Assembly (NCBI RefSeq): GCF_029255285.1
Contig: NZ_JAPUVI010000087.1
Location: forward strand, 62,001 to 126,000
Reading direction: 5' to 3'
Length of the DNA: 64,000 bases
Source: Accumulibacter sp.
GTDB taxonomy: Bacteria; Pseudomonadota; Gammaproteobacteria; Burkholderiales; Rhodocyclaceae
Both the position numbers and the translations under genes were made by a program. Every line of letters starts with the position of its first letter. Positions within the stretch are counted from its first letter, which is position 1. Below the pieces are notes generated by a model. The model was not told the DNA's origin. It did no database searches and worked only from the letters and a program-made list of their open reading frames with translations. Of this stretch, positions 1 to 64,000 are shown one piece after another.

Positions 1-168
1 ATGCAGTTCTTCTACCGTGTTCGTGTCGTCACGCCGGGCCGTTTCGTCGTCCCGCCGACCTACGCCGAAGACATGTACCAGCCGCAGATCTACGGTCTGG
101 CCGGTGGCGACGAAGTGCTGCTGATCGGTGACGGCAGCCTCCAGGAAAGCCCCGGCGAGAAGAAATGA
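1..168 (+). CDS. Alpha-2-macroglobulin family protein, C-terminal end only (partial)
   Basis: An open frame runs in from the left edge and ends at TGA 166-168. The last 55 or so residues include RVRVVTPGRFVVPP and AEDMYQPQ. These resemble the C-terminal tail of bacterial alpha-2-macroglobulin proteins (YfhM type), where a 'tpG.f..pP...e.my.P' pattern precedes the end. Such proteins are periplasmic protease traps. They are commonly encoded next to penicillin-binding protein 1C, which is exactly the neighbour here: the stop overlaps the pbpC ATG (ATGA at 165-168), so the two are translationally coupled. The ATG at position 1 is internal, not a true start. The family call rests on a short tail plus context. 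Confidence 0.6.
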   Translation: MQFFYRVRVVTPGRFVVPPTYAEDMYQPQIYGLAGGDEVLLIGDGSLQESPGEKK

Positions 169-2462
169 CGCGATCGCTGCGGCTGACGCTGGCCGCCGCA
201 CTCGCCCTGCTGCTGCTCGCCGACCAAATCTTCCCGCCGCCGCTGCCAGGGCGTTCGGCGCCGCAGGCGCAAGTCGTCGTGGCGCGCGACGGCACGCCGC
301 TACGCGCCTTCCCGGACCGGGCGCACATCTGGCGCCACCCGGTGCGTCTCGCGGACGTCTCGCCGCGCTACATCGAAGCGCTGGTCGACTATGAGGACCG
401 GGCTTTCTGGTGGCACCCCGGAGTCAACCCCTGGGCGCTGCTGCGCGCTGCCGGGCAGTGGCTGAGTCATGGACGGATCGTCTCCGGCGGTTCGACGCTG
501 ACCATGCAGGTCGCCCGCCTGCTCGAACCCACGCCACGCACGCTGGCCGGCAAGCTGCGCCAGATGGCGCGTGCCGTGCAGCTCGAACTGCGTTGCTCGA
601 AGCGCGAGATCCTCGAGATCTACCTGACCTTCGCACCGATGGGCGGCGTCCTCGAGGGCGTCGAGGCGGCCAGCCGCGCCTATCTCGGCAAACCGGCGCA
701 ACGTTTGAGCGAATCGGAAGCGGCCTTGCTCACCGTGCTCCCGCAGGCGCCGTCGCTGCTGCGGCCGGACCGTTACCCCGAGCGTGCGCGACTGGCGCGC
801 GACAAGGTGCTCGCACGAATGACGTCGCGCTGGGGTGCGGCGACGGTCGCCGAGGCGCGCCAGGAGCCGGTGATCGCGCTCTCGGTGCGCGAGCCGTTGC
901 TGGCACCGCTGCTGGCCGAACGTCTGCGCCGCCTGCAGCCGCGTGCGGCGCGTATCGAAAGCACGCTCGACGCCGGCTTCCAGCAAAGCATCGAACAACT
1001 CCTGTCGGCCCGCCTGACGATTCTGCCGGCACGTGTTTCACTGGCCGCGCTGGTGGTGGATAACGCCAGCCTCGAAGTCCGCGCCTATGCGGGTTCGGCC
1101 GACTTCACCGACGAGACGCGCTTCGCGCATGTGGACATGGTACAGGCCGCACGATCGCCGGGCTCGGCACTGAAACCCTTTCTCTACGGACTGGCGCTCG
1201 ACGAAGGGCTGATCCACTCCGAATCCTTGCTGGCCGACGTTCCGCAATCGTTTTCGGGTTACCAGCCGGGCAACTTTCAAGCCAGTTTCAGCGGCCCGGT
1301 CAGCGCCAGCGAAGCCCTGCAACGATCACTCAACGTTCCGGCGGTCGAACTCCTCGACCGGCTCGGACCACAACGCTTCGTCGCCGCGCTGCGCCGCGGT
1401 GGCCTGAAGCTCGAGATGCCGCCCGGCGGCACGCCCAACCTCAGCGTCATCCTCGGCGGCGCCGCGCTGACGCTGGAAGGACTGGTCGGCGCCTACACCG
1501 CGCTGGCCCGCGGCGGCGTCAGCGGCCGGCCGCGCTACCTTCCCCAGGCAGCCGTCGAGGAAACCCGCATGCTGAGCGCCGGTGCCGCCTTCATCGTGCG
1601 CGATGTCCTCGAATCGGGCGGCCCGGTTGCCCGTCAGGTCGATGGCGGTGTAGGCGCGCGCCGCGGCATCGCGTGGAAAACCGGAACGAGCTTCGGTTTT
1701 CGCGACGCCTGGGCGGTCGGCGTCAGCGACCGTTACACGGTCGGCGTCTGGGTCGGAAGGCCCGATGGTACGCCGAACCCCGGTTTCTTCGGCGCCAACA
1801 TCGCGGCACCCCTGCTGATTGATATCTTCACGGTCATCGACGACTCGCCGCCGTCGCCTCGCTCGCCGCCGGCTGGCGTGACGACAGCCAGGATTTGCTG
1901 GCCGCTCGGCACTCGTAGCGACAGCCTGCCGCCCGAACTGTGCCATCAGGAAAGGACCGCCTGGATCCTCAACCAAACAGTGCCACCCACTTTCCCGGAT
2001 CGTCTGCGCGTCGGCGCCGCACGCCATACCGATTATCGCGACACGACGAGCGGGCTACGCGTTCGCGCCGGCTGCGCCAGCGGCGAAATGCACTCCGTCC
2101 AAATGGCACGCTGGCCGGTAGCACTCGAAGCGTGGCTGGACGCCGCAACGCGCCAGCGGGCACTGCCGCCGGCATGGGCGCCGACCTGCGCCGGCGCTCA
2201 CGCTGGCGAGGGTGGCTTGAAAATCGTCGGGCTCAGTGACGGCGAAACCATTCGGCGAGCGGCCAACGGCCCAGCCCCCGAGTTGCGCCTCGAAGCGCGC
2301 GGCGGACAAGACGAACTGATCTGGCTGCTCAATGGGCGCCAGGTCGGCCGGGTGGCGGCCGGCCACGCCCTGGCGCAACGCTTCGCCGACGCCGGTCGCT
2401 ACCAGATCACGGTGATGGACGATGCCGGACACTACGACCGGATCGAGATCAGCGTACGCTGA
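165..2462 (+). CDS. pbpC: Penicillin-binding protein 1C (bifunctional glycosyltransferase/transpeptidase)
   Basis: The 765-residue protein has the family's usual length. An N-terminal membrane anchor (about residues 5-20, LTLAAALALLLLAD) is followed by a GT51 glycosyltransferase domain with EDRAFWWHPG (catalytic Glu about 77) and GGSTLTMQVARLLEP. The penicillin-binding transpeptidase domain has SxxK as SALK (Ser about 334), SLN in RSLNVPAV and KTG in WKTGTSFGFRDAW. The C-terminal 100 residues match the BiPBP_C module. It polymerises and cross-links peptidoglycan at the outer face of the inner membrane. It overlaps the upstream alpha-2-macroglobulin gene by four bases, the conserved yfhM-pbpC arrangement. 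All motifs appear intact. Confidence 0.93.
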   Translation: MTRSLRLTLAAALALLLLADQIFPPPLPGRSAPQAQVVVARDGTPLRAFPDRAHIWRHPVRLADVSPRYIEALVDYEDRAFWWHPGVNPWALLRAAGQWLSHGRIVSGGSTLTMQVARLLEPTPRTLAGKLRQMARAVQLELRCSKREILEIYLTFAPMGGVLEGVEAASRAYLGKPAQRLSESEAALLTVLPQAPSLLRPDRYPERARLARDKVLARMTSRWGAATVAEARQEPVIALSVREPLLAPLLAERLRRLQPRAARIESTLDAGFQQSIEQLLSARLTILPARVSLAALVVDNASLEVRAYAGSADFTDETRFAHVDMVQAARSPGSALKPFLYGLALDEGLIHSESLLADVPQSFSGYQPGNFQASFSGPVSASEALQRSLNVPAVELLDRLGPQRFVAALRRGGLKLEMPPGGTPNLSVILGGAALTLEGLVGAYTALARGGVSGRPRYLPQAAVEETRMLSAGAAFIVRDVLESGGPVARQVDGGVGARRGIAWKTGTSFGFRDAWAVGVSDRYTVGVWVGRPDGTPNPGFFGANIAAPLLIDIFTVIDDSPPSPRSPPAGVTTARICWPLGTRSDSLPPELCHQERTAWILNQTVPPTFPDRLRVGAARHTDYRDTTSGLRVRAGCASGEMHSVQMARWPVALEAWLDAATRQRALPPAWAPTCAGAHAGEGGLKIVGLSDGETIRRAANGPAPELRLEARGGQDELIWLLNGRQVGRVAAGHALAQRFADAGRYQITVMDDAGHYDRIEISVR

Positions 2463-2671
2463 TCGCCGATGGCGCCGCCGGTTTTCGCACCACGTGTTGC
2501 TCGTCCACCATGTCGCGGCTGGTCGCCGGCCGCGGAGATGGCTCGTGGCGGTGCTCGCCCAGAGGTCGCCAATCCTGACCGGAAAGATCGATCGCCCGCG
2601 GCAATTGCGCGCCCCCACTCGAGGACTGCCGCTTTCGGTCGCAAGCGCTGCCGAGCCTCAATCCGAGCATC

Positions 2672-4087
2672 GTGCTACACTCGTCGCACACACGATTACC
2701 ACGTTTGCTGCGAACTCTGACTTTGCCTTCAGCACCCGCCACCCCTACGCCGCCGGCCCGCCTGTGGCGTGTCCGGAAGTCTGCCGCCACCGTCAATGGC
2801 GCCCAGCCTGTGGCGGCCCCAGCACCAACGCCGCTGCCGGCAGACTCCTTGGGGCTCAGTCTGCTCCTGGCCGCCCGCAGCATCGCCGCGGTGCGTGGGG
2901 GTCAGAGCCTGACGCGCGCCCTGACCGCGTTGAGCGGTGAGGCAGCGGTCACCCGTGCCGCGGCGCAGGATGTAATCTACGGAACGCTACGGCGCTACGG
3001 TTGCGGCGAATTTCTGGCCGCACGCCTCCTTGCCAGGCCGCTGTCGCACGCCGAGACGGAAGCCCTGCTGCTGGCGGCGTTCTTCCGGCTGCACAGTCGT
3101 CCCGATGCGGCGTACATGGTTGTCGACCAGGCGGTGAGGGCGGCCGGCGAGCTGGCCGGAGGGGTCTTCAAGGGTCTGGTCAATGGGGTACTGCGCAACT
3201 ACCTGCGTCAGCGCGCCGCCCTCGACGCGGCGCTGGCCAACGACGACGAGGCAGCGCAGCAGCACCCAGGCTGGTGGCTGACTCGTTTGCGCCGCGCCTA
3301 TCCGGACGGCTGGCCGGCTATCGTCGCGGCCGGCAATCGTCCACCGCCGATGGCTTTGCGCGTCAACTGCCGACGTTCCACCGTCGCCGACTACGCGACG
3401 CGTCTGCGGGCAGCCGGTTTGGCAAGCCGACCGGTGGGCGAAAACGGGCTGCTGTTGCCACCCGTCGCCGCCGCCGACCTGCCGGGATTTGGTGACGGAT
3501 GGGTCTCGGTCCAGGATGCCGGCGCGCAACGCGCCGCGCAACTTCTCGCTCCGCTCGCGGGCGAGCGCATCCTCGACGCCTGCGCTGCACCGGGGGGGAA
3601 GACCGCCCATCTGCTGGAAGCAGCGGATGTCGACCTGCTGGCGCTGGACATCGACGCCACGCGAAGCCGCCGCATCGAGGACAATCTGAGACGTTTGGGT
3701 TTGACCGCAACCGTCAAGGCGGCCGACTGCCGGCAAGCCGACCAGTGGTGGGATGGCCGGCCTTTCGATGCCATTCTTGCCGACGTTCCGTGCTCGGCGA
3801 GTGGTGTCGTCGGCCGTCACCCCGACATCAAGTATCTGCGCCGAGCGAGCGATATCAGGCGTTTTGCGCTTCTGCAGAGCGAACTGCTCGACCGGCTATG
3901 GCCGTTGCTCAAGCCGGGAGGCCGCCTTCTCTACGCCACCTGTTCGGTTTTCCCGGAAGAAAACGGTGCCCAGATCGATGCTTTCCTGGTCCGCCAGCCG
4001 GCCGCCCGGCGCTTGGCGGAGGAACGGCTTTTGCCGTGCGATGAACACGACGGATTCTATTATGCGTTGCTGCGGAAGACCGCTTAG
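2672..4087 (+). CDS. rsmB: 16S rRNA (cytosine-967 C5)-methyltransferase
   Basis: The N-terminal half is a NusB-like RNA-binding domain. The C-terminal half is a Rossmann methyltransferase with the SAM loop ACAAPGGKTAHLLE, the ADVPCSASGVVGRHPD motif and YATCSVFPEENG. The two cysteines of PCS and TCS are the pair used by the Fmu/NOL1 family for catalysis and release. The ORF from ATG 2672 (471 aa) is about 40 residues longer than most RsmB proteins, and the first 55 residues are low-complexity Pro/Ala. An in-frame TTG at 2849 (LGLSLLLAARSIAAV) is a plausible true start, giving 412 aa. It is followed by the DUF4390-ntrYX-trkAH genes, a common betaproteobacterial order. Confidence 0.92.
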   Translation: MLHSSHTRLPRLLRTLTLPSAPATPTPPARLWRVRKSAATVNGAQPVAAPAPTPLPADSLGLSLLLAARSIAAVRGGQSLTRALTALSGEAAVTRAAAQDVIYGTLRRYGCGEFLAARLLARPLSHAETEALLLAAFFRLHSRPDAAYMVVDQAVRAAGELAGGVFKGLVNGVLRNYLRQRAALDAALANDDEAAQQHPGWWLTRLRRAYPDGWPAIVAAGNRPPPMALRVNCRRSTVADYATRLRAAGLASRPVGENGLLLPPVAAADLPGFGDGWVSVQDAGAQRAAQLLAPLAGERILDACAAPGGKTAHLLEAADVDLLALDIDATRSRRIEDNLRRLGLTATVKAADCRQADQWWDGRPFDAILADVPCSASGVVGRHPDIKYLRRASDIRRFALLQSELLDRLWPLLKPGGRLLYATCSVFPEENGAQIDAFLVRQPAARRLAEERLLPCDEHDGFYYALLRKTA

Positions 4088-4673
4088 CTCGCTCCTCGTC
4101 AGCGTTTTCCTGTTGTTCGCGTCGGCCGTCGCGCAGGCAGCGGACATCACCATCCGCAATCCGCAGATTGCCGCCGGCGAAGACGGCTACGTGTTGTCGG
4201 CGGACTTCAACATCAATCTCAACGCCCGTCTCGAAGAGGTCGTTGCCAAGGGAGTGACACTTTACTTCGTGGTCGATTTCGAGCTGACCCGGGCGCGCTG
4301 GTACTGGCTGGACGAGCAAGTCATCAGCCGGAGCCAGACCCTCCAGTTGTCCTACCATGCGTTGACTCGCCAGTATCGCTTGTCGAGCGGCGCTCTGCAC
4401 CAGGGCTTCGCCACTCTCGACGAAGCCTTGCGCATTCTTTCTCGTCTGCGCAACTGGCAGGTTCTCGACAAGGCTTCGCTGGCCAGCGGTCAGACCTATC
4501 TCGCCGCGGTGCGCATGCGCCTCGACCTGACGCAGATGCCCAAGACCTTCCAGGTCAATGCGCTGGCCAACCGGGACTGGAATCTGACTTCCGAATGGGC
4601 CCGCTGGAACTTTGGGCCCGGCGATCTGGCTTCGCCAGCCGGATCGCCACCGACGGCCGGTGACGGCAAATGA
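4062..4673 (+). CDS. DUF4390 domain protein, putative exported
   Basis: The 203-residue protein starts at ATG 4062, inside the 3' end of rsmB, and opens with a signal peptide (RPLSSLLVSVFLLFASAVAQA, cleavage near AQA-AD). The mature part contains NARLEEVVAKGVTLYFVVDFEL and RARWYWLDEQ, which I recognise as the DUF4390 family found between rsmB and ntrY in betaproteobacteria. No catalytic motif is visible and the function is not established. Its stop overlaps the ntrY ATG (ATGA 4670-4673), so it is translationally coupled to the histidine kinase. A role in periplasmic signal input to NtrY is only a guess from position. The longer frame reaching back to 3753 lies inside rsmB and is not used. Confidence 0.82.
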   Translation: MRCCGRPLSSLLVSVFLLFASAVAQAADITIRNPQIAAGEDGYVLSADFNINLNARLEEVVAKGVTLYFVVDFELTRARWYWLDEQVISRSQTLQLSYHALTRQYRLSSGALHQGFATLDEALRILSRLRNWQVLDKASLASGQTYLAAVRMRLDLTQMPKTFQVNALANRDWNLTSEWARWNFGPGDLASPAGSPPTAGDGK

Positions 4674-6823
4674 AGAGCCTGATCGTCGCCGCCGCCTCGT
4701 TTGGCGGCATTTTGCTCTTTCTGCTGGCATCGGCGAGCGCCAATACCGCGTTATTCGCCCGCCACTACCCGTGGTTGCTCGGACTGAACGCCATCGTCGC
4801 GCTGTCGCTGCTGGCCTTGATCGCCTGGCAGCTACGAGTGTTGTGGGGCGAACACCGGGCGCAAGTCTTCGGCTCTCGGCTCAAGCTGCGGCTCATGCTG
4901 ATGTTTGGTCTGATGGCCGTCATGCCGGGTGTCCTGATCTATGCCGTATCGGTCCAGTTCGTCACCAAGAGTATTGAAACCTGGTTCGATGTGCGGGTCG
5001 AAAAGGCACTCGAAGCCGGCCTCAATCTTGGCCGCAGCGCGCTCGATTCTCTGCTCGAGGATCTGGCGGCCAAGGGTCAGGCAATGGCGCTCGAACTCGG
5101 CGAACGTTCGGAAGCGCAGCGACGCCTGGAAATCAACCGACTGCGCCAGCAAACCGGCGTTCAATCGGCTGCCCTGTTCTCCACCACCGGAGCCCTGCTG
5201 GCGACCGCCACCGGCGAGTTGGCGACTCTCCTGCCGTCGCAGCCGACGGGCGAGCAGCTACGCCGTGCGCTGGCCGAGCGGCGCTACGCGGTCATCGAGA
5301 GCAACGGCGAAAAGGATCTGACGCTGCGTGTCCTAGTCGCCGTGACACCGCCGGGCCTCGGCGTCGAGACGCGGATTCTGCAGCTCACCGACCCGGTGCC
5401 GGCTGCCTTGGCTCAGAACGCGGACGCCGTGCAGACCGTCTATGGCGACTATCAGGAACTGTCTCTTGGCCGCGAGGGACTGACGCGAATCTACGCGATG
5501 ACCCTGACCCTCACCGTTCTGCTGGCTCTGTTCACCGCCATTGCCCTGGCTTTCGTCCTTGCGCGGCGCCTGTCGGCGCCGCTGTCGATTCTCGCCGAAG
5601 GAACGCAGGCCGTCGCTGCCGGCGACTATACGCCCCGTCAGGCGGTCTACAGCCGTGACGAACTGGGGGTTCTGACGCGGTCGTTCAAGCAGATGACCAG
5701 CCAGCTCGACGAAGCCCGGCGCGATAACGAGCGTCACCGCGCCGAGCTGGAAGCCGCGCGCGCCTATCTCGAATCGATTCTGGCCAATCTTTCCGCCGGT
5801 GTTCTCGTCTTCGACCGCCGCTTCGTCCTGCGAACCGTCAATGAAGGCGCGCTGGCCATCCTGAGCGACGACTTCGCCGGCTTGCTCGGCCATCCGGTGG
5901 CTGGCTGGCCGCGCCAGGAAGCGCTTGGCCAGGCGATATGCGCGGCGTTTGCCAAAAAAGAAGGCGGTGAATGGCAGGAGCAGATCGAACTGGACCACCC
6001 TGGCGGCCTGCCGCAGATCCTGCTCTTGCGCGGTACGCAACTGCCGGCTGAATCGTACGGCGGCTATGTCGTCGTTTTCGACGACGTCACACGGCTCATC
6101 GCCGCTCAGCGCAGCGCCGCCTGGGGCGAAGTGGCGCGGCGCCTGGCGCACGAGATCAAGAATCCCTTGACGCCGATCCAGCTCTCCGCAGAACGGCTGC
6201 AACTGAAACTTGCCGACCGGCTCAGCGGCGCCGATTCGCAGATTCTGGCGCGCTCGACCCAGACCATCATCATGCAGGTCCAGGCGATGAAACGGATGGT
6301 CAATGACTTCAGCGATTATGCCCGTCTGCCGGCACCCGAGCTGACCGCGGTCGACCTCAATGCGCTGGTTGCAGAGGTGCTCGGCCTGTACGAAACCTCG
6401 CACGCGGCGATCAAGCCCAAGCTCGCGGCCAAGCTGCCGTTGGTTTGGGGCGATGCGACGCAGTTGCGCCAGATCATCCACAACCTGCTGCGCAACGCCG
6501 AAGACGCACAGGAAACAGTCGAGGCCCCCTGCATCGGAATCACCACGCGGCGCGTCGAAAACATGGCCGAAATGGTCGTCAGCGACCAGGGGCCGGGCTT
6601 TCCACCGGAGATCATGGCCCGGGTCTTCGAACCGTACGTCACCACCAAGGCACGCGGCACCGGCTTGGGACTGGCGATCGTCAAGAAGATCGTCGATGAG
6701 CATCACGGCCGCATCCGGATCAACAATCGCCGGCCGGTCGGCGCCGAGGTCAGCATCCTGCTGCCTCTGGCCGTGCCGGCGGCGGCCGGCAGTCGTTCCA
6801 GCAAACTATCTTCCGAGGCCTGA
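4670..6823 (+). CDS. ntrY: NtrY-like membrane sensor histidine kinase
   Basis: The 717-aa kinase has several N-terminal membrane segments (LIVAAASFGGILLFLLASA, WLLGLNAIVALSLLALIAW and LMLMFGLMAVMPGVLIYAV). A periplasmic region is followed by another membrane segment (LTLTVLLALFTAIALAFVLA), a HAMP linker (ARRLSAPLSILAEGTQAVAAG), a PAS-like domain, HisKA with the phospho-acceptor in RRLAHEIKNPLTPIQ, and HATPase_c with NLLRNAEDA, DQGPGFP and GTGLGLAIVKKI. All kinase boxes are present. It is coupled to the preceding DUF4390 gene and lies two bases from the ntrX-like regulator, its presumed partner. NtrYX systems are linked to nitrogen, redox or envelope control in different proteobacteria; the signal here is unknown. 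Confidence 0.9.
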   Translation: MKSLIVAAASFGGILLFLLASASANTALFARHYPWLLGLNAIVALSLLALIAWQLRVLWGEHRAQVFGSRLKLRLMLMFGLMAVMPGVLIYAVSVQFVTKSIETWFDVRVEKALEAGLNLGRSALDSLLEDLAAKGQAMALELGERSEAQRRLEINRLRQQTGVQSAALFSTTGALLATATGELATLLPSQPTGEQLRRALAERRYAVIESNGEKDLTLRVLVAVTPPGLGVETRILQLTDPVPAALAQNADAVQTVYGDYQELSLGREGLTRIYAMTLTLTVLLALFTAIALAFVLARRLSAPLSILAEGTQAVAAGDYTPRQAVYSRDELGVLTRSFKQMTSQLDEARRDNERHRAELEAARAYLESILANLSAGVLVFDRRFVLRTVNEGALAILSDDFAGLLGHPVAGWPRQEALGQAICAAFAKKEGGEWQEQIELDHPGGLPQILLLRGTQLPAESYGGYVVVFDDVTRLIAAQRSAAWGEVARRLAHEIKNPLTPIQLSAERLQLKLADRLSGADSQILARSTQTIIMQVQAMKRMVNDFSDYARLPAPELTAVDLNALVAEVLGLYETSHAAIKPKLAAKLPLVWGDATQLRQIIHNLLRNAEDAQETVEAPCIGITTRRVENMAEMVVSDQGPGFPPEIMARVFEPYVTTKARGTGLGLAIVKKIVDEHHGRIRINNRRPVGAEVSILLPLAVPAAAGSRSSKLSSEA

Positions 6824-6825
6824 GC

Positions 6826-8082
6826 ATGGCACAAGTATTGATTGTCGATGACGAAATGGGCATTCGAGAACTCCTTTCCGAGATTCTCGCCGACGAAGGA
6901 CACTCGGTCTGGCTGGCGGAGAACGCCGCAGCGGCGCGCAGGCTGCGCGCCGAGAAGCGGCCGGATCTCGTGCTGCTCGACATCTGGATGCCCGATACCG
7001 ACGGAATTTCCTTGCTCAAGGAGTGGTCGGCCGGCGGCTTGCTGACGATGCCGGTGGTGATGATGTCCGGCCATGGAACGATCGATTCGGCGGTCGAGGC
7101 GACGCGCATCGGAGCGACCGATTTCCTGGAAAAGCCGATTGCCCTGCAAAAATTGCTGGCCACCGTCAAGAAAGCCCTCAAGCATGAAACCGTTCCTCAG
7201 AAAAGGCCGCTGACGCTCGACGCCTTCACGCGCTCGCCCTTGCTCAAGGATCTCAAGCGGCGCCTGGAGCAGGCGGCGGCGAAGACCTCGGTTCTCCTTC
7301 TCAAGAGCGCGTCCGGGAGCATCGCGGAGATCTGCGCCCGCACCCTGCAGACGCATCGCACGCCCTGGCTCGATCTGTCGACACTGAGCACGCCACTGAC
7401 GCAGGAAATGTTGCAGAACGCCAGTGGCGGCATCGTGTTCATCGCCGACTTGGCGCAGTTCGGCAAGCTGCAACAGATGAATCTCGTTTTTGCCATCGAT
7501 CGGCTGGAGCGCCAGAATCTGCAACTGGTTGCCGCGTCGAGCCGTTCGCTGACGGCGCTCGTCGAAATTGGTTGGGATCCGCTGTTGGTCAATCGTCTCG
7601 GTGAGGTCTGGGTGGCCCTGCCGCAACTCTCCGGGCATGCTGACGACGTCCCGGAGATCGCCGCGCTCCTGCTGGCCGATCTCGCCGAACGCGGCGAAGT
7701 GCCCTTGCGCCATTTTTCGAGTGGCGCGCAGAATGCATTGCGCCTGCATCGCTGGCAGGGCGAATGGGCAGAACTTCTGTCGACTGTCAAGAACCTCGCA
7801 CTCTCGGCGCTGGAAGATGAGATCAGCGCCGACGACGTGGCCCGCACCTTGCAGACCGAGGCCAGCGGAACGGTGACGCCACTGGCCTCGATGTTTTTCG
7901 ATCTGCCCCTGCGGGAAGCCCGCGAAGGCTTCGAACGCTTGTATTTCGAATACCATTTGAGTGGCGAAAGAGGTAACATGACCCGCTTGGCCGAGAAGTC
8001 GGGGCTCGAACGGACCCACCTCTACCGCAAGCTGCGGCAACTCGGTCTGAATATCGGGCGGCGCAACGAAGAGCGCGAATGA
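6826..8082 (+). CDS. ntrX: NtrX-like response regulator with degenerate sigma-54 ATPase domain
   Basis: Residues 1-120 form an intact receiver domain (VLIVDDE, phospho-acceptor Asp about 52 in LLDIWMPDTDG, MSGHG, Lys in FLEKPI). The C-terminal 45 residues are a Fis-type helix-turn-helix (MTRLAEKSGLERTHLYRKLRQLG). The roughly 230 residues between sit where NtrC-family proteins carry the AAA+ domain, but I see no Walker A (GExGxGKE), no GAFTGA sigma-54 contact loop and no clean Walker B; the Walker A position reads LLLKSASGSIAEI. At 418 aa it is shorter than canonical NtrX (about 450). It probably binds DNA without activating sigma-54 RNA polymerase by ATP hydrolysis. Paired with ntrY. Confidence 0.85.
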   Translation: MAQVLIVDDEMGIRELLSEILADEGHSVWLAENAAAARRLRAEKRPDLVLLDIWMPDTDGISLLKEWSAGGLLTMPVVMMSGHGTIDSAVEATRIGATDFLEKPIALQKLLATVKKALKHETVPQKRPLTLDAFTRSPLLKDLKRRLEQAAAKTSVLLLKSASGSIAEICARTLQTHRTPWLDLSTLSTPLTQEMLQNASGGIVFIADLAQFGKLQQMNLVFAIDRLERQNLQLVAASSRSLTALVEIGWDPLLVNRLGEVWVALPQLSGHADDVPEIAALLLADLAERGEVPLRHFSSGAQNALRLHRWQGEWAELLSTVKNLALSALEDEISADDVARTLQTEASGTVTPLASMFFDLPLREAREGFERLYFEYHLSGERGNMTRLAEKSGLERTHLYRKLRQLGLNIGRRNEERE

Positions 8083-8124
8083 CAGAGGCAGCGCGCCGCC
8101 CGGCTGTCGGGGGGATCAATAAGA

Positions 8125-9555
8125 ATGCGTATCGTCATCCTGGGCGCTGGCCAGGTCGGAGCCAGCGTTGCCGAAAGTCTCGTTTCCGAGAACAACGACA
8201 TCACGATCGTCGATAGCGACCAGTCCCGCCTGTCGTACCTGCAGGACCGTCTGGACCTGCGAACGGTGAGCGGCAACGCCGCCTATCCGTCCGTGCTGGC
8301 GAGCGCCGGTCTGGAGGATGCCGATCTGCTGATCGCGGTGACACAGAGCGACCAGACCAATCTTGTCGCGTGCAAGGTGGCGCACAGCGTCTTCAACGTC
8401 CCGGCACGTATCGCCCGCTTGCGCGCCCGCGATTTCCTGGACAGCGAAAGGCTATTGTCCGCGGAAAACTTCGCCGTCGACTATGCGCTGTGTCCGGAAC
8501 AGGTGATCACCGAGTATATCGCGCGCCTCGTCGACTTTCCCGAAGCGCTGCAGGTGCTGAACTTCGGTGACGGGCGCGTGGTCGTCGTCGGTCTTCGTGC
8601 CTACGCCGGCGGCTTGCTGGTCGGTAGTCCGATCAAGGCAATGCGTGATCACCTGCCGCCCGAAATCGATGGGCGCATCGCCGCGATCTATCGCCGCGAC
8701 GGTGCGATCACTCCTACCGGTGAGACGATCATCGAGGATGGCGACGAAGTGTTCCTGCTCGCCGCCGACGAGCACATCCGCGCCGTGATGCGCGAGTTGC
8801 GGCGTTCGGTCGCCCCCGTGCGGCGAGTGATGATCGCCGGTGGCGGCAACATCGGCCAGCGTGTCGCACAGGCGCTGGAGGGCAAGTGCGAAGTCAAGCT
8901 GATCGAGGTCGACCGGCAGCGCGCCGAGTTCGTTGCCATGTCGCTGAAATCGGTGCTCGTCCTGCACGGCGATGCAACGGACGAGGAGTTGCTGCAGCAG
9001 GAGGCGATCGACGAGATGGATCTCTTCCTCGCGCTGACCAACGACGACGAAGACAATATCATGGCCGCGTCACTGGCCAAGAAGATGGGCAGCAAGCGGG
9101 TGGTGGCATTGATCAACCGGCGCGCCTACGCCGATCTGGTGCAGGGTGGACCGATCGACATCGCCATTTCGCCGGCCCAGGTGTCGATCGGCACGCTGCT
9201 GACCTACGTGCGCCACGGCGATGTGGCGCAGGTACATAGCCTGCGACGCGGTGCGGCCGAAGCTCTCGAGATCGTCGCCCACGGCGACTCGAAAACCTCG
9301 AAAGTCGTCGGTCGGCGGATCGGCGAGCTACCGATTATCCAGGGCTCGTTCATTGCCGCCGTCGTGCGCGACCTCGAACGCGGCCAGGATACCGCTTTCC
9401 TCGGCCTGACCCGGAAGAAACAGGCCGGTCGGGTGCTCATCGCGCACAAGGATGTGGTGATCCAGACGGGCGACCACGTGATCGTCTTCTGTCTCGACAA
9501 GAAGGTCGTCAAGGAGGTCGAGAGGCTGTTCGCGGTCGGCTTCCACTTCTTCTGA
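8125..9555 (+). CDS. trkA: Trk potassium uptake system, cytoplasmic NAD-binding regulator TrkA
   Basis: The 476-residue protein has two tandem RCK modules. The first starts MRIVILGAGQVGASVAESL with the acidic NAD-binding residue in ITIVDSD; the second starts VRRVMIAGGGNIGQRVAQAL with VKLIEVDRQRAE. Each is followed by a TrkA_C domain (for example LVGSPIKAM and VVGRRIGELPI). TrkA forms the gating ring on TrkH at the cytoplasmic face of the inner membrane. The ATG at 8125 starts directly on the first Rossmann strand, as in the family. trkH follows nine bases downstream and ntrYX sits upstream, so potassium uptake may be cotranscribed with the two-component pair. Confidence 0.95.
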   Translation: MRIVILGAGQVGASVAESLVSENNDITIVDSDQSRLSYLQDRLDLRTVSGNAAYPSVLASAGLEDADLLIAVTQSDQTNLVACKVAHSVFNVPARIARLRARDFLDSERLLSAENFAVDYALCPEQVITEYIARLVDFPEALQVLNFGDGRVVVVGLRAYAGGLLVGSPIKAMRDHLPPEIDGRIAAIYRRDGAITPTGETIIEDGDEVFLLAADEHIRAVMRELRRSVAPVRRVMIAGGGNIGQRVAQALEGKCEVKLIEVDRQRAEFVAMSLKSVLVLHGDATDEELLQQEAIDEMDLFLALTNDDEDNIMAASLAKKMGSKRVVALINRRAYADLVQGGPIDIAISPAQVSIGTLLTYVRHGDVAQVHSLRRGAAEALEIVAHGDSKTSKVVGRRIGELPIIQGSFIAAVVRDLERGQDTAFLGLTRKKQAGRVLIAHKDVVIQTGDHVIVFCLDKKVVKEVERLFAVGFHFF

Positions 9556-9564
9556 GGGAACGTC

Positions 9565-11019
9565 ATGCAACGCTATTACCCGGTCGTGCGGGTTCTGTCC
9601 ATGGTCATCTTGCTGTTTGGCTTGACGATGACCGTTCCCTGGGGCTTGTCGTGGGCAATGCACGACGGCGCCGAGAGCGCCTTCGACGAGGCCCTGCTGC
9701 TTACGGTAGGCAGCGGCGCCGGCCTGTGGTACGCAACGCGCAAGGAGAAGCGCGATCTGACGATCCGCGACGGATTTCTGATGGTCGCGCTGACATGGAC
9801 GGTGCTGCCGGTTTACGCTTCCTTGCCGCTGGTTCTGCAGCTCAATGCGAGCTTCACCGACGCCTACTTCGAAGCCGTTTCGGGACTGACGACCACCTGC
9901 GCGACGGTTTTCGAAGGGCTGGATCATCTGCCGGTGTCGATCAACTTCTGGCGTACCCAACTCGTCTGGCTCGGTGGCATGGGCCTGATCGTTCTGGCGA
10001 TCGCCATCCTGCCGCTACTCGGCATCGGCGGCCGTCAGATGTTCAAGGCCGAAACGCCGGGACCCATGAAAGACTCCAAAATGACTCCGCGCATCGCCGA
10101 GACGGCAAAAGGCCTGTGGGTGGTCTACACGCTGATTTCGATCGCTTGCGTCCTCGGCTACCAATGGGCGGGTATGAGCTGGCTCGACGCGATCATGCAC
10201 ATGTTCGCCACCATGGGACTGGGCGGTTTTTCCAGCCACGACGCGAGCTTCGGCTACTTCGATTCGCCGCTCATCGAAGCGGTCAGCGTCTTCTTCATGT
10301 TGATCGCCGGTTGCAACTTCGCCACCCATTACGTCGCCCTGTCCGGTCGTTCTCTGCGCCCCTACAAGGCCGATCCGGAAGCCGGGATGTTCCTGCTGGT
10401 AACCCTGGGCAGCGTCGTCGGAATTGCCGTCTTTCTTGTCGCACACGACGTTTATCCGACTCTTTCGGAAGCGCTGCGCTTCTCGGCGTTCAACGTCGTG
10501 TCGATTGCCACGACTACCGGCTTCGCCAATACGGACTACGCGTTGTGGCCGTTTTTCGCGCCGCTGTGGATGCTTTTTCTTTCCAGCTTCGCGACCAGCG
10601 CCGGTTCGACGGGCGGGGGCATCAAGATGATCCGCGCCATCGTTCTCTACAAACAGGTCTACCGCGAACTGGCGCGTGCCATGCACCCCAACGTCGTTCA
10701 TCCGGTCAAAGTCGGCGGCGAGGTGCTCTCTTCCAAGATTCTGTTTGCCGTGCTGGCTTTCGGCTTCATGTACATGGTGTGTATCGTTTCGATGACCCTG
10801 GCACTCTCGTTTTCGGGGCTCGAGATCATTACCGCATTCTCGGCAGTCGTCGCCAGCATCAACAACACCGGGCCAGGCCTCGGACAGGTCGGACCGGCGA
10901 GCAATTTCGCGGTGTTGTCCGACTTTCAGACCTGGGTGTGCACTTTTGCGATGCTTATCGGTCGGCTCGAGATCTTCACTTTGCTCGTCGTGATGACCCC
11001 GGCGTTCTGGCGCAAGTAG
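9565..11019 (+). CDS. trkH: Trk potassium uptake system, membrane channel subunit TrkH
   Basis: The 484-aa polytopic membrane protein matches the TrkH length. Selectivity-filter-like P-loops are visible: SGLTTTCATVF, ATMGLGGFSSHDASFG, ATTTGFANTDYALWP and NNTGPGLGQVGP, each with the conserved Gly expected in the four MPM repeats. GSTGGGIKMIRAI is the conserved intramembrane-loop stretch. The start is preceded by GAGGGAACGTC, a good ribosome-binding site. With TrkA it mediates K+ uptake across the inner membrane. It ends the plus-strand run; the next genes are on the minus strand. Confidence 0.95.
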   Translation: MQRYYPVVRVLSMVILLFGLTMTVPWGLSWAMHDGAESAFDEALLLTVGSGAGLWYATRKEKRDLTIRDGFLMVALTWTVLPVYASLPLVLQLNASFTDAYFEAVSGLTTTCATVFEGLDHLPVSINFWRTQLVWLGGMGLIVLAIAILPLLGIGGRQMFKAETPGPMKDSKMTPRIAETAKGLWVVYTLISIACVLGYQWAGMSWLDAIMHMFATMGLGGFSSHDASFGYFDSPLIEAVSVFFMLIAGCNFATHYVALSGRSLRPYKADPEAGMFLLVTLGSVVGIAVFLVAHDVYPTLSEALRFSAFNVVSIATTTGFANTDYALWPFFAPLWMLFLSSFATSAGSTGGGIKMIRAIVLYKQVYRELARAMHPNVVHPVKVGGEVLSSKILFAVLAFGFMYMVCIVSMTLALSFSGLEIITAFSAVVASINNTGPGLGQVGPASNFAVLSDFQTWVCTFAMLIGRLEIFTLLVVMTPAFWRK

Positions 11020-11161
11020 GGGGTGGCCGATGCGCTACCGCAAGCAACGAGCGAGGCGTCGAAAAGTGTTGGCTTAAGGCGGAACGCAGGCAGGACAACG
11101 AGTTCATAATGGGTTGGCCGGCCTGCATGGCTGCAGCAGAGGAATCGGGGAGGGTCGTTGC

Positions 11162-14047
11162 TCAGCAGATATCCGGCGTCGGTTTGCCGATGAAGTAGCC
11201 CTGCGCGTAGTCCACCCCGAAGCCCCGCAGCATGTTCAGAGCGCGCTCGTCTTCGACGAACTCGGCGACCGTCCTCTTGCCGAAACCCTTCGCTACCTGA
11301 GCCAGAGCTTTCACAAAAACCTGGTCGTCTGGACTGTCAACGAGTGTGCGCACGAAAGAACCGTCGATCTTCACGTAATCCACGGGCAGTTGCTTGACGT
11401 AGTTGAACGACGAAAATCCGACGCCGAAGTCGTCGAGTGAAAACGTACAGCCGAGTTCGCGCACGGCGTTCATGAAGGTTCGGGCAGCGGAGAAGTCCGA
11501 TACGGCGGCCGTCTCGGTGATTTCGAAGACCACGTCGCTCGCCCTCAATAACGGATGACGCGACAATTCATCGCGAATGAACGACAAAAGCGTCGCATCA
11601 TTGATGCTGACGCCGGACAGATTGATCGAGAATTTGTACCGCTTGCCGCGCCGGAACAAGGCCAACATCTTTCGGAAGACCTGCCGGATCACGTTGCGAT
11701 CGATGTCACGTATCAGGCCGCTGTTCTCCGCCACCTCCATGAACAGACCCGGCGGAATCGTCGAACCATCCGTCTTCCGGATGCGAACCAGCGCTTCGTA
11801 GTGGCTCACTCGGTGCGTGCCGATATCCAGTATCGGCTGGTAATGGACGACCAAGCTGTCGTCGATCAACGACCGGTTGATCATTTCCTCCCAGTGCAGA
11901 CGGCTCTGCATCTTCTCCTGCACTCCCTCGCCCTCGGAATAGACATGCCAGCCCGCCCCGCCCTTCGACTTGGCCTGATACATCGCGATATCGGCGTTGG
12001 CCAGGAGCTGCTTGACATCCATTCTCGCCTCCGAGAAGACGACGATCCCGATACTCGCGGAAACGCGATGGCTTGCTCCCAGTCCGGGAAACTTGATTTC
12101 CGCGAGCCGGCGATTGATCTTCTCCGCCACCTGGATGGCGCCATCACGATCGCATTCGTGCAAGAGCACGCCGAGTTCGTCGCCTCCCAGCCTGCCCAGC
12201 AGGTCGCTGGCACGCGCCACGTTGCCGACCTCGTCGGCCACAACACGCAGCAGCGCATCGCCAGCCTGATGCCCGCTCAGATCGTTGACGTACTTGAAGC
12301 CGTCCAGGTCCAGGTAAAGCAGTGCGCCGTCGTGGGCCAGACGGCGTGCGCTGAGCAGCGCCTGATCGAGCTCGTACTGAAAATGTTGTCGATTGATCAG
12401 ACCGGTCAGCGGATCGTGTTCGGCGAGGTAACTGACGTGCGACTCGGCACGCTTGCGCTCGGTGTGGTCAATGCCGACCGACAGGATGATCACCTCGTCG
12501 TCGGTGCGACCGGAAAGCCGGGAATGGTTCCAGGTTATTTCGAAAGACTCTCCGTTGACTCCCAGCAAGATCGATTCGAGTTGGGCGTGCTCGAGGCTGC
12601 CGCTGGCAATTTGCTGCAGAACCTGCCGGCTATCGGTAGCCGACGCTTCATCGGGAAGAAGCAGATCAAGGAAGCGCTTACCCAACAGGTCCTCCGTTTC
12701 CCAGCCCGACAGCAGGTGCCCATAGCGATTCAGGGTCAGAATCCGCCCATCGACATACTGTGTCAGGATGATGACCTGTGCTGTATCGAGCAGGTTCCGG
12801 TTGAAGTCGCGCTCGATCGATATGCGCTGCAGCATGCCCTGCATTTCCGCCGAATGCGCGGCGACGTCCCTCTCCAGTGTCTCAAGCCGAAACGACAGGG
12901 CGATTGCCGCCTCGTCCAGGGCATCGATCTCGTCATCGACCAGCCGCCGGGCACGCAAGGCGATGCGCGTGCGGGCCTCGGCAAAAGCGCTGCGCCCCAG
13001 CAACGGGATGGCACCAACCGCCTTGGTCATGCGCTGCAGTGGCGCATGGACGAGCAGTGCTAGCAACAGGAGCGACAACAGCGAAGCGAGCAACTCGCCC
13101 TGCAGGCGGCTCCACACCGACTTGCGTATGTCGGCCAGGGGCTGCGTAAGATCATCGATGACCACCAGCAGGGGAGGTGAGGCCGCGCCATCGAGGGAGT
13201 CGAGCACCAGGAAAGATAACTCAAACTGCTGCTCGCCGTACGTCAGAACGCCCCACGCCCGGCCGCCAGGTAGCGCCGGCACCGTCGTCAGTTGCTGTAG
13301 CAGAGGCAGGTTGCGTTCGGCGCTACTCAGCCCAAGAACCTGGTAACCGATCTTCGGCAGATGATTCCGGTCAGTGGACGCCGCCGGGGCATTCTCTTTC
13401 GGGATCAGAACGCCGAGATCGGCTCCCGACAAGCGGTTGAAGGAGACCACCACGTCAGCCAGCGAACTGCCCAGCACGACCGCCCCGGCAACCTGACCGG
13501 CAAAGAGGACGGGCGCCGCGGCAAACTGGGTGCACAGCTCTCGACGGCAACGCGTCCAATGCATCGCTCGTTCCAACTCGATGACCTCGCGCACGTGCGC
13601 GTCCTGATCCTGCTCGGCCAGATCACTGATGCTCCAGCTCACCTGTGGAGGACCAGCCTTCGGGTAGACCTGCAGGGAGTCGATACCGAGATCGAGCTGC
13701 AGCACCGGCCAGTAGCCATCGAAGTGCTGCCGCAGCAGAGCGTTGCCCGCCACGCTCTGCAACAGGCTCGCGCCGACCGAGTCATGGGCAGCCAGCATGC
13801 CGGCCAGCCCTTGCATGCGCAAGCCAAACTCGCTACGCAAGGCGAAGGCCTCGGTGACCAGGAGTTCGCGGGTCGCCGCGCGTTGCCGTTCGAAACGACT
13901 CGTCAGATCGTGGAAATGCAGCCATGACAGCGCCCCGTTGACCGACAACATGACGACGCCAAGCGTCAGCAGCACTTTCCATTTCAGGCTGAGAAATCGG
14001 GAAGCGTGGCGACGCGTTTTCGGCAGAGAGAGGGTGTCGGCCATCAC
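11162..14047 (-). CDS. Membrane-bound PAS/GGDEF/EAL cyclic-di-GMP signalling protein
   Basis: The 961-aa protein starts with a membrane segment (WKVLLTLGVVMLSVNGALSW). A periplasmic sensor region of roughly 270 residues, a second membrane segment (LLASLLSLLLLALLVHAP), a PAS domain, a GGDEF domain and a C-terminal EAL domain follow. The cyclase signature reads RLGGDELGVLL, a GGDEL variant of GGDEF. The phosphodiesterase residues look complete: HYEALVRI, INLSGVS, EITETAAV, SLDDFGVGFSS and VDYVKIDGSFV. Net activity is therefore likely c-di-GMP hydrolysis, with cyclase activity uncertain. It is the last gene behind a periplasmic binding-like protein and an outer-membrane barrel, which suggests it senses a ligand delivered by them. 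Confidence 0.9.
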   Translation of the reverse strand: MMADTLSLPKTRRHASRFLSLKWKVLLTLGVVMLSVNGALSWLHFHDLTSRFERQRAATRELLVTEAFALRSEFGLRMQGLAGMLAAHDSVGASLLQSVAGNALLRQHFDGYWPVLQLDLGIDSLQVYPKAGPPQVSWSISDLAEQDQDAHVREVIELERAMHWTRCRRELCTQFAAAPVLFAGQVAGAVVLGSSLADVVVSFNRLSGADLGVLIPKENAPAASTDRNHLPKIGYQVLGLSSAERNLPLLQQLTTVPALPGGRAWGVLTYGEQQFELSFLVLDSLDGAASPPLLVVIDDLTQPLADIRKSVWSRLQGELLASLLSLLLLALLVHAPLQRMTKAVGAIPLLGRSAFAEARTRIALRARRLVDDEIDALDEAAIALSFRLETLERDVAAHSAEMQGMLQRISIERDFNRNLLDTAQVIILTQYVDGRILTLNRYGHLLSGWETEDLLGKRFLDLLLPDEASATDSRQVLQQIASGSLEHAQLESILLGVNGESFEITWNHSRLSGRTDDEVIILSVGIDHTERKRAESHVSYLAEHDPLTGLINRQHFQYELDQALLSARRLAHDGALLYLDLDGFKYVNDLSGHQAGDALLRVVADEVGNVARASDLLGRLGGDELGVLLHECDRDGAIQVAEKINRRLAEIKFPGLGASHRVSASIGIVVFSEARMDVKQLLANADIAMYQAKSKGGAGWHVYSEGEGVQEKMQSRLHWEEMINRSLIDDSLVVHYQPILDIGTHRVSHYEALVRIRKTDGSTIPPGLFMEVAENSGLIRDIDRNVIRQVFRKMLALFRRGKRYKFSINLSGVSINDATLLSFIRDELSRHPLLRASDVVFEITETAAVSDFSAARTFMNAVRELGCTFSLDDFGVGFSSFNYVKQLPVDYVKIDGSFVRTLVDSPDDQVFVKALAQVAKGFGKRTVAEFVEDERALNMLRGFGVDYAQGYFIGKPTPDIC

Positions 14048-14053
14048 GCAGTG

Positions 14054-15265
14054 CTAGAAGCGGAACGAAGCTTGCGCCATGACGTTGTTCCAGTACCGGC
14101 GTAGCGCCTGCATGTCGGGGTTATCCTGCACGGCCAGGAATCCCGTGCCGTCGACCCAGTGGGCCTCGACCCGCAGCATGAACTGTTGCGTCACATCATA
14201 GCGCAAGCCCACCGACCAATCTCTGGCGAAGCGCGTGAAGGCCGGCTGGCGAGTGGCTGCGGCAAAGATTTTGCCATGGCGGTCATCGTTGTCCGCGTAG
14301 TACGCGTCGTAACGCAGGTGCGCCTCCCATTGCGGAGCGAAGCGGTAGGTGCCCTGCACGTAATAGCTTCTGCCATCGGCCGTGCCGTTGTAGAAAAATG
14401 GGCCGAAATCGCTGACCGACGTGCGACGAAAAGCGTACTCGCTGGTCAGACTCCAATTCTCCGCGTTGTACTGTGCCGAAAAGATCAGCGGCGTCAGCTT
14501 GAAACGCCCAGCCTGCAGGCGATCTCCGAAACCCGGCCGGTAACGCAGATCAAGGCGCGTCGCCGTGAATCCCAAGCGATATGTCCCGCCGGCACCCTCA
14601 TACATGACCTGGAAATCCGAAGCCAGCTGCGCGTCCAGGCGGCCGGGTCGGTTCAATCCCACCAGGGCGACCAGGGCGGCATCGGTATCGGTCTGCGGTT
14701 GCCCCATCGCGAAGCTCGCCGCCAGACTGCCGTCTTCGGCGTAGCGTTCACCGTAGATCTCGGCGCCATCGGCCGACACCGTCAGGTTGCGCGTACGCTC
14801 GAAATAGATGGATTGCGGCAGGATGATGCCAGGTCGGGTGAAAGGAACGTCGCGCGTCGTGTTGTACAAGCCATAGGCCGTCTTGATTCGTCCGAGGCGG
14901 ATTCCGCCCCGCCCGTTCTCGCCCGACAGCGCTGTCCAGTCGAGCAGACCGTAATCCAGCCGGACATCGCCATTGTCCGTGCCACCGGCCCGGTGCGAGA
15001 GCAACTCGGCCGACACCTGTAGCTCCGGCGTCAGCCGCCAAGAGGCGTTCACCCCGATCTCCGAAAAATTGTTGCTGACCCCATCGTCGCTCGGTCCGAA
15101 GAAGTTGTTGTCGCTGGTATTGACGAGCGACAACGAGGCGAAGCCGTGCACTTGGACACTGCCGTCCAGCAGATCCAGGGCGAACGCCAGCGTCGCCCCC
15201 AGCCAGAGTCCGCCGGCCAGGACAATGCGCGACGCGTTCCTAGCGAATCTTGAGTACGCGTACAT
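14054..15265 (-). CDS. Outer-membrane beta-barrel protein (porin-like)
   Basis: The 403-aa protein has an N-terminal signal peptide (ASRIVLAGGLWLGATLAFA). Alternating amphipathic segments typical of a beta-barrel follow, and it ends in the outer-membrane C-terminal signature QASFRF with a terminal Phe. Segments such as IRLGRIKTAYGLYNTTRDVPFTRP resemble porin-like proteins found next to periplasmic binding/GGDEF genes in betaproteobacteria. Its start overlaps the end of the upstream binding-protein gene by 26 bases, and the GGDEF/EAL gene begins six bases after its stop, so the three are very likely one operon. Substrate is unknown. Confidence 0.78.
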   Translation of the reverse strand: MYAYSRFARNASRIVLAGGLWLGATLAFALDLLDGSVQVHGFASLSLVNTSDNNFFGPSDDGVSNNFSEIGVNASWRLTPELQVSAELLSHRAGGTDNGDVRLDYGLLDWTALSGENGRGGIRLGRIKTAYGLYNTTRDVPFTRPGIILPQSIYFERTRNLTVSADGAEIYGERYAEDGSLAASFAMGQPQTDTDAALVALVGLNRPGRLDAQLASDFQVMYEGAGGTYRLGFTATRLDLRYRPGFGDRLQAGRFKLTPLIFSAQYNAENWSLTSEYAFRRTSVSDFGPFFYNGTADGRSYYVQGTYRFAPQWEAHLRYDAYYADNDDRHGKIFAAATRQPAFTRFARDWSVGLRYDVTQQFMLRVEAHWVDGTGFLAVQDNPDMQALRRYWNNVMAQASFRF

Positions 15266-15710
15266 TGGGATTCACCTCGCTCGCCTTCACGTAACCGATC
15301 GCTCCGGGTGTCGATGCGACGCGGGCCAGCATCTCCTGTGTGGAAGCAACGACTTCGGGGTACTGCCCTTGCCCGGAAAACACCTGCCGGTCCCAAGCCA
15401 TCCGCAACTGGTGAGGAAACACCTGAAGCAGACTCTTGCTGAAAGTGGCATGCTCGGGGGCGTCATCGCGCAGAACGAAGACCCTGGTCGGCGTATCGCC
15501 TGGCCATTTTTGCAGGAGCATGCCGAATATGGCGCGCAGAGAGGCGCGCGGGATGGATTCTTGACTCGTCGCCGGATGGGCGATGGCAACCATCACCGGC
15601 TCGGCTGTTTCCGCATGAGCCACGGCGAAAAAGAAGGACGAGGCCAGCAGTTTGAGCAACAACACCCACGCCAGCGAAGCCCTGAATTTAATGGCAAGAA
15701 GCTTTTCCAT
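15240..15710 (-). CDS. Periplasmic phosphate-binding-like protein
   Basis: Starting from ATG 15710 the product is about 156 aa with a signal peptide (FRASLAWVLLLKLLASSFFF then AVAHA). The mature region (IPRASLRAIFGMLLQKWPGD, VFVLRDDAPEHATFSK, AWDRQVFSGQGQ, MLARVASTPGAIGYV) matches small PstS-like 'phosphate ABC transporter substrate-binding' proteins that occur without a transporter. No permease or ATPase gene is adjacent. The following genes encode an outer-membrane barrel and a GGDEF/EAL protein, so it more likely feeds ligand to a signalling receptor than to import. An upstream in-frame ATG at 15776 would add 22 residues before the signal peptide and is less likely. Confidence 0.72.
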   Translation of the reverse strand: MEKLLAIKFRASLAWVLLLKLLASSFFFAVAHAETAEPVMVAIAHPATSQESIPRASLRAIFGMLLQKWPGDTPTRVFVLRDDAPEHATFSKSLLQVFPHQLRMAWDRQVFSGQGQYPEVVASTQEMLARVASTPGAIGYVKASEVNPNVRVLKIR

Positions 15711-15816
15711 CCAGGCGCATCCTACCAGACAAAGCGGGCTAGCGATCCGTCGTCCGAGGAGACTGGCACGGTTCATCGCTGGCCATTCGTGGCGCGGGGC
15801 GCTCCCGGAGCATCAG

Positions 15817-16887
15817 CTAGATGCCTGATCCCTCATCTTCCAAGGTCGTCTCGGGCAGGGCAAAGACACGCACCTGGCGCGGTTTGAGCCACACTTGCTG
15901 ACCCCTGACGAGGGACAACAGGGCCGCCCGTTCGCGAGTGAGCTCGACTTCGATCAACTCGGTCGCGTGCGCCAGCTCGACCCGCACCAGGGGGCCGATG
16001 AGGTGCACGTCCTGCACCCGCGCCTCGAGGCTGCCGACAACCGGCTGACGTTCGATGTCGATGTCGTGCGGTCGAACAAAGGCCATTGCCTCAGCAGACG
16101 CGTAGGCGGCAGGGGATTCACGGCCTATCTCGGCCCACGCGCCATGAACACGACTGTGAAAGACGTTGACGTTGCCCAGGAACTGGTAAACGAAAGGCGA
16201 CGCTGGAGCCGAGTAGACCTCGTCCGGCGAACCGATCTGCTCGATTCTGCCGCGGTTCATGACCACCACCCGGTCGGCGACTTCGAGCGCTTCTTCCTGA
16301 TCGTGCGTCACAAACACGCTGGAAATGTGCATCTCGTCATGCAGGCGCCGCAGCCAGCGGCGCAGTTCCTTGCGGACCCGGGTATCGAGCGCACCGAAGG
16401 GTTCGTCGAGCAACAGCACACGCGGCTCGACAGCCAGCGCGCGCGCCAGCGCGATGCGTTGCCGTTGGCCGCCCGAGAGCTGTGATGGGTAGCGGTCGGC
16501 AAGCCAGTCGAGTTGGACGAGATCGAGAAGTTCCATCACCCGGCGGCGGATCTCTGCCTCCGTCGGGCGAACCCGGCGCGGCTTGACGCGCAGGCCGAAG
16601 GCGACGTTCTCGAATACCGACATGTGGCGAAACAGGGCGTAATGCTGGAAGACGAAGCCGACCTTACGATCACGGGCCGGCAGATGAGTCGCCTCCTCTC
16701 CGCCGAACAGCACCTGCCCGTGGTCCGCGCTCTCCATCCCGGCGATGATCCGCAGCAACGTCGTTTTGCCACAGCCGGACGGACCGAGGAGAGCGACGAG
16801 TTCTCCGCTCGGGATGTGCAGATTGATGTCTTCGAGCGCCACGAAGCTGCCAAAGCGTTTGCCGATTGCGCGTATTTCGATGCTCAT
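15817..16887 (-). CDS. cysA: Sulfate/thiosulfate ABC transporter ATP-binding protein
   Basis: The 356-aa ABC ATPase has Walker [13 protein letters not shown], the Q-loop in [14 protein letters not shown], signature [15 protein letters not shown], Walker [13 protein letters not shown] and the switch His in [12 protein letters not shown]. The C-terminal 110 residues form a TOBE-like regulatory domain typical of CysA ([11 protein letters not shown]). It powers sulfate import through CysT/CysW at the inner membrane. It is the last gene of the sbp-cysT-cysW-cysA unit, separated from cysW by about 85 bases. Confidence 0.94.
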
Positions 16888-16972
16888 AAAAGTGGCTTAC
16901 CATGAATGGCACGCAAGGCGTGCGGGCGGCGCGGCTCGGACTGGGGCTTGACCCCGAGGCGGTAGCCGCTCC

Positions 16973-17848
16973 TCAATTCTTTTCTGGCGGCAGCTCGGCC
17001 TTCAACATGAGTGTTTCCCGGCGCATGCGCCATTCGACGATCGTCTTGGCCAGCAAGGTCACCAGCGCCAGCAGAGCCAGTACCGACGCAGAAGCAAACG
17101 CGCCGACAGCGTTGTATTCGTTGTAGAGAATCTCGACATGCAGCGGCAAGGTGTTGGTCTGGCCGCGGATATGCCCTGACACGACCGAGACGGCGCCGAA
17201 CTCGCCCATCGCGCGGGCGTTCGCGAGAATCACGCCGTACATCAGCCCCCATTTGATGTTTGGCAGCGTGACGCGGCGAAACATCTGCCAGCCCGTGGCG
17301 CCGAGCGACAGGGCGGCCTCTTCTTCCTCCTTGCCCTGCGCCTGCATCAGCGGAATCAACTCGCGGGCGACAAACGGACAGGTGATGAACATCGTGACAA
17401 TGATCATGCCGGGCAGCGCAAAGACCACCTTGATCTCGTGCGCTGCCAGCCACGGCCCGAAGAGGCCTTGCGCACCGAAAATCAACAGAAAGACCAGACC
17501 GACTACCACCGGCGACACGGCAAACGGGAGGTCGATCAGCGTGATCAGAAGGCTCTTGCCGCGGAAATCGAACTTGGCGATGGCCCACGCGGCGGCAAGA
17601 CCGAAGACCAGATTGCCAGGCAAGACGAAAAGCGCGACGGACAGCGTCAGCCCAATTGCCGAGAGCGCTTCCGGATCGTCCAGCGCCTTGGCATAGGCGG
17701 TCCAGCCGGTGGCGAACGCCTCGCCGAAAACCGCCAGCAAGGGTAAGGCAAGAAAGAAAAACAGGAATCCCAGCCCGACGCCGAGCAGCAAGACCCGCAC
17801 CCAGCGCGGCTCGGCAAGGGCGCGCTTCACGGCGGCGGCCCCGCTCAC
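16973..17848 (-). CDS. cysW: Sulfate ABC transporter permease subunit CysW
   Basis: The 291-aa protein has about six membrane segments and the ABC permease EAA loop (EEEAALSLGATGWQMFRRVTLP). LPFAVSPVVVGLVFLLIFG and RAMGEFGAVSVVSGHI are conserved CysW stretches. The start ATG overlaps the cysT stop (ATGA 17845-17848), giving coupled translation of the two permease halves. It forms the membrane channel for sulfate with CysT. Confidence 0.93.
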   Translation of the reverse strand: MSGAAAVKRALAEPRWVRVLLLGVGLGFLFFFLALPLLAVFGEAFATGWTAYAKALDDPEALSAIGLTLSVALFVLPGNLVFGLAAAWAIAKFDFRGKSLLITLIDLPFAVSPVVVGLVFLLIFGAQGLFGPWLAAHEIKVVFALPGMIIVTMFITCPFVARELIPLMQAQGKEEEEAALSLGATGWQMFRRVTLPNIKWGLMYGVILANARAMGEFGAVSVVSGHIRGQTNTLPLHVEILYNEYNAVGAFASASVLALLALVTLLAKTIVEWRMRRETLMLKAELPPEKN

Positions 17849-18732
17849 CGGCGCTCATCGGCGCTGCCCGAGCGCCTGTGGAGACGACTGGCGGCCCACC
17901 ATTGCAGAGCGTTCACCGCCAAGAGCATGACAAACGAGATGATCAGCATGACCACCGCGAGCGCCGTGGCGCCGACTACGTCGTATTGCTCGAGCTTGGC
18001 GATGATGAGCAGCGGTGTGATCTCCGAAATCAATGGGAGGTTTCCAGCAATGAAAATCACTGAACCGTACTCACCGATCGAGCGCGAGAAGGCCAGCGTG
18101 AAGCCTGTCAGCAGCGCCGGAAACAGCGCTGGCAAAAGGACGCGAGTGAAGGTCTGCCAGCGGGAAGCACCAAGCATGGCGGCCGCCTCTTCGATTTCCG
18201 GTTCGATGTCCTCGATCACCGGCTGTAGCGTCCGCACGACAAAGGGAAGACCGATGAAGGTGAGGGCGACGACGATGCCCAGCGGAGTGAAGGCCACCTT
18301 GACGCCCAGCGGCTCGAGGTGCCGGCCAATCCAGCCATTGCCGGCGTAAAGCGTCGCCAAGGTGATCCCGGCCACCGCTGTCGGCAAGGCAAAGGGTAGA
18401 TCAACCAGCGAATCGACCACGCGCTTGCCGGGAAACGGATAGCGCACGAGGATCCAGGCGACGATGAGGCCGAAAAAAGCGTTGATCATGGCCGCCAGCA
18501 GCGACGCGCCAAACGTGACGCGATACGAGGCGAGCGCCCGTTCGCTGGTGGCGATGGCCCACCACTGTGCGAGACTCAGCTCGCTCGCCTTGAAAGCGAG
18601 GCCGGCCAGCGGCAGCAGAATCAGCAGCGACAGATACACCAGAGTGCAGCCCAGCGACAGGCCAAAGCCAGGCAGCAGTCTTCGGCCGGAAGCCGGGCGA
18701 GGCATCGGGCGACTCGATTTCACAACAGCCAC
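17845..18732 (-). CDS. cysT: Sulfate ABC transporter permease subunit CysT (CysU)
   Basis: The 295-aa inner-membrane permease carries the EAA loop (EEAAAMLGASRWQTFTRVLLPALFP) and family stretches DLPFALPTAVAGITLATLYA and SRSIGEYGSVIFIAGN. It lies between sbp and cysW in the standard sulfate-uptake order and overlaps cysW by four bases. The first 17 or so residues are basic and cytoplasmic, followed by LGCTLVYLSLLILLPLAGLA as the first membrane segment. Confidence 0.93.
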   Translation of the reverse strand: MAVVKSSRPMPRPASGRRLLPGFGLSLGCTLVYLSLLILLPLAGLAFKASELSLAQWWAIATSERALASYRVTFGASLLAAMINAFFGLIVAWILVRYPFPGKRVVDSLVDLPFALPTAVAGITLATLYAGNGWIGRHLEPLGVKVAFTPLGIVVALTFIGLPFVVRTLQPVIEDIEPEIEEAAAMLGASRWQTFTRVLLPALFPALLTGFTLAFSRSIGEYGSVIFIAGNLPLISEITPLLIIAKLEQYDVVGATALAVVMLIISFVMLLAVNALQWWAASRLHRRSGSADERR

Positions 18733-18770
18733 TCTTATGTCTTTCAGGCAATTCGACGGCTATAGGGCTG

Positions 18771-19775
18771 CTATTTCTGTTGGTAGATTTGGTCGAAGCT
18801 GGCACCATCCCTGAAGTGTGCTGACGACGCCTTGGCCCAGCCACCAAACACCTCGTCTACCGTGAAGGTCTTGATGGCCGGAAACTGAGCCGCGTATTTT
18901 CTGAGCAAGTCCGGATCGCGCGGCCGCAGATAATTCTGCGCCGCGTTTTCCTGGCCAGCCGCCGACCACAGGTAGTCGAGGTAAGCCTGCGCTTGCCTTC
19001 GAGTTCCCTTCTTGTCGACCACCCGGTCGACGATGGCGACGGGAAATTCCGTGAGGATCGACAGCGAGGGGTAAACCACTTCGAACTCGCCCTTGCCGAA
19101 CTCGCGAGCGATCAACTCGGCCTCGCTCTCGAAGGAAATCAGGACGTCGCCGATCTTGCGCTGCATGAAGGTGGTCGTCGCGTCACGCCCACCAGCGGCG
19201 AACAAGGGCGCATTCTTCAGCAGCCGGGCGACGAAATCCTGCGCCGTGCGGTCGTTGCCGCCGGTTTGCCTGAGCGCATAGCCCCAAGCCGCGAGATAGG
19301 TGTAGCGACCGTTGCCGGTATTCTTGGGGTGTGGCAGGATGACCTGGATGCCCGGCTTGACGACATCGCTCCAATCTCGTAGCCCCTTCGGATTGCCCTT
19401 GCGGACGATGAACACCATGGTCGACGTGTAGGGCGACGCGTTGGTGGGGAACTTCTTCGCGTAGTCCTTCGCAACAAGACCCTTCTCGGCGAGGAAATCG
19501 ACATCCGACGCCTGGTTCATGGTCACCACATCGGCCTCCAGCCCGTCGGCCACCGCCCGCACCTGCTTGCTCGAACCGGCGTGCGACTGCTTCAATTCGA
19601 TCGACTCGCCCGAGACCGCCTTCCAGTGCTTCTGGAAAAGCGGGTTGTAGTCCTTGTAAAAGTCGCGCGCCACATCATAGGAGACGTTGAGCAAGCTGAC
19701 GTTCTCGGCCAGCACCGTCGCCGCAAAGAGCAGGGTGACGAGGACGGCGGGCAACTTGCGAATCACTCGAAACAT
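18771..19775 (-). CDS. sbp: Periplasmic sulfate-binding protein
   Basis: The 334-aa protein has a signal peptide (KLPAVLVTLLFAATVLA, cleavage before EN). Sulfate-binding-protein motifs are LLNVSYDVARDFYKDYN, SHAGSSKQVRAV, ADVVTMNQASD, NPKGLRDWSDV and KNTGNGRYTYLAAWGYA. It captures sulfate in the periplasm and delivers it to CysTW. It is the first gene of the operon; an AT-rich upstream stretch with a good promoter suggests CysB-type control, as in other proteobacteria, though I did not identify a defined CysB site. Confidence 0.94.
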   Translation of the reverse strand: MFRVIRKLPAVLVTLLFAATVLAENVSLLNVSYDVARDFYKDYNPLFQKHWKAVSGESIELKQSHAGSSKQVRAVADGLEADVVTMNQASDVDFLAEKGLVAKDYAKKFPTNASPYTSTMVFIVRKGNPKGLRDWSDVVKPGIQVILPHPKNTGNGRYTYLAAWGYALRQTGGNDRTAQDFVARLLKNAPLFAAGGRDATTTFMQRKIGDVLISFESEAELIAREFGKGEFEVVYPSLSILTEFPVAIVDRVVDKKGTRRQAQAYLDYLWSAAGQENAAQNYLRPRDPDLLRKYAAQFPAIKTFTVDEVFGGWAKASSAHFRDGASFDQIYQQK

Positions 19776-19811
19776 ACGTTACTCCATGGAAGCCAGAAAG
19801 ATAACGGGAAT

Positions 19812-19839
19812 ACTATAGCCAATACAATTAGAACTACAA
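19812..19839 (-). promoter_or_regulatory. Candidate sigma-70 promoter for sbp-cysTWA
   Basis: On the minus strand TTGTAG (19839-19834) and TATAGT (19817-19812) are separated by 16 bases, inside a stretch (about 19795-19885) far more AT-rich than the surrounding sequence. The predicted start site would lie about 30 bases upstream of the sbp ATG. CysB operators usually overlap or precede such promoters; none was assigned here. Confidence 0.55.
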
Positions 19840-19949
19840 AGCAGCAATATCTATTTAGTTATGCCAATATCGAATATCCATGCTTGGCTCTGGCGACGAG
19901 ACCGGAGCTAGAGCGACCGGGACGATTCAACATCACCGCTGAGCGCAGC

Positions 19950-19977
19950 AAAAAAAAAAGCCACGGCGTCCCGTGGC
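19950..19977 (-). terminator. Rho-independent terminator upstream of the sbp promoter, reading minus
   Basis: On the minus strand a perfect 7-bp stem GCCACGG/CCGTGGC (19977-19960) with a 4-base loop is followed by a run of ten T (19959-19950). It sits 20 bases past the stop of the D-Ala-D-Ala endopeptidase gene and before the sulfate promoter, so it separates the two minus-strand units. Confidence 0.88.
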
Positions 19978-19996
19978 CACCCCTCGGCAGGACCGG

Positions 19997-21232
19997 TCAG
20001 GCACGCGTCGGCGGCTTACCCGGCAGCGAAGCGCTTTCCATCCAGCGTTTGATTCGGTTGGCGTCGCCGATACGGGTCTGCTTGCCGGTGGAATCGAGCA
20101 ACACGATGACCACCGGTTTGTCCGCAACGCGCGCCTGCATGACCAGACACTTGCCAGCTTCATGGATGTAGCCGGTCTTCGACAGCCCGATCTCCCAGGT
20201 CGGACTGCTGACCAACTGATTGGTGTTGTGAAAACCCAGCTCACGACCGTTGACTTCAGCTCTGGCGCCGGCGGTCGTCGAGAATTCACGGATAAGGGGA
20301 TAGCGGTGCGCCGCGGCAACCATCCGAGCCAGATCGTAGGCCGTGGACACGTTGTTGCTGTTGAGACCGGTCGGATCCTCGAAATGCGTGCGCGCCATGC
20401 CAAGCGACGCCGCTTTCCGGTTCATTGCGGCGACAAACGCGGGCATCCCGCCTGGATAGTGCCGTGCCAAGGCGTTGGCCGCACGGTTTTCCGACGACAT
20501 GAGCGCCAGCAGCAAGGCCGTTTCGCGCGGGATGACCGTACCCACGTGCAAGCGCGAACGGCTGCCGCGCAGGTAATCCACGTCCTCCTCGCTGATCGTG
20601 ATCGGCGCCTGCAGATTGGGCAGGCTATCCAGAACGACCATCGCCGTCATGACCTTGGTGATCGAAGCGATGGGCACGACGGCATTGGCGTTCTTTTCGT
20701 ACAGCGGCTCGCCGCCATCCTGTGGAATGACCAGTGCGGAGCCCGACTGTAGCGCCAAGTGCCCGGTCTCCTGCCACACGTCGACATTGCTGGCCAAGAC
20801 GCGGGGTCCGGCTTTCTTCTGGGCGCCGCGCGAGTAACCGCTGTTGGCCGACGACGAGATGATTCGGCTGCCCTGCGCCGGACGCGCGGAGTTCGGCTCG
20901 GCGGCGTGCCGGACGACCGTCTTGCCCGAAGTTCTCGGCGTGACGGCGGCGGCGCGCGTTACAGGCACGGCCTTGGCTTTTTCCGCAACCACATTCGCCT
21001 TGCCTGACCTTTGCCCGGCAAGCGGTTGGCTCCTGCCCTGCCGTGCCATCAGCGGCGCCTTACCCTTGGCGGCCGCCTGGCCTTGACTCTTCTCGGAAAC
21101 CGGAGCGACCTTGCTTTTCGTCACCTCGGTCTTGCCTTTGACTTTCTCCGCCGCCTGCGCGGCATCAATCGATGTCAGTCCGGTGCCGGCCAGGGCACCC
21201 AGCAGCAACGCTGCCCTCAGCTTAGTCCGCAT
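19997..21232 (-). CDS. pbpG: Serine-type D-Ala-D-Ala endopeptidase (PBP7/PbpG-like)
   Basis: From ATG 21232 the product is 411 aa. It has a signal peptide (LRAALLLGALAGTGLTSIDAAQA) and a long Lys/Ala-rich linker of about 120 residues. An S11 peptidase domain follows with SxxK in ASITKVM, SxN in SSENRAAN and KTG in SKTGYIHEAG. It cleaves peptidoglycan cross-links in the periplasm. The linker is longer than in E. coli PBP7. The reading frame extends 21 codons upstream to an ATG at 21295, but that extension is arginine-rich and would bury the signal peptide. The strong terminator follows its stop. Confidence 0.88.
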   Translation of the reverse strand: MRTKLRAALLLGALAGTGLTSIDAAQAAEKVKGKTEVTKSKVAPVSEKSQGQAAAKGKAPLMARQGRSQPLAGQRSGKANVVAEKAKAVPVTRAAAVTPRTSGKTVVRHAAEPNSARPAQGSRIISSSANSGYSRGAQKKAGPRVLASNVDVWQETGHLALQSGSALVIPQDGGEPLYEKNANAVVPIASITKVMTAMVVLDSLPNLQAPITISEEDVDYLRGSRSRLHVGTVIPRETALLLALMSSENRAANALARHYPGGMPAFVAAMNRKAASLGMARTHFEDPTGLNSNNVSTAYDLARMVAAAHRYPLIREFSTTAGARAEVNGRELGFHNTNQLVSSPTWEIGLSKTGYIHEAGKCLVMQARVADKPVVIVLLDSTGKQTRIGDANRIKRWMESASLPGKPPTRA

Positions 21233-21352
21233 CGCATGCCTCCTGCGTGATTCAGTTCGTGGCGATTCTACTACAGGCCGTCGCCAAGAGCACATAGATT
21301 CCGAAAAATTAGTGGGATAGCGGATGTATGTAATGTGAGATGTCAGGTAGTT

Positions 21353-22471
21353 TCAGGGCTCCAGGAAGGCTATGACTTCGTCCCGACAAGCCATGGCGTC
21401 CTTGTAACCCAGATCGATCAGCGCGCCAGTGTAGTCCTGCTCGAAGAGCAGATAACTGGTCAAAGCGCCTCCGCGCCGGTTCATCGCGCCCAGGCTGCGC
21501 AACAGTGTTCTCACGGCCCAAGGCAGACTCTTGGCATGCCGTGTGGCAAGGTCGTCGAGACCCACGGACGGCGAGATGACCAGCGACTGCACTTGGCGCA
21601 AGCCGAGGTCAGCACCAGCCCGCGACTGATCCGGAATGATCGAGAGCGTTTGATTGATCCGTTCCATGCCCTCCAGGTCGACCGCCAGGCTATCGACAAA
21701 AATCGACGCCATGGCGTGGCCGGCGATCTGCGCCAGCGTCGGATAACGCCGTGAGCTTTGCCGCGGGCGCGCATCGTAGGCTCGCCCCACGGCGATGATC
21801 AGGACCTTTTCCGCTCCCAGATGGATGGCCGGCGAGATCGGTGCCAATTGGCGCATCGAGCCGTCGCCGAAGTATTCGCGATTGAGATGGACTGCTGGGA
21901 AGATGAAAGGAATCGCACTCGACGCCATCAGATGATCGATCGACAGGCGCGTCCGACAGCCGGTACGCTGCATCCGGCGCCACGTCTCCACTTCCGGGTG
22001 GGCCTGAAAAAAGCTGACGCTGTGACCGGTTGCATAACCCGACGCGGTAATGGAAACCGCGTACAGCGAGCCCTTGGCAAGCGAGCGGTCGATGTTGCTG
22101 AAATCCAGCTGTTGCTCGAGCAACTGGCGCAAGGGCTCGTTGTCAAGCAAGGATCGCGGGCTACGCTTGACCGCCCAGCCGAGCAGCCAGCGGAAACCCG
22201 CAAGACCCATGCCGAGAGGATCGGCACGATAGATCTGGCCGGCATGCATGTTGCGCCACACGTCGGCCAGCGCTTCGACGGCGGCACTGAAGTTGTGAGC
22301 ATGACAGGCCAGGGTCGCGGCGTTGACAGCGCCGGCCGAGGTTCCACAAAGGATGGGAAACGGATTGCGCGTCGGCCCGCCCAGCAGTTCGCGCACCGCC
22401 AGCAACACGCCGGCTTGGTACGCCGCGCGCGCGCCACCGCCACCAAGGACCAGAGCCGTTCTGTTGCTCAT
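21353..22471 (-). CDS. Patatin-like phospholipase
   Basis: The 372-aa protein has the patatin oxyanion motif GGGGARAAYQAGVL near the N terminus. The nucleophile elbow is GTSAG (about residue 45) and the catalytic Asp lies in YFGDGSMRQ. These define a Ser-Asp dyad lipase/acyl hydrolase of the RssA/YlbK type. No signal peptide or membrane segment is evident, so it is probably cytoplasmic. In PHA-storing bacteria some patatin-like proteins sit on granules; that role is speculation here. Confidence 0.85.
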   Translation of the reverse strand: MSNRTALVLGGGGARAAYQAGVLLAVRELLGGPTRNPFPILCGTSAGAVNAATLACHAHNFSAAVEALADVWRNMHAGQIYRADPLGMGLAGFRWLLGWAVKRSPRSLLDNEPLRQLLEQQLDFSNIDRSLAKGSLYAVSITASGYATGHSVSFFQAHPEVETWRRMQRTGCRTRLSIDHLMASSAIPFIFPAVHLNREYFGDGSMRQLAPISPAIHLGAEKVLIIAVGRAYDARPRQSSRRYPTLAQIAGHAMASIFVDSLAVDLEGMERINQTLSIIPDQSRAGADLGLRQVQSLVISPSVGLDDLATRHAKSLPWAVRTLLRSLGAMNRRGGALTSYLLFEQDYTGALIDLGYKDAMACRDEVIAFLEP

Positions 22472-22587
22472 CTGTTCATTACGGGGCGCCGCGTCGTGCG
22501 AAACTGGAAATGTCGCCTACGCAAGCCTGACCAACGACCTGCCAGACAATCGCGGCAGGGCAGGCCGACTCGCTCGAAGTCGTCGGC

Positions 22588-24888
22588 TCAACGCTCGTTC
22601 ATCAGCTTCTCGACTACCGTCAGCGCCGTCATGTTGACGATGCGTCGCACCGTCGCCGTCGCGGTCAGGATGTTTACCGGCTGAGCGGCACCAAGCAGAA
22701 TCGGTCCGATCGTCACGTTGTCGCCGGAAGCGATCTTGAGCAGGTTGAACGAGATGTTGGCCGCATCGAGCGTCGGCATGATCAGCAGATTGGCCTGCCC
22801 TTTCAAGCGCGCATCGCCTGGAAAGACCCGCTGCCGAATGGCGTCGTCGAGCGCCGCGTCACCGTGCATTTCGCCCTCGACTTCGAGGCGCGGCGCACGC
22901 TCCTTGAGTAGCCGCAGCGCCTCGCGCATCTTCAGCGCCGTCGCTGTGTTGGCCGAACCGAAGGACGAATGTGACAACAGGGCGACCCGCGGCGTGACAC
23001 CGAAACGGCGAACCTCGTCGGCCGCCAACAGCGTCATGTCGACCAGTTGTTCGGCGGACGGGTCGTAGTTGATGTAGGTGTCGGCAATGAAGAGCGTCCG
23101 ATCGGGCAGCAGCAGCAGGCTCATGGCGTAGAGGTTGCGCACACCGGGCGCCAGACCGATTACATTCTCCACATATTCGCGATGCACATCGTGACGCCCG
23201 AAAGTGCCGCAGATCAAGCCATCGGCGTGACCCATACGAACCATCAAGGCACCGAACAGCGAGGCGCGCCGTCGTACCTCGCGCCTGGCAAAATCAACCG
23301 ATACACCCTTGCGTTCAGTCAGCCGTCGATACTCACGCCAGTAGGACTCGAAGTTGGCCGCGAAGAAATCGCCATAGTCGGCGGCAACGATCTCGAAATC
23401 CGTGCCCGCACGGACGCGAAGGTTCAGCGCTTCGAGCTTGCCGGCGATGTCGCCCGGATGGCCAATCAGGATCGGTCTGGCAATCCCTTCATCGACGATC
23501 ACCTGCACGGCGCGCAGCACGCGCTCGTCGCCGCCTTCAGCGAAGACGATCCGCCTGGGCGCCTGCTTGGCCTGCGAGAAAACCGGTTTCATGATCAAGC
23601 CAAAGTGGTAGACGAATTCGTCGAGACTCTCCCGGTAAGCGTCGATGTCCTTGATGGGGCGCGTCGCCACTCCGGATGCCATGGCCGCGGCGGCAACCGC
23701 CGGCGCGATCTTGCCGATCAAGCGCGGGTCGAAGGGGTTAGGAATCAAGTATTCCGGGCCGAAGTTGCCGACCTGTTCGCCATACGCTTTCAGCGCCACG
23801 TCCGATTGCTCGACGCGTGCCAGCTCAGCGATCGCCTTCACCGCCGCCAGCTTCATCGCTTCGCTGATCGTGCTCGCTCCGACGTCGAGCGCGCCGCGAA
23901 AAATGAAGGGAAAACAGAGAACATTGTTGACCTGGTTGGGATAGTCGGAGCGGCCGGTGGCGATGATCGCATCGCTGCGCACCGCCTTGACCTCCTCAGG
24001 TCGGATTTCCGGATGGGGGTTGGCCAGTGCCATGACCAGCGGATTGGGCGCCATTCTGGCCACCATCTCCGGCTTGAGGACGCCTCCTGCCGACAGCCCG
24101 AGAAAGACGTCGGCGCCGTCGATCACTTCACCCAGGCTGCGGGCTTCGGTCCGCTTGGCGTAGCGCCCCTTGATGTCGTCCATTTCTTCCAGCCGTCCCT
24201 CATAGACCAGCCCCTTGATATCAGTCACCCAGATGTTGTCGACCGGGATGCCCAGCATCACCAGAAGATCCAGGCAGGCCAGTGCGGCAGCGCCGGCACC
24301 CGAGGTGACGACCTTCACGCGGTCCAGTTCCTTGCCTTGCAGGAAGAGCCCATTGAGGATCGCCGCACCGACGACGATCGCCGTTCCATGCTGGTCGTCG
24401 TGAAAGACCGGAATCTTCATTCGCTCGCGCAGCTTGCGCTCGACGTAAAAACACTCCGGCGCCTTGATGTCCTCGAGGTTAATGCCGCCGAAAGTCGGTT
24501 CCAGCGAAGCAATGATGTCCACCAAGCGATCCGGGTCGCGCTCGTCGATCTCGATGTCGAACACGTCAATATTGGCGAACTTCTTGAACAGCACGGCCTT
24601 GCCTTCCATCACGGGCTTCGCCGCCAACGGGCCAATCGGTCCCAGCCCGAGGACAGCGGTGCCGTTAGTAATCACGCCGACCAGATTGGCGCGCGAAGTG
24701 AGTGTGCTGACTTCGCCGGGCCGCGCGACGATCTCTTCGCAGGCAGCCGCGACGCCCGGCGAATAGGCCATCGACAGGTCGTACTGGTTGGTCAGTTGCG
24801 TCGTCGGCTGGATCGCGATCTTTCCCGGCTTGGGGTTGCGATGATAGAAGAGCGCAGCGGTGCGCAACTGGTCTTTGTCTTTGCTCAT
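22588..24888 (-). CDS. maeB: NADP-dependent malic enzyme with C-terminal phosphotransacetylase-like domain
   Basis: The 766-residue product starts at ATG 24888, which is preceded by AAAGGAGTGG; the upstream ATG at 24909 lacks such a site. Residues 1-420 are malic enzyme ([12 protein letters not shown], the Lys-containing [31 protein letters not shown] and NADP-fold [13 protein letters not shown]). The remainder resembles phosphate acetyltransferase ([38 protein letters not shown]) and is regulatory in MaeB proteins. It decarboxylates malate to pyruvate. It is divergent from pckG across about 370 bases, placing two C4-to-C3 decarboxylating enzymes side by side. Confidence 0.93.
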
Positions 24889-25257
24889 TTCCACTCCTTT
24901 GACGGGCATCCATCCTGCCCCAGCGACTTCCTGTGACCGCCCAGCGGCGACCGATCACCCACCCAGGCATGCCGTCCCGGCACGCGCCTTCACGCGCCGC
25001 GGCCGGCGTCGATGAATCGCCAGTGCCGCCTGGAGCTATGGCATAATTACACAAACTTTAAGTTCCTTGTAGCACCATCGCCTAGCATGCTGATCTCACC
25101 CCCCTGCACTGGGCTTGTTTCTCGCCAGCCGCGACCGACGCGTCGCATCCGACGGGCCTTGGCGGAAGACTCCGCCTCCCAGCCCGGTTGGCCAGGCTTT
25201 GCGCGCGCCGCGCCACGGTAAATCCAGCTTCTCTACCTTCCTTCGAGAGTGATTACC
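24889..25257. other. Intergenic region between divergent maeB and pckG
   Basis: No gene is recognised here. An AT-rich patch at about 25036-25075 contains CATAAT (25042-25047) and is the likeliest shared promoter area. I could not pair it with a convincing -35 box on either strand. Confidence 0.4.
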
Positions 25258-27096
25258 ATGAACCAGACTGTTTCCATCAATGCCCCCGACTACGTCAAAC
25301 ATGAACGCCTGAAACAGTGGGTTGCGGAAATCGCGGCCCTCACCGAACCCGCTCAGGTGGTCTGGGCTGACGGCTCGCAAGAAGAATACGACCGCCTCTG
25401 TGCCGAACTGGTCGAGGCCGGAACCTTCATCAAACTAAAGAAGCGCAAGAATTCCTTCCTCGCCTTTTCCGACCCTTCCGACGTCGCCCGGGTCGAAGAC
25501 CGCACCTATATCTGTTCCGAGAAAAAGGAAGACGCCGGTCCAACCAACAACTGGGAAGACCCCGCCAAAATGCGTGGCATTCTTGCCGGCCTGTTCAAAG
25601 GCTGCATGAAGGGCCGCACGATGTACGTCATCCCGTTCTCGATGGGCCCGATCGGTTCACCCATCGCTCAGATCGGCATCGAAATCAGCGATAGCGCCTA
25701 TGTGGTGGTCAACATGCGCATCATGACCCGTATGGGCAAGGACGTTTTCCCGGTGCTCGGTACCGACGGCCCCTTCGTGCCCTGCGTACACTCGATTGGT
25801 GCACCTAAAGAGCCTGGCCAGAAGGATCCGCGCTGGCCTTGCAACCCGACCACCAAGTACATCGTGCACTATCCTGAGACGCGTGAAATTTGGTCCTATG
25901 GCTCGGGATATGGCGGCAACGCACTGCTTGGCAAGAAATGCCTGGCTCTGCGCATCGCCTCGAACATGGCACGCGACGACGGTTGGATGGCAGAGCACAT
26001 GCTGATCCTCGGCGTCGAGTCGCCCGCCGGCAAGAAACACTACGTTGCCGCCGCTTTCCCGTCGGCTTGCGGCAAGACCAATTTCGCGATGCTGGTGCCG
26101 CCGAAGAGCATGAGTGGCTGGAAGATCACGACCATCGGCGACGACATCGCCTGGATCAAACCGCGCCAGGACAAGGACGGTGTGACCCGTCTCTACGCCA
26201 TCAATCCGGAAGCCGGGTTCTTCGGCGTTGCTCCGGGTACGAACGACAAAACCAACTTCAACGCCATGGCCTCGCTGGCCGAGAACACCATCTTCACCAA
26301 CGTCGCGCTGACCGACGACGGCGACGTGTGGTGGGAAGGAATGGGCCCGGCGCCGGCACACGCCATCGACTGGCAAGGCAACGACTGGACGCCGGAAATC
26401 GCCAAGGAAAAAGGCACCAAGGCGGCGCACCCGAACTCGCGCTTCACGGCGCCGGCGGCCCAGTGCCCGTGCATCGACGAGCAGTGGCAGAACCCGGAAG
26501 GCGTACCGATTTCGGCCTTCCTGTTCGGGGGTCGCCGCGCCTCGACGGTGCCTTTGGTTTGCCAGACCCGGGACTGGGAACATGGTGTGTACGCCGCCGC
26601 CACCCTCGGTTCCGAAACTACTGCGGCCGCTTTCGGCCAACAGGGTGTCGTGCGTCGCGATCCGTTCGCCATGCTGCCGTTCTGCGGCTACAACATGGCC
26701 GACTACTACAGCCACTGGCTGAAGATGGGTAGCGTCACCGACAAGCCGGTGCCGATCTTCATGGTCAACTGGTTCCGCATGAACGAGAAAGGCGAGTTCG
26801 CCTGGCCGGGTTTCGGCGACAACGCCCGTGTGCTCAAGTGGATCATCGGGCGCTGTGAAGGCACGGCTGCCGCCAGAGAAACCACGCTTGGCTGGATGCC
26901 CAGCTACGACGACATGGACTGGTCGGGCGCCGATTTCTCGCCCGCCGAGTTTGCCGGCGTGACCAGCCTCGACAAGGAAGCTTGGCTGAACGAGCTCGAG
27001 GGCGTCAAGGACTGGTTCGGAAAGATGGGCGACAAGCTGCCTGCCAAGCTGGCCGACGTCCGCGACGAGTTCGAGAAGCAGTTCCAGGCCGCCTGA
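25258..27096 (+). CDS. pckG: Phosphoenolpyruvate carboxykinase (GTP)
   Basis: The product is 612 aa from ATG 25258. A GTG nine bases earlier is also possible; the ATG is favoured by the GAGAG about 6 bases upstream. Family motifs are [12 protein letters not shown], the P-loop [18 protein letters not shown] containing the active-site Cys, the metal-binding GDDIAWIKP, and [13 protein letters not shown]. It converts oxaloacetate plus GTP to phosphoenolpyruvate in gluconeogenesis. The sequence is of the GTP-dependent type, not the ATP-dependent PckA type. A strong terminator follows. Confidence 0.96.
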
Positions 27097-27117
27097 ACCA
27101 AGGGTGTCGGCGCAAGA

Positions 27118-27144
27118 GGCCGCCTGCGGGCGGCCTTTTCTTTT
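27118..27144 (+). terminator. Rho-independent terminator of pckG
   Basis: A 7-bp GC stem GGCCGCC/GGCGGCC (27118-27135) with a TGCG loop is followed by TTTTCTTTT, 21 bases after the pckG stop. Confidence 0.88.
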
Positions 27145-27204
27145 CGCCTGCGATACGCCTTGTCGCTAAACTGTGCGCTTCTCCCCGATTATCGCCCCCA
27201 CATC

Positions 27205-28365
27205 ATGGCCACCTTCCCCGCCAGCCGCCTTACCGACATTGCCCCCTTTCACGTCATGGAGTTGATGGCACGCGCCAGAGCGCTCGTCGCCGCCGGCCGC
27301 GACATCATCCACATGGAAGTGGGCGAACCGGACTTTCCGACGCCGGAACCGATCATTGCCGCCGCCCAGGCGCACATTGCCAGCGGCCGCGTGTTCTACA
27401 CGCCACCGCTCGGAATTCCTGAACTGCGCAACGCCATCGCGGCGTTTTACGCTACCCGTTACGGCTACGACCTCGCACCTTCTCGCGTCGTCGTCACAGC
27501 CGGCGCCTCGGGGGCGCTGCTGCTGGCCATGGCCTGTCTCGCCGAACCAGGTGGCGAATGGCTGCTCACCGATCCCGGCTATCCCTGCAACCGCAATTTC
27601 GTGCGCAGCTTCGAGGGCGTTCCTGTCGCTCTTCCGGTGCAGGCCGCAAACAACTTCCAGCCGACGCTGGACGATCTGGAAAAGCAATGGAAGGAGCGCA
27701 CGATCGGCGCCCTTTTCGCTTCGCCGGCCAATCCCACCGGAACCCTCATCGACGATGACATCCTGCGCGCGATCGCCGAATTCATACGGCAGCGGAAAGG
27801 ACAACTGATCGTCGACGAGATCTACCACGGCCTGATCTACGAGCGGGACGCGGCAACAGCGCTGCAGTTCGGCGACGACATCTTTGTCGTACAGAGCTTT
27901 TCCAAGTACTTCAACATGACGGGTTGGCGACTGGGCTGGCTGGTCATCCCCGAACGTTTCAGCCGCGACATCGAAAAGCTCGCCCAGAACCTCTTCATTT
28001 CGCCATCGGCGCCGGCACAGCATGCGGCACTCGCGGCTTTCGCGCCAGCGACGCTCAGCCTCCTCGAAACCCGGCGCCAGGAGTTCAAGCGCCGACGAGA
28101 CTTCCTCGCCCCGGCTCTGACAGACCTGGGTTTTCGCCTGCCGGCCAGAGCGGACGGTGCCTTCTATCTCTACGCGGATTGCAGCGCACTGACCCGGGAC
28201 AGCGACCGATTCGCCCATGCGCTGCTCGAATCGGCCGGGGTAGCCACCACGCCTGGCCTGGACTTCGGCGCCAACGCGCCGGAAAGGCATCTGCGCATTG
28301 CCTACACCGCTGACGTTGAACGTCTGGCTGAAGCGGTCGAGCGAATCCGCCGCTTTCTCGGTTAA
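27205..28365 (+). CDS. PLP-dependent aminotransferase, class I/II
   Basis: From ATG 27205 the product is 386 aa. Fold-type I aminotransferase motifs are MEVGEPDFPTPEPI, YTPPLGIPELRNAIA, TAGASGALLLAMACLAEPG, SPANPTGTLIDDD, IVDEIYHGLIYE and the PLP-binding Lys in VVQSFSKYFNMTGWRLGW. It belongs to the aspartate-aminotransferase-like group; the exact amino acid substrate cannot be read from the sequence. The frame opens 45 bases upstream, but the ATG at 27205 begins the conserved N terminus. Cytoplasmic enzyme. Confidence 0.88.
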   Translation: MATFPASRLTDIAPFHVMELMARARALVAAGRDIIHMEVGEPDFPTPEPIIAAAQAHIASGRVFYTPPLGIPELRNAIAAFYATRYGYDLAPSRVVVTAGASGALLLAMACLAEPGGEWLLTDPGYPCNRNFVRSFEGVPVALPVQAANNFQPTLDDLEKQWKERTIGALFASPANPTGTLIDDDILRAIAEFIRQRKGQLIVDEIYHGLIYERDAATALQFGDDIFVVQSFSKYFNMTGWRLGWLVIPERFSRDIEKLAQNLFISPSAPAQHAALAAFAPATLSLLETRRQEFKRRRDFLAPALTDLGFRLPARADGAFYLYADCSALTRDSDRFAHALLESAGVATTPGLDFGANAPERHLRIAYTADVERLAEAVERIRRFLG

Positions 28366-28447
28366 GCGGCTTGGCGGGCACGCTGCTTGGTCTGCGCGTC
28401 GTCCACCCCGACCGTGCCACCGGTATTCGTCCAGTGCGGCGCCCGTG

Positions 28448-29032
28448 TCATCCGAGCCGCCGGAAGCGACCGGGCAGGTCGCCGATCGACGCCAGACGCT
28501 GCCAGTCGAAACAGGGGCCGGGGTCGGTCTTGCGGCCAGGCGAAATGTCGCTGTGACCGACCACGGCATCGATCGGGTAGTGGGCGGCGAGACGCCCGAT
28601 CAAGGCTAGCAAAGCCGCGTACTGGGCATTCTCGAAGGGCAACTCGTCGCAGCCCTCCAACTCAATTCCGAGCGAAAAGTCGTTGCAACGCGGTCGCCCA
28701 TTCCATTCCGACAGACCGGCATGCCAAGCCCGCTGCCAACAGGAAACGAACTGAATCACGCGGCCGTCGCGACGAATCAGGAAATGCGCCGAGACTTGCA
28801 AGCCACTGATTTGCGAGTAGTACGGATGGGCGTTGGGATCGAGTTGGTTGGTAAATAAACGGATGATGTCGTCGCCAGCGAACTGCGCTGGTGGCAGGCT
28901 GATCGCATGCACAACGATCAGCGACACCGTTTCGCCTGGCGGACGATCGTCGCAATTGGGCGATTCGATGCGTGACGCCTCGCTCAACCAGCCGTCGACT
29001 TCCATCCCGAACGTCACGGCTTGCCGCTTCAC
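28448..29032 (-). CDS. ampD: 1,6-anhydro-N-acetylmuramyl-L-alanine amidase
   Basis: The 194-aa protein has the amidase_2 fold. Zinc ligands are in LIVVHAISLPP, AWHAGLSEW and the C-terminal SPGRKTDPGPCFDW; other AmpD signatures are VSAHFLIRRDG, CNDFSLGIELEG and VVGHSDI. It recycles cell-wall anhydro-muropeptides in the cytoplasm. Its ATG overlaps the pilR stop (ATGA 29029-29032), so it is translationally coupled to the type IV pilus regulator, an arrangement also seen in other betaproteobacteria. The length is typical. Confidence 0.93.
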   Translation of the reverse strand: MKRQAVTFGMEVDGWLSEASRIESPNCDDRPPGETVSLIVVHAISLPPAQFAGDDIIRLFTNQLDPNAHPYYSQISGLQVSAHFLIRRDGRVIQFVSCWQRAWHAGLSEWNGRPRCNDFSLGIELEGCDELPFENAQYAALLALIGRLAAHYPIDAVVGHSDISPGRKTDPGPCFDWQRLASIGDLPGRFRRLG

Positions 29033-30399
29033 TCTTCGATGCCGAGCCGCTCAATGCGATAACGCAGCGAGCGGAAGGTCACGCCGAGCAGCCTGGCGGC
29101 CGCTGTGCGGTTGAACGCCGTCTTGGTCAGGGCTTCGACAATCGCTTGCTTCTCGACACGGTTGAGATAATCGTCGAGCGTCTCGCCATCCCTCCCGAGA
29201 CTGTCGCTGACCGCCGTTTCCGGCGCCAGTTGCAGATCCTCGAGTACCACCGCATGGTTGCTGCACAGCGCCGTCGCCCGCTCGAGGATGTTTTCCAGTT
29301 CGCGCACGTTGCCGGGAAAACTGTAGACTTTCAGCGCTTGCATGGCCTGCGGCTCCACGCTCGGCGCTTGAGGTCCGCAGATACGCACGAGCAAGGCTTG
29401 GACCAGGGGCTCGACGTCCTCGTGCCGCTCACGCAGCGGCGGCATCCTCAGCTCGATGACGTTCAGCCGATAATAGAGATCCTGGCGAAATGTCCCGGCG
29501 TCGACGCATTCCTTTAGCATGCGGTGAGTAGCCGAAATGATGCGCACATCAACCGCCTCCTCCACGGTACTGCCGACCTTGCGCACCTTCTTCTCCTGAA
29601 TGGCGCGCAGCAACTTGACCTGCATCAATAGTGGCAGATCGGCCACTTCGTCGAGAAACAGAGTGCCGCCCGCCGCCGCCTGGAAGAAGCCGGCCCGGTC
29701 ACTCTCGGCACCGGTGAACGCCCCCTTGCGGTAGCCGAAGAACTCGCTTTCCATCAGGTTTTCTGGAATCGCCCCGCAATTGACGGGGACGAAGGGCGCA
29801 CCTCGGCGCGCACTGTGATCGTGAATCAGGCGCGCGGCGAGTTCCTTGCCGGTACCCGACTCGCCGGAAATATACAAGGGCGCCTGGCTGCGCGACAGCT
29901 TGTCGATCATCTGGCGAACATGCTCTATCGCTGCCGACTGGCCGATCAGTTGCGCCGCCGGTCCGGCCGTCAGCCCCTCGTCGACCACTCCGCTGCGGGC
30001 GGGCAGATTCAGCGCCGACTTGATCAGGCTGCGCAACTGTTCGAGCGCCACCGGCTTGGCCAAATAGTCGAACGCCCCTGCCTTCAAGGCGGCGACAGCG
30101 TTCTGGGCGCTGCCGAAAGCCGTGATCACCGCCACCGGCGTCTCACCATAGCGTTCCCCGATCAAGCGCACGATTTCCAAACCCTCGCCATCCGGCAGAC
30201 GCATGTCGGTCAGGCACAACTGGTAGCGTTGTTTCTCCAGCAACTGCCGAGCCTGTGCCACGCTCGCCGCGCAGTCGGCTGAAAGCCCCATCCGGGCCAC
30301 GGTCAGGTCAATAAGTTCGCGGATGTCCGCTTCGTCGTCGACCACCAGAACCCTCGCCAACTCGCCGCGCGGCCGTCTCTCTACTTTGCCTATTGACAT
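29029..30399 (-). CDS. pilR: Type IV pilus sigma-54 response regulator PilR
   Basis: The 456-aa NtrC-family activator has a receiver domain (VLVVDDEADIRELID, Asp about 65 in LTDMRLPDGEG, Lys in LAKPVALEQL). The AAA+ domain has Walker A GESGTGKELAARLIH, the sigma-54 contact GAFTGAESDRAGFF and Walker B GGTLFLDEVADLP. A Fis-type C-terminal helix ends it (NRTAAARLLGVTFRSLRYR). It activates pilin transcription with RpoN. It overlaps the sensor gene upstream by 10 bases and ampD downstream by four. All motifs are intact, in contrast to the ntrX-like protein at 6826-8082. Confidence 0.94.
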   Translation of the reverse strand: MSIGKVERRPRGELARVLVVDDEADIRELIDLTVARMGLSADCAASVAQARQLLEKQRYQLCLTDMRLPDGEGLEIVRLIGERYGETPVAVITAFGSAQNAVAALKAGAFDYLAKPVALEQLRSLIKSALNLPARSGVVDEGLTAGPAAQLIGQSAAIEHVRQMIDKLSRSQAPLYISGESGTGKELAARLIHDHSARRGAPFVPVNCGAIPENLMESEFFGYRKGAFTGAESDRAGFFQAAAGGTLFLDEVADLPLLMQVKLLRAIQEKKVRKVGSTVEEAVDVRIISATHRMLKECVDAGTFRQDLYYRLNVIELRMPPLRERHEDVEPLVQALLVRICGPQAPSVEPQAMQALKVYSFPGNVRELENILERATALCSNHAVVLEDLQLAPETAVSDSLGRDGETLDDYLNRVEKQAIVEALTKTAFNRTAAARLLGVTFRSLRYRIERLGIEE

Positions 30400-31985
30400 C
30401 CGACACTTCTCCCGAGGATACGAAAATCGGCGCCCGGACGCTGGCCCTGCAGTTCGAGTTGCGCCCCATTTGCCTCACAGAGTTCGCGCGCGATATAGAG
30501 GCCCAAACCCGTACCGCGATGGCGGGTGGTAAAAAACGGCTCGAAGATCTGTTCCCGCAATGCCTCGTCCACTCCCTCACCATCGTCGATTACGTGCAGT
30601 TCCACCTGACCGTCGCCGCGGCCATCGCGAACCACCAACCGAACACTACCGGCGACACGGCGCGAATGGCTCAGTGCGTTACCCAGGAGGTTCCACAGCA
30701 CCTGATGCAAATGTGAGCGGTCAAAACATAATCTGGCCACCCCCGAAAACTCAAGAACGAGAACATCGGCAGGCAAATCCTCTTTGACCAGATATTCCTC
30801 GATAAACAGGGGCAGAGCCTCGCGCAGGTCGATCAGCTCGCGATAGGCGCGATCTCGACGCCCCAACTGCAGGACGTCACTGACGATGCGGTCAAGACGC
30901 TGGGCGTTGTCGAGCACGATGCGCAACAGTCGCTCGTGCATCTCGCCCCGCCGCTCTTCACGCAGCAGTTCGCCGGCGTGACTGATGGCCGACAGCGGAT
31001 TGCGAATCTCATGGGCAATATTGGCCGTGAGACGACCGAGTGCCGCCAGTTTGAGCTGCCGCGCCTGCTCGCGCAAACGACCCATGTCCTCGAGAAAGGC
31101 CAGCACATCACGTTCGGAGGTCTCGGTCGGAACAAAGCTGGCGCGCAAGTCGAAGCCACTCGCTGGCACACGCGCCAGGACGGCCTCGCCGCTTACACCC
31201 TGGCTCCAGGCGAGAAAACCCTGTGCGAGTTCGGACGAGCACTGCGCCAGGAGGAAGTTGTTGCTTCCATTCAGTCCCAGCAGTTGCTGGGCGCGCGGGT
31301 TACTCTGCTTGACCCTGCCGTCACGGCTGAGCACGAGAACGCCGTCCTGCATCTCTTCGATCACGCGCTGGCTGATCAGCGTCTGATTTCTCAGATCTAC
31401 ACCACGCTGGCGCGCCAAGGCCTCGTTGGCAATCACCCGCCGCGCCAGCAAGCGCGCCAATACGGCGACCGCGAAGAAGGCCGAACTGAACACTCCGGCA
31501 TTAAAAAAACCCACCGCCGCGAAGTCGCTCTGTAAGGCGCGGTAGGACTGCTCCGAAAGGATGGCGAGTGTTGCCAGCGCGGCATAGAACAGCACCAGGC
31601 GACCCTGACCGACCAAGCCAGCACCGGCCAGCGTGACCAGCAGCATCGAGCCAAGACCACTGCCCAAGCCACCACCGAAATGAATCAGCAAGGTGATGAC
31701 CAGCACGTCGACCAGCACGCTGGCGGTCAGTTGCATGCTGGCGTGTCGACGATGACGATAGGCGACAAGCACCGCCGCCGCGGCAGTCAGAAGATACAGC
31801 GCAGCCAGCAGGCGCGGGTGCTGCAGTCCCTGCTGCAGACCGAGAACGGGAAAAGCGGATGGGTACAGGAGGAGCGCGAAGAGGAGGAGAGACGCCACCG
31901 CGCAGCGATAGAGGTTGAAGTAGCGCAGCGACTTCCAATGAGTCTCAGAGAAAGCCTCCAAGCCAACATCCACCGAGCTCAACAT
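30390..31985 (-). CDS. pilS: Type IV pilus sensor histidine kinase PilS
   Basis: The 531-aa protein has about six N-terminal membrane segments (for example CAVASLLLFALLLYPSAFPV and LTASVLVDVLVITLLIHFGG). A PAS-like region, HisKA with NIAHEIRNPLSAISHAGELL, and HATPase_c with NLLGNALSH, DDGEGVD and RHRGTGLGLYIA follow. The architecture matches PilS of Pseudomonas, where the membrane domain monitors pilin level. The 10-base overlap with pilR shows they are expressed together. Confidence 0.93.
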   Translation of the reverse strand: MLSSVDVGLEAFSETHWKSLRYFNLYRCAVASLLLFALLLYPSAFPVLGLQQGLQHPRLLAALYLLTAAAAVLVAYRHRRHASMQLTASVLVDVLVITLLIHFGGGLGSGLGSMLLVTLAGAGLVGQGRLVLFYAALATLAILSEQSYRALQSDFAAVGFFNAGVFSSAFFAVAVLARLLARRVIANEALARQRGVDLRNQTLISQRVIEEMQDGVLVLSRDGRVKQSNPRAQQLLGLNGSNNFLLAQCSSELAQGFLAWSQGVSGEAVLARVPASGFDLRASFVPTETSERDVLAFLEDMGRLREQARQLKLAALGRLTANIAHEIRNPLSAISHAGELLREERRGEMHERLLRIVLDNAQRLDRIVSDVLQLGRRDRAYRELIDLREALPLFIEEYLVKEDLPADVLVLEFSGVARLCFDRSHLHQVLWNLLGNALSHSRRVAGSVRLVVRDGRGDGQVELHVIDDGEGVDEALREQIFEPFFTTRHRGTGLGLYIARELCEANGAQLELQGQRPGADFRILGRSVGCQ

Positions 31986-31991
31986 GGCCGC

Positions 31992-32228
31992 TCAGTGGTC
32001 GTCGGACCGAGCCTCACGAAGGTGGGCGGCACTGCAGTAGTACAGTCCATCGGCGAGGATGCTCTCGCTGACCGGTTGATTCACGCCGCAGCGTGCGCAC
32101 CGTACCATGCTCTCGGCTTCGGGCGGCGCTCCACGTTCCGGTCGCGCTCCCGGCCGTGACTGGCGGGTAGCGCGCCAGAGCCACCAGACAACACCGAGCA
32201 GAGCCACCAGTAGGAGGTATTTCGTCAT
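31992..32228 (-). CDS. Small membrane protein with C-terminal zinc-ribbon-like motif (PP0621 family)
   Basis: From ATG 32228 the product is 78 aa. It has one N-terminal membrane segment (YLLLVALLGVVWWLW) and a C-terminal metal-ribbon-like pattern (MVRCARCGVNQP then LYYCSAAHLREA). This matches the small PP0621 family often found immediately upstream of pilS in betaproteobacteria. It ends six bases before pilS. The open frame continues 22 codons further upstream (to 32294), but the membrane segment fits the inner ATG. Function unknown. Confidence 0.75.
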   Translation of the reverse strand: MTKYLLLVALLGVVWWLWRATRQSRPGARPERGAPPEAESMVRCARCGVNQPVSESILADGLYYCSAAHLREARSDDH

Positions 32229-32362
32229 GGCTAGAAGTATCCTGCGGTGCCGCTCAGCATAGCAGAAGCCGACGGTGAGAGAGCAAGGTGCCACGAATCG
32301 ACACGAAAGTCCGGAGGCAGATCAAAACGGACGCGCCAGATGCCGGCGCACGAATGTGTCGA

Positions 32363-32439
<77 letters not shown>

Positions 32440-32457
32440 ACCGAAGCATTCGCCGCG

Positions 32458-33426
32458 CTAGTAGTTTCTGGCGACGGCGAAGAGGGATAATTCTAGCAAG
32501 GAATCCTTGTATTGAGAAGCTGGCAGCGCAGCCAGCGCCGCGGCAGCGAGTTCGGCCTCCGCCCTGGCCTTCCGTCTCGCATAATCGAGCGCTCCAGTGG
32601 CACGAATTGCGGCTAGAACATGTGGAAAATCGTCGCGGCCACCGCTCTCGATGGCTCGCCGGACGCTCGCCGCCTGCTCAGCATTGCCGTGTTGCAGTAC
32701 AAAAATAAGAGGGAGCGTCGGTTTGCCCTCAGCCAGATCGTCGCCCAGGTGCTTGCCGGTTTCGACCTCGGCACCCGAATAGTCGAGCACGTCGTCGATC
32801 AACTGAAACGCCGTTCCGAGGTGAATGCCGTAGCTCGCCATCCCTTGTTCGACAGCCGCCGATCCGCCGCCGAGGATGGCACCGAGTTGCGCGGCCGCCT
32901 CGAACAGTTTGGCCGTCTTGTAACGAATGACTTGCAGATAGCCCGCCTCGTCGACGTCGGCGTCATGGCAGTTCATCAACTGCAGCACTTCGCCCTCAGC
33001 GATGACGTTGGTGGCGTCGGACAGAACCCGCATGACGCGCATGTCGTCGACCGCGACCATCATCTGGAAAGCACGCGAGTACAGAAAATCGCCGACCAAT
33101 ACGCTGGCCGAGTTGCCGAAAATCGCGTTGGCTGTGTCCCGACCGCGTCGCAGGTCGGACCCATCTACGACATCATCATGCAGGAGCGTGGCCGTGTGAA
33201 TGAACTCGATGACTGCCGCCAGTTCGTGGTGATGTGTTCCGCGGTACGCCAGAGCGCCGGCCGAGAGCAACACGAGCGCCGGGCGCAAGCGCTTGCCGCC
33301 GCTCTGTATGATGTACTCGGCGACCTGTCGGACCAATGCCACGTCGGAATGCAGGCGCTGGCGGATTACCGCGTCAACAGCCGTCATATCGGGCCCGATC
33401 AGGTTGAAGAACTGCTCCATTCTCAC
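32458..33426 (-). CDS. ispB: Octaprenyl/polyprenyl diphosphate synthase
   Basis: The 322-aa trans-prenyltransferase has both Asp-rich motifs: LLHDDVVDGSDLRRG (FARM) and LIDDVLDYSG (SARM). GGKRLRPALVLL and YKTAKLFEAAAQLGA are further family stretches. It makes the polyprenyl side chain for ubiquinone in the cytoplasm. It is divergent from rplU-rpmA-obg, a conserved arrangement in beta- and gammaproteobacteria. Chain length cannot be read with certainty; octaprenyl is the usual betaproteobacterial product. Confidence 0.92.
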   Translation of the reverse strand: MRMEQFFNLIGPDMTAVDAVIRQRLHSDVALVRQVAEYIIQSGGKRLRPALVLLSAGALAYRGTHHHELAAVIEFIHTATLLHDDVVDGSDLRRGRDTANAIFGNSASVLVGDFLYSRAFQMMVAVDDMRVMRVLSDATNVIAEGEVLQLMNCHDADVDEAGYLQVIRYKTAKLFEAAAQLGAILGGGSAAVEQGMASYGIHLGTAFQLIDDVLDYSGAEVETGKHLGDDLAEGKPTLPLIFVLQHGNAEQAASVRRAIESGGRDDFPHVLAAIRATGALDYARRKARAEAELAAAALAALPASQYKDSLLELSLFAVARNY

Positions 33427-33516
33427 GACACGGCACCTTGCGACAAAAACTGCGGAATCTTAGGCGTCGCCCTGTCCGGCGTCAAGCGACGCCGACTCAC
33501 TGGCCACGCAAACCCT

Positions 33517-33544
33517 TTGACGGAACCGCGAAACTACGTATAAT
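33517..33544 (+). promoter_or_regulatory. Sigma-70 promoter for rplU-rpmA
   Basis: TTGACG (33517-33522) and a perfect TATAAT (33539-33544) are separated by 16 bases, 44 bases upstream of the rplU ATG. This is the best consensus-like promoter I found in the window and suits a ribosomal protein operon. Confidence 0.85.
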
Positions 33545-33588
33545 GCAGGGTTCTTCGCTTCACTTTGTCTAGCTTTTTGGAGTCCAAC

Positions 33589-33924
33589 ATGTACGCGGTG
33601 ATAAAAACCGGGGGCAAGCAGTATCGCGTTGTCAGCGGCGAAAAACTGAAAATAGAACAGATACCGGCAGAAGTTGGCGCAGAAGTTGTTCTTGACCAGA
33701 TTCTGATGGTTGGCGAAGGCGAGACCGTCACGGTCGGCACACCGACGGTCGTCGGCGCCACGGTCAAGGCTACTGTGCTTTCGCAGGGCCGTCACGACAA
33801 GGTCCGCATCTTCAAGATGCGTCGTCGCAAACACTACCAGAAGCACCAGGGGCATCGCCAGAACTACACCGAGATCCGGGTTGACCTCATCGCCGACGGT
33901 GCAGCACTGGTTCCTTCGGACTGA
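33589..33924 (+). CDS. rplU: 50S ribosomal protein L21
   Basis: The 111-aa protein begins [20 protein letters not shown], the canonical L21 N terminus, and contains [21 protein letters not shown]. The ATG at 33589 is preceded by TTTTGGAGTCCAAC, a clear ribosome-binding site; the frame opens 24 bases earlier but that part lacks family similarity. It binds 23S rRNA in the large subunit. rpmA follows 19 bases later. Confidence 0.97.
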
Positions 33925-33943
33925 ATTGAGAGGAGTTTGACTC

Positions 33944-34207
33944 ATGGCACACAAGAAAGCAGGCGGCAGCGTACGCAACGGCCGCGATTCGGAAGCCAAG
34001 CGTCTCGGCGTCAAGCGCTACGGTGGGCAGCTGGTTCGCGCCGGAAACATCATCATTCGTCAGCGCGGCACCGAGTACCACCCGGGTGAAAACATGGGTA
34101 TCGGCAAGGATCACACGCTGTTCGCACTGGTCGACGGCCACGTCCAGTTTGCTGTCAAAGGGGCTCTGCGTCGCCGCACGGTGAGCATCGTTCCGGCGGC
34201 GGCCTGA
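33944..34207 (+). CDS. rpmA: 50S ribosomal protein L27
   Basis: The 87-aa protein starts [20 protein letters not shown] and continues with [20 protein letters not shown] and [20 protein letters not shown], which is unmistakably L27. GAGAGGAGTTTGACTC precedes the ATG. There is no N-terminal extension of the kind cleaved in Firmicutes. A terminator lies between it and obg. Confidence 0.98.
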
Positions 34208-34245
34208 ACGACCTCGCACCGGCTGCCTGGCAGCCGAGGCGGCAC

Positions 34246-36537
<2,292 letters not shown>

Positions 36538-36637
36538 AACGCCTGTCAGTCAACCAAAAAGCGCTGGGCGGCCGTGAACGATGACGGCGCTCGCCAAACG
36601 AACGGCAGCGAAGCGGATTGACCGACTACCCGATACC

Positions 36638-37375
36638 TCAGCGCGACGCGTCGGCCAACGTCTGATAGACGAAGGCGGTCAGTGCGATAGCCGCCTCGTC
36701 GGACAGGCCGGCGAACTGTACGCCATGCAAAAACTCGCCGCCGACGTCCTGCGAGACAGAGCGGATCGCAGCATCAATTGACGTCAAGAACTCGATCTCC
36801 CTGATATGCATCCGAAACTTGATCGACAACAGATCATCCTTGCTGCCTAGCCGGGTCTTCGAAGAAAGAAGCGCTCCGCTGACGCTGAGGTTGGTCAAAA
36901 CCCCGGCGGCGGTCACAGTTCGGGTATCCTCACGCATGGCGACCGCGCAGATGATGCGCACGGGGACCCTCTCTCCCGTGCGAACCACCAGCCCTCGCAC
37001 CTGCGGCGGATAGCTCAGGTGCATGTGCGGGAAAGGGACGCTCGATGCCTTCAGGACGTTGGCCGTGAAAGCATACGCATTCTTACCAGAAAAAAAGCGG
37101 ACGACAAATGCCTGCCCTTCACGTACGTAGCAGACCGCGCCATCCGCTTCGGGCATCGTTACGAGTACGCTCTTGGCTCTGAGATAGCCGATCAGCTTGA
37201 CGTAGTAACGGACTTCCGCCTGCTCGGTCTGGATCTGGAAGGCATCGCCGATGGCCACTTTGGTTTGCTCGAAAGGAACGACCCGCTCGCCCGACTGTTC
37301 GAGCCGGCTGTTTTCACCGGCGTCTTTGTCAACACGACTGCCTGCCATGCTCACCTTTGAGCCCAGCGTCCCCAT
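36638..37375 (-). CDS. PilZ-domain c-di-GMP-binding protein (YcgR-like)
   Basis: The 245-aa protein has an N-terminal PilZN/YcgR-like barrel (AIGDAFQIQTEQ, YVKLIGYLRAKSVLVTMPEAD) and a C-terminal PilZ domain. The c-di-GMP signatures are visible as RTGERVPVR (RxxxR) and NLSVSGALL ([D/N]xSxxG), so binding is plausible. YcgR proteins link c-di-GMP to flagellar or pilus motility. No flagellar gene is nearby, so the target is open. It is convergent with proB across a 100-base gap. Confidence 0.85.
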   Translation of the reverse strand: MGTLGSKVSMAGSRVDKDAGENSRLEQSGERVVPFEQTKVAIGDAFQIQTEQAEVRYYVKLIGYLRAKSVLVTMPEADGAVCYVREGQAFVVRFFSGKNAYAFTANVLKASSVPFPHMHLSYPPQVRGLVVRTGERVPVRIICAVAMREDTRTVTAAGVLTNLSVSGALLSSKTRLGSKDDLLSIKFRMHIREIEFLTSIDAAIRSVSQDVGGEFLHGVQFAGLSDEAAIALTAFVYQTLADASR

Positions 37376-37748
37376 GATACTCCTCCCCCCTGTCCGTCAC
37401 GGCCGCGAAGTGCGTGGCCGGCGAAAAGCACCGCTGCCGGGAAACGCGACGTATTCGCGGCCTCTGTCGGGTGAAAGGCCCGACACGGCGGCACTCTTGC
37501 GCACGTTGCCCCCGCGCCACCCGAACTGTACCGGCCGAGCCCACTGAATCCGAGGCCAAGGCTCCGATAATAAACGACTTTACGGGCCGACAAGAGGATT
37601 CTTCGAGACCACTGTCGCGACCCCGGCGAATCAATGCAAATGCCATTATTTCCGGAGGCCTCTCAGCGGCACGCCGAGCGGCTCCATGGTATGCTGTGTT
37701 TTTCCGCATGCCAGCCCTGCCCCCGGGCACCAGCCGCCGAGCGACCAC
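37376..37748. other. Intergenic region between PilZ gene and methyltransferase gene
   Basis: No gene, RNA or repeat is recognised. It presumably holds the divergent promoters of the flanking genes; TATGCT at about 37691 is a possible -10 for the plus-strand gene, without a clear -35 box. Confidence 0.35.
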
Positions 37749-38432
37749 ATGAACGACCAGCAGAAACCGGCCATTCACCTGTCTTTTTCCGAAAAGTACA
37801 CTGACGATCATTCGCGGCAGTACTTCGAGAAACACCATCGGAAGAAGCTTTCCGACCGGATGGAACATCGGATGGCCGAACGCGCACTGGCACTGGCCGG
37901 CAAACCGGCTTCGATACTCGACCTACCTTGCGGCACGGGCCGCTTCTGGTCGATGCTGGCAGCCGACCCGCAGCGTCAACTGATCGCCGCCGACTATAGC
38001 CAAGCCATGCTCGACGTGGCGGCGAAGGTTCGCGATCCCGCGGTGGTGAGCCGTTTTCGCCTGCTGCAGTGCTCCGCTTTTGCGATCACCTTGCCCAACG
38101 ACAGTGTCGACTGCATATTTTCGATTCGCCTCATGCATCACATCGGCGAACCGGCCAACCGTATCGCCATGCTCAAGGAGTTTTGGCGCGTGACACGCAA
38201 TACCGTCATCCTGTCTCTCTGGGTCGATGGCAACTACAAGGCCTGGCGCCGCCGCAGGCTCGAAGAAAAGCGCCGACTGGGCGGTGAGAAGAGTGATAAC
38301 CGCTTCATCGTTCCGAGCGCGCAATTCGAACAGGAATGCCGCGCTGCCGGCTTCGTGATCGTTGGCCATGTCGATTTCCTGCCGCACGTGTTCATGTGGC
38401 GGACTTACGTTCTGCGCAAGAAGTCCCCCTAG
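37749..38432 (+). CDS. Class I SAM-dependent methyltransferase
   Basis: From ATG 37749 the product is 227 aa. The SAM-binding motif I is SILDLPCGTGRFWSML, motif II IAADYSQAMLDVA, and post-motif stretches include LPNDSVDCIFSIRLMHHI and RVTRNTVILSLWVDG. This is a Methyltransf_11-type small-molecule methylase; the substrate is not evident. It is followed 23 bases later by an InaA-like kinase gene, a pairing consistent with a joint role in envelope or lipid modification (inference). The frame upstream of 37749 is not used. Confidence 0.82.
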   Translation: MNDQQKPAIHLSFSEKYTDDHSRQYFEKHHRKKLSDRMEHRMAERALALAGKPASILDLPCGTGRFWSMLAADPQRQLIAADYSQAMLDVAAKVRDPAVVSRFRLLQCSAFAITLPNDSVDCIFSIRLMHHIGEPANRIAMLKEFWRVTRNTVILSLWVDGNYKAWRRRRLEEKRRLGGEKSDNRFIVPSAQFEQECRAAGFVIVGHVDFLPHVFMWRTYVLRKKSP

Positions 38433-38455
38433 CGTCGGGCAATCGGTAAGCGAAG

Positions 38456-39199
38456 ATGAACGCGCCGATGAAAGGCCGCGACATGTTTCCCGATCAGAAA
38501 GCGCGCGCGCAAATGGCCGCTAGCGGCCTGGACGCCTTCGACGCGCTGTGGTCGCTGAGCGGCGACTGGCACGAAGCCCCTAACGAAAGACGTGGCGGGT
38601 GGAGCGGTGTCAGCCGCCACAAGCTGGCCGACGACAGCGCGATTTTCCTGAAACGCCAGGAAAACCACCTTTGCCGGACCTTACGCCATCCGTTTCGCGG
38701 CGTTCCGACTTTCTATCGCGAATACCTCAACATCCGGCGTCTACAGCAAGCGCACATCGGGGCCGTCGAAGCTCTGTATTACGGCGACCGGCTGACGGCA
38801 GGGTGCTGGCGTGCGATCCTGGTCACGCGCGCGCTGGAAGACTTCGTGAGTCTTGACGAGTGGAACGCCACGCCTGGCCACGACGAGCCGGCGCAGCGCC
38901 ATGCGCTGATTCGGGCCGTTGCCATGGCCTGCGCCCGACTTCACCATCACCGCCTGCAACATAGCTGCCTGTATGGCAAGCATGTCTTTGTCCGCCGCTC
39001 ACCACCGACGCTGCGCGCCTACCAGGAAACGGACGTCCGCTTCATCGATCTAGAAAAGTTGCGCCGTGGCCTCAGCCGCGGACGGGTCGGCGCGCACGAT
39101 CTGGACCAGTTGATGCGCCATACCGCGGACTGGACGGACGACGAACGCGCGATGTTTCGGTCAGTCTACCGCCAGCAGCGAGCGGTTTTGGAGAGATGA
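38456..39199 (+). CDS. Lipopolysaccharide kinase InaA family protein
   Basis: The 247-aa protein resembles the WaaP/InaA kinase-like fold. RGGWSGVSRHKL plus IFLKRQENH (ATP-binding Lys), RHPFRGVPTFYREYLNIRRLQ, LVTRALEDFVSL and LHHHRLQHSCLYGKHVFVR are stretches I associate with InaA proteins. VRFIDLEKLRRG supplies the metal-binding Asp. Probably cytoplasmic or membrane-associated. The target could be LPS core or another envelope component. Its last 39 bases overlap the convergent acetyltransferase gene. Confidence 0.8.
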   Translation: MNAPMKGRDMFPDQKARAQMAASGLDAFDALWSLSGDWHEAPNERRGGWSGVSRHKLADDSAIFLKRQENHLCRTLRHPFRGVPTFYREYLNIRRLQQAHIGAVEALYYGDRLTAGCWRAILVTRALEDFVSLDEWNATPGHDEPAQRHALIRAVAMACARLHHHRLQHSCLYGKHVFVRRSPPTLRAYQETDVRFIDLEKLRRGLSRGRVGAHDLDQLMRHTADWTDDERAMFRSVYRQQRAVLER

Positions 39200-39898
39200 C
39201 CGGGTAAGCGCCGACAGAGCGACGCGTTGCTTGCCGGCGGCGTCGAAATTGGCCGGGTCCAGCCAGCGTACGAAGGCCTTGTCGAGTTCCGGCCAGTCCC
39301 GGTCGAGCACGGCATACCAGGCGGTATCCCGATTGCGCCCCTTGACCACCGTTGCCTGTCGGAAGATGCCTTCGAACGACAGACCGAGGCGTAGCGCGGC
39401 TCTACGTGACGCTTCGTTGAGGGCATCGCACTTCCACTCACAACGCCGATAACCCAGTTCAAACGCCTGCTTCATCAGCAGATAAAGCGCCTCGGTGGCC
39501 GCAGGCGTCCGCCGCAGGCGCGGCGCGAAATTGAGGTGTCCGATTTCGATCGAGCCGCCCGCGGGAACAATTCGCAGGTAGCTGGCAACGCCCAGCGCCG
39601 CATTCGCTGACCTTTCGATAACGGCATAGAACAGTCGGTCGCCGTCGAGGCAGGTCGTTTCGACCCACTCTCGATAGCGGTCCGGGCTGGAAAATGGCCC
39701 ATATGGCAAATAGGTCCACGTACGCCCGTCGACGTCGGCGGCGTTTTCGGCGTACAGACTGGCCGCATGCCGCTCGGCAGCCAAGGGCTCGAGCCGTGAA
39801 TAACGACCTTCCAGCACTTGACCGGAAGGAGGCGTCGGTTCCCGCCACCCCGTCAACAACTCGCCGACGGGTTGTCCAAGCGCGTTCAATCGGCACAT
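39161..39898 (-). CDS. GNAT family N-acetyltransferase (RimJ/RimL type)
   Basis: The 245-aa protein has the GNAT_3/RimL pattern. RYSRLEPLAAERHAASLY begins the fold, then FYAVIERSANAALGVASYL, GSIEIGHLNFAPRLRRTPAA and EALYLLMKQAFELGYRRCEW. NEASRRAALRLGLSFEGIFRQ is the acetyl-CoA-binding region, and RDTAWYAVLDRDWPELD closes the domain. It likely acetylates an amino group on a small molecule or protein N terminus. It ends inside the 3' end of the InaA-like gene on the opposite strand (39-base tail-to-tail overlap). Confidence 0.87.
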   Translation of the reverse strand: MCRLNALGQPVGELLTGWREPTPPSGQVLEGRYSRLEPLAAERHAASLYAENAADVDGRTWTYLPYGPFSSPDRYREWVETTCLDGDRLFYAVIERSANAALGVASYLRIVPAGGSIEIGHLNFAPRLRRTPAATEALYLLMKQAFELGYRRCEWKCDALNEASRRAALRLGLSFEGIFRQATVVKGRNRDTAWYAVLDRDWPELDKAFVRWLDPANFDAAGKQRVALSALTRSSLQNRSLLAVD

Positions 39899-39910
39899 GC
39901 CTGTCTGTCC

Positions 39911-41122
39911 TCAGGCCACTTCGGCGTTGCGCGGCGCGGCTTCCCGGATTGGCAGATTGCACAGTGCCGCTCCCGCCGCAAGTACGATGTCGGCCTGCCA
40001 CATCCAGGCATAATCGCCGAACCGGGTAAGTGCGATGCCCCCCAGATAGGCCCCGAAGAAGCCGCCTATCTGGTGTGCGAGCAGGCTCATGCCGAACAAG
40101 GTGCCGAGATAGCGCACCCCGAAGAGTTTTCCGACGATCGCTGCCGTTGGCGGCACGGTGGCCAACCAGGTAAAGCCTAAGCCGGCGGCAAAAATGTAAA
40201 AGGTCAGCTCGGTCTTAGGTGCCGCCAGGTAAAGCGCGACCATTACCGCCCGCGAAGCGTACATCCAGAACAACACGTTCCTGCTGCGATAACGGGCGAC
40301 GCAGGAACCGGCATAGAGGCTGCCGAGGATATTGAACACTCCGATGATCGCCAGCGCCCAACTGGCTACCGCCGACGGCAAACCGCAGAGGTTGACTTCG
40401 CCAGGCAAGTGAGTAACCAGGAAAGCGATATGGAAACCGCAGGTAAAAAAACCCAGGTTCAGAAACTGGTAGCTACGATCGGCCATCGCGTGCTGAACGC
40501 TAGGCCACAGGCCGGCCTCACCACTGGTCCGCGGAAGCGGAGTATCGAGCGGCTTCGAAACGACTGGAACAAGGGGTATGGCCGCCAGCGTCATCAGTGC
40601 TAGCGACCACATCGCGCCCATCCAGCCGATCGTTTGAATAAGCGCCTGCAGCAGAGGAGCGAAGACGAACTGACCGAACGAGCCGCCAGCGTTGATCACT
40701 CCGGACGCGGCACCGCGTGCTTCGAGCGGCAGCCGCTGGCTGGAAGCGCCGATCAAGACCGAGAAGCTGCCGGCTCCCGAACCAATTGCCGAGAGTAAGC
40801 CCAGCGAAACGATCAGGCCCCAGGAACTGTTCATCCACGGCGTGATCGCACTGCCGAGCGCGAGCAGCAACAGCCCGCCGAGCAACACGCGGCCCGGTCC
40901 GAAGCGGTCGGCCGCCGCGCCCGCCAGCGGCTGTACCGCGCCCCAGGTAAACTGACCGATAGCCAGTGCCAGGCTGATCGACGCGATACCCAAACCCGTG
41001 CTGGTATTGAGCGGCGAAACGAAAAGTCCGAGCGATTGCCGGGCTCCCATGGTAACCATCAGTATTCCTGCCGCGGCCAGGGTTATTGCCCACAGGGAGG
41101 GTCGATCGAGCGTTCGGAACAT
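39911..41122 (-). CDS. Major facilitator superfamily transporter
   Basis: From ATG 41122 the product is 403 aa with about 12 membrane segments. MFS loop motifs are AGAAADRFGPGRVLLGG between helices 2 and 3, and GSLYAGSCVARYRSRNVL in the second half. TMGARQSLGLFVSPL and FGMSLLAHQIGGFFGAYLGG resemble the monocarboxylate/oxalate-like MFS group. Substrate not evident. The frame extends 35 codons upstream to 41227 without membrane character and is not used. It sits 12 bases upstream of the GNAT gene on the same strand, so they probably share a transcript. Confidence 0.85.
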   Translation of the reverse strand: MFRTLDRPSLWAITLAAAGILMVTMGARQSLGLFVSPLNTSTGLGIASISLALAIGQFTWGAVQPLAGAAADRFGPGRVLLGGLLLLALGSAITPWMNSSWGLIVSLGLLSAIGSGAGSFSVLIGASSQRLPLEARGAASGVINAGGSFGQFVFAPLLQALIQTIGWMGAMWSLALMTLAAIPLVPVVSKPLDTPLPRTSGEAGLWPSVQHAMADRSYQFLNLGFFTCGFHIAFLVTHLPGEVNLCGLPSAVASWALAIIGVFNILGSLYAGSCVARYRSRNVLFWMYASRAVMVALYLAAPKTELTFYIFAAGLGFTWLATVPPTAAIVGKLFGVRYLGTLFGMSLLAHQIGGFFGAYLGGIALTRFGDYAWMWQADIVLAAGAALCNLPIREAAPRNAEVA

Positions 41123-41534
41123 CGCAGAGGGTTTCGTAAGGAATGAGCAGGTTTGTGCCAACGCGGATCGCGTGCCGATGAGCCAGTGGCTAAGCCCTCG
41201 GGCCGTGGACTTGCTGGCGCCATCCAATCAGCAAAGGACGACGTTGCATTGCGAAGTCCACCAGCACCTCGCCGCGTAGCGTAGCGAACGAGTTGACCCG
41301 TGTCTACCCTAGCTGCCGCCTGTCGTTCCAAACACGCCTTTCTCCTCGCCGTAGCCAGGCGATGGGGATGGAGACCGGCGATCAGGGATACCAGTCGAGG
41401 CACGGCGGCGAGGAAGAACTGGCCGCACTGTACGGACCAATTGTTCCATCCACAGATACCTACAAGAGGCTTGCATTTCTGGCGACTCTCGGTTCTAATC
41501 GAACCTTCGCTTTGGTGACTTTGATCCGGAAACG
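41123..41534. other. Intergenic region upstream of the ilv leader
   Basis: No convincing gene is seen. It must hold the promoters for the minus-strand MFS gene and for the plus-strand ilv leader. A TTGACC box occurs at about 41292, but I found no matching -10 box. Confidence 0.35.
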
Positions 41535-41669
41535 ATGTTTTGCTCCGACGACATTCGCCGTGCCCGACTCGCCGCAACTGACACCGCAGTTGGCGGCGTG
41601 CTTGGCGTTTCGGTAGGCGTCGCGTCGGTACGAGTACCGACGAACGCACCGTCGAGGGCAGGAAGCTAA
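41535..41669 (+). CDS. Putative valine-rich ilvBN leader peptide
   Basis: A 44-codon ORF (ATG 41535, TAA 41667-41669) is too short for routine calling. Its second half reads TAVGGVLGVSVGVASVRV: seven Val codons in 18, with Leu and Ile codons nearby. It ends 32 bases before a strong GC hairpin plus T-run that precedes ilvB. The pause-type hairpin at 41623-41642 overlaps the last Val codons. This is the geometry of a branched-chain amino acid attenuator as known for ilvBN and ilvGMEDA in enterics. The ribosome-binding site is weak (CCGGAAACG). Translation has not been shown. Confidence 0.55.
   Translation: MFCSDDIRRARLAATDTAVGGVLGVSVGVASVRVPTNAPSRAGS
41623..41642 (+). promoter_or_regulatory. 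Hairpin within the leader peptide (pause/antiterminator candidate)
   Basis: CGTCGGTAC (41623-41631) pairs perfectly with GTACCGACG (41634-41642) around a two-base GA gap: nine pairs, or eight with a 4-nt loop. The stem includes two GTA valine codons of the leader ORF, so ribosome stalling there would change folding. Confidence 0.5.
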
Positions 41670-41701
41670 GTCGAAGCGCAATAAAGCACAACAGATTCCA
41701 G

Positions 41702-41741
41702 AACCCCCGCCGGTGAGTGCCGGTCGGGGGTTTTGCTTTTT
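41702..41741 (+). terminator. Attenuator-type terminator before ilvB
   Basis: AACCCCCG + CCGG (41702-41713) pairs with CCGG + CGGGGGTT (41720-41732, one bulged T), followed by TTTTGCTTTTT. It lies 54 bases before the ilvB start, with no full-length gene upstream on the same strand, so it most likely terminates the leader transcript. Confidence 0.75.
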
Positions 41742-41794
41742 CTGCCCGACGCCCGGCGACACCGAAATCCGCAGTTTTTTCCTAGGAGAGTCCC

Positions 41795-43474
41795 TTGTCC
41801 ACGCAAAGACCCGAAACCATCACCGGTGCGCAAATCCTTGTTCGCCTGCTCGAACGACAAGGCGTTCGGACGGTAGCCGGCATTCCTGGCGGAGCGATTT
41901 TGCCAGTGTACGACGCGCTGTCGAAATCGACCATTCACCACGTCCTGGCCCGACACGAACAGGGCGGCGGCTTCATGGCGCAAGGGATGGCGCGAGCCAC
42001 CGGTGTACCGGCGGTATGTATGGCTTCTTCGGGACCCGGGGCAACCAATCTGTTGACAGCGATCGCCGATGCCAAGCTCGATTCGATCCCGCTGGTAGCG
42101 ATTACTGGCCAGGTACCCAAACCGATGATTGGAACCGACGCGTTTCAGGAAGTTGATACCTATGGGCTGAGCATCCCGATTACCAAGCACAACTTTCTCG
42201 TCGGTTCGGCGGACGAATTGCTGGCGGTCATCCCACGCGCCTTCCGCATTGCCGCTTCGGGTCGTCCCGGGCCGGTGTTGGTCGACATACCGAAAGACGT
42301 GCAGAATCAACTGGTCGAGGTCAGCGAGTGGCCGGCGCCGGGCGTGGCCGACCAGATCGCGGCGCCGGATGCCGACCTGATCGCCAGCGCGGCGGCGATG
42401 ATCAATTCCGCCTCCAGGCCGATACTCTACCTCGGCGGCGGTGTCGTGCATTCGGGTGCGGCGGAGGCCGCCGTCGCACTGGCCGAAAAAGCGGGTCTGC
42501 CGACCGTGATGACCTTGATGGCGCTCGGTGCGATGCCGGTCGATCACGCCCTGTCGCTCGGCATGCTCGGCATGCACGGCGCACGCTGCACCAACCTGGC
42601 GCTCGACGAGTGCGATTTGCTGGTTGCCGTCGGGGCTCGCTTTGACGACCGCGCCACCGGCAAAGTGGCTGGCTTTTGCCCACAGGCGAAGATCATTCAC
42701 ATCGATATCGATCCGTCGGAACTCGATAAGATCAAAACCGCCCATGTCGGCATCGCCGGTGACGTACGGACGGTTCTGGAACTGCTGCAGCCCGCCATCG
42801 CGTCGCCGCAGCGCCAGCCTTGGCTGGAACGAGTGGCCCACCTGAAGACGGAACATCCTCTGCGCATGCCCGGTATCGACGACCCGCGTACGCCCTATGG
42901 CCTGATCCGTGCCGTCGCGAGTTGCCTCGACGACGAGGCGACGATCACGACCGATGTCGGTCAGCACCAGATGTGGGTCGCGCAAGCCTATCCTTTACGG
43001 CGGCCAAGACAGTGGCTGACTTCGGGGGGACTTGGCACGATGGGCTTCGGCATGCCGGCAGCAATCGGCGCGGCGCTCGCCGAACCGCAACGGACGGTCG
43101 TCTGCTTCTCCGGCGACGGAAGCATCCTGATGAATGTTCAGGAACTGGTTACCGCGGCCGAGGAGAACGTCAACGTCAAGATCGTACTGATGAACAACTC
43201 GTCGCTGGGGCTGGTTTTTCAGCAACAGACCCTGTTCTACGGCGAGCGCATCTATGCGTCGAAATTCAAGGGCATGCCAGACTTCATCCGGGTCGCCGAG
43301 GGTTTCGGGGTACCCGCCATCGATCTGGACAAGGAGAGCGACCCCCTGGCAGCGCTGTCCGCCGCCTTGTCGTCGCGCGGCCCGATGCTGATCCACGCCA
43401 GCATCGCCATGCACGAACAGGTGCTGCCGATGGTACCGCCCGGTGCCGCGAACAAGGAAATGATCGGAGGTTGA
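41795..43474 (+). CDS. ilvB: Acetolactate synthase large subunit
   Basis: The 559-aa product starts at TTG 41795, preceded by CTAGGAGAG; no in-frame ATG lies nearby. ThDP-enzyme motifs are RLLERQGVRTVAGIPGG, HVLARHEQGGGFMAQGMARA (catalytic Glu), SSGPGATNLLTAIADAKLDS, and the ThDP/metal motif CFSGDGSILMNVQEL ending near NNSSLGLVFQQQ. It condenses pyruvate to acetolactate (or with 2-oxobutyrate) in valine/isoleucine synthesis. ilvN follows three bases after the stop. Control by attenuation is suggested by the leader upstream. Confidence 0.95.
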   Translation: MSTQRPETITGAQILVRLLERQGVRTVAGIPGGAILPVYDALSKSTIHHVLARHEQGGGFMAQGMARATGVPAVCMASSGPGATNLLTAIADAKLDSIPLVAITGQVPKPMIGTDAFQEVDTYGLSIPITKHNFLVGSADELLAVIPRAFRIAASGRPGPVLVDIPKDVQNQLVEVSEWPAPGVADQIAAPDADLIASAAAMINSASRPILYLGGGVVHSGAAEAAVALAEKAGLPTVMTLMALGAMPVDHALSLGMLGMHGARCTNLALDECDLLVAVGARFDDRATGKVAGFCPQAKIIHIDIDPSELDKIKTAHVGIAGDVRTVLELLQPAIASPQRQPWLERVAHLKTEHPLRMPGIDDPRTPYGLIRAVASCLDDEATITTDVGQHQMWVAQAYPLRRPRQWLTSGGLGTMGFGMPAAIGAALAEPQRTVVCFSGDGSILMNVQELVTAAEENVNVKIVLMNNSSLGLVFQQQTLFYGERIYASKFKGMPDFIRVAEGFGVPAIDLDKESDPLAALSAALSSRGPMLIHASIAMHEQVLPMVPPGAANKEMIGG

Positions 43475-43477
43475 ACA

Positions 43478-43786
43478 ATGAACTCGCTTACAACAACGGA
43501 AAACCAGGCACTGGCGCGCGCGGTGCTGGAACTCGACGTCAACAACCACGCGGGCGTCATGTCACACGTCGTCGGCCTCTTTTCACGGCGCGCGTACAAC
43601 GTCGAAGCCATTCTGGTCATGCCGGTGGGCAGTGGCGCGATGAGCCGCATCTGGCTGCTGGTCAATGAAGACGAGCGCCTCGAGCAGATGGTCAAACAGG
43701 TCGAGAAGCTCGAGGACGTCCTGGCCGTGCGCCGGCACGGCGCCGAGCATGAGGTCTTTGTCCGGCTCGAGGAGTTTTTCGTCTAG
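43478..43786 (+). CDS. ilvN: Acetolactate synthase small (regulatory) subunit, IlvN type
   Basis: The 102-aa protein is one ACT domain (ARAVLELDVNNHAGVMSHVV, GLFSRRAYNVEAILVMPV, SRIWLLVNEDERLEQMVKQV). At this length it matches the short E. coli IlvN rather than the roughly 160-aa IlvH. It activates the large subunit and confers feedback inhibition by valine. It is immediately downstream of ilvB. The IlvN-type identity agrees with an ilvBN-style operon under leader control. Confidence 0.92.
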   Translation: MNSLTTTENQALARAVLELDVNNHAGVMSHVVGLFSRRAYNVEAILVMPVGSGAMSRIWLLVNEDERLEQMVKQVEKLEDVLAVRRHGAEHEVFVRLEEFFV

Positions 43787-43806
43787 CCAAAGAAGCGCCT
43801 GCCGCG

Positions 43807-44694
43807 TCAGCGAGCTCGCTGGCGCGGCTCAAAATGGATGATCGATCGCCCGTCGGTCGTCTGTTTCGGACGTGCTCGCCAGGCATGTCCGTAAACCACT
43901 TCGAAGGTCGCCGGCAAGCGGCCTTCGCGCGCCAGTTGCGCATAGGCGGCGCGCGCCGCCGCCCAAGTCGAGCGCCCGGCGAGGCCCCGGCGACGCGCCT
44001 GCATCGCGCATGCCGAGCCACTCCGGCGCAAGTCGGCGAGCAAGTCGCCAAAGTCCCCATAGGTCATCGTCAATGTCTCCGCATCCATCACCGGATCGGC
44101 GAAACCGCATTCGACCAGCATGTCCCCGTAGTCGTGCAGGTCGGTGAAATGCTGCGTATGAACGTAACCATCGGCAAAACTCGCGCGCAGCTCCTTCAGC
44201 GTATCCGGCCCGAACGTCGAGAACATCAGGAGGCCGCCCACTTCGAGCAGGCGATTGGCCTCGCGGAACACCGATAGCGGGTCGTCCAGCCAGTGCAGCA
44301 TCAGGTTCGACCACAACAGGCCGAATGACTGCGCCGGCAAAGGCAGGGCCGTTGCCTCAGCGGCCAGCAACAAGGGTCGATGGGCTCTCAGAAACGGCAG
44401 CCACCAACGCCAACGTGCGTGCTGGCGTTGGCCTGCACGCAGCATGCGCTCGCTGAGATCGGCGCCGACCAGGAGGGCGTCAGGGTAACGTTCGTGCAGG
44501 GCCGTCAGGCTGGCGCCGGTCCCGCAACCCAGGTCGAGCACTCGCCGTGGCTCGAGGCGTACGTAATCGAGCCGCTCCAGCATGCGTTTGCCGATTTCGC
44601 GCGGCAAGATCGCCGCCTCATCGTAACTTGGCGCCGCCCGCGCGAAGTTTCGCTGCACTTGGCGTTGATCGACCAAGCGCACGGGCACTTCCAT
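43807..44694 (-). CDS. bioC: Malonyl-ACP O-methyltransferase BioC
   Basis: The 295-aa protein starts with the BioC pattern (RQVQRNFARAAPSYDEAAIL). The SAM site VLDLGCGTGASLTAL, LLVGADLSERMLRAG, FGLLWSNLMLHWLDD and LLMFSTFGPDTLKELRASF follow, the last being diagnostic for BioC. It methylates malonyl-ACP to start pimelate-moiety synthesis for biotin. It lies six bases after bioB on the same strand. At 295 aa it is longer than E. coli BioC (251 aa), with extra residues at the C terminus. Confidence 0.92.
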   Translation of the reverse strand: MEVPVRLVDQRQVQRNFARAAPSYDEAAILPREIGKRMLERLDYVRLEPRRVLDLGCGTGASLTALHERYPDALLVGADLSERMLRAGQRQHARWRWWLPFLRAHRPLLLAAEATALPLPAQSFGLLWSNLMLHWLDDPLSVFREANRLLEVGGLLMFSTFGPDTLKELRASFADGYVHTQHFTDLHDYGDMLVECGFADPVMDAETLTMTYGDFGDLLADLRRSGSACAMQARRRGLAGRSTWAAARAAYAQLAREGRLPATFEVVYGHAWRARPKQTTDGRSIIHFEPRQRAR

Positions 44695-44700
44695 CAGCCG

Positions 44701-45690
44701 CTAGATCGGCCGCAGCCCGAGCTTCTCGAAGAGGGCTTGGTCACGGTCGGCTTCCGGATTGCCGGTGGTCAGCAGCTTGTCACCGTAGAAAATCGAATTG
44801 GCCCCGGCCAGAAAACACAGGGCCTGCAATTCTTCTGCCATCGCCTGACGGCCGGCGGACAGGCGCACGAAGCTCGCCGGCATGGTGATGCGTGCCGCCG
44901 CGATGGTACGCACGAACTCGAAGTTGTCGATCGGCGCGACCTCGGCCATCGGCGTACCGGGAATCGGCACCAGATTGTTGATCGGTACCGATTCCGGTGG
45001 CGGATTCAGGTTCGCCAGTTGCACGATCAGCGCGGCCCGATTGCGCCGTGTTTCGCCCATCCCGATAATTCCGCCGGAGCACACCTTGAGACCGGCTTCG
45101 CGCACCTGGCCGAGTGTATCGAGGCGGTCGGCGTGCTTATGGGTCGTGATCACCTGCCCATAGAACGAGGCGTCGGTATCGAGGTTGTGATTGTAGTAGT
45201 CGAGGCCGGCCTCCTTCAGTTCGTCGGCCTGCCCCTCCTTGAGCATGCCCAGGGTGACGCAGGTCTGCAGACCGAGGCCTTTGACAGCGCGGATCATTTC
45301 GGTGACTTTCGTCAGATCCTTATCCTTCGGCCCCCGCCAGGCGGCACCCATGCAGAAGCGCGAGGCGCCCTTGTCCTTCGCCGCCTGCGCCGCGGCGAGG
45401 ACTTCTTCGAGCGGCAGCAGAGCCTCACGCTCAGTGCCGGTACTGTAGCGTGCGGCTTGCGAGCAGTAGCCACAGTCTTCGGAACAACCGCCAGTCTTGA
45501 CGGAAAGCAGTGTCGAGCGTTGAATCTCGTTGGCGTCGAAGTTATCCCGGTGCACCTGCTGCGCGCGGAAGAGCAGATCCATCAGTGGCAGTTCGTAAAG
45601 TGCTTCGACCTCAGCGACTGTCCACCCGGCGAGGCGCGCCGTCGCGGGCCGGTCGGGAGTGAGCGTGGCGGCTTGCGGTGTTGCGTTCAT
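44701..45690 (-). CDS. bioB: Biotin synthase
   Basis: The 329-aa radical-SAM enzyme has the cluster motif [16 protein letters not shown]. Family stretches are [37 protein letters not shown] and [10 protein letters not shown]. It inserts sulfur into dethiobiotin using [4Fe-4S] and [2Fe-2S] clusters. First gene of a bioB-bioC pair, divergent from comF across about 70 bases. No BirA operator was identified in that gap. Confidence 0.96.
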
Positions 45691-45759
45691 GAGTCAACCT
45701 ATGGGTAGGGAAAAGTCAGGAGCCCGGCAATAGGGAATTCTTTGGCGAGCGTTTCGAGG

Positions 45760-46467
45760 ATGTCAATCTTAACTCAAAGCGCCAGGCTGTTCCGCAGATC
45801 GTATGAGCGACTGTTCGTGCAGGACTGTCTGCTATGCGGCGGGAACAGTGGGCCAAGCCTGCTCTGTGTTGCCTGCACGGCAGATCTGCCGCGACTTCCA
45901 GCCGCCGGCTGCCCACGCTGCGCATTACCGACACCGAATGGCGACGTATGCGGCCGATGCCTGGGAAAACCACCCCACTACGATGCGGCTTTGGCCGTCT
46001 ACCGCTACGACTTTCCGATCGACAAGCTGATCCAGGCGTTCAAGTACGGACACCGCTTGGCACTCGGACACCATTTCGGCGCATCGCTTGCGGAGATTTC
46101 AGCCCGGATCGACGCCAGCCTGATCGTTCCCATGCCCTTGCACCCCTTGCGCCTGCGCGAGCGTGGTTTCAATCAAGCGCTCGAACTGGCACGCCCGCTC
46201 AGTCGATACAGCGGAATACCGATCGCGACGCGCGCCTGTAGCCGAATCCGTCACACGACGGCGCAGGCCGATCTGCCTTGGCGCGAACGCGCCAGCAATG
46301 TTCGCGGCGCTTTTCACTGCGCGGCGGACCTCACCGGCCAGCGGCTGCTCCTGGTCGACGACGTCATGACCACCGGCGCGTCGCTCGACGAATTGGCCCG
46401 GACGGTGAAGCTGCATGGGGCGGCGCAGGTGACGCTGCTGGTCCTCGCTCGCGCCTTGCCGCCCTAA
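45760..46467 (+). CDS. comF: ComF family phosphoribosyltransferase-like protein
   Basis: From ATG 45760 the product is 235 aa; the frame opens at a TTG 18 bases earlier. An N-terminal zinc-finger-like region has CLLCGG, CVAC, CPRCALP and CGRCLGKPP. The phosphoribosyltransferase fold follows with ALAVYRYDFPIDKLIQAFKY, IVPMPLHPLRLRERGFNQA, RVRGAF-like NVRGAFHC and the PRPP loop LLLVDDVMTTGASL. ComF proteins are involved in DNA uptake/competence or DNA repair. It sits opposite bioB, a common betaproteobacterial arrangement. Confidence 0.88.
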   Translation: MSILTQSARLFRRSYERLFVQDCLLCGGNSGPSLLCVACTADLPRLPAAGCPRCALPTPNGDVCGRCLGKPPHYDAALAVYRYDFPIDKLIQAFKYGHRLALGHHFGASLAEISARIDASLIVPMPLHPLRLRERGFNQALELARPLSRYSGIPIATRACSRIRHTTAQADLPWRERASNVRGAFHCAADLTGQRLLLVDDVMTTGASLDELARTVKLHGAAQVTLLVLARALPP

Positions 46468-46531
46468 GAGCGCCGGGCCAGACTGACAAAACCTGGGTGT
46501 TGAGCTCGCCTGTGCCTGCTCGGTCAGTCGA

Positions 46532-47422
46532 TCAAAGGACCTCGAATTCGGCCAGATCGGCGCCCGGGCTGCTGGCCGAGGCGGCGAAAGCAATAATCCC
46601 ACTGTCGCGAAGGACGATCTCCTCGCGGCGAACGAGCAACTCCGGGCCGCCGGTGACGGTCACGAAAGTGCCGTTGGTGCTCAGGTCGCGCAGGACGAAG
46701 GTCTCGCCTCGCCGTTCGATCTGAGCATGGTGGCGGGAAGCACGGCGATCGCGGACGGTGAGGTCGCAGCCGGAGTCGCGGCCCAACAGCAGTTTTGGCC
46801 GGAGGCGGTCGAGCAGCTTGACATGCCCGGCGTAGCGGACGCAAAGCCGCACCTCTCGCTCGCTGCGCGGCAGCGGCGGCGAAGCGACGGCTTCCTTTGC
46901 CCCTTGGCTACCGGATTTCGGCCACGAGACTTCGAAAACCCGCTGGTCCGTCGTCTGGCCCTTGATCGACAAGCCCTCCAGGCAGCGGGTCGACGAGCGC
47001 CAAAGGGGCGACAACAAGGCCTGTGTTTCCGCCGTGGTCAATATCTGTCCCGGCCCGGCCATTCCCGCCAAACACTCAGCGGCATTGACGCAACTTCCAA
47101 CGCCTTCGCCAACCACCTGTCCATGGTGAAAACCGGCACGGATGGCGAGCTTGATGCCGGAAACGGGAGGCAGGTCGGCAACCCGCCGCTGCATGGCGAT
47201 AGCCGCCTGGCAGGCATCGTCTGCGTTGTCGAAGAGCGCGGCAAGGTCATCACGGGTCGTTCTCACGATACGCCCGCGAAAGCCGTCGACACCCCGCAGG
47301 ATGCGCTTCATGCAGCGCTCGATGGCGTGCAGCGCCTCCGTGCCGCCAAGTTTTTCGAACAGGCGGGAGCTTCCCGACACGCTGACAAACAGGGCCGACA
47401 GCATTTCCCCATCGCGACTCAT
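46532..47422 (-). CDS. FHA-domain protein with degenerate class III nucleotide cyclase domain
   Basis: The 296-aa protein begins with a class III cyclase-like domain (residues about 6-170). Where the first metal-binding Asp should be, the sequence reads ALFVSVSGSSRLF instead of the usual F.D..G.T. The second site (VRTTRDDLAALFDNADDAC) keeps acidic residues, and GFHHGQVVGEGVG and CVNAAECLAGMAGPGQIL match the later cyclase motifs. The C-terminal FHA domain (LLLGRDSGCDLTVRDRRASR and LRDLSTNGTFV) has the GR, S..H-like and NGT phosphothreonine-binding residues. It is probably a signalling scaffold rather than an active cyclase. Confidence 0.8.
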   Translation of the reverse strand: MSRDGEMLSALFVSVSGSSRLFEKLGGTEALHAIERCMKRILRGVDGFRGRIVRTTRDDLAALFDNADDACQAAIAMQRRVADLPPVSGIKLAIRAGFHHGQVVGEGVGSCVNAAECLAGMAGPGQILTTAETQALLSPLWRSSTRCLEGLSIKGQTTDQRVFEVSWPKSGSQGAKEAVASPPLPRSEREVRLCVRYAGHVKLLDRLRPKLLLGRDSGCDLTVRDRRASRHHAQIERRGETFVLRDLSTNGTFVTVTGGPELLVRREEIVLRDSGIIAFAASASSPGADLAEFEVL

Positions 47423-47501
47423 GGCACTAATTCCCCCACCCCTATTGCTCTTTCTCTCCGCCAGCCATGGCGAGTTTGCCGCTTCATGCGCTTCATGCGG
47501 T

Positions 47502-48404
47502 TCATGCCTTCACCACGGAAAACGGCAGCGTCCTCGCTACTTGCCAATTCGGGTCGGGCGCTCGGACGCCGAACAGCGGCCTGCCTTCCAGCGCCAGTTC
47601 GTCGCCGGCACGCAGGCCCTGGAAATCGAACAGGGATTGGTCGGCAAGATGCGAGGGCACGACCTTCTGCAACGCGGAGAAAACGACTTCGCTGCGGCCC
47701 GGGTAGCGGCGGTCCCAGTCGGCCATCATTTCTCGGACCTTCTGGCGCTGCAGGTTGTCCTGTGAGCCGCAGAGATTACACGGAATGATCGGAAACGCCA
47801 TGCCACGCGCGAAGCGGGCGATATCGCTCTCGCTGCAATAGGCCAGCGGCCGGATCACGACATGGCTGCCGTCGTCGGTCGCCAGCTTGGGAGGCATCGC
47901 CTTGAGCTGGCCAGTAAAGAAGAGGTTGAGAAACAGCGTGTGAACGATGTCGTCGCGATGGTGCCCGAGTGCGATCTTGTTGGCGCCGAGCCGCTTGGCA
48001 GTGCGATAGATGGCGCCCCGGCGCAAGCGCGAACAAAGCGAACAACTCGTCTTGCCGTCGGGTATCTTGTCTTTGACCACCGAGTAGGTATTCTGCTCGA
48101 CGATATGGTACTCGACGCCGATCTGCGCCAAATAGCTCGGCAACACCTCGGCCGGAAAACCGGGTTGCTTCTGGTCGAGATTCATCGCGATCAAGCGGAA
48201 ATCCACTGGCGCGCGCTGACGCAATGCGAGCAGCAGCGACAGCAGGGTATGGGAGTCCTTGCCACCAGAGATACAGACAAGAACCGTATCGCCGTCCTCG
48301 ATCATGCGGTAATCGGCGATGGCTTTGCCGACTTGGCACTCGAGGCGTTTTCTCAAGCGAAGCAGGGTGTTCGACAAGGGCACCGGAATCCTCTCCAAAG
48401 GCAT
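47502..48404 (-). CDS. ttcA: tRNA 2-thiocytidine biosynthesis protein TtcA
   Basis: The 300-aa protein has the PP-loop [18 protein letters not shown] and the two CxxC pairs that hold the Fe-S cluster ([15 protein letters not shown] and [14 protein letters not shown]). [20 protein letters not shown] is also typical. It thiolates cytidine-32 of certain tRNAs. It starts seven bases after the stop of the upstream pteridine-reductase gene on the same strand. Confidence 0.95.
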
Positions 48405-48410
48405 GACGGT

Positions 48411-49148
48411 CTAGAGATGAGCGGTACGGCCGCCATCGACGTTGATTACCTGGCCAGTCACATAAGCCGCATCAACCAGCAGATAGCGCACCGCACGGGC
48501 AACATCGCGGGGTTCGCCGGCTCGCTGCAACAAGGTATGGCCGACGATCGCCTGGCGCGCGGCCTGATCGAAAACGTCGCTTTCCGGCCAGAAAATTGGA
48601 CCTGGCGCGACCGCATTGACCCTTACCCGTGGCGCCAGATCGATCGCCAAAGCGCGGGTCAATCCGAGCAGCCCCGCCTTGGCGGCGCAATACAGCGGAT
48701 AACCGGCAAGCGGTCGTTCGGCATGAATGTCGGTGATGTTGACGACGGATCCGTGTACCGCCAGCAGATGGGGGGCGGCAGCCTGTGTCAGAAACAAAGG
48801 TGCTTTGAGGTTGGTGCCAACGAGATCGTCCCAGGCCGCCGAATCGATCGCGCCGAGGCGGGTAGGGAAAAAACTCGAGGCGTTGTTGACCAGCGCGTCG
48901 AGGCGGCCGAAACGAGCGACAGTGGCAGTCACCAACTCGGACAAAGCTTCGATGGACAGCAGATCGGCTTGCGCGCAAGCCGCCGAACAAGGTCGCGCCG
49001 AATTCAATTCGGCGGCCAGCGCCTCGGCGGCGTCCGATGCCCGCCGGTAATGCAGCATGACCCGAGCGCCCGCGGCGTGCATCTCGCGCGCAATCGCCGA
49101 GCCCAATCGCCGCGCCGCGCCGGTCACCAATATCGCTTTCCCTTCCAT
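48411..49148 (-). CDS. Pteridine reductase-like short-chain dehydrogenase
   Basis: From ATG 49148 the product is 245 aa. SDR motifs are ILVTGAARRLGSAIAREMHA (NADPH site), LVNNASSFFPTRLGAI, the catalytic YPLYCAAKAGL and RVNAVAPGPIFWPE. The ARRLG form of the glycine-rich loop and NNASSF are characteristic of pteridine reductases (PTR1/FolM type), which reduce dihydropterins. The same frame stays open for another 380 codons upstream, but that part overlaps a plus-strand gene and has no SDR content. It pairs with ttcA downstream. Confidence 0.85.
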   Translation of the reverse strand: MEGKAILVTGAARRLGSAIAREMHAAGARVMLHYRRASDAAEALAAELNSARPCSAACAQADLLSIEALSELVTATVARFGRLDALVNNASSFFPTRLGAIDSAAWDDLVGTNLKAPLFLTQAAAPHLLAVHGSVVNITDIHAERPLAGYPLYCAAKAGLLGLTRALAIDLAPRVRVNAVAPGPIFWPESDVFDQAARQAIVGHTLLQRAGEPRDVARAVRYLLVDAAYVTGQVINVDGGRTAHL

Positions 49149-49262
49149 CTCGAGTTCCAGGTCGGCACCAGCGCGGATTTTAACGGATTCCGCTCGCCGC
49201 TCCCGGAAAATCGGGTATCGCCGCGGTAAACTGGCGAACCACTCAATCGCGGGAGAAAGCGC

Positions 49263-50117
49263 ATGGGACAACCGGATCAAGCACTCGACGCCGACGAGCT
49301 TTTGGCGCTGGCCGAACGCGCCGCGCAGCTCCCGGCGGCCGACGCCGAGTGGGTCGGCCGTCTGTTCCAGGAAGTGTTGCGCGCACGTTCGCACGAGGCC
49401 GAGTTGCTGCGGCAGGCCGCGCGGGTGGCGGAACCGGACGCGGCGGCGACAACGGACGACGACCTCGACGATCGCCTGCTTCAGGTGGCCTTCGACACCG
49501 CCGAGTGGCTGCGCACGCTGTGGGAAGTCGGCTACATGGGCGCCGGCAGCTTTCGCTCGGAACCGCGCTCTGCCTTCCCCAGCGTCGATCTGGAAGACAT
49601 CAGGCGATCCTCCTTGTTCGCCCGGATTCGCTGCGGCAAGCATGTTCTCCCGTTCCCGCCGCCAACCCGCCACGGCGTACCCTGGCATGCGCTGCTCGAC
49701 AGCGGCGAGCAGACTCACGCGGTCGCCGCAGAAATCATTGGCGACGAGAGCGAGACGCCACTGGGAGCCATCATCGAAGGTTGCCCGGAGTGGAACGTCA
49801 TTCGCCAAACAACCGAAGATCAGGAATATGTCGTTCAACATCAGGGGAAGGGACCGACCTACCGACTGCACCTGGCCAAAGATGGCGCGGCCCAACTGCG
49901 TCGCGAGCCACCGGCGTCGACACGCAAGATCCACCTGGAAGGCCACAGTGGATTCCACCGCTATACGCTCGAATGGCCGGAAGGCGACGGCCAGACGCGG
50001 TGCGTGACCTTGCGCGCCGCCACCTGGGAACGGGCGGAATCCGAAGCCGAGCACTGGCTGGCCAACACCCATCCGGAGATGTACGGTCAGATCCGTTTCG
50101 AAAAGTGCGACGACTGA
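49263..50117 (+). CDS. Uncharacterised protein, no recognised domain
   Basis: The 284-aa protein is soluble, with no signal peptide or membrane segment. Residues 1-85 are acidic and predicted helical (LDADELLALAERAAQL; DDDLDDRLLQVAFDTAEWL). Residues about 110-280 look beta-rich with many charged and aromatic residues (RIRCGKHVLPFPPP, IRKIHLEGH-like KIHLEGHSGFHRYTLEW). CGKH and other isolated Cys residues do not form an obvious metal site. GCGGGAGAAAGCGC precedes the ATG, so it is probably expressed. It lies between a divergent pteridine reductase and a MidA methyltransferase, 34 bases from the latter. I do not recognise the family. Confidence 0.65.
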   Translation: MGQPDQALDADELLALAERAAQLPAADAEWVGRLFQEVLRARSHEAELLRQAARVAEPDAAATTDDDLDDRLLQVAFDTAEWLRTLWEVGYMGAGSFRSEPRSAFPSVDLEDIRRSSLFARIRCGKHVLPFPPPTRHGVPWHALLDSGEQTHAVAAEIIGDESETPLGAIIEGCPEWNVIRQTTEDQEYVVQHQGKGPTYRLHLAKDGAAQLRREPPASTRKIHLEGHSGFHRYTLEWPEGDGQTRCVTLRAATWERAESEAEHWLANTHPEMYGQIRFEKCDD

Positions 50118-50151
50118 CGAATGATCGGCGCCGACGGCGAGCCGTGGCCTC

Positions 50152-51336
50152 ATGTTGAGCCGCGGCCCGCACCCGGCCGCGTCGTTGCCCGCGCCGACAG
50201 CCGATGCGCTCGAACATAGCCAGGCGCTCAGCGGGCACATTGCGGCCCGGATCGCCGACGCTGACGGCTGGATCGGTTTTGATCGCTTCATGCAGCTCGC
50301 GCTCTATACGCCAGGCCTAGGCTATTACTCCGGCGGCGCGCGAAAATTCGGCGCGCCCGGCGACTTCGTCACGGCGCCGGAACTGGGCCCGCTTTTCGGT
50401 CAGACTATCGCGGCGCAAGTGGTGCAGCTTCTCGCTCTGGGCGCGCCCCATATCATCGAGGCGGGAGCCGGAAGCGGCCAACTCGCGGTCGACCTGCTGC
50501 GCGAACTCGAGCGGCGCGCTGTGCTTCCCGAGACCTACGGCATCCTCGAACTGTCGGGTGAACTGCGCGCGCGCCAGCAAGCCATCCTCGGCCGCGATGC
50601 GCCTCACCTGCTGTCGCGCGTGCACTGGCTCGATGCCTTGCCGGAACGCTTCGCCGGGTTGCTGCTGGCCAACGAGGTCCTCGATGCGATGCCGGCCCAT
50701 CTGGTGTGCTGGAACGAGGGAAGCATTGCCGAGCGCGGGGTCGGTCTCGACGGCGGGCGCTTCGTGTGGCTCGACCGCCCGGCAGGTGGCAGGCTTCTGG
50801 AACGTGCGCGCGAACTCGCCGCCGAATGCGCGATACCCCCCGGCTACCTGAGTGAAATCTCGCTCGTCGCACCGGCCTGGGTGACCGAGTGGGCAAGCGT
50901 GCTCGAACAGGGCGCGCTACTGCTGATCGACTACGGTTTCCCGCGCCACGAGTACTACCACCCGCAGCGCGATTCCGGAACGCTGATGTGCCATTACCGC
51001 CATCACGCCCATGGCGAGCCCTTCTTCCTGCCGGGATTGCAGGACATCACCGTACACGTGGATTTCACGGCGATCGCCGAAGCCGGCTGTGAGGCGGGTC
51101 TCGATCTGCTCGGCTACACCACGCAGGCGAACTTTCTTTTCAACTGTGGGTTGACGGAAGTGTTGGCACGTACCCCGATCAGCGACCCCGGGCGCTACCT
51201 GCCACTGGCCAACACCGCGCAGAAACTCGTCTCCCCGGCGGAAATGGGAGACATTTTCAAGGTCATCGCTTTCGGCAAAGGCATCAAGGAAGCGCCGCTC
51301 GGTTTCCTGGCCGGCGACCGCAGCGTGACACTATGA
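50152..51336 (+). CDS. MidA/NDUFAF7-family SAM-dependent methyltransferase
   Basis: The 394-aa protein has the MidA fold. IGFDRFMQLALYTPGLGYYS and KFGAPGDFVTAPELGPLFGQ form the N-terminal signature. The SAM motif is HIIEAGAGSGQLAVDLLREL; LLLANEVLDAMPAHL, LLIDYGFPRHEYYHPQR and LMCHYRHHAHGEPF are family hallmarks. The mitochondrial homologue methylates an arginine of complex I; the bacterial role is not settled. A neighbouring pteridine reductase and ttcA complete a frequent betaproteobacterial cluster. The CRISPR island begins directly after its stop. Confidence 0.9.
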   Translation: MLSRGPHPAASLPAPTADALEHSQALSGHIAARIADADGWIGFDRFMQLALYTPGLGYYSGGARKFGAPGDFVTAPELGPLFGQTIAAQVVQLLALGAPHIIEAGAGSGQLAVDLLRELERRAVLPETYGILELSGELRARQQAILGRDAPHLLSRVHWLDALPERFAGLLLANEVLDAMPAHLVCWNEGSIAERGVGLDGGRFVWLDRPAGGRLLERARELAAECAIPPGYLSEISLVAPAWVTEWASVLEQGALLLIDYGFPRHEYYHPQRDSGTLMCHYRHHAHGEPFFLPGLQDITVHVDFTAIAEAGCEAGLDLLGYTTQANFLFNCGLTEVLARTPISDPGRYLPLANTAQKLVSPAEMGDIFKVIAFGKGIKEAPLGFLAGDRSVTL

Positions 51337-51403
51337 GCAGTCGGTCGCGCGCCGGCTACGCGTAACTGCTGACGCAACGGCAGGTGGCCGTGGAGATGAT
51401 GCC

Positions 51404-51710
51404 ATGAACCTCCAGTACGAACGAATGCTCGCCTTGTGCGACAACCTGAGCCTGCCGTTCGGTGGCGCAGAACCACGTCGGCGCCGCGCAAAAGCGCCTA
51501 CAGCGACTTTCTCGAGGCGCTACGGAAAGCGGAAGTCGTAGGGCACCAAGTGCACAAGCCATACCTGCTGACGCGTCTGGCGGAATTCCCGACGATTCAA
51601 GACGCTGGAGGAATTCGATTACGCCTTCGCCGCCGGCTTCAAGAGGAGCCAGATCGACGAGCTGGCCAGCCTGTCTTTCCAGGGGATGGCCGCGCGAACG
51701 GGAAGGGCCG
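51404..51710 (+). pseudogene. IS21-family istB (transposition helper ATPase) remnant
   Basis: A start with ribosome-binding site (GGAGATGATGCC ATG) encodes MNLQYERMLALCDNLSLPF, the classic IstB N terminus. The homology then continues in two other frames: VAQNHVGAAQK-like and SAYSDFLEALRKAEVV through LLTRLAEFPTI, then KTLEEFDYAFAAGFKRSQ to IDELASLSF. At least three frames are needed, and the Walker A and everything after are missing, so it is dead. No istA and no IS21 ends are seen. It abuts the tracrRNA terminator and marks the left boundary of the CRISPR island. Confidence 0.82.
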
Positions 51711-51749
51711 CTTGGCGATGTTGGCAGAGATCCGCCAGCATCCCACGTG

Positions 51750-51779
51750 AAAAGGCCCGACAGGCAAGCCTCTCGGGCC
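51750..51779 (-). terminator. tracrRNA terminator hairpin
   Basis: On the minus strand GGCCCGA (51779-51773) pairs with TCGGGCC (51760-51754); an inner AGGC-TT-GCCT stem extends it, and TTTT follows. It forms the 3' stem-loop of the tracrRNA. Confidence 0.85.
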
Positions 51780-51848
51780 GGGTTCGGTCCATCGCCCGAA
51801 GGCGACAACCTTATTGTAGCAACGGCTCTTACCCCGGAAGACTACAAT
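51750..51848 (-). ncRNA. tracrRNA of the type II-C CRISPR system
   Basis: Read on the minus strand, the segment begins with a 36-nt anti-repeat (51848-51813) that pairs with the crRNA-sense repeat at 29 of 36 positions. It starts ATTGTAG and ends GCTACAAT, followed by AAGG. A hairpin TCGCC-TTCG-GGCGA follows, and then the terminal hairpin with T-run. Layout and length (about 100 nt) parallel the Neisseria meningitidis tracrRNA as I recall it (anti-repeat, AAGG, hairpins). A TACAAT -10 box lies six bases upstream of the predicted 5' end. It is divergent from cas9. Confidence 0.88.
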
Positions 51849-54800
51849 GTGGCCATTGTAGCCAGAAAGGAAGCGACGATACAAACGCGGAACTTGCCCT
51901 ACACGCTTGGCCTGGACATCGGAATGGCATCCATCGGCGCCGCCCTCCTGTTACCCGACCAACAACGAATTCTGGTACTCCACGTTCGCACCTTCGACAA
52001 AGCCGAAACAGCCAAGGAGGGCGAGTCCCTCAACAAGGTACGCCGCGATTCCCGGCTTACGCGTCGCCGCATCCGCCGCCGAGCGCATCGCCTGCTCCGT
52101 CTGGCCCGCCTGATGAAACGCGTTGGCTTGATCGCCGAAGCCAACCCGGCAGCCTTCTCCATACCGAGCGCCTCCCCCTGGCTATGGCGCGCCGAGGGCC
52201 TCGACCGGCGGCTGGAACCGAGGGAATGGGCAAGCGTGCTCTATCACCTGGTAAAGCATCGCGGTTTCCAGTCCAACCGGAAAGCCGACGGCAAGGCCGA
52301 CGAAAGGGTCGGACAGATGCTCTCCGGCGTGTGTCGCAACCAGGCATTGCTGAACGAGACGCGCTACCGCACGGTCGGTGAACTCGCCGCACGACATGAG
52401 TCGTTCAGCGACGCGAAACGGAACAAAGGCGGCAGCTACCGCCACACATTCGCCCGCTCGGATCTCGAAAGCGAGTTGAAGCTGCTGTTCGAGCACCAGA
52501 GGGCGTTCGGCAACGATCTCGCCGAAGCCAGCTTTCAACGACGCGTGCACGATCTGTTGATCGCCCGGCGCCCCACCCTCTCCGGCGACAACTTGCTCAA
52601 GATGGTTGGCAAGTGCACGTTCGACGCCAACGAATTCCGCGCCCCCAAAGCGGGCTACCGCGCCGAGCGCTTCGTCTGGCTGAGCAAGCTGAACAACCTC
52701 AAGATCGTCGGTGGAAGCGATGCGCGTCCGCTGACGGACAGCGAGCGCCGTGCCATCGTCGACCTGCCGTTTTCGCAGGCGAAGGTCACGTACAAGCAGG
52801 TCAGAGGGGCCCTTGGCCTGCTTGCCCATGAGCGCTTCAATCTGCTGTCCTATCGAGCCGATCCAACGGGTAAGGACAAGGACCCGGAAGAGGCGTCTTT
52901 CTTCGAGGCGAAGTTCTTCCACCGGCTACGCAAGGCCTACGAAGGCGCCGGGCTGAAGACGGAATGGCGGCGGGACGCACTCGATGCCGACAGGCTTGAT
53001 GATCTTGCCTACGCACTGACCTGCTACAAGGATGACGCCGAAAGCCGCCAGTGGCTGATGACCAAAGGCATCCAAGGCCCCATCGTCGAAGCCGTTCTCG
53101 TGGAGTCATTCGACAAGTTCATCCACCTCTCCACCAAAGCACTGAAGGCCATCCTGCCGTACATGGAAGCGGGACAGCGCTACGACGAGGCCGCCAACTC
53201 GGCCGGTTACCATCACAGTCAGCCTGATGCTGACGTCAGCCAGCAGAGCGCGCTGCCGCCGCCCAACCGACAGGCAATCGGCAACCCGGTGGTCCATCGA
53301 GCCCTCAACCAAGCACGAAAGATGGTCAACGCGATCGTCGTCGAATACGGCCCGCCAGCCGCGGTGCATATCGAGTTGGCGCGCGATTTGTCAAAGCCCC
53401 ATGAAGAGCGGCGAGAGATCGAGAAGGGGCAGAAGGAATTCCAGATCCTTAAGGAAAGGCTCACATCGGCGTTCGAGGAAACTTTTGGCCGCGCGCCGAG
53501 TGGGCAAGATCTGTTGAAGTACCGGCTCTTCCGCGAGCAACTCGACCAATGTCTCTATTGTCAGAAGGCTCTTGCCGTCGACCGCTTGTTCGAAATCGGC
53601 TACTCGCAGATTGACCACGCATTGCCCTACTCAAGAAGCTTCGACGACAGCATGAACAACAAGGTGGTCGTCCATGTCGCGTGCAATCAGGACAAGGGCA
53701 ATCGGACTCCCTACGAGTTCCTCGATGGCGCCACCGGCAGCGAGCGCTGGCAACGCTTCATCGCCTGGGTGCACACCAACAAGGCGATCCGCCAGGCCAA
53801 GCGCAACCGCCTGCTACGCGTTAACTTCGGGACCGACGAAGCGGGCGAATTCCGTGCCCGCAATCTCAACGACACGCGCTACATCTGCCGGGAGTTCAAG
53901 CGGACGATGGAAACCCATCTGCGGTGGCATCCGGATAGCTCTGCCGACCACCGTTGCGTCGTCGTTTCGGGGCAACTCACTTCATTATTGCGTGCTCGCT
54001 GGGGGCTAGTCAAAGTACGCGACGAAGGCGATCTGCATCACGCGATGGATGCGGCCGTGATCGCCGCCGCCAGCCGTGCGTTGGTCCAGAGAATGGCGAA
54101 CTATGCACGCCGCAAGGAGCTTGAAGCCGTACGCAAGCGTTACCTCGACCCCGAGACAGGCGAGATCATCGATATTGCTGCGGTGCGCCAGATGGAACTC
54201 GACTTCCCCAAGCCCTGGCCGCACTTTCGAGAAGAGTTGCTTGGACGACTGTCGCCGCAACCGAGACTTCAATTGTGCGGCGTGCCAGGCTACGACGACC
54301 AAACGCGCGCGGGAGTCCGCCCCATCCGCGTCTCGCGTGCCCCCACTCGGCTCGGCCTTGGGGCTGCGCACCAAGAAACGATCCGCTCCGTTCGAGGCAA
54401 CAGCCAGTCGGCAGTCAGGACCCTACTGCGTGACCTGAAAATGACGGACTTGCCGGATATCGTCGGATTCGGGCGGGACACAGCGCTCATCGACGCCATC
54501 CGCAACCGCCTCGAAGCGTTCGGAGGCGATGGCAGGAAGGCTTTCGACGACAAGCAAGCTCCGCTACGCAAGCCCTCGAGAGACCCGGCACGGGCGCCGG
54601 TGATCCGCAGCGTAAAACTGCTCGGCACCCAGAAGAGCGGAATTCCGATTCGCGGCGGCATCGCCGGTAATGGAGCGATGTTGCGGGCCGACATTTTCGC
54701 CAAGGGCGAACAGTTCCATGTTGTACCCGTGTATGTCGCCGATGCGGCAAGAGCGGAACTTCCGAACCGCGCCGTAGTGGCTTTCAAACCAGAAGACCAG

Positions 54801-55103
54801 TGGACCCTAATCGACGAAAGCTACAGCTTCCTGTTCAGCCTTTATCCAAACGACTGGCTAACCATTCGGTTGAGCAAGGAGGTGCGAGAAGGCTATTACG
54901 TTGGCCTTGATCGGTCGACCGGAGGGATCGATCTGTGGCTCCACGATCGAAACCAGACTCAAGGCCGGAAAGGGATGCTCAGAGGCAACGGTATCAAGAC
55001 GGCCCGCGCTGTCGAAAAATACCATGTCGACCTTCTCGGCAATCTGTACCGAGTGCACAAGGAAGATCGCCAGCCAGTCAACGCTCCGCGGACCAGGGGG
55101 TAA
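51849..55103 (+). CDS. cas9: CRISPR-associated endonuclease Cas9, type II-C
   Basis: From GTG 51849 the product is 1084 aa, close to the 1082-aa Neisseria Cas9. Regions in order: RuvC-I YTLGLDIGMASIG (Asp about 23), the Arg-rich bridge helix RLTRRRIRRRAHRLLRLARL, a compact REC lobe, RuvC-II VHIELARDLS (Glu about 509), HNH YSQIDHALPYSRSFDDSMNN (Asp 589, His 590), RuvC-III DLHHAMDAAVIAA (His 730/731, Asp 734), and a C-terminal PAM-interacting domain. All nuclease residues are present. The start is uncertain. No ATG exists near the N terminus. GTG 51849 has GGAAG eight bases upstream; TTG 51894 would also start at a family-typical place. cas1 follows after three bases. Confidence 0.95.
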   Translation: MAIVARKEATIQTRNLPYTLGLDIGMASIGAALLLPDQQRILVLHVRTFDKAETAKEGESLNKVRRDSRLTRRRIRRRAHRLLRLARLMKRVGLIAEANPAAFSIPSASPWLWRAEGLDRRLEPREWASVLYHLVKHRGFQSNRKADGKADERVGQMLSGVCRNQALLNETRYRTVGELAARHESFSDAKRNKGGSYRHTFARSDLESELKLLFEHQRAFGNDLAEASFQRRVHDLLIARRPTLSGDNLLKMVGKCTFDANEFRAPKAGYRAERFVWLSKLNNLKIVGGSDARPLTDSERRAIVDLPFSQAKVTYKQVRGALGLLAHERFNLLSYRADPTGKDKDPEEASFFEAKFFHRLRKAYEGAGLKTEWRRDALDADRLDDLAYALTCYKDDAESRQWLMTKGIQGPIVEAVLVESFDKFIHLSTKALKAILPYMEAGQRYDEAANSAGYHHSQPDADVSQQSALPPPNRQAIGNPVVHRALNQARKMVNAIVVEYGPPAAVHIELARDLSKPHEERREIEKGQKEFQILKERLTSAFEETFGRAPSGQDLLKYRLFREQLDQCLYCQKALAVDRLFEIGYSQIDHALPYSRSFDDSMNNKVVVHVACNQDKGNRTPYEFLDGATGSERWQRFIAWVHTNKAIRQAKRNRLLRVNFGTDEAGEFRARNLNDTRYICREFKRTMETHLRWHPDSSADHRCVVVSGQLTSLLRARWGLVKVRDEGDLHHAMDAAVIAAASRALVQRMANYARRKELEAVRKRYLDPETGEIIDIAAVRQMELDFPKPWPHFREELLGRLSPQPRLQLCGVPGYDDQTRAGVRPIRVSRAPTRLGLGAAHQETIRSVRGNSQSAVRTLLRDLKMTDLPDIVGFGRDTALIDAIRNRLEAFGGDGRKAFDDKQAPLRKPSRDPARAPVIRSVKLLGTQKSGIPIRGGIAGNGAMLRADIFAKGEQFHVVPVYVADAARAELPNRAVVAFKPEDQWTLIDESYSFLFSLYPNDWLTIRLSKEVREGYYVGLDRSTGGIDLWLHDRNQTQGRKGMLRGNGIKTARAVEKYHVDLLGNLYRVHKEDRQPVNAPRTRG
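51855..51884 (-). promoter_or_regulatory. tracrRNA promoter
   Basis: On the minus strand TACAAT (51860-51855) and a weak TTGTAT (51884-51879) are separated by 18 bases. Transcription would begin at or near 51848, the first base of the anti-repeat. The box lies inside the start region of cas9 on the other strand. Confidence 0.55.
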
Positions 55104-55106
55104 GCC

Positions 55107-56075
55107 ATGGGCTGGCGCAGCGTGCTCATCGCCAGCCCGGCAGCACTTACGCTGGAAGACCGCGCGCTTGCCATCGCGCAAGGCGGTAAGGCCGCGCGAG
55201 TAATGCTGGAGGACATCAGCGTGGTGGTGCTCGACCACGCACAGATCAGTCTCACCGCACCGTTGCTCGCCGCCTGCGCGGAAGCGCGGATTGCGGTACT
55301 CACCGTCAACACGTCGCATCTTCCAAACGGCGTGCTGATCCCCTACCTGTCACACAGTCGGGCGCTCAAAGTGATGACGGCACAACTGGAAATGAGCCGT
55401 CCGGAGAAGAAACGTCTGTGGCAGCGCGTTGTGCGCTACAAGATTGCGAACCAAGCCGCCGTTCTGGAGCGTGCCTCGACCGCCGACGCCGACCCCGACG
55501 CGCGGCATCTGAGGCACCTCGCCCGCAGTGTGCGCTCGGGCGACCCGGACAACTACGAAGCCCAGGCCGCCCAAGTCTACTTTCGCCGCCTTTTCAACGT
55601 CCAGTTCAATCGAAGCCAGAAGCGCTTCCATAACGCCGCGCTGAACTACGGATATGCGGTGGTGCGCGCCGCCATTGCCCGCACGCTAGCCGCCCACGGA
55701 TTCCTGCCCGCCTTCGGACTGTTCCACCATAGCGAACAGAACGCCTTCAATCTTGCTGACGATCTGATGGAACCTTACCGGCCGCTGGTGGATGCGGGCA
55801 TTCTCGCCCACTATCCCGAGGAGCCCGATCGCGATCTCGCGCCTGCCGACAAGGGCCGCCTCGTGGCGCTGCTGCACAAGGACGTAACGCTCTCCAGCCA
55901 TACAACGGACCTCGGTCGTGGTGGTTCTTGCACATTGCTCGCGGCAATCGATGCGACCGTTTCCGGTCTATCCGCGATAGCGCTTCAGGGAGCGCCACAT
56001 GAGCGTCTGGCGCTTCCGCAACTGGACGCCGCATGGTTGAGTGTGATCACCGACCGCGCTGACCAGCGCACATGA
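55107..56075 (+). CDS. cas1: CRISPR integrase Cas1 (type II-C)
   Basis: The 322-aa protein begins WRSVLIASPAALTLEDRALA, typical of type II Cas1. Metal-binding residues are Glu about 151 in PDNYEAQAAQVYFRRLF, His 207/208 in FGLFHHSEQNAFNLADDL, and the acidic DDLMEPYRPLVD (about 219-229). With Cas2 it integrates new spacers. It starts three bases after cas9, and its stop overlaps the cas2 ATG (ATGA 56072-56075). It appears complete, so adaptation should be possible. Confidence 0.95.
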   Translation: MGWRSVLIASPAALTLEDRALAIAQGGKAARVMLEDISVVVLDHAQISLTAPLLAACAEARIAVLTVNTSHLPNGVLIPYLSHSRALKVMTAQLEMSRPEKKRLWQRVVRYKIANQAAVLERASTADADPDARHLRHLARSVRSGDPDNYEAQAAQVYFRRLFNVQFNRSQKRFHNAALNYGYAVVRAAIARTLAAHGFLPAFGLFHHSEQNAFNLADDLMEPYRPLVDAGILAHYPEEPDRDLAPADKGRLVALLHKDVTLSSHTTDLGRGGSCTLLAAIDATVSGLSAIALQGAPHERLALPQLDAAWLSVITDRADQRT

Positions 56076-56404
56076 GCGAAGCAACGCGTCGATATATGCA
56101 CCTTCTCGTCTTCTTCGACCTGCCCGTCACCAGCCGAGAGAAGCGACGAGTCTACACTGTTTTCCGGCGCTTCCTAATCCAGGACGGCTACGACATGATT
56201 CAGTGGTCAGTGTACGGCCGCATCGTGAATGGGATGGACGACGCCGAAAAGCACCTGAAACGACTGAGCGATAACCTACCCAAGGAAGGTTCGGTACGCT
56301 GCCTTCAAGTCAGCGAGAAGCAGTTCGCGAACATGCGCCTGTTAGTCGGCACAAAGAATTTTCAGGAAAAAAAGGTCAATGCGGACCAGATGCTGCTCTT
56401 CTAA
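56072..56404 (+). CDS. cas2: CRISPR adaptation protein Cas2
   Basis: The 110-aa ferredoxin-fold protein has YMHLLVFFDLPVTSREKRRV with the conserved Asp after the first strand, followed by FRRFLIQDGYDMIQWSVYGRIV and VRCLQVSEKQFANMRLL. It bridges Cas1 dimers in the adaptation complex. It is translationally coupled to cas1 and ends 63 bases before the first CRISPR repeat; that 63-base gap starts with an A-run (CAAAAAAAAATCG). Confidence 0.95.
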   Translation: MSEATRRYMHLLVFFDLPVTSREKRRVYTVFRRFLIQDGYDMIQWSVYGRIVNGMDDAEKHLKRLSDNLPKEGSVRCLQVSEKQFANMRLLVGTKNFQEKKVNADQMLLF

Positions 56405-56467
56405 GACCAAAAAAAAATCGCCCGAACCCAGCTCCGGTCAAGGCTGGAAATGGATTCGGCGCGAGAC

Positions 56468-56635
56468 ATTGTAGCCTTCCGGGGTGAGAGAGGGAGCTAC
56501 AACTCGCAAGGCTGCGCCACCGCCTGCCGTTGGATTGTAGCCTTCCGGGGTGAGAGAGGGAGCTACAACGCTTTACCCATACGCCATGCAAACTCACGCA
56601 TTGTAGCCTTCCGGGGTGAGAGCGGAAGCTACAAC
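56468..56635 (-). CRISPR. Type II-C CRISPR array: three 36-bp repeats, two 30-bp spacers
   Basis: Repeats are at 56468-56503, 56534-56569 and 56600-56635; spacers at 56504-56533 and 56570-56599. The first two repeats are identical. The third differs at two positions near its plus-strand end (GAGAGCGGAAGC instead of GAGAGAGGGAGC). In crRNA sense (minus strand) the repeat begins GTTGTAGCTCCCTCTCTCAC and ends GGCTACAAT. It closely resembles the Neisseria type II-C repeat (GTTGTAGCTCCCTTTCTC...GCTACAAT, from memory) and pairs with the tracrRNA. Array and tracrRNA are thus both read opposite to the cas genes. The degenerate repeat is the one farthest from cas2, 16 bases from an IS3-family element. 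Confidence 0.95.
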
Positions 56636-56711
56636 CAGGGGTATCGAAGACTGACGTGGTCTAATTTCCCTGGACACCTCGATAGGTGGATGATCCACCT
56701 TTGGAGGAGCA

Positions 56712-57898
<1,187 letters not shown>

Positions 57899-57906
57899 CC
57901 ACTACA

Positions 57907-58304
57907 CTGAGCTTAGGAAAGGATTTGTCGCCAGGATTTTGAGTGGTCGAGACGACCTGGGGAAGCTGGTAGAGGGAGGTGGCACAGACGAAGGAAGCGT
58001 TGGGAATTGAACGGCACGAACGCAGCGAAGATCGACACGGGTAGTGGGCATGGACGCTGTGGAATTTTCAAATACTACCAGTGAGTGCTGCGAGCAGGCG
58101 GTTGTTCTTCCCGCCGGCTCACCCTCCCGCACGACTCGCTAGAAGCCATCGGCCGGTTGTTCCGGGATCGGGCCGATGGCGAGAATGGCTTCGGCGAATT
58201 GCCGAATCCGTCGGGCGGGGGCGGCGACACCACGCGCGACCTGGAACCTGGCAAGCTCTCGGCGAGGCGAGGCCAGTCCCGCCGAAGCAGCGCCCGACCC
58301 CCGG
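57907..58304. other. Region between the IS3 element and the lipid operon
   Basis: About 400 bases with no recognised gene, repeat or RNA. A minus-strand ORF of 76 codons (57902-58132) has no family similarity I can name. It may be remnant DNA of the mobile island. No further CRISPR repeats occur here, so the IS did not simply split the array. Confidence 0.4.
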
Positions 58305-60932
58305 TCAGGGCTCGCTGCCCAGCATCGAGGCGAAGCGCCACCAGCAGCGCGCCACCCGCTCCAGGAAAGCCTGCGGGCGAAAGCGATGGGCCAGAAAGTA
58401 CATCGGCAGGCGCGTGATGCCGAACTCACCGACCGCCGTCCGGATTCCCGCGTGCCACCACGCGTGGTCGATGTCACACCCAGCGGCCCGCTGCAGCGCC
58501 AGGCGGGCAAACTCGACGCAGCGGGTCATCTCGTCTGCCGGCACATCGTGGGGCAGCACGAAACACAGAAACTCGACGATGTCGCGCTGCGGCAGGCCGA
58601 TCCTTGCCAATTCCCAGTCGAACGCGCATAGCTTCGGACCGAATGCGGTAGCGCGCACGGCGACGTTGCGCGGACTGAAGTCACCGTGGATCAGCGTACA
58701 GGACTCCCTGGCGGTCCACGCCAAGGCCTCCGGCGCATGATTGAGCAGGCGCGCATGGCCTTGCAGCCACTCCCCGCCCAGCCACGGATGCAGCCAACGC
58801 GCCGCGTGCACCCGTAGCCCGTCCCACCAGGCAAGCGATTCACGGCATGCCGTCAGAGGAGCACCGAGCGGCAACGAGGCAAGCGCCCGCGCGTCGCCCA
58901 ACGATTGGGCGTGAACCGCCGCGATACCGCTCAGCACAGCCTCGATGAACTCGCTCCGCCACGCCGAGACGTCGTTCGCCGCATCGGCAAGCAAGGTATC
59001 GCCAATCCGTTCCAGCACCAGGACCGGCGGATCTTCCGCCGTCACACCGAAGCAAAGGGGCGTGTGTTCGCGCAACACACCACGCGCTGAACGGTACAAG
59101 GCACATTCGCGCGCCCGTGCCCCGGAAAACTCGCTGCGCTGGCGGTAAGCGTCGAAAGCCAGCCCCAGTGCGGGATGGCAAAGCGCCGCGACCTCCGCGG
59201 TGACGTCCAGCACGACCTCGTCGGGGAGCTTGGTCTTGAGGACGAGATCGAGCGTGGCACGCGAGCCGTCGCCGCGTTGCACGCCCACCTCGACGCCGCG
59301 CAAGGCATACCCGGCGCCCGCGCGCCACGAGCCCAGTTCGCCGACGAGACTGGTGTCCGAGCCGATCTCGACACGGCCGGTTTCGGTGGCGCACAGATCC
59401 GGATCACCGAAGTAGGTCCGCAATGTCTTTGCCAGCGCCTGGTTGGCGCCTGTCCCGGCGTTTCGAAGCCGTGGCGCCGCAGATCCTCCCGGAGGCGGCA
59501 CCAAGTCGCGCTCGATCCAGTGGTCGAAATACCGTTCGAGCAGACGCGCGCCGATCCGTTCGCAGCGCAAGCCCATGGCGCCCAACATGGCATCGGAACG
59601 CTCGGCCCTCAGTGCCCGCACATTCGGGTACGCGTAAAGTTCCGGCAGGTACCTCGCGTCCTCGCCGTCGGTGCGACGCAGAAGGAAGGCGCGCAGCGCG
59701 TACAGAGGATGCTCCGCACGGAGCGTGCTGCGGAGGCGCTCGGCCCAGCGATCATAGGACTCCAGCCGCACGGAATAGCCACGTAGATTCATCCACAACA
59801 CCGCCTCGGTCCAGTGCGCCGGTCGGGGGTTGCGCAGATGGATGGCTGGCGGCGGTTTGCCGTCGGACGAGGCGACTGCGGCGATGGCAGAGGCAACGAA
59901 GTCGACCGGGCAGGCGTCGAGTTGCCAGTCGAGTTCGGGTGCCCAGCCGAGTGCGACACAGCCGCGCAACAGGCGCGAGAAGAGATCGTCGTCGTTGCCG
60001 ACGCCGGATACGCCATGGCCGGCGATCAGGCTCGGGCGATGTACGGTCGCCGCCAGTCCGCGACCGCGTGCGGACTCCACCAGCCTTTCGGCCACCCACT
60101 TGCTCTGCGCGTAGCCCAGAGGCAGTCCGGCGGGATCGGCCGCCGGCGCGTCTTCGTCGAACGACGCGCGCTCGCACGTCGAATATCCAGCCATCACGCT
60201 CGACACGAAATGGAAGGACTTGGCGGTCGACCTGCAGGCGAGGCGCAGCAAATTTCGCGTCGCGTCGACATTGACGGCGCGAAGCTGCTCATAGGGTGAG
60301 GCCCAGTCGACCTGCGCTGCGCAATGGACGATGGTGCTCACGCCGCGCGCCAACTGCCCATGGTCGGCAGCTTGCAGGCCAAGGTCCGGCGCAGCGATGT
60401 CCGCCGGGATCACATGCACCCTTTCCGCGCAAAGGTCGACGCCGTAGCGGCGCAACGCTTGTCCGAGACGGTGCTCCGCGGCGCGAATGTCGGCGGCGCG
60501 TACCGCACATACGACTTCGCCTGCTCCACGTACCAGCAGTTCGCGCAGCACGTGGACGCCGAGGAAGCCATTTGCGCCGGTGAGCAGGACTGTCCCCGCC
60601 GTCGCGGGCGGCAATCCGTACGGGTCGATGTCGGCGCCCAGTTCGGCATCCGCGTGCATGGCGGCGATCGGCGACTGCCCGGCGGGTTTGATCGGCACCG
60701 GCATGAGCAGCCGCAAGACGAGCGTGCGCAGACTGGGCGCCTCGTAAAATGCTTCCTCGGTCAGTTCCAGTCCGGTTTCGGTGCTTATTGCCTCCATCAG
60801 TTCGAGTGCCGTCAGCGAGTCGAGACCGTAGCGCGTGAGCGGCGCCACCGGATCGATCTCACTTGGCGGGAGGCTCAGGCAGCGCGCCGCGATGGCGACC
60901 AGCACCCGTTCGAGTCCATCGGCCGTGCCCAT
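58305..60932 (-). CDS. ACP - thioester reductase - APH-like kinase fusion protein
   Basis: The product is 875 aa from ATG 60932, which overlaps the upstream gene's stop (TGATG). Residues about 5-80 are an acyl carrier domain with the phosphopantetheine Ser in YGLDSLTALELM (Ser 39). Residues about 112-480 are a carboxylic-acid/thioester reductase of the extended SDR type: NADPH site VLLTGANGFLGVHVLREL, SSVMAGYSTCE, and Tyr274/Lys278 in YAQSKWVAERL. The last 300 or so residues are an aminoglycoside-phosphotransferase-like kinase (LVLERIGDTLLADA, catalytic LIHGDFSPRNVAV near 747-759, FDWELARIGLPQRD). The acyl chain loaded by the upstream ligase would be released as aldehyde or alcohol and a hydroxyl phosphorylated; that order is inference. 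Confidence 0.87.
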   Translation of the reverse strand: MGTADGLERVLVAIAARCLSLPPSEIDPVAPLTRYGLDSLTALELMEAISTETGLELTEEAFYEAPSLRTLVLRLLMPVPIKPAGQSPIAAMHADAELGADIDPYGLPPATAGTVLLTGANGFLGVHVLRELLVRGAGEVVCAVRAADIRAAEHRLGQALRRYGVDLCAERVHVIPADIAAPDLGLQAADHGQLARGVSTIVHCAAQVDWASPYEQLRAVNVDATRNLLRLACRSTAKSFHFVSSVMAGYSTCERASFDEDAPAADPAGLPLGYAQSKWVAERLVESARGRGLAATVHRPSLIAGHGVSGVGNDDDLFSRLLRGCVALGWAPELDWQLDACPVDFVASAIAAVASSDGKPPPAIHLRNPRPAHWTEAVLWMNLRGYSVRLESYDRWAERLRSTLRAEHPLYALRAFLLRRTDGEDARYLPELYAYPNVRALRAERSDAMLGAMGLRCERIGARLLERYFDHWIERDLVPPPGGSAAPRLRNAGTGANQALAKTLRTYFGDPDLCATETGRVEIGSDTSLVGELGSWRAGAGYALRGVEVGVQRGDGSRATLDLVLKTKLPDEVVLDVTAEVAALCHPALGLAFDAYRQRSEFSGARARECALYRSARGVLREHTPLCFGVTAEDPPVLVLERIGDTLLADAANDVSAWRSEFIEAVLSGIAAVHAQSLGDARALASLPLGAPLTACRESLAWWDGLRVHAARWLHPWLGGEWLQGHARLLNHAPEALAWTARESCTLIHGDFSPRNVAVRATAFGPKLCAFDWELARIGLPQRDIVEFLCFVLPHDVPADEMTRCVEFARLALQRAAGCDIDHAWWHAGIRTAVGEFGITRLPMYFLAHRFRPQAFLERVARCWWRFASMLGSEP

Positions 60933-62683
60933 CAGGCCATCTCCGCCGCGCGTGCGGTGCGGCCGCGCGCAACGAAGCAAGCCAGCAGGGACATGGTCCC
61001 GCCAAGATAATCCCGCCGGCAGCGAAAGCGCATCAGCTTGCCGCTGGTGGTTCGTGCAAGCGCACCCTGGCGTACGAAGGCGAGCGTTTCCAGCGCGATG
61101 TCGTGCTCACGGTAGACCGCGGCGCGTAGCTCGTCAGCCAGGCACACGAGGCCCGCAAGCCCCGCCTCGGCATCCGACTTTCGCGCCGCGATCTCGACCA
61201 GCGCGATGACCTTCTCGTCGGCCCCGTCCTCGCCGCCGACCACCGCCACGGCGGCGATGCGATGCGGATCAAAGCGCTGGATGCTGTGTTCGATGTCCTG
61301 CGGATGGAGTTTGCGGCCGCGCACGATGAGTACATCCTTGCGCCGCCCGGTGACGTAGAGTTCGTCAGCATGCATGGACCCCAGATCGCCAGTGCGCAGC
61401 CATCGCGCCGGGCCGTCGCCCAGATCGGCGGCGACGAACACCTCGGACGAACGCGACTCCGGCCCATGGTAGCCGGCGGCGACACCGGGCCCGCCGACCC
61501 AGATCTCGCCGACCCGGTCTTCGGCCACCGGCCGCAGCGTGTGGACATCGACGATGCGAACACGCACATCGCGGGCCGGTTTGCCGCAGGAAACCAACGT
61601 TCTCGCCACCTCATCGCCGTGAGCTACGACGAGCTGCCCGCGTTCGAGATCGGCGCGCACGGCTCTGGTCACTTTGGGTTGGGCGGTATCGGCGTCGGAC
61701 GCGGTGACGAGCAGCGTTGCCTCGGCAAGACCGAACACCGGACGAAGCGCCGATGCGCGAAAACCGCAGCGCTGGAATTTCGCCGCAAATTGAGACAGCG
61801 TCTCGGCATGAACCGGCTCGGCGCCGCAATAGGCGACTTCCCAGTGACTCAGATCCAGCGTTGCGAGGTCGGCATCGCCAATGCGTCGCACGCAGGCATC
61901 GAAAGCGAAGTTGGGACCGCCGCTGACCGTGGCTCGCCGCCGTGAGATCGCCTGCAGCCAGCGCAGCGGCCGTTGCAGGAACGCGCCGTGCGGCAACAGC
62001 GTCGTCGGATATCCCGCGTAAAGGGGTTGCAGAATGCCTTCGATCAACCCCATGTCGTGATGTGCTGGCAACCAGCTGACTCCCCGGCTGTGCTCTCCGT
62101 TGCGCTCGGCCTCCTGAATGGCAGCCAGATTGGCCAACACGTTGGCATGGGTGACGCACACCCCGCGCGGCGTGCCGGTCGATCCGGAGGTGTACTGCAG
62201 GAAGGCGACCTCTTCCGGCCTTGGCGAAGCAGGCACGGCGATGGGTTGCCCCGCCGCCTCGAGAGCGGTGTCGACGATACGCAGGCTGCCGCAGACAGCC
62301 GCGATGGCAGCGAGCACGCGGCACCCCGCCGTGTCGCTCAGTACCGTCTCGGCGCGGCAGTCGGCGGCGATGCCTGCCAGTCGCTCGACCGGCTTGCGCG
62401 GATGCGGCAGCGCGACCGGCACCGGCACCAGACCGGCATACAGGCAGCCGAAGAAACCGACGATGAACGCCGGACCGGGCGGATAGGCGAGGATCACGTG
62501 CTTCGACACGGGCGACATCGACTGCAGGCGGGCGGCCAGGACCAATGCCGCACGATGAAGCTGCGCAAAGCCAAGCCTGGCCGTCTCGCGCTCGCCGTCG
62601 CCGAGAAAGCTGTAGCCGATGTCTGGCGCGCCGTACTCCGCACGCTGGCAGAGCAGAGAGACGAGGTCGTTGCCTGCCACCAT
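60932..62683 (-). CDS. Fatty-acyl-AMP ligase (FAAL-type adenylation enzyme)
   Basis: The 583-aa product starts at ATG 62683. AMP-forming motifs are LQYTSGSTGTPRGVCVTHAN, FGLAEATLLV, RTGDLG and the C-terminal Lys in TTSGKLMRFR. SWLPAHHDMGLIEGILQPLY, FLQRPLRWLQAISRRRAT and SGGPNFAFDACVRRI are typical of the FAAL subgroup, which hands acyl-adenylates to ACP rather than CoA. The ACP domain of the following gene is the obvious acceptor. The frame continues 55 codons upstream without family content. It starts one base after the stop of the preceding short gene, in a tightly packed operon. Confidence 0.9.
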   Translation of the reverse strand: MVAGNDLVSLLCQRAEYGAPDIGYSFLGDGERETARLGFAQLHRAALVLAARLQSMSPVSKHVILAYPPGPAFIVGFFGCLYAGLVPVPVALPHPRKPVERLAGIAADCRAETVLSDTAGCRVLAAIAAVCGSLRIVDTALEAAGQPIAVPASPRPEEVAFLQYTSGSTGTPRGVCVTHANVLANLAAIQEAERNGEHSRGVSWLPAHHDMGLIEGILQPLYAGYPTTLLPHGAFLQRPLRWLQAISRRRATVSGGPNFAFDACVRRIGDADLATLDLSHWEVAYCGAEPVHAETLSQFAAKFQRCGFRASALRPVFGLAEATLLVTASDADTAQPKVTRAVRADLERGQLVVAHGDEVARTLVSCGKPARDVRVRIVDVHTLRPVAEDRVGEIWVGGPGVAAGYHGPESRSSEVFVAADLGDGPARWLRTGDLGSMHADELYVTGRRKDVLIVRGRKLHPQDIEHSIQRFDPHRIAAVAVVGGEDGADEKVIALVEIAARKSDAEAGLAGLVCLADELRAAVYREHDIALETLAFVRQGALARTTSGKLMRFRCRRDYLGGTMSLLACFVARGRTARAAEMA

Positions 62684-62684
62684 G

Positions 62685-63167
62685 TCAGTCCGCCTCCCCA
62701 TGGCCGGCGAACTGTGCGTGCCACCGCTGGTGAAAAGCAGGCAAGCAGCCGCCGCGGTTGATCTCGACATCCTCGACGCGCCAGGTATCGGCGAGCCGGC
62801 CGACGTAAGTGTACAACCCGCTCTTCTTCGACAGATTGAACGCCGCACCCGCGAAGAAGGCGCCCCAAGGCAGCCACTTGACGACGCGCAAGCCCGCCTT
62901 CTCGACCATGGCGCACAACGTGCGGCGCGTGAACAGCATCGTGTGCCGCAGTGCTTGCAGGCTTGGCCAGCGGTCGCCGAACAGGCGAAAGCTCAGGCTG
63001 TCCGGACGCGCGATCCCGATCACCAAGCGCCCGTCCTCTGGAGCAAGCCACCTGTGCGCTGACCGGCTGCCGCCGCGTCTGCGCTTCTGTCCGTGCGCGG
63101 CGGACTCGGACCGCATCGGTCCGCCGGAGGCTACCGCGACTGCCCGATCGTCATGGATGGAAGTCAC
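62685..63167 (-). pseudogene. Shortened SAM-methyltransferase-like gene lacking the SAM-binding core
   Basis: From GTG 63167, which overlaps the stop of the prenyltransferase gene (GTGA), the frame gives 160 aa. The C-terminal 110 residues (APEDGRLVIGIARPDSLSFR, RLFGDRWPSLQALRHTMLF, LCAMVEKAGLRVVKWLPWG) match the distal half of Methyltransf_23-type enzymes. The first 45 residues are Arg/Ser-rich, with no GxGxG SAM site. The 5' half appears deleted or replaced, although start and stop still couple perfectly to both neighbours. It could be a decayed gene or a small protein with a new role. Confidence 0.6.
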
Positions 63168-63961
63168 GCGCTGTCTCCCAGGGACGAGCGGACGAGAACG
63201 ATGATCGCCGCGACCAATGGCCAGTATTTCCTCGCGGGCAGGTGAAGCCGTCCGTGTGCGATGAGCGCGATGCAAAGCGACACGGCGAAGAGGGCGGCTC
63301 CACCGGCCAGATCGAGACGCGGCCAGCAGGCCGCGAGCGTGATCACGCTGCCGTGCAGGCCGAGCAGCCTGGAGGAAAGGGGTTGCCCGGCTGGGCTGTC
63401 GAGGATTTCGAACAGGCACAGCCCCGAGTACAAGGCCGCCGCCGCCGGGAAGCCGGTCCACGATTCGGTCGCCTCCCCCGAGAGCAGCAACGCAAAAAGC
63501 GGATACTTGAGGAGCAAGACATGGGCATGGATGAATCCACGTCCGGAATGCAGGCGATACCAGGCGCCGAGGACGGCGCTCGACGACGCAAGGCCGGCAG
63601 CGGCAGCCGCGCCATGCAGCACAAGCATTGCGAGGACATTGCCTAGTCCGAGACCGACGCAGGCAAGAACGAAGGCGCCCAAGTCGGCCGAGCGGGTCAT
63701 GACCCGCTCCGGATGCCGCGTGCGGTCACGCTCGCGGTCGACGAGATCATCCCAGAGACGAAACTGCACGACGAGAGTGAAAGCAAGAACGAAGCGGCCG
63801 ACCGCCATAGCCGGTACGAACGGCTGGCCCAGCCCGGCAATCCAGGCGACCGCCAGCGCAAGCGCCGCGAAGCGGGTCCATGGCAGGCGCTCGGCCCGCC
63901 AGGCACACAGACTGGCCCAGGCATCGCGATGCCTGGCGTGGCGTCCGTCAGCGTTGGGCAC
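63164..63961 (-). CDS. UbiA-family prenyltransferase-like membrane protein
   Basis: The 265-aa polytopic membrane protein starts at GTG 63961. The first Asp-rich motif of UbiA enzymes is visible as LWDDLVDRERDRTRHPERVM; the second reads LFEILDSPAGQP and is weaker. About seven hydrophobic segments are present (for example VGRFVLAFTLVVQF, AVSLCIALIAHG). UbiA proteins transfer prenyl or other lipid-linked groups onto aromatic or sugar acceptors. At 265 aa it is slightly short. It is the first complete gene of the FAAL/ACP-reductase operon and overlaps the next gene by four bases. An upstream gene seems to end at TGA 63950-63948, overlapping this start. Confidence 0.75.
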   Translation of the reverse strand: MPNADGRHARHRDAWASLCAWRAERLPWTRFAALALAVAWIAGLGQPFVPAMAVGRFVLAFTLVVQFRLWDDLVDRERDRTRHPERVMTRSADLGAFVLACVGLGLGNVLAMLVLHGAAAAAGLASSSAVLGAWYRLHSGRGFIHAHVLLLKYPLFALLLSGEATESWTGFPAAAALYSGLCLFEILDSPAGQPLSSRLLGLHGSVITLAACWPRLDLAGGAALFAVSLCIALIAHGRLHLPARKYWPLVAAIIVLVRSSLGDSA

Positions 63962-64000
63962 GACCGCCTCCCTGATCGAGCGGTACGAGCGAAGCGCGTG
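63948..64000 (-). CDS. Possible C-terminal end of an upstream operon gene (partial)
   Basis: A minus-strand frame entering from the right edge ends at TGA 63950-63948 with residues LVPLDQGGGRAQR, overlapping the GTG start of the prenyltransferase gene by 14 bases. The close overlap fits the packing of this operon, but with only 17 codons visible no family can be named. Confidence 0.35.
   Translation of the reverse strand, partial: RASLVPLDQGGGRAQR

What the first reader, a model, noticed from the sequence alone, without database searches (positions are those of the whole stretch)
51813..51884. Bidirectional repeat-like element joins the tracrRNA and the cas9 5' end
Seen: the 36-bp element at 51813-51848 is the tracrRNA anti-repeat on the minus strand and, on the plus strand, a degenerate crRNA-sense repeat (29/36 identical) directly abutting the cas9 start region. 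TACAAT occurs on the plus strand at 51843-51848 and on the minus strand at 51860-51855. Inference: a cas9 mRNA carrying this leader would be a crRNA mimic able to pair with tracrRNA, and each strand's -10 box lies in the other's initial transcribed region. This suggests mutual control of Cas9 and tracrRNA by RNA pairing, promoter interference or self-targeting by Cas9.
Basis: partly seen in the sequence, partly recalled or inferred. Interest (0 to 1): 0.8.

Follow-up and report, generated by a model that had tools for sequence, protein, structure and literature searches.

The report
tracrRNA promoter nested in cas9 start
In this type II-C CRISPR locus and many of its relatives, the promoter of the guide-RNA partner tracrRNA lies on top of the very start of the cas9 gene on the opposite strand, so the two may compete, but the crRNA-like sequence seen on the cas9 strand looks like the unavoidable complement of tracrRNA rather than a designed decoy.

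Summary
In detail: 51813-51848 matches the array repeat at 29/36 (next best non-array place 22/36), and TACAAT sits at 51843-51848 (+) and 51860-51855 (-). But the "degenerate crRNA-sense repeat" is simply the complement of the tracrRNA anti-repeat. In 61 loci with arrays, differences between anti-repeat and own repeat, outside an internal loop and the last three bases, mostly keep a G-U pair with crRNA; plus-strand TAnnnT ends 61 of 61 repeats but 11 of 61 anti-repeats (the window's included). What is widely conserved is the tracrRNA promoter: its -10 lies between anti-repeat and cas9 RBS, its -35 in or beside the first cas9 codons (59 of 76 loci; 0-7 of 76 at shifted offsets; 6 of 7 hold-out loci). 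Overlapping initiation of cas9 and tracrRNA is thus supported as geometry; any regulatory effect is untested. In the window TACAAT predicts a cas9 start near 51855, downstream of the element, so a crRNA-mimic leader is not supported here, though 47 of 80 loci lack such a signal and may have one. Self-targeting has no support. The window copy looks partly decayed: its expected ATG is ATA and two tracrRNA pairings are broken.

The parts
51750..51848 (-). tracrRNA gene (predicted 5' end at or near 51848; terminator-like hairpin 51754-51779, T run of four 51753-51750)
   Evidence: Conserved sequence and covariation in 40 aligned loci; nothing visibly conserved upstream of the hairpin (by eye). The consensus terminator scan did not flag it
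51813..51848 (-). anti-repeat of tracrRNA; its complement on + is the 'degenerate crRNA-sense repeat'
   Evidence: 29/36 to repeat; pairing-preserving differences in 61 loci
51855..51860 (-). tracrRNA -10 (TACAAT on minus)
   Evidence: Minus-strand promoter score peaks at this offset, above 6 in 92% of 76 loci
51879..51884 (-). tracrRNA -35 (TTGTAT on minus, 3 of 6 to consensus, spacer 18), coincides with the expected cas9 start codon
   Evidence: CAA (TTG on minus) at spacer 16-18 in 59 of 76 loci vs 0-7 of 76 at 24 shifted offsets
51843..51848 (+). candidate cas9 -10 (TACAAT) inside the anti-repeat; predicted cas9 mRNA start about 51855
   Evidence: Position confirmed; TAnnnT kept in 11 of 61 anti-repeats; present in the window's nearest Cas9 relatives L006, L025, L026, L027
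51867..51873 (+). Shine-Dalgarno-like AAGGAAG of cas9
   Evidence: Sequence; AAGGAA scores 5 of 6
51879..55103 (+). cas9 (type II); expected start codon reads ATA here instead of ATG
   Evidence: TIGR01865 716.8 bits; best PDB match 6jdq, E=7.9e-234; ATG in nine relatives, ATA in window
55107..56075 (+). cas1 (type II)
   Evidence: TIGR03639 284.3 bits
56072..56404 (+). cas2
   Evidence: TIGR01573 82.2 bits
56468..56635 (-). CRISPR array: 3 repeats, 2 spacers, crRNA sense on minus

Best explanation
The interval is the shared 5' end of two divergent genes: tracrRNA (minus) and cas9 (plus). The tracrRNA promoter is nested in the cas9 start: its -10 (51860-51855) sits between the anti-repeat and the cas9 ribosome-binding site, its -35 (51884-51879) on the cas9 start codon; tracrRNA begins at the anti-repeat's 5' end. 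The repeat-like plus strand is the complement of the anti-repeat and is shaped by pairing of tracrRNA with crRNA. In the window's own sub-group the anti-repeat still carries, on the plus strand, the TACAAT found at the end of the repeats, and this most likely starts cas9 mRNA about 7 nt from the tracrRNA start, so RNA polymerase can sit on only one of the two promoters at a time. Shown: anatomy, conservation of the promoter geometry, pairing-type differences, no visible conservation upstream of the tracrRNA hairpin. Inferred: both start sites, mutual exclusion, and any regulatory benefit (for example holding Cas9 down when tracrRNA is strongly transcribed).
For: 98 loci were scripted (window included); 94 were kept with an anti-repeat on the opposite strand upstream of cas9, 80 after near-copies, and in 76 of the 80 the cas9 start lies within 90 nt of the anti-repeat's first base, most often 61-66. 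Minus-strand promoter score peaks at +41 (above 6 in 92% of 76). -35 core CAA at spacer 16-18 in 59 of 76 when the -10 is chosen without looking at the -35, against 0-7 of 76 at 24 shifted offsets; it lies after the start codon in 44 of 76 (window not counted as inside), in both deep Cas9 clades (10 of 13, 49 of 63), and in two codon registers: codon 2 is CAA in 11 of 12 loci with the start at +65 to +67, and it spans codons 3/4 in 36 of 46 loci with the start at +59 to +64, where codon 3 of the 36 is D, G, S, N or V; codon 3 ends in C in 37 of the 46, against 38% of codons 7-60 (window not in these counts). Hold-out: 6 of 7 new non-duplicate compact loci. Pairing, anti-repeat against own repeat in 61 loci: positions 1-8, 82 G-U-keeping and 0 broken cells; 14-25, 0 and 2; 26 to fourth-last, 41 and 13; last three, 31 and 43; positions 9-13 (internal loop) 0 and 241. 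When one direction of an E. coli bidirectional promoter is strongly activated the other can be repressed by polymerase competition alone (PMC12825309, abstract).
Against: No transcript data: no start site is mapped in any compact locus. A consensus scan finds no promoter with both hexamers, and no terminator, in 51300-52200; the window's -35 is weak (3 of 6). TACAAT as cas9 -10 has no counterpart in 50 of 61 anti-repeats, so it cannot be the general cas9 promoter. 17 of 76 loci lack CAA at the expected spacing, and in the hold-out the -10s of L104, L107 and L108 score low (2.9-3.6). At basal strength none of five tested E. coli bidirectional promoters showed polymerase competition (PMC12825309, abstract), so overlap need not mean interference. 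Loci are related, so counts are not independent events. In one search the length of each repeat (36 or 37) was chosen so that it ended in TAnnnT when it could (48 at 36, 13 at 37), which favours the repeats; anti-repeats stay at 11 of 61 when either register is allowed.
Confidence: 0.65

Rival explanations
1. [quoted passage not shown]
For: In 47 of 80 loci there is no plus-strand TAnnnT either at the end of the anti-repeat or over the tracrRNA -10, yet 31 of 45 short-leader members of that class keep a Shine-Dalgarno match of 5 or 6 of 6 just after the tracrRNA -10, so their mRNA should start upstream and would contain anti-repeat complement. Cellular RNAs that pair with tracrRNA can act as noncanonical crRNAs of C. 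jejuni Cas9 in cell-free tests (PMC8224270, passages read).
Against: For the window, TACAAT and the alternative CATTGT both place the start downstream of 51848. The only recurrent plus-strand TAnnnT further up in that class, at the anti-repeat start, is absent in 15 of 47, so it is not maintained as a promoter. The element is complementary to its own tracrRNA by geometry, so pairing potential is no evidence of selection.
Confidence: 0.2
2. Bidirectional promoter: one near-symmetric -10 fires both ways, giving tracrRNA leftward and cas9 rightward from the same element (start sites about 18 bp apart; in the window cas9 would start near 51866).
For: 13 of 14 loci with a longer cas9 leader (start at or beyond +74) have plus-strand TAnnnT overlapping the tracrRNA -10, against 10 of 62 with a short leader. 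Bidirectional promoters with start sites most often 18 bp apart are described in E. coli and Salmonella (PMC12825309 and PMC10268837, passages read).
Against: The long-leader loci fall mostly in one clade, so few independent events. In short-leader loci such a start would cut into the Shine-Dalgarno. In the window the plus hexamer CATTGT lacks the first T.
Confidence: 0.3
3. Mere compaction: the two 5' ends overlap because the mobile module is short; there is no regulatory coupling, and cas9 is transcribed at a low level, perhaps from outside.
For: Nothing upstream of the tracrRNA hairpin looks conserved (by eye).
Against: The longest open frame upstream lies on the cas9 strand in 41 and on the other in 31 of 72 loci that could be scored by a rough rule (8 of 80 not scored), so an outside co-directional gene is not general; overlap is found in both deep Cas9 clades.
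Confidence: 0.4
4. Decay: in this particular genome the locus is losing function, so whatever coupling relatives have no longer matters here.
For: Expected ATG is ATA; anti-repeat position 18 is T in the window and C in the other 95 of the 96 loci scored, breaking a core pair with its crRNA; a G-G mismatch in the last hairpin is seen in 1 of 40 loci, the window; 3-repeat array; its end branch in the Cas9 tree is 0.30 against 0.16 for its sister L006.
Against: cas9 is open over 1,084 codons from 51849 with no stop, and RuvC and HNH motifs align with 6jdq in the part of the alignment shown; cas1 and cas2 pass their model cut-offs. L122, outside the 96, also reads T at position 18 (its repeat was not compared). 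ATA can start translation weakly (recalled).
Confidence: 0.4
5. tracr-L-like autoregulation or self-targeting: Cas9 with a guide from this region binds or cuts the locus.
For: tracr-L of S. [quoted passage not shown]
Against: A guide made from the plus transcript would face ATTGTAGC, nearly the array's own GTTGTAGC; window spacers have no match above 20 of 30 elsewhere in the window. tracr-L is described for some II-A systems and as not found in other subtypes (PMC8616872).
Confidence: 0.03

Closest known systems
Neisseria-type II-C locus (tracrRNA divergent from cas9)
   Different: In those loci cas9 starts at +142 to +156 with room for its own promoter; here and in 76 of 80 non-redundant loci it starts within 90 nt, on top of the tracrRNA promoter
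Bacterial bidirectional promoters (Warman, Grainger and colleagues)
   Same: Divergent starts sharing or overlapping -10 elements; [quoted passage not shown]
   Different: Here one transcript is a guide RNA and the other the enzyme it serves; the window's two -10s are separate elements 6 bp apart rather than one symmetric element
Streptococcus pyogenes tracr-L autoregulation of Pcas
   Same: tracrRNA locus controls cas expression in cis (as hypothesised here)
   Different: Mechanism there is a guide-directed Cas9 repressor; no extended guide was seen here
Francisella and Neisseria scaRNA
   Different: scaRNA is a separate transcript unit; the only non-array match to the repeat pattern in this genome is the anti-repeat itself (up to 3 mismatches)

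Membership tests
Type II-C CRISPR-Cas | cas9, cas1 and cas2 without csn2 or cas4, with array and tracrRNA | tested here: met
   cas9-cas1-cas2-array contiguous; the gene upstream (50152-51336) hits no NCBIfam model; genes beyond the array were not scanned
Type II-C CRISPR-Cas | Cas9 of the Neisseria group with RuvC and HNH motifs | tested here: met
   Alignment to 6jdq over residues 12-1077, shown up to about residue 950
tracrRNA gene | Anti-repeat, conserved hairpins, covariation | tested here: met
   17 of 24 pairs with two-sided changes in 40 loci
tracrRNA gene | Intrinsic terminator and mapped transcript | tested here: inconclusive
   Terminal GC hairpin followed by TTTT, not flagged by the consensus scan; no transcript data
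scaRNA | Separate degenerate repeat outside the array with its own promoter and terminator | tested here: inconclusive
   Only the anti-repeat and three array repeats match in the genome with up to 3 mismatches; a more degenerate copy would be missed
tracr-L / natural single-guide RNA | 5'-extended tracrRNA with a guide matching the cas promoter next to a PAM | tested here: inconclusive
   No repeat-like segment seen beyond the anti-repeat apart from the short CTACAATG/CATTGTAG inverted repeat (by eye); PAM of this Cas9 unknown
Bidirectional promoter | Divergent start sites 7-25 bp apart mapped in vivo | not testable with these tools
   Sequence symmetry tabulated, no transcript data
crRNA-mimic cas9 leader | cas9 mRNA 5' end upstream of the element | not testable with these tools
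   Promoter-like hexamers in the window predict a start downstream

The most novel reading that the evidence does not exclude
In a large clade of compact II-C systems the tracrRNA promoter has been built into the cas9 ribosome-binding site and first codons, constraining Cas9's N-terminus, and because in many members no cas9 promoter fits between, cas9 mRNA there carries a leader antisense to tracrRNA: guide RNA and nuclease would be set against each other both by polymerase occupancy and by RNase III-cut duplexes, a built-in limiter of Cas9 level.
Probability: 0.3. Interest if true: 0.7.

Novelty: new variant of a known kind. Interest (0 to 1): 0.5.

Why it matters
In my judgement how type II-C systems keep Cas9 in check is little known; a conserved overlap of the tracrRNA promoter with the cas9 start gives a directly testable circuit that needs no extra regulator, and it warns that recoding the first cas9 codons or moving the start in such loci could disturb tracrRNA. 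It also shows why an anti-repeat's complement should not be read as a crRNA mimic without controls.

Tried and rejected
Tried: (1) consensus scan of 51300-52200: no two-hexamer promoter and no terminator found. (2) A general plus-strand cas9 promoter: the position-averaged score has no peak like the minus one; the best, at the anti-repeat start, exceeds 6 in 30% of 76 loci and is not kept in the class that would need it. (3) A promoter upstream of the tracrRNA hairpin: nothing conserved there, judged by eye on 80 loci printed side by side. (4) My first -35 test (64 of 76) chose the -10 with a score that already included the -35; repeated with a -10-only choice it gives 59 of 76, which is the figure I use. 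The class labels and the long/short table still use the combined score. (5) A first attempt to extract repeats failed through a faulty pattern; redone. (6) Four loci were dropped: L019 (anti-repeat score 21), L021 and L022 (Cas9 fragments), L061 (contig ends before the anti-repeat); 14 more were near-copies. For the repeat comparison 61 of 80 loci had at least two identical repeat copies; 67 had any. The tree used 76 of 80 proteins (quick method). L038 is outside the 76 compact loci because my motif search missed its frame; L018, L034 and L035 have distant starts. (7) Hold-out: of 28 new loci (L104-L131), 7 are compact and new, 3 are near-copies (L105, L106, L119), 4 are Neisseria-like with distant starts (L122, L123, L124, L128), and 14 showed no anti-repeat at cas9 (cut contigs or more distant Cas9).

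Considered and rejected: scaRNA, tracr-L, self-targeting (see rivals).

Papers: no overlap of tracrRNA promoter and cas9 start appeared in the listings of searches of an open-licence library; only listings were seen except for the papers whose passages are cited. Zhang 2013, Faure 2019, Chylinski 2013 and Workman 2021 were not read (the DOIs that I recalled for Chylinski and Faure are not held), so absence from print is not shown.

Mended on re-checking: the loss count at the anti-repeat start is 15 of 47, not 16; the abstract of PMC12825309 reports no competition at basal strength, which I had left out, so I lowered the best explanation from 0.70 to 0.65 and raised mere compaction from 0.35 to 0.40; scaRNA membership is inconclusive, not failed.

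Full report
What is there. The window holds a type II-C locus: tracrRNA on the minus strand, then cas9, cas1, cas2 on plus and a three-repeat array read on minus. Cas9 matches 6jdq (N. meningitidis Cas9, recalled) over residues 12-1077. The element at 51813-51848 matches the repeat at 29 of 36 positions; the next best non-array place scores 22, and in the whole genome only it and the three repeats fit the repeat pattern with up to 3 mismatches. The minus strand folds better than 200 shuffles (z -3.4).

Relatives. I fetched relatives by Cas9: 18 of 200 genomes matched (own genome included) and one search kept 80 of 139 confirmed loci. Of 98 loci scripted (window included), 94 were kept with the anti-repeat upstream of cas9 on the opposite strand; 80 remain after removing near-copies. 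In 76 of 80 the cas9 start lies within 90 nt of the anti-repeat's first base, most often 61-66, that is about 25-30 nt after its end. To the eye the conserved module ends at the tracrRNA hairpin, and the longest open frame further up points either way (41 same strand, 31 opposite, 8 not scored).

What shapes the element. For 61 loci with at least two identical repeat copies I compared anti-repeat and own repeat. At positions 1-8 there are 82 differences that keep a G-U pair and none that breaks pairing (61 of the 82 are the same change at position 1, probably one old event). Positions 9-13 are unpaired in most cells (241 of 305), an internal loop. At 14-25 there are two broken cells, one of them the window's. 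From 26 to the fourth-last base 41 cells keep G-U and 13 are broken; at the last three, 31 and 43. Array repeats end in TAnnnT in 61 of 61 (their length, 36 or 37, was chosen with that in mind); anti-repeats carry it on the plus strand in 11 of 61 in either register. So the strand under selection is the tracrRNA, pairing with crRNA; the plus-strand -10 is kept only in some groups, including the window's nearest Cas9 relatives L006, L025, L026 and L027.

The conserved part: a nested promoter. On the minus strand a sigma-70-like promoter scores above 6 at the same offset in 92% of 76 loci. Choosing the -10 without regard to the -35, CAA (TTG on minus) stands at spacer 16-18 in 59 of 76 loci, against 0-7 of 76 at 24 shifted offsets; it lies after the cas9 start codon in 44 of 76 and appears in both deep Cas9 clades, 10 of 13 and 49 of 63. 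It is codon 2 where the start is at +65 to +67 (11 of 12) and spans codons 3/4 where the start is at +59 to +64 (36 of 46), with codon 3 variable in amino acid but ending in C in 37 of 46. A constraint that keeps its distance from the tracrRNA -10 while the reading frame moves looks like a constraint of the promoter, not of the protein. Seven new non-duplicate compact loci served as hold-out: 6 of 7 have the CAA, though three of the -10s are weak (the L108 start was checked). Neisseria-like loci keep the tracrRNA promoter but a distant cas9 start.

Where cas9 starts. Classes (80 loci): A, plus TAnnnT in the anti-repeat (7); B, plus TAnnnT overlapping the tracrRNA -10 (18); both (5); C, neither (47); 3 distant. 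Long cas9 leaders go with B (13 of 14, against 10 of 62), though mostly in one clade. The window is class A: predicted start about 51855, leader with AAGGAAG at 51867-51873. Class C has no fitting signal; with a good Shine-Dalgarno in 31 of 45 short-leader members, its mRNA should start upstream, within or behind the anti-repeat.

Would overlap regulate? In E. coli, five tested bidirectional promoters showed no competition at basal strength, but strong activation of one direction could repress the other (PMC12825309, abstract). So the overlap matters only if one of the two promoters is strong, which is unknown here.

State of this copy. The window has ATA where nine loci of the same layout have ATG, T at anti-repeat position 18 where the other 95 of 96 scored have C (L122, not among the 96, has T too), and a G-G mismatch in the last hairpin unique among 40. 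Its Cas9 branch is longer than its sister's. The frame is nevertheless open. I read this as recent weakening, not proven loss.

Known and unknown. A tracrRNA divergent from cas9 in II-C is known (PMC3936727 and PMC6199352, passages read). Bidirectional promoters are known. Pairing of host RNAs with tracrRNA is known. I found no description of the nested promoter in the listings of eight searches of an open library, which does not prove it unreported.

Noticed in passing
window 51879-51881: cas9 start codon is ATA where relatives have ATG; translation may start weakly there or at another codon.
   Followed up: partly
window 51830 and 51772: Two tracrRNA positions differ from nearly all relatives (core crRNA pair; last hairpin), hinting at decay of this copy.
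   Followed up: partly
window 56660-57300: Insertion-sequence-like transposase reading, apparently frame-broken, directly beside the very short array (by eye, no family search).
   Followed up: no
window 51356-51750: Stretch between the upstream gene and the tracrRNA hairpin that looks like broken coding remnants (by eye).
   Followed up: no
L021 and L022: Genomes with an anti-repeat and a tracrRNA -10-like site but only an N-terminal Cas9 match (residues 16-252).
   Followed up: no
L019, L122, L123, L124, L128: Relatives with a cas9 start at +142 to +156, i.e. room for a separate cas9 promoter, where compaction did not happen.
   Followed up: partly
L037: Contig titled Alistipes senegalensis carries a locus of this mostly proteobacterial II-C clade; possible transfer or binning error.
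   Followed up: no
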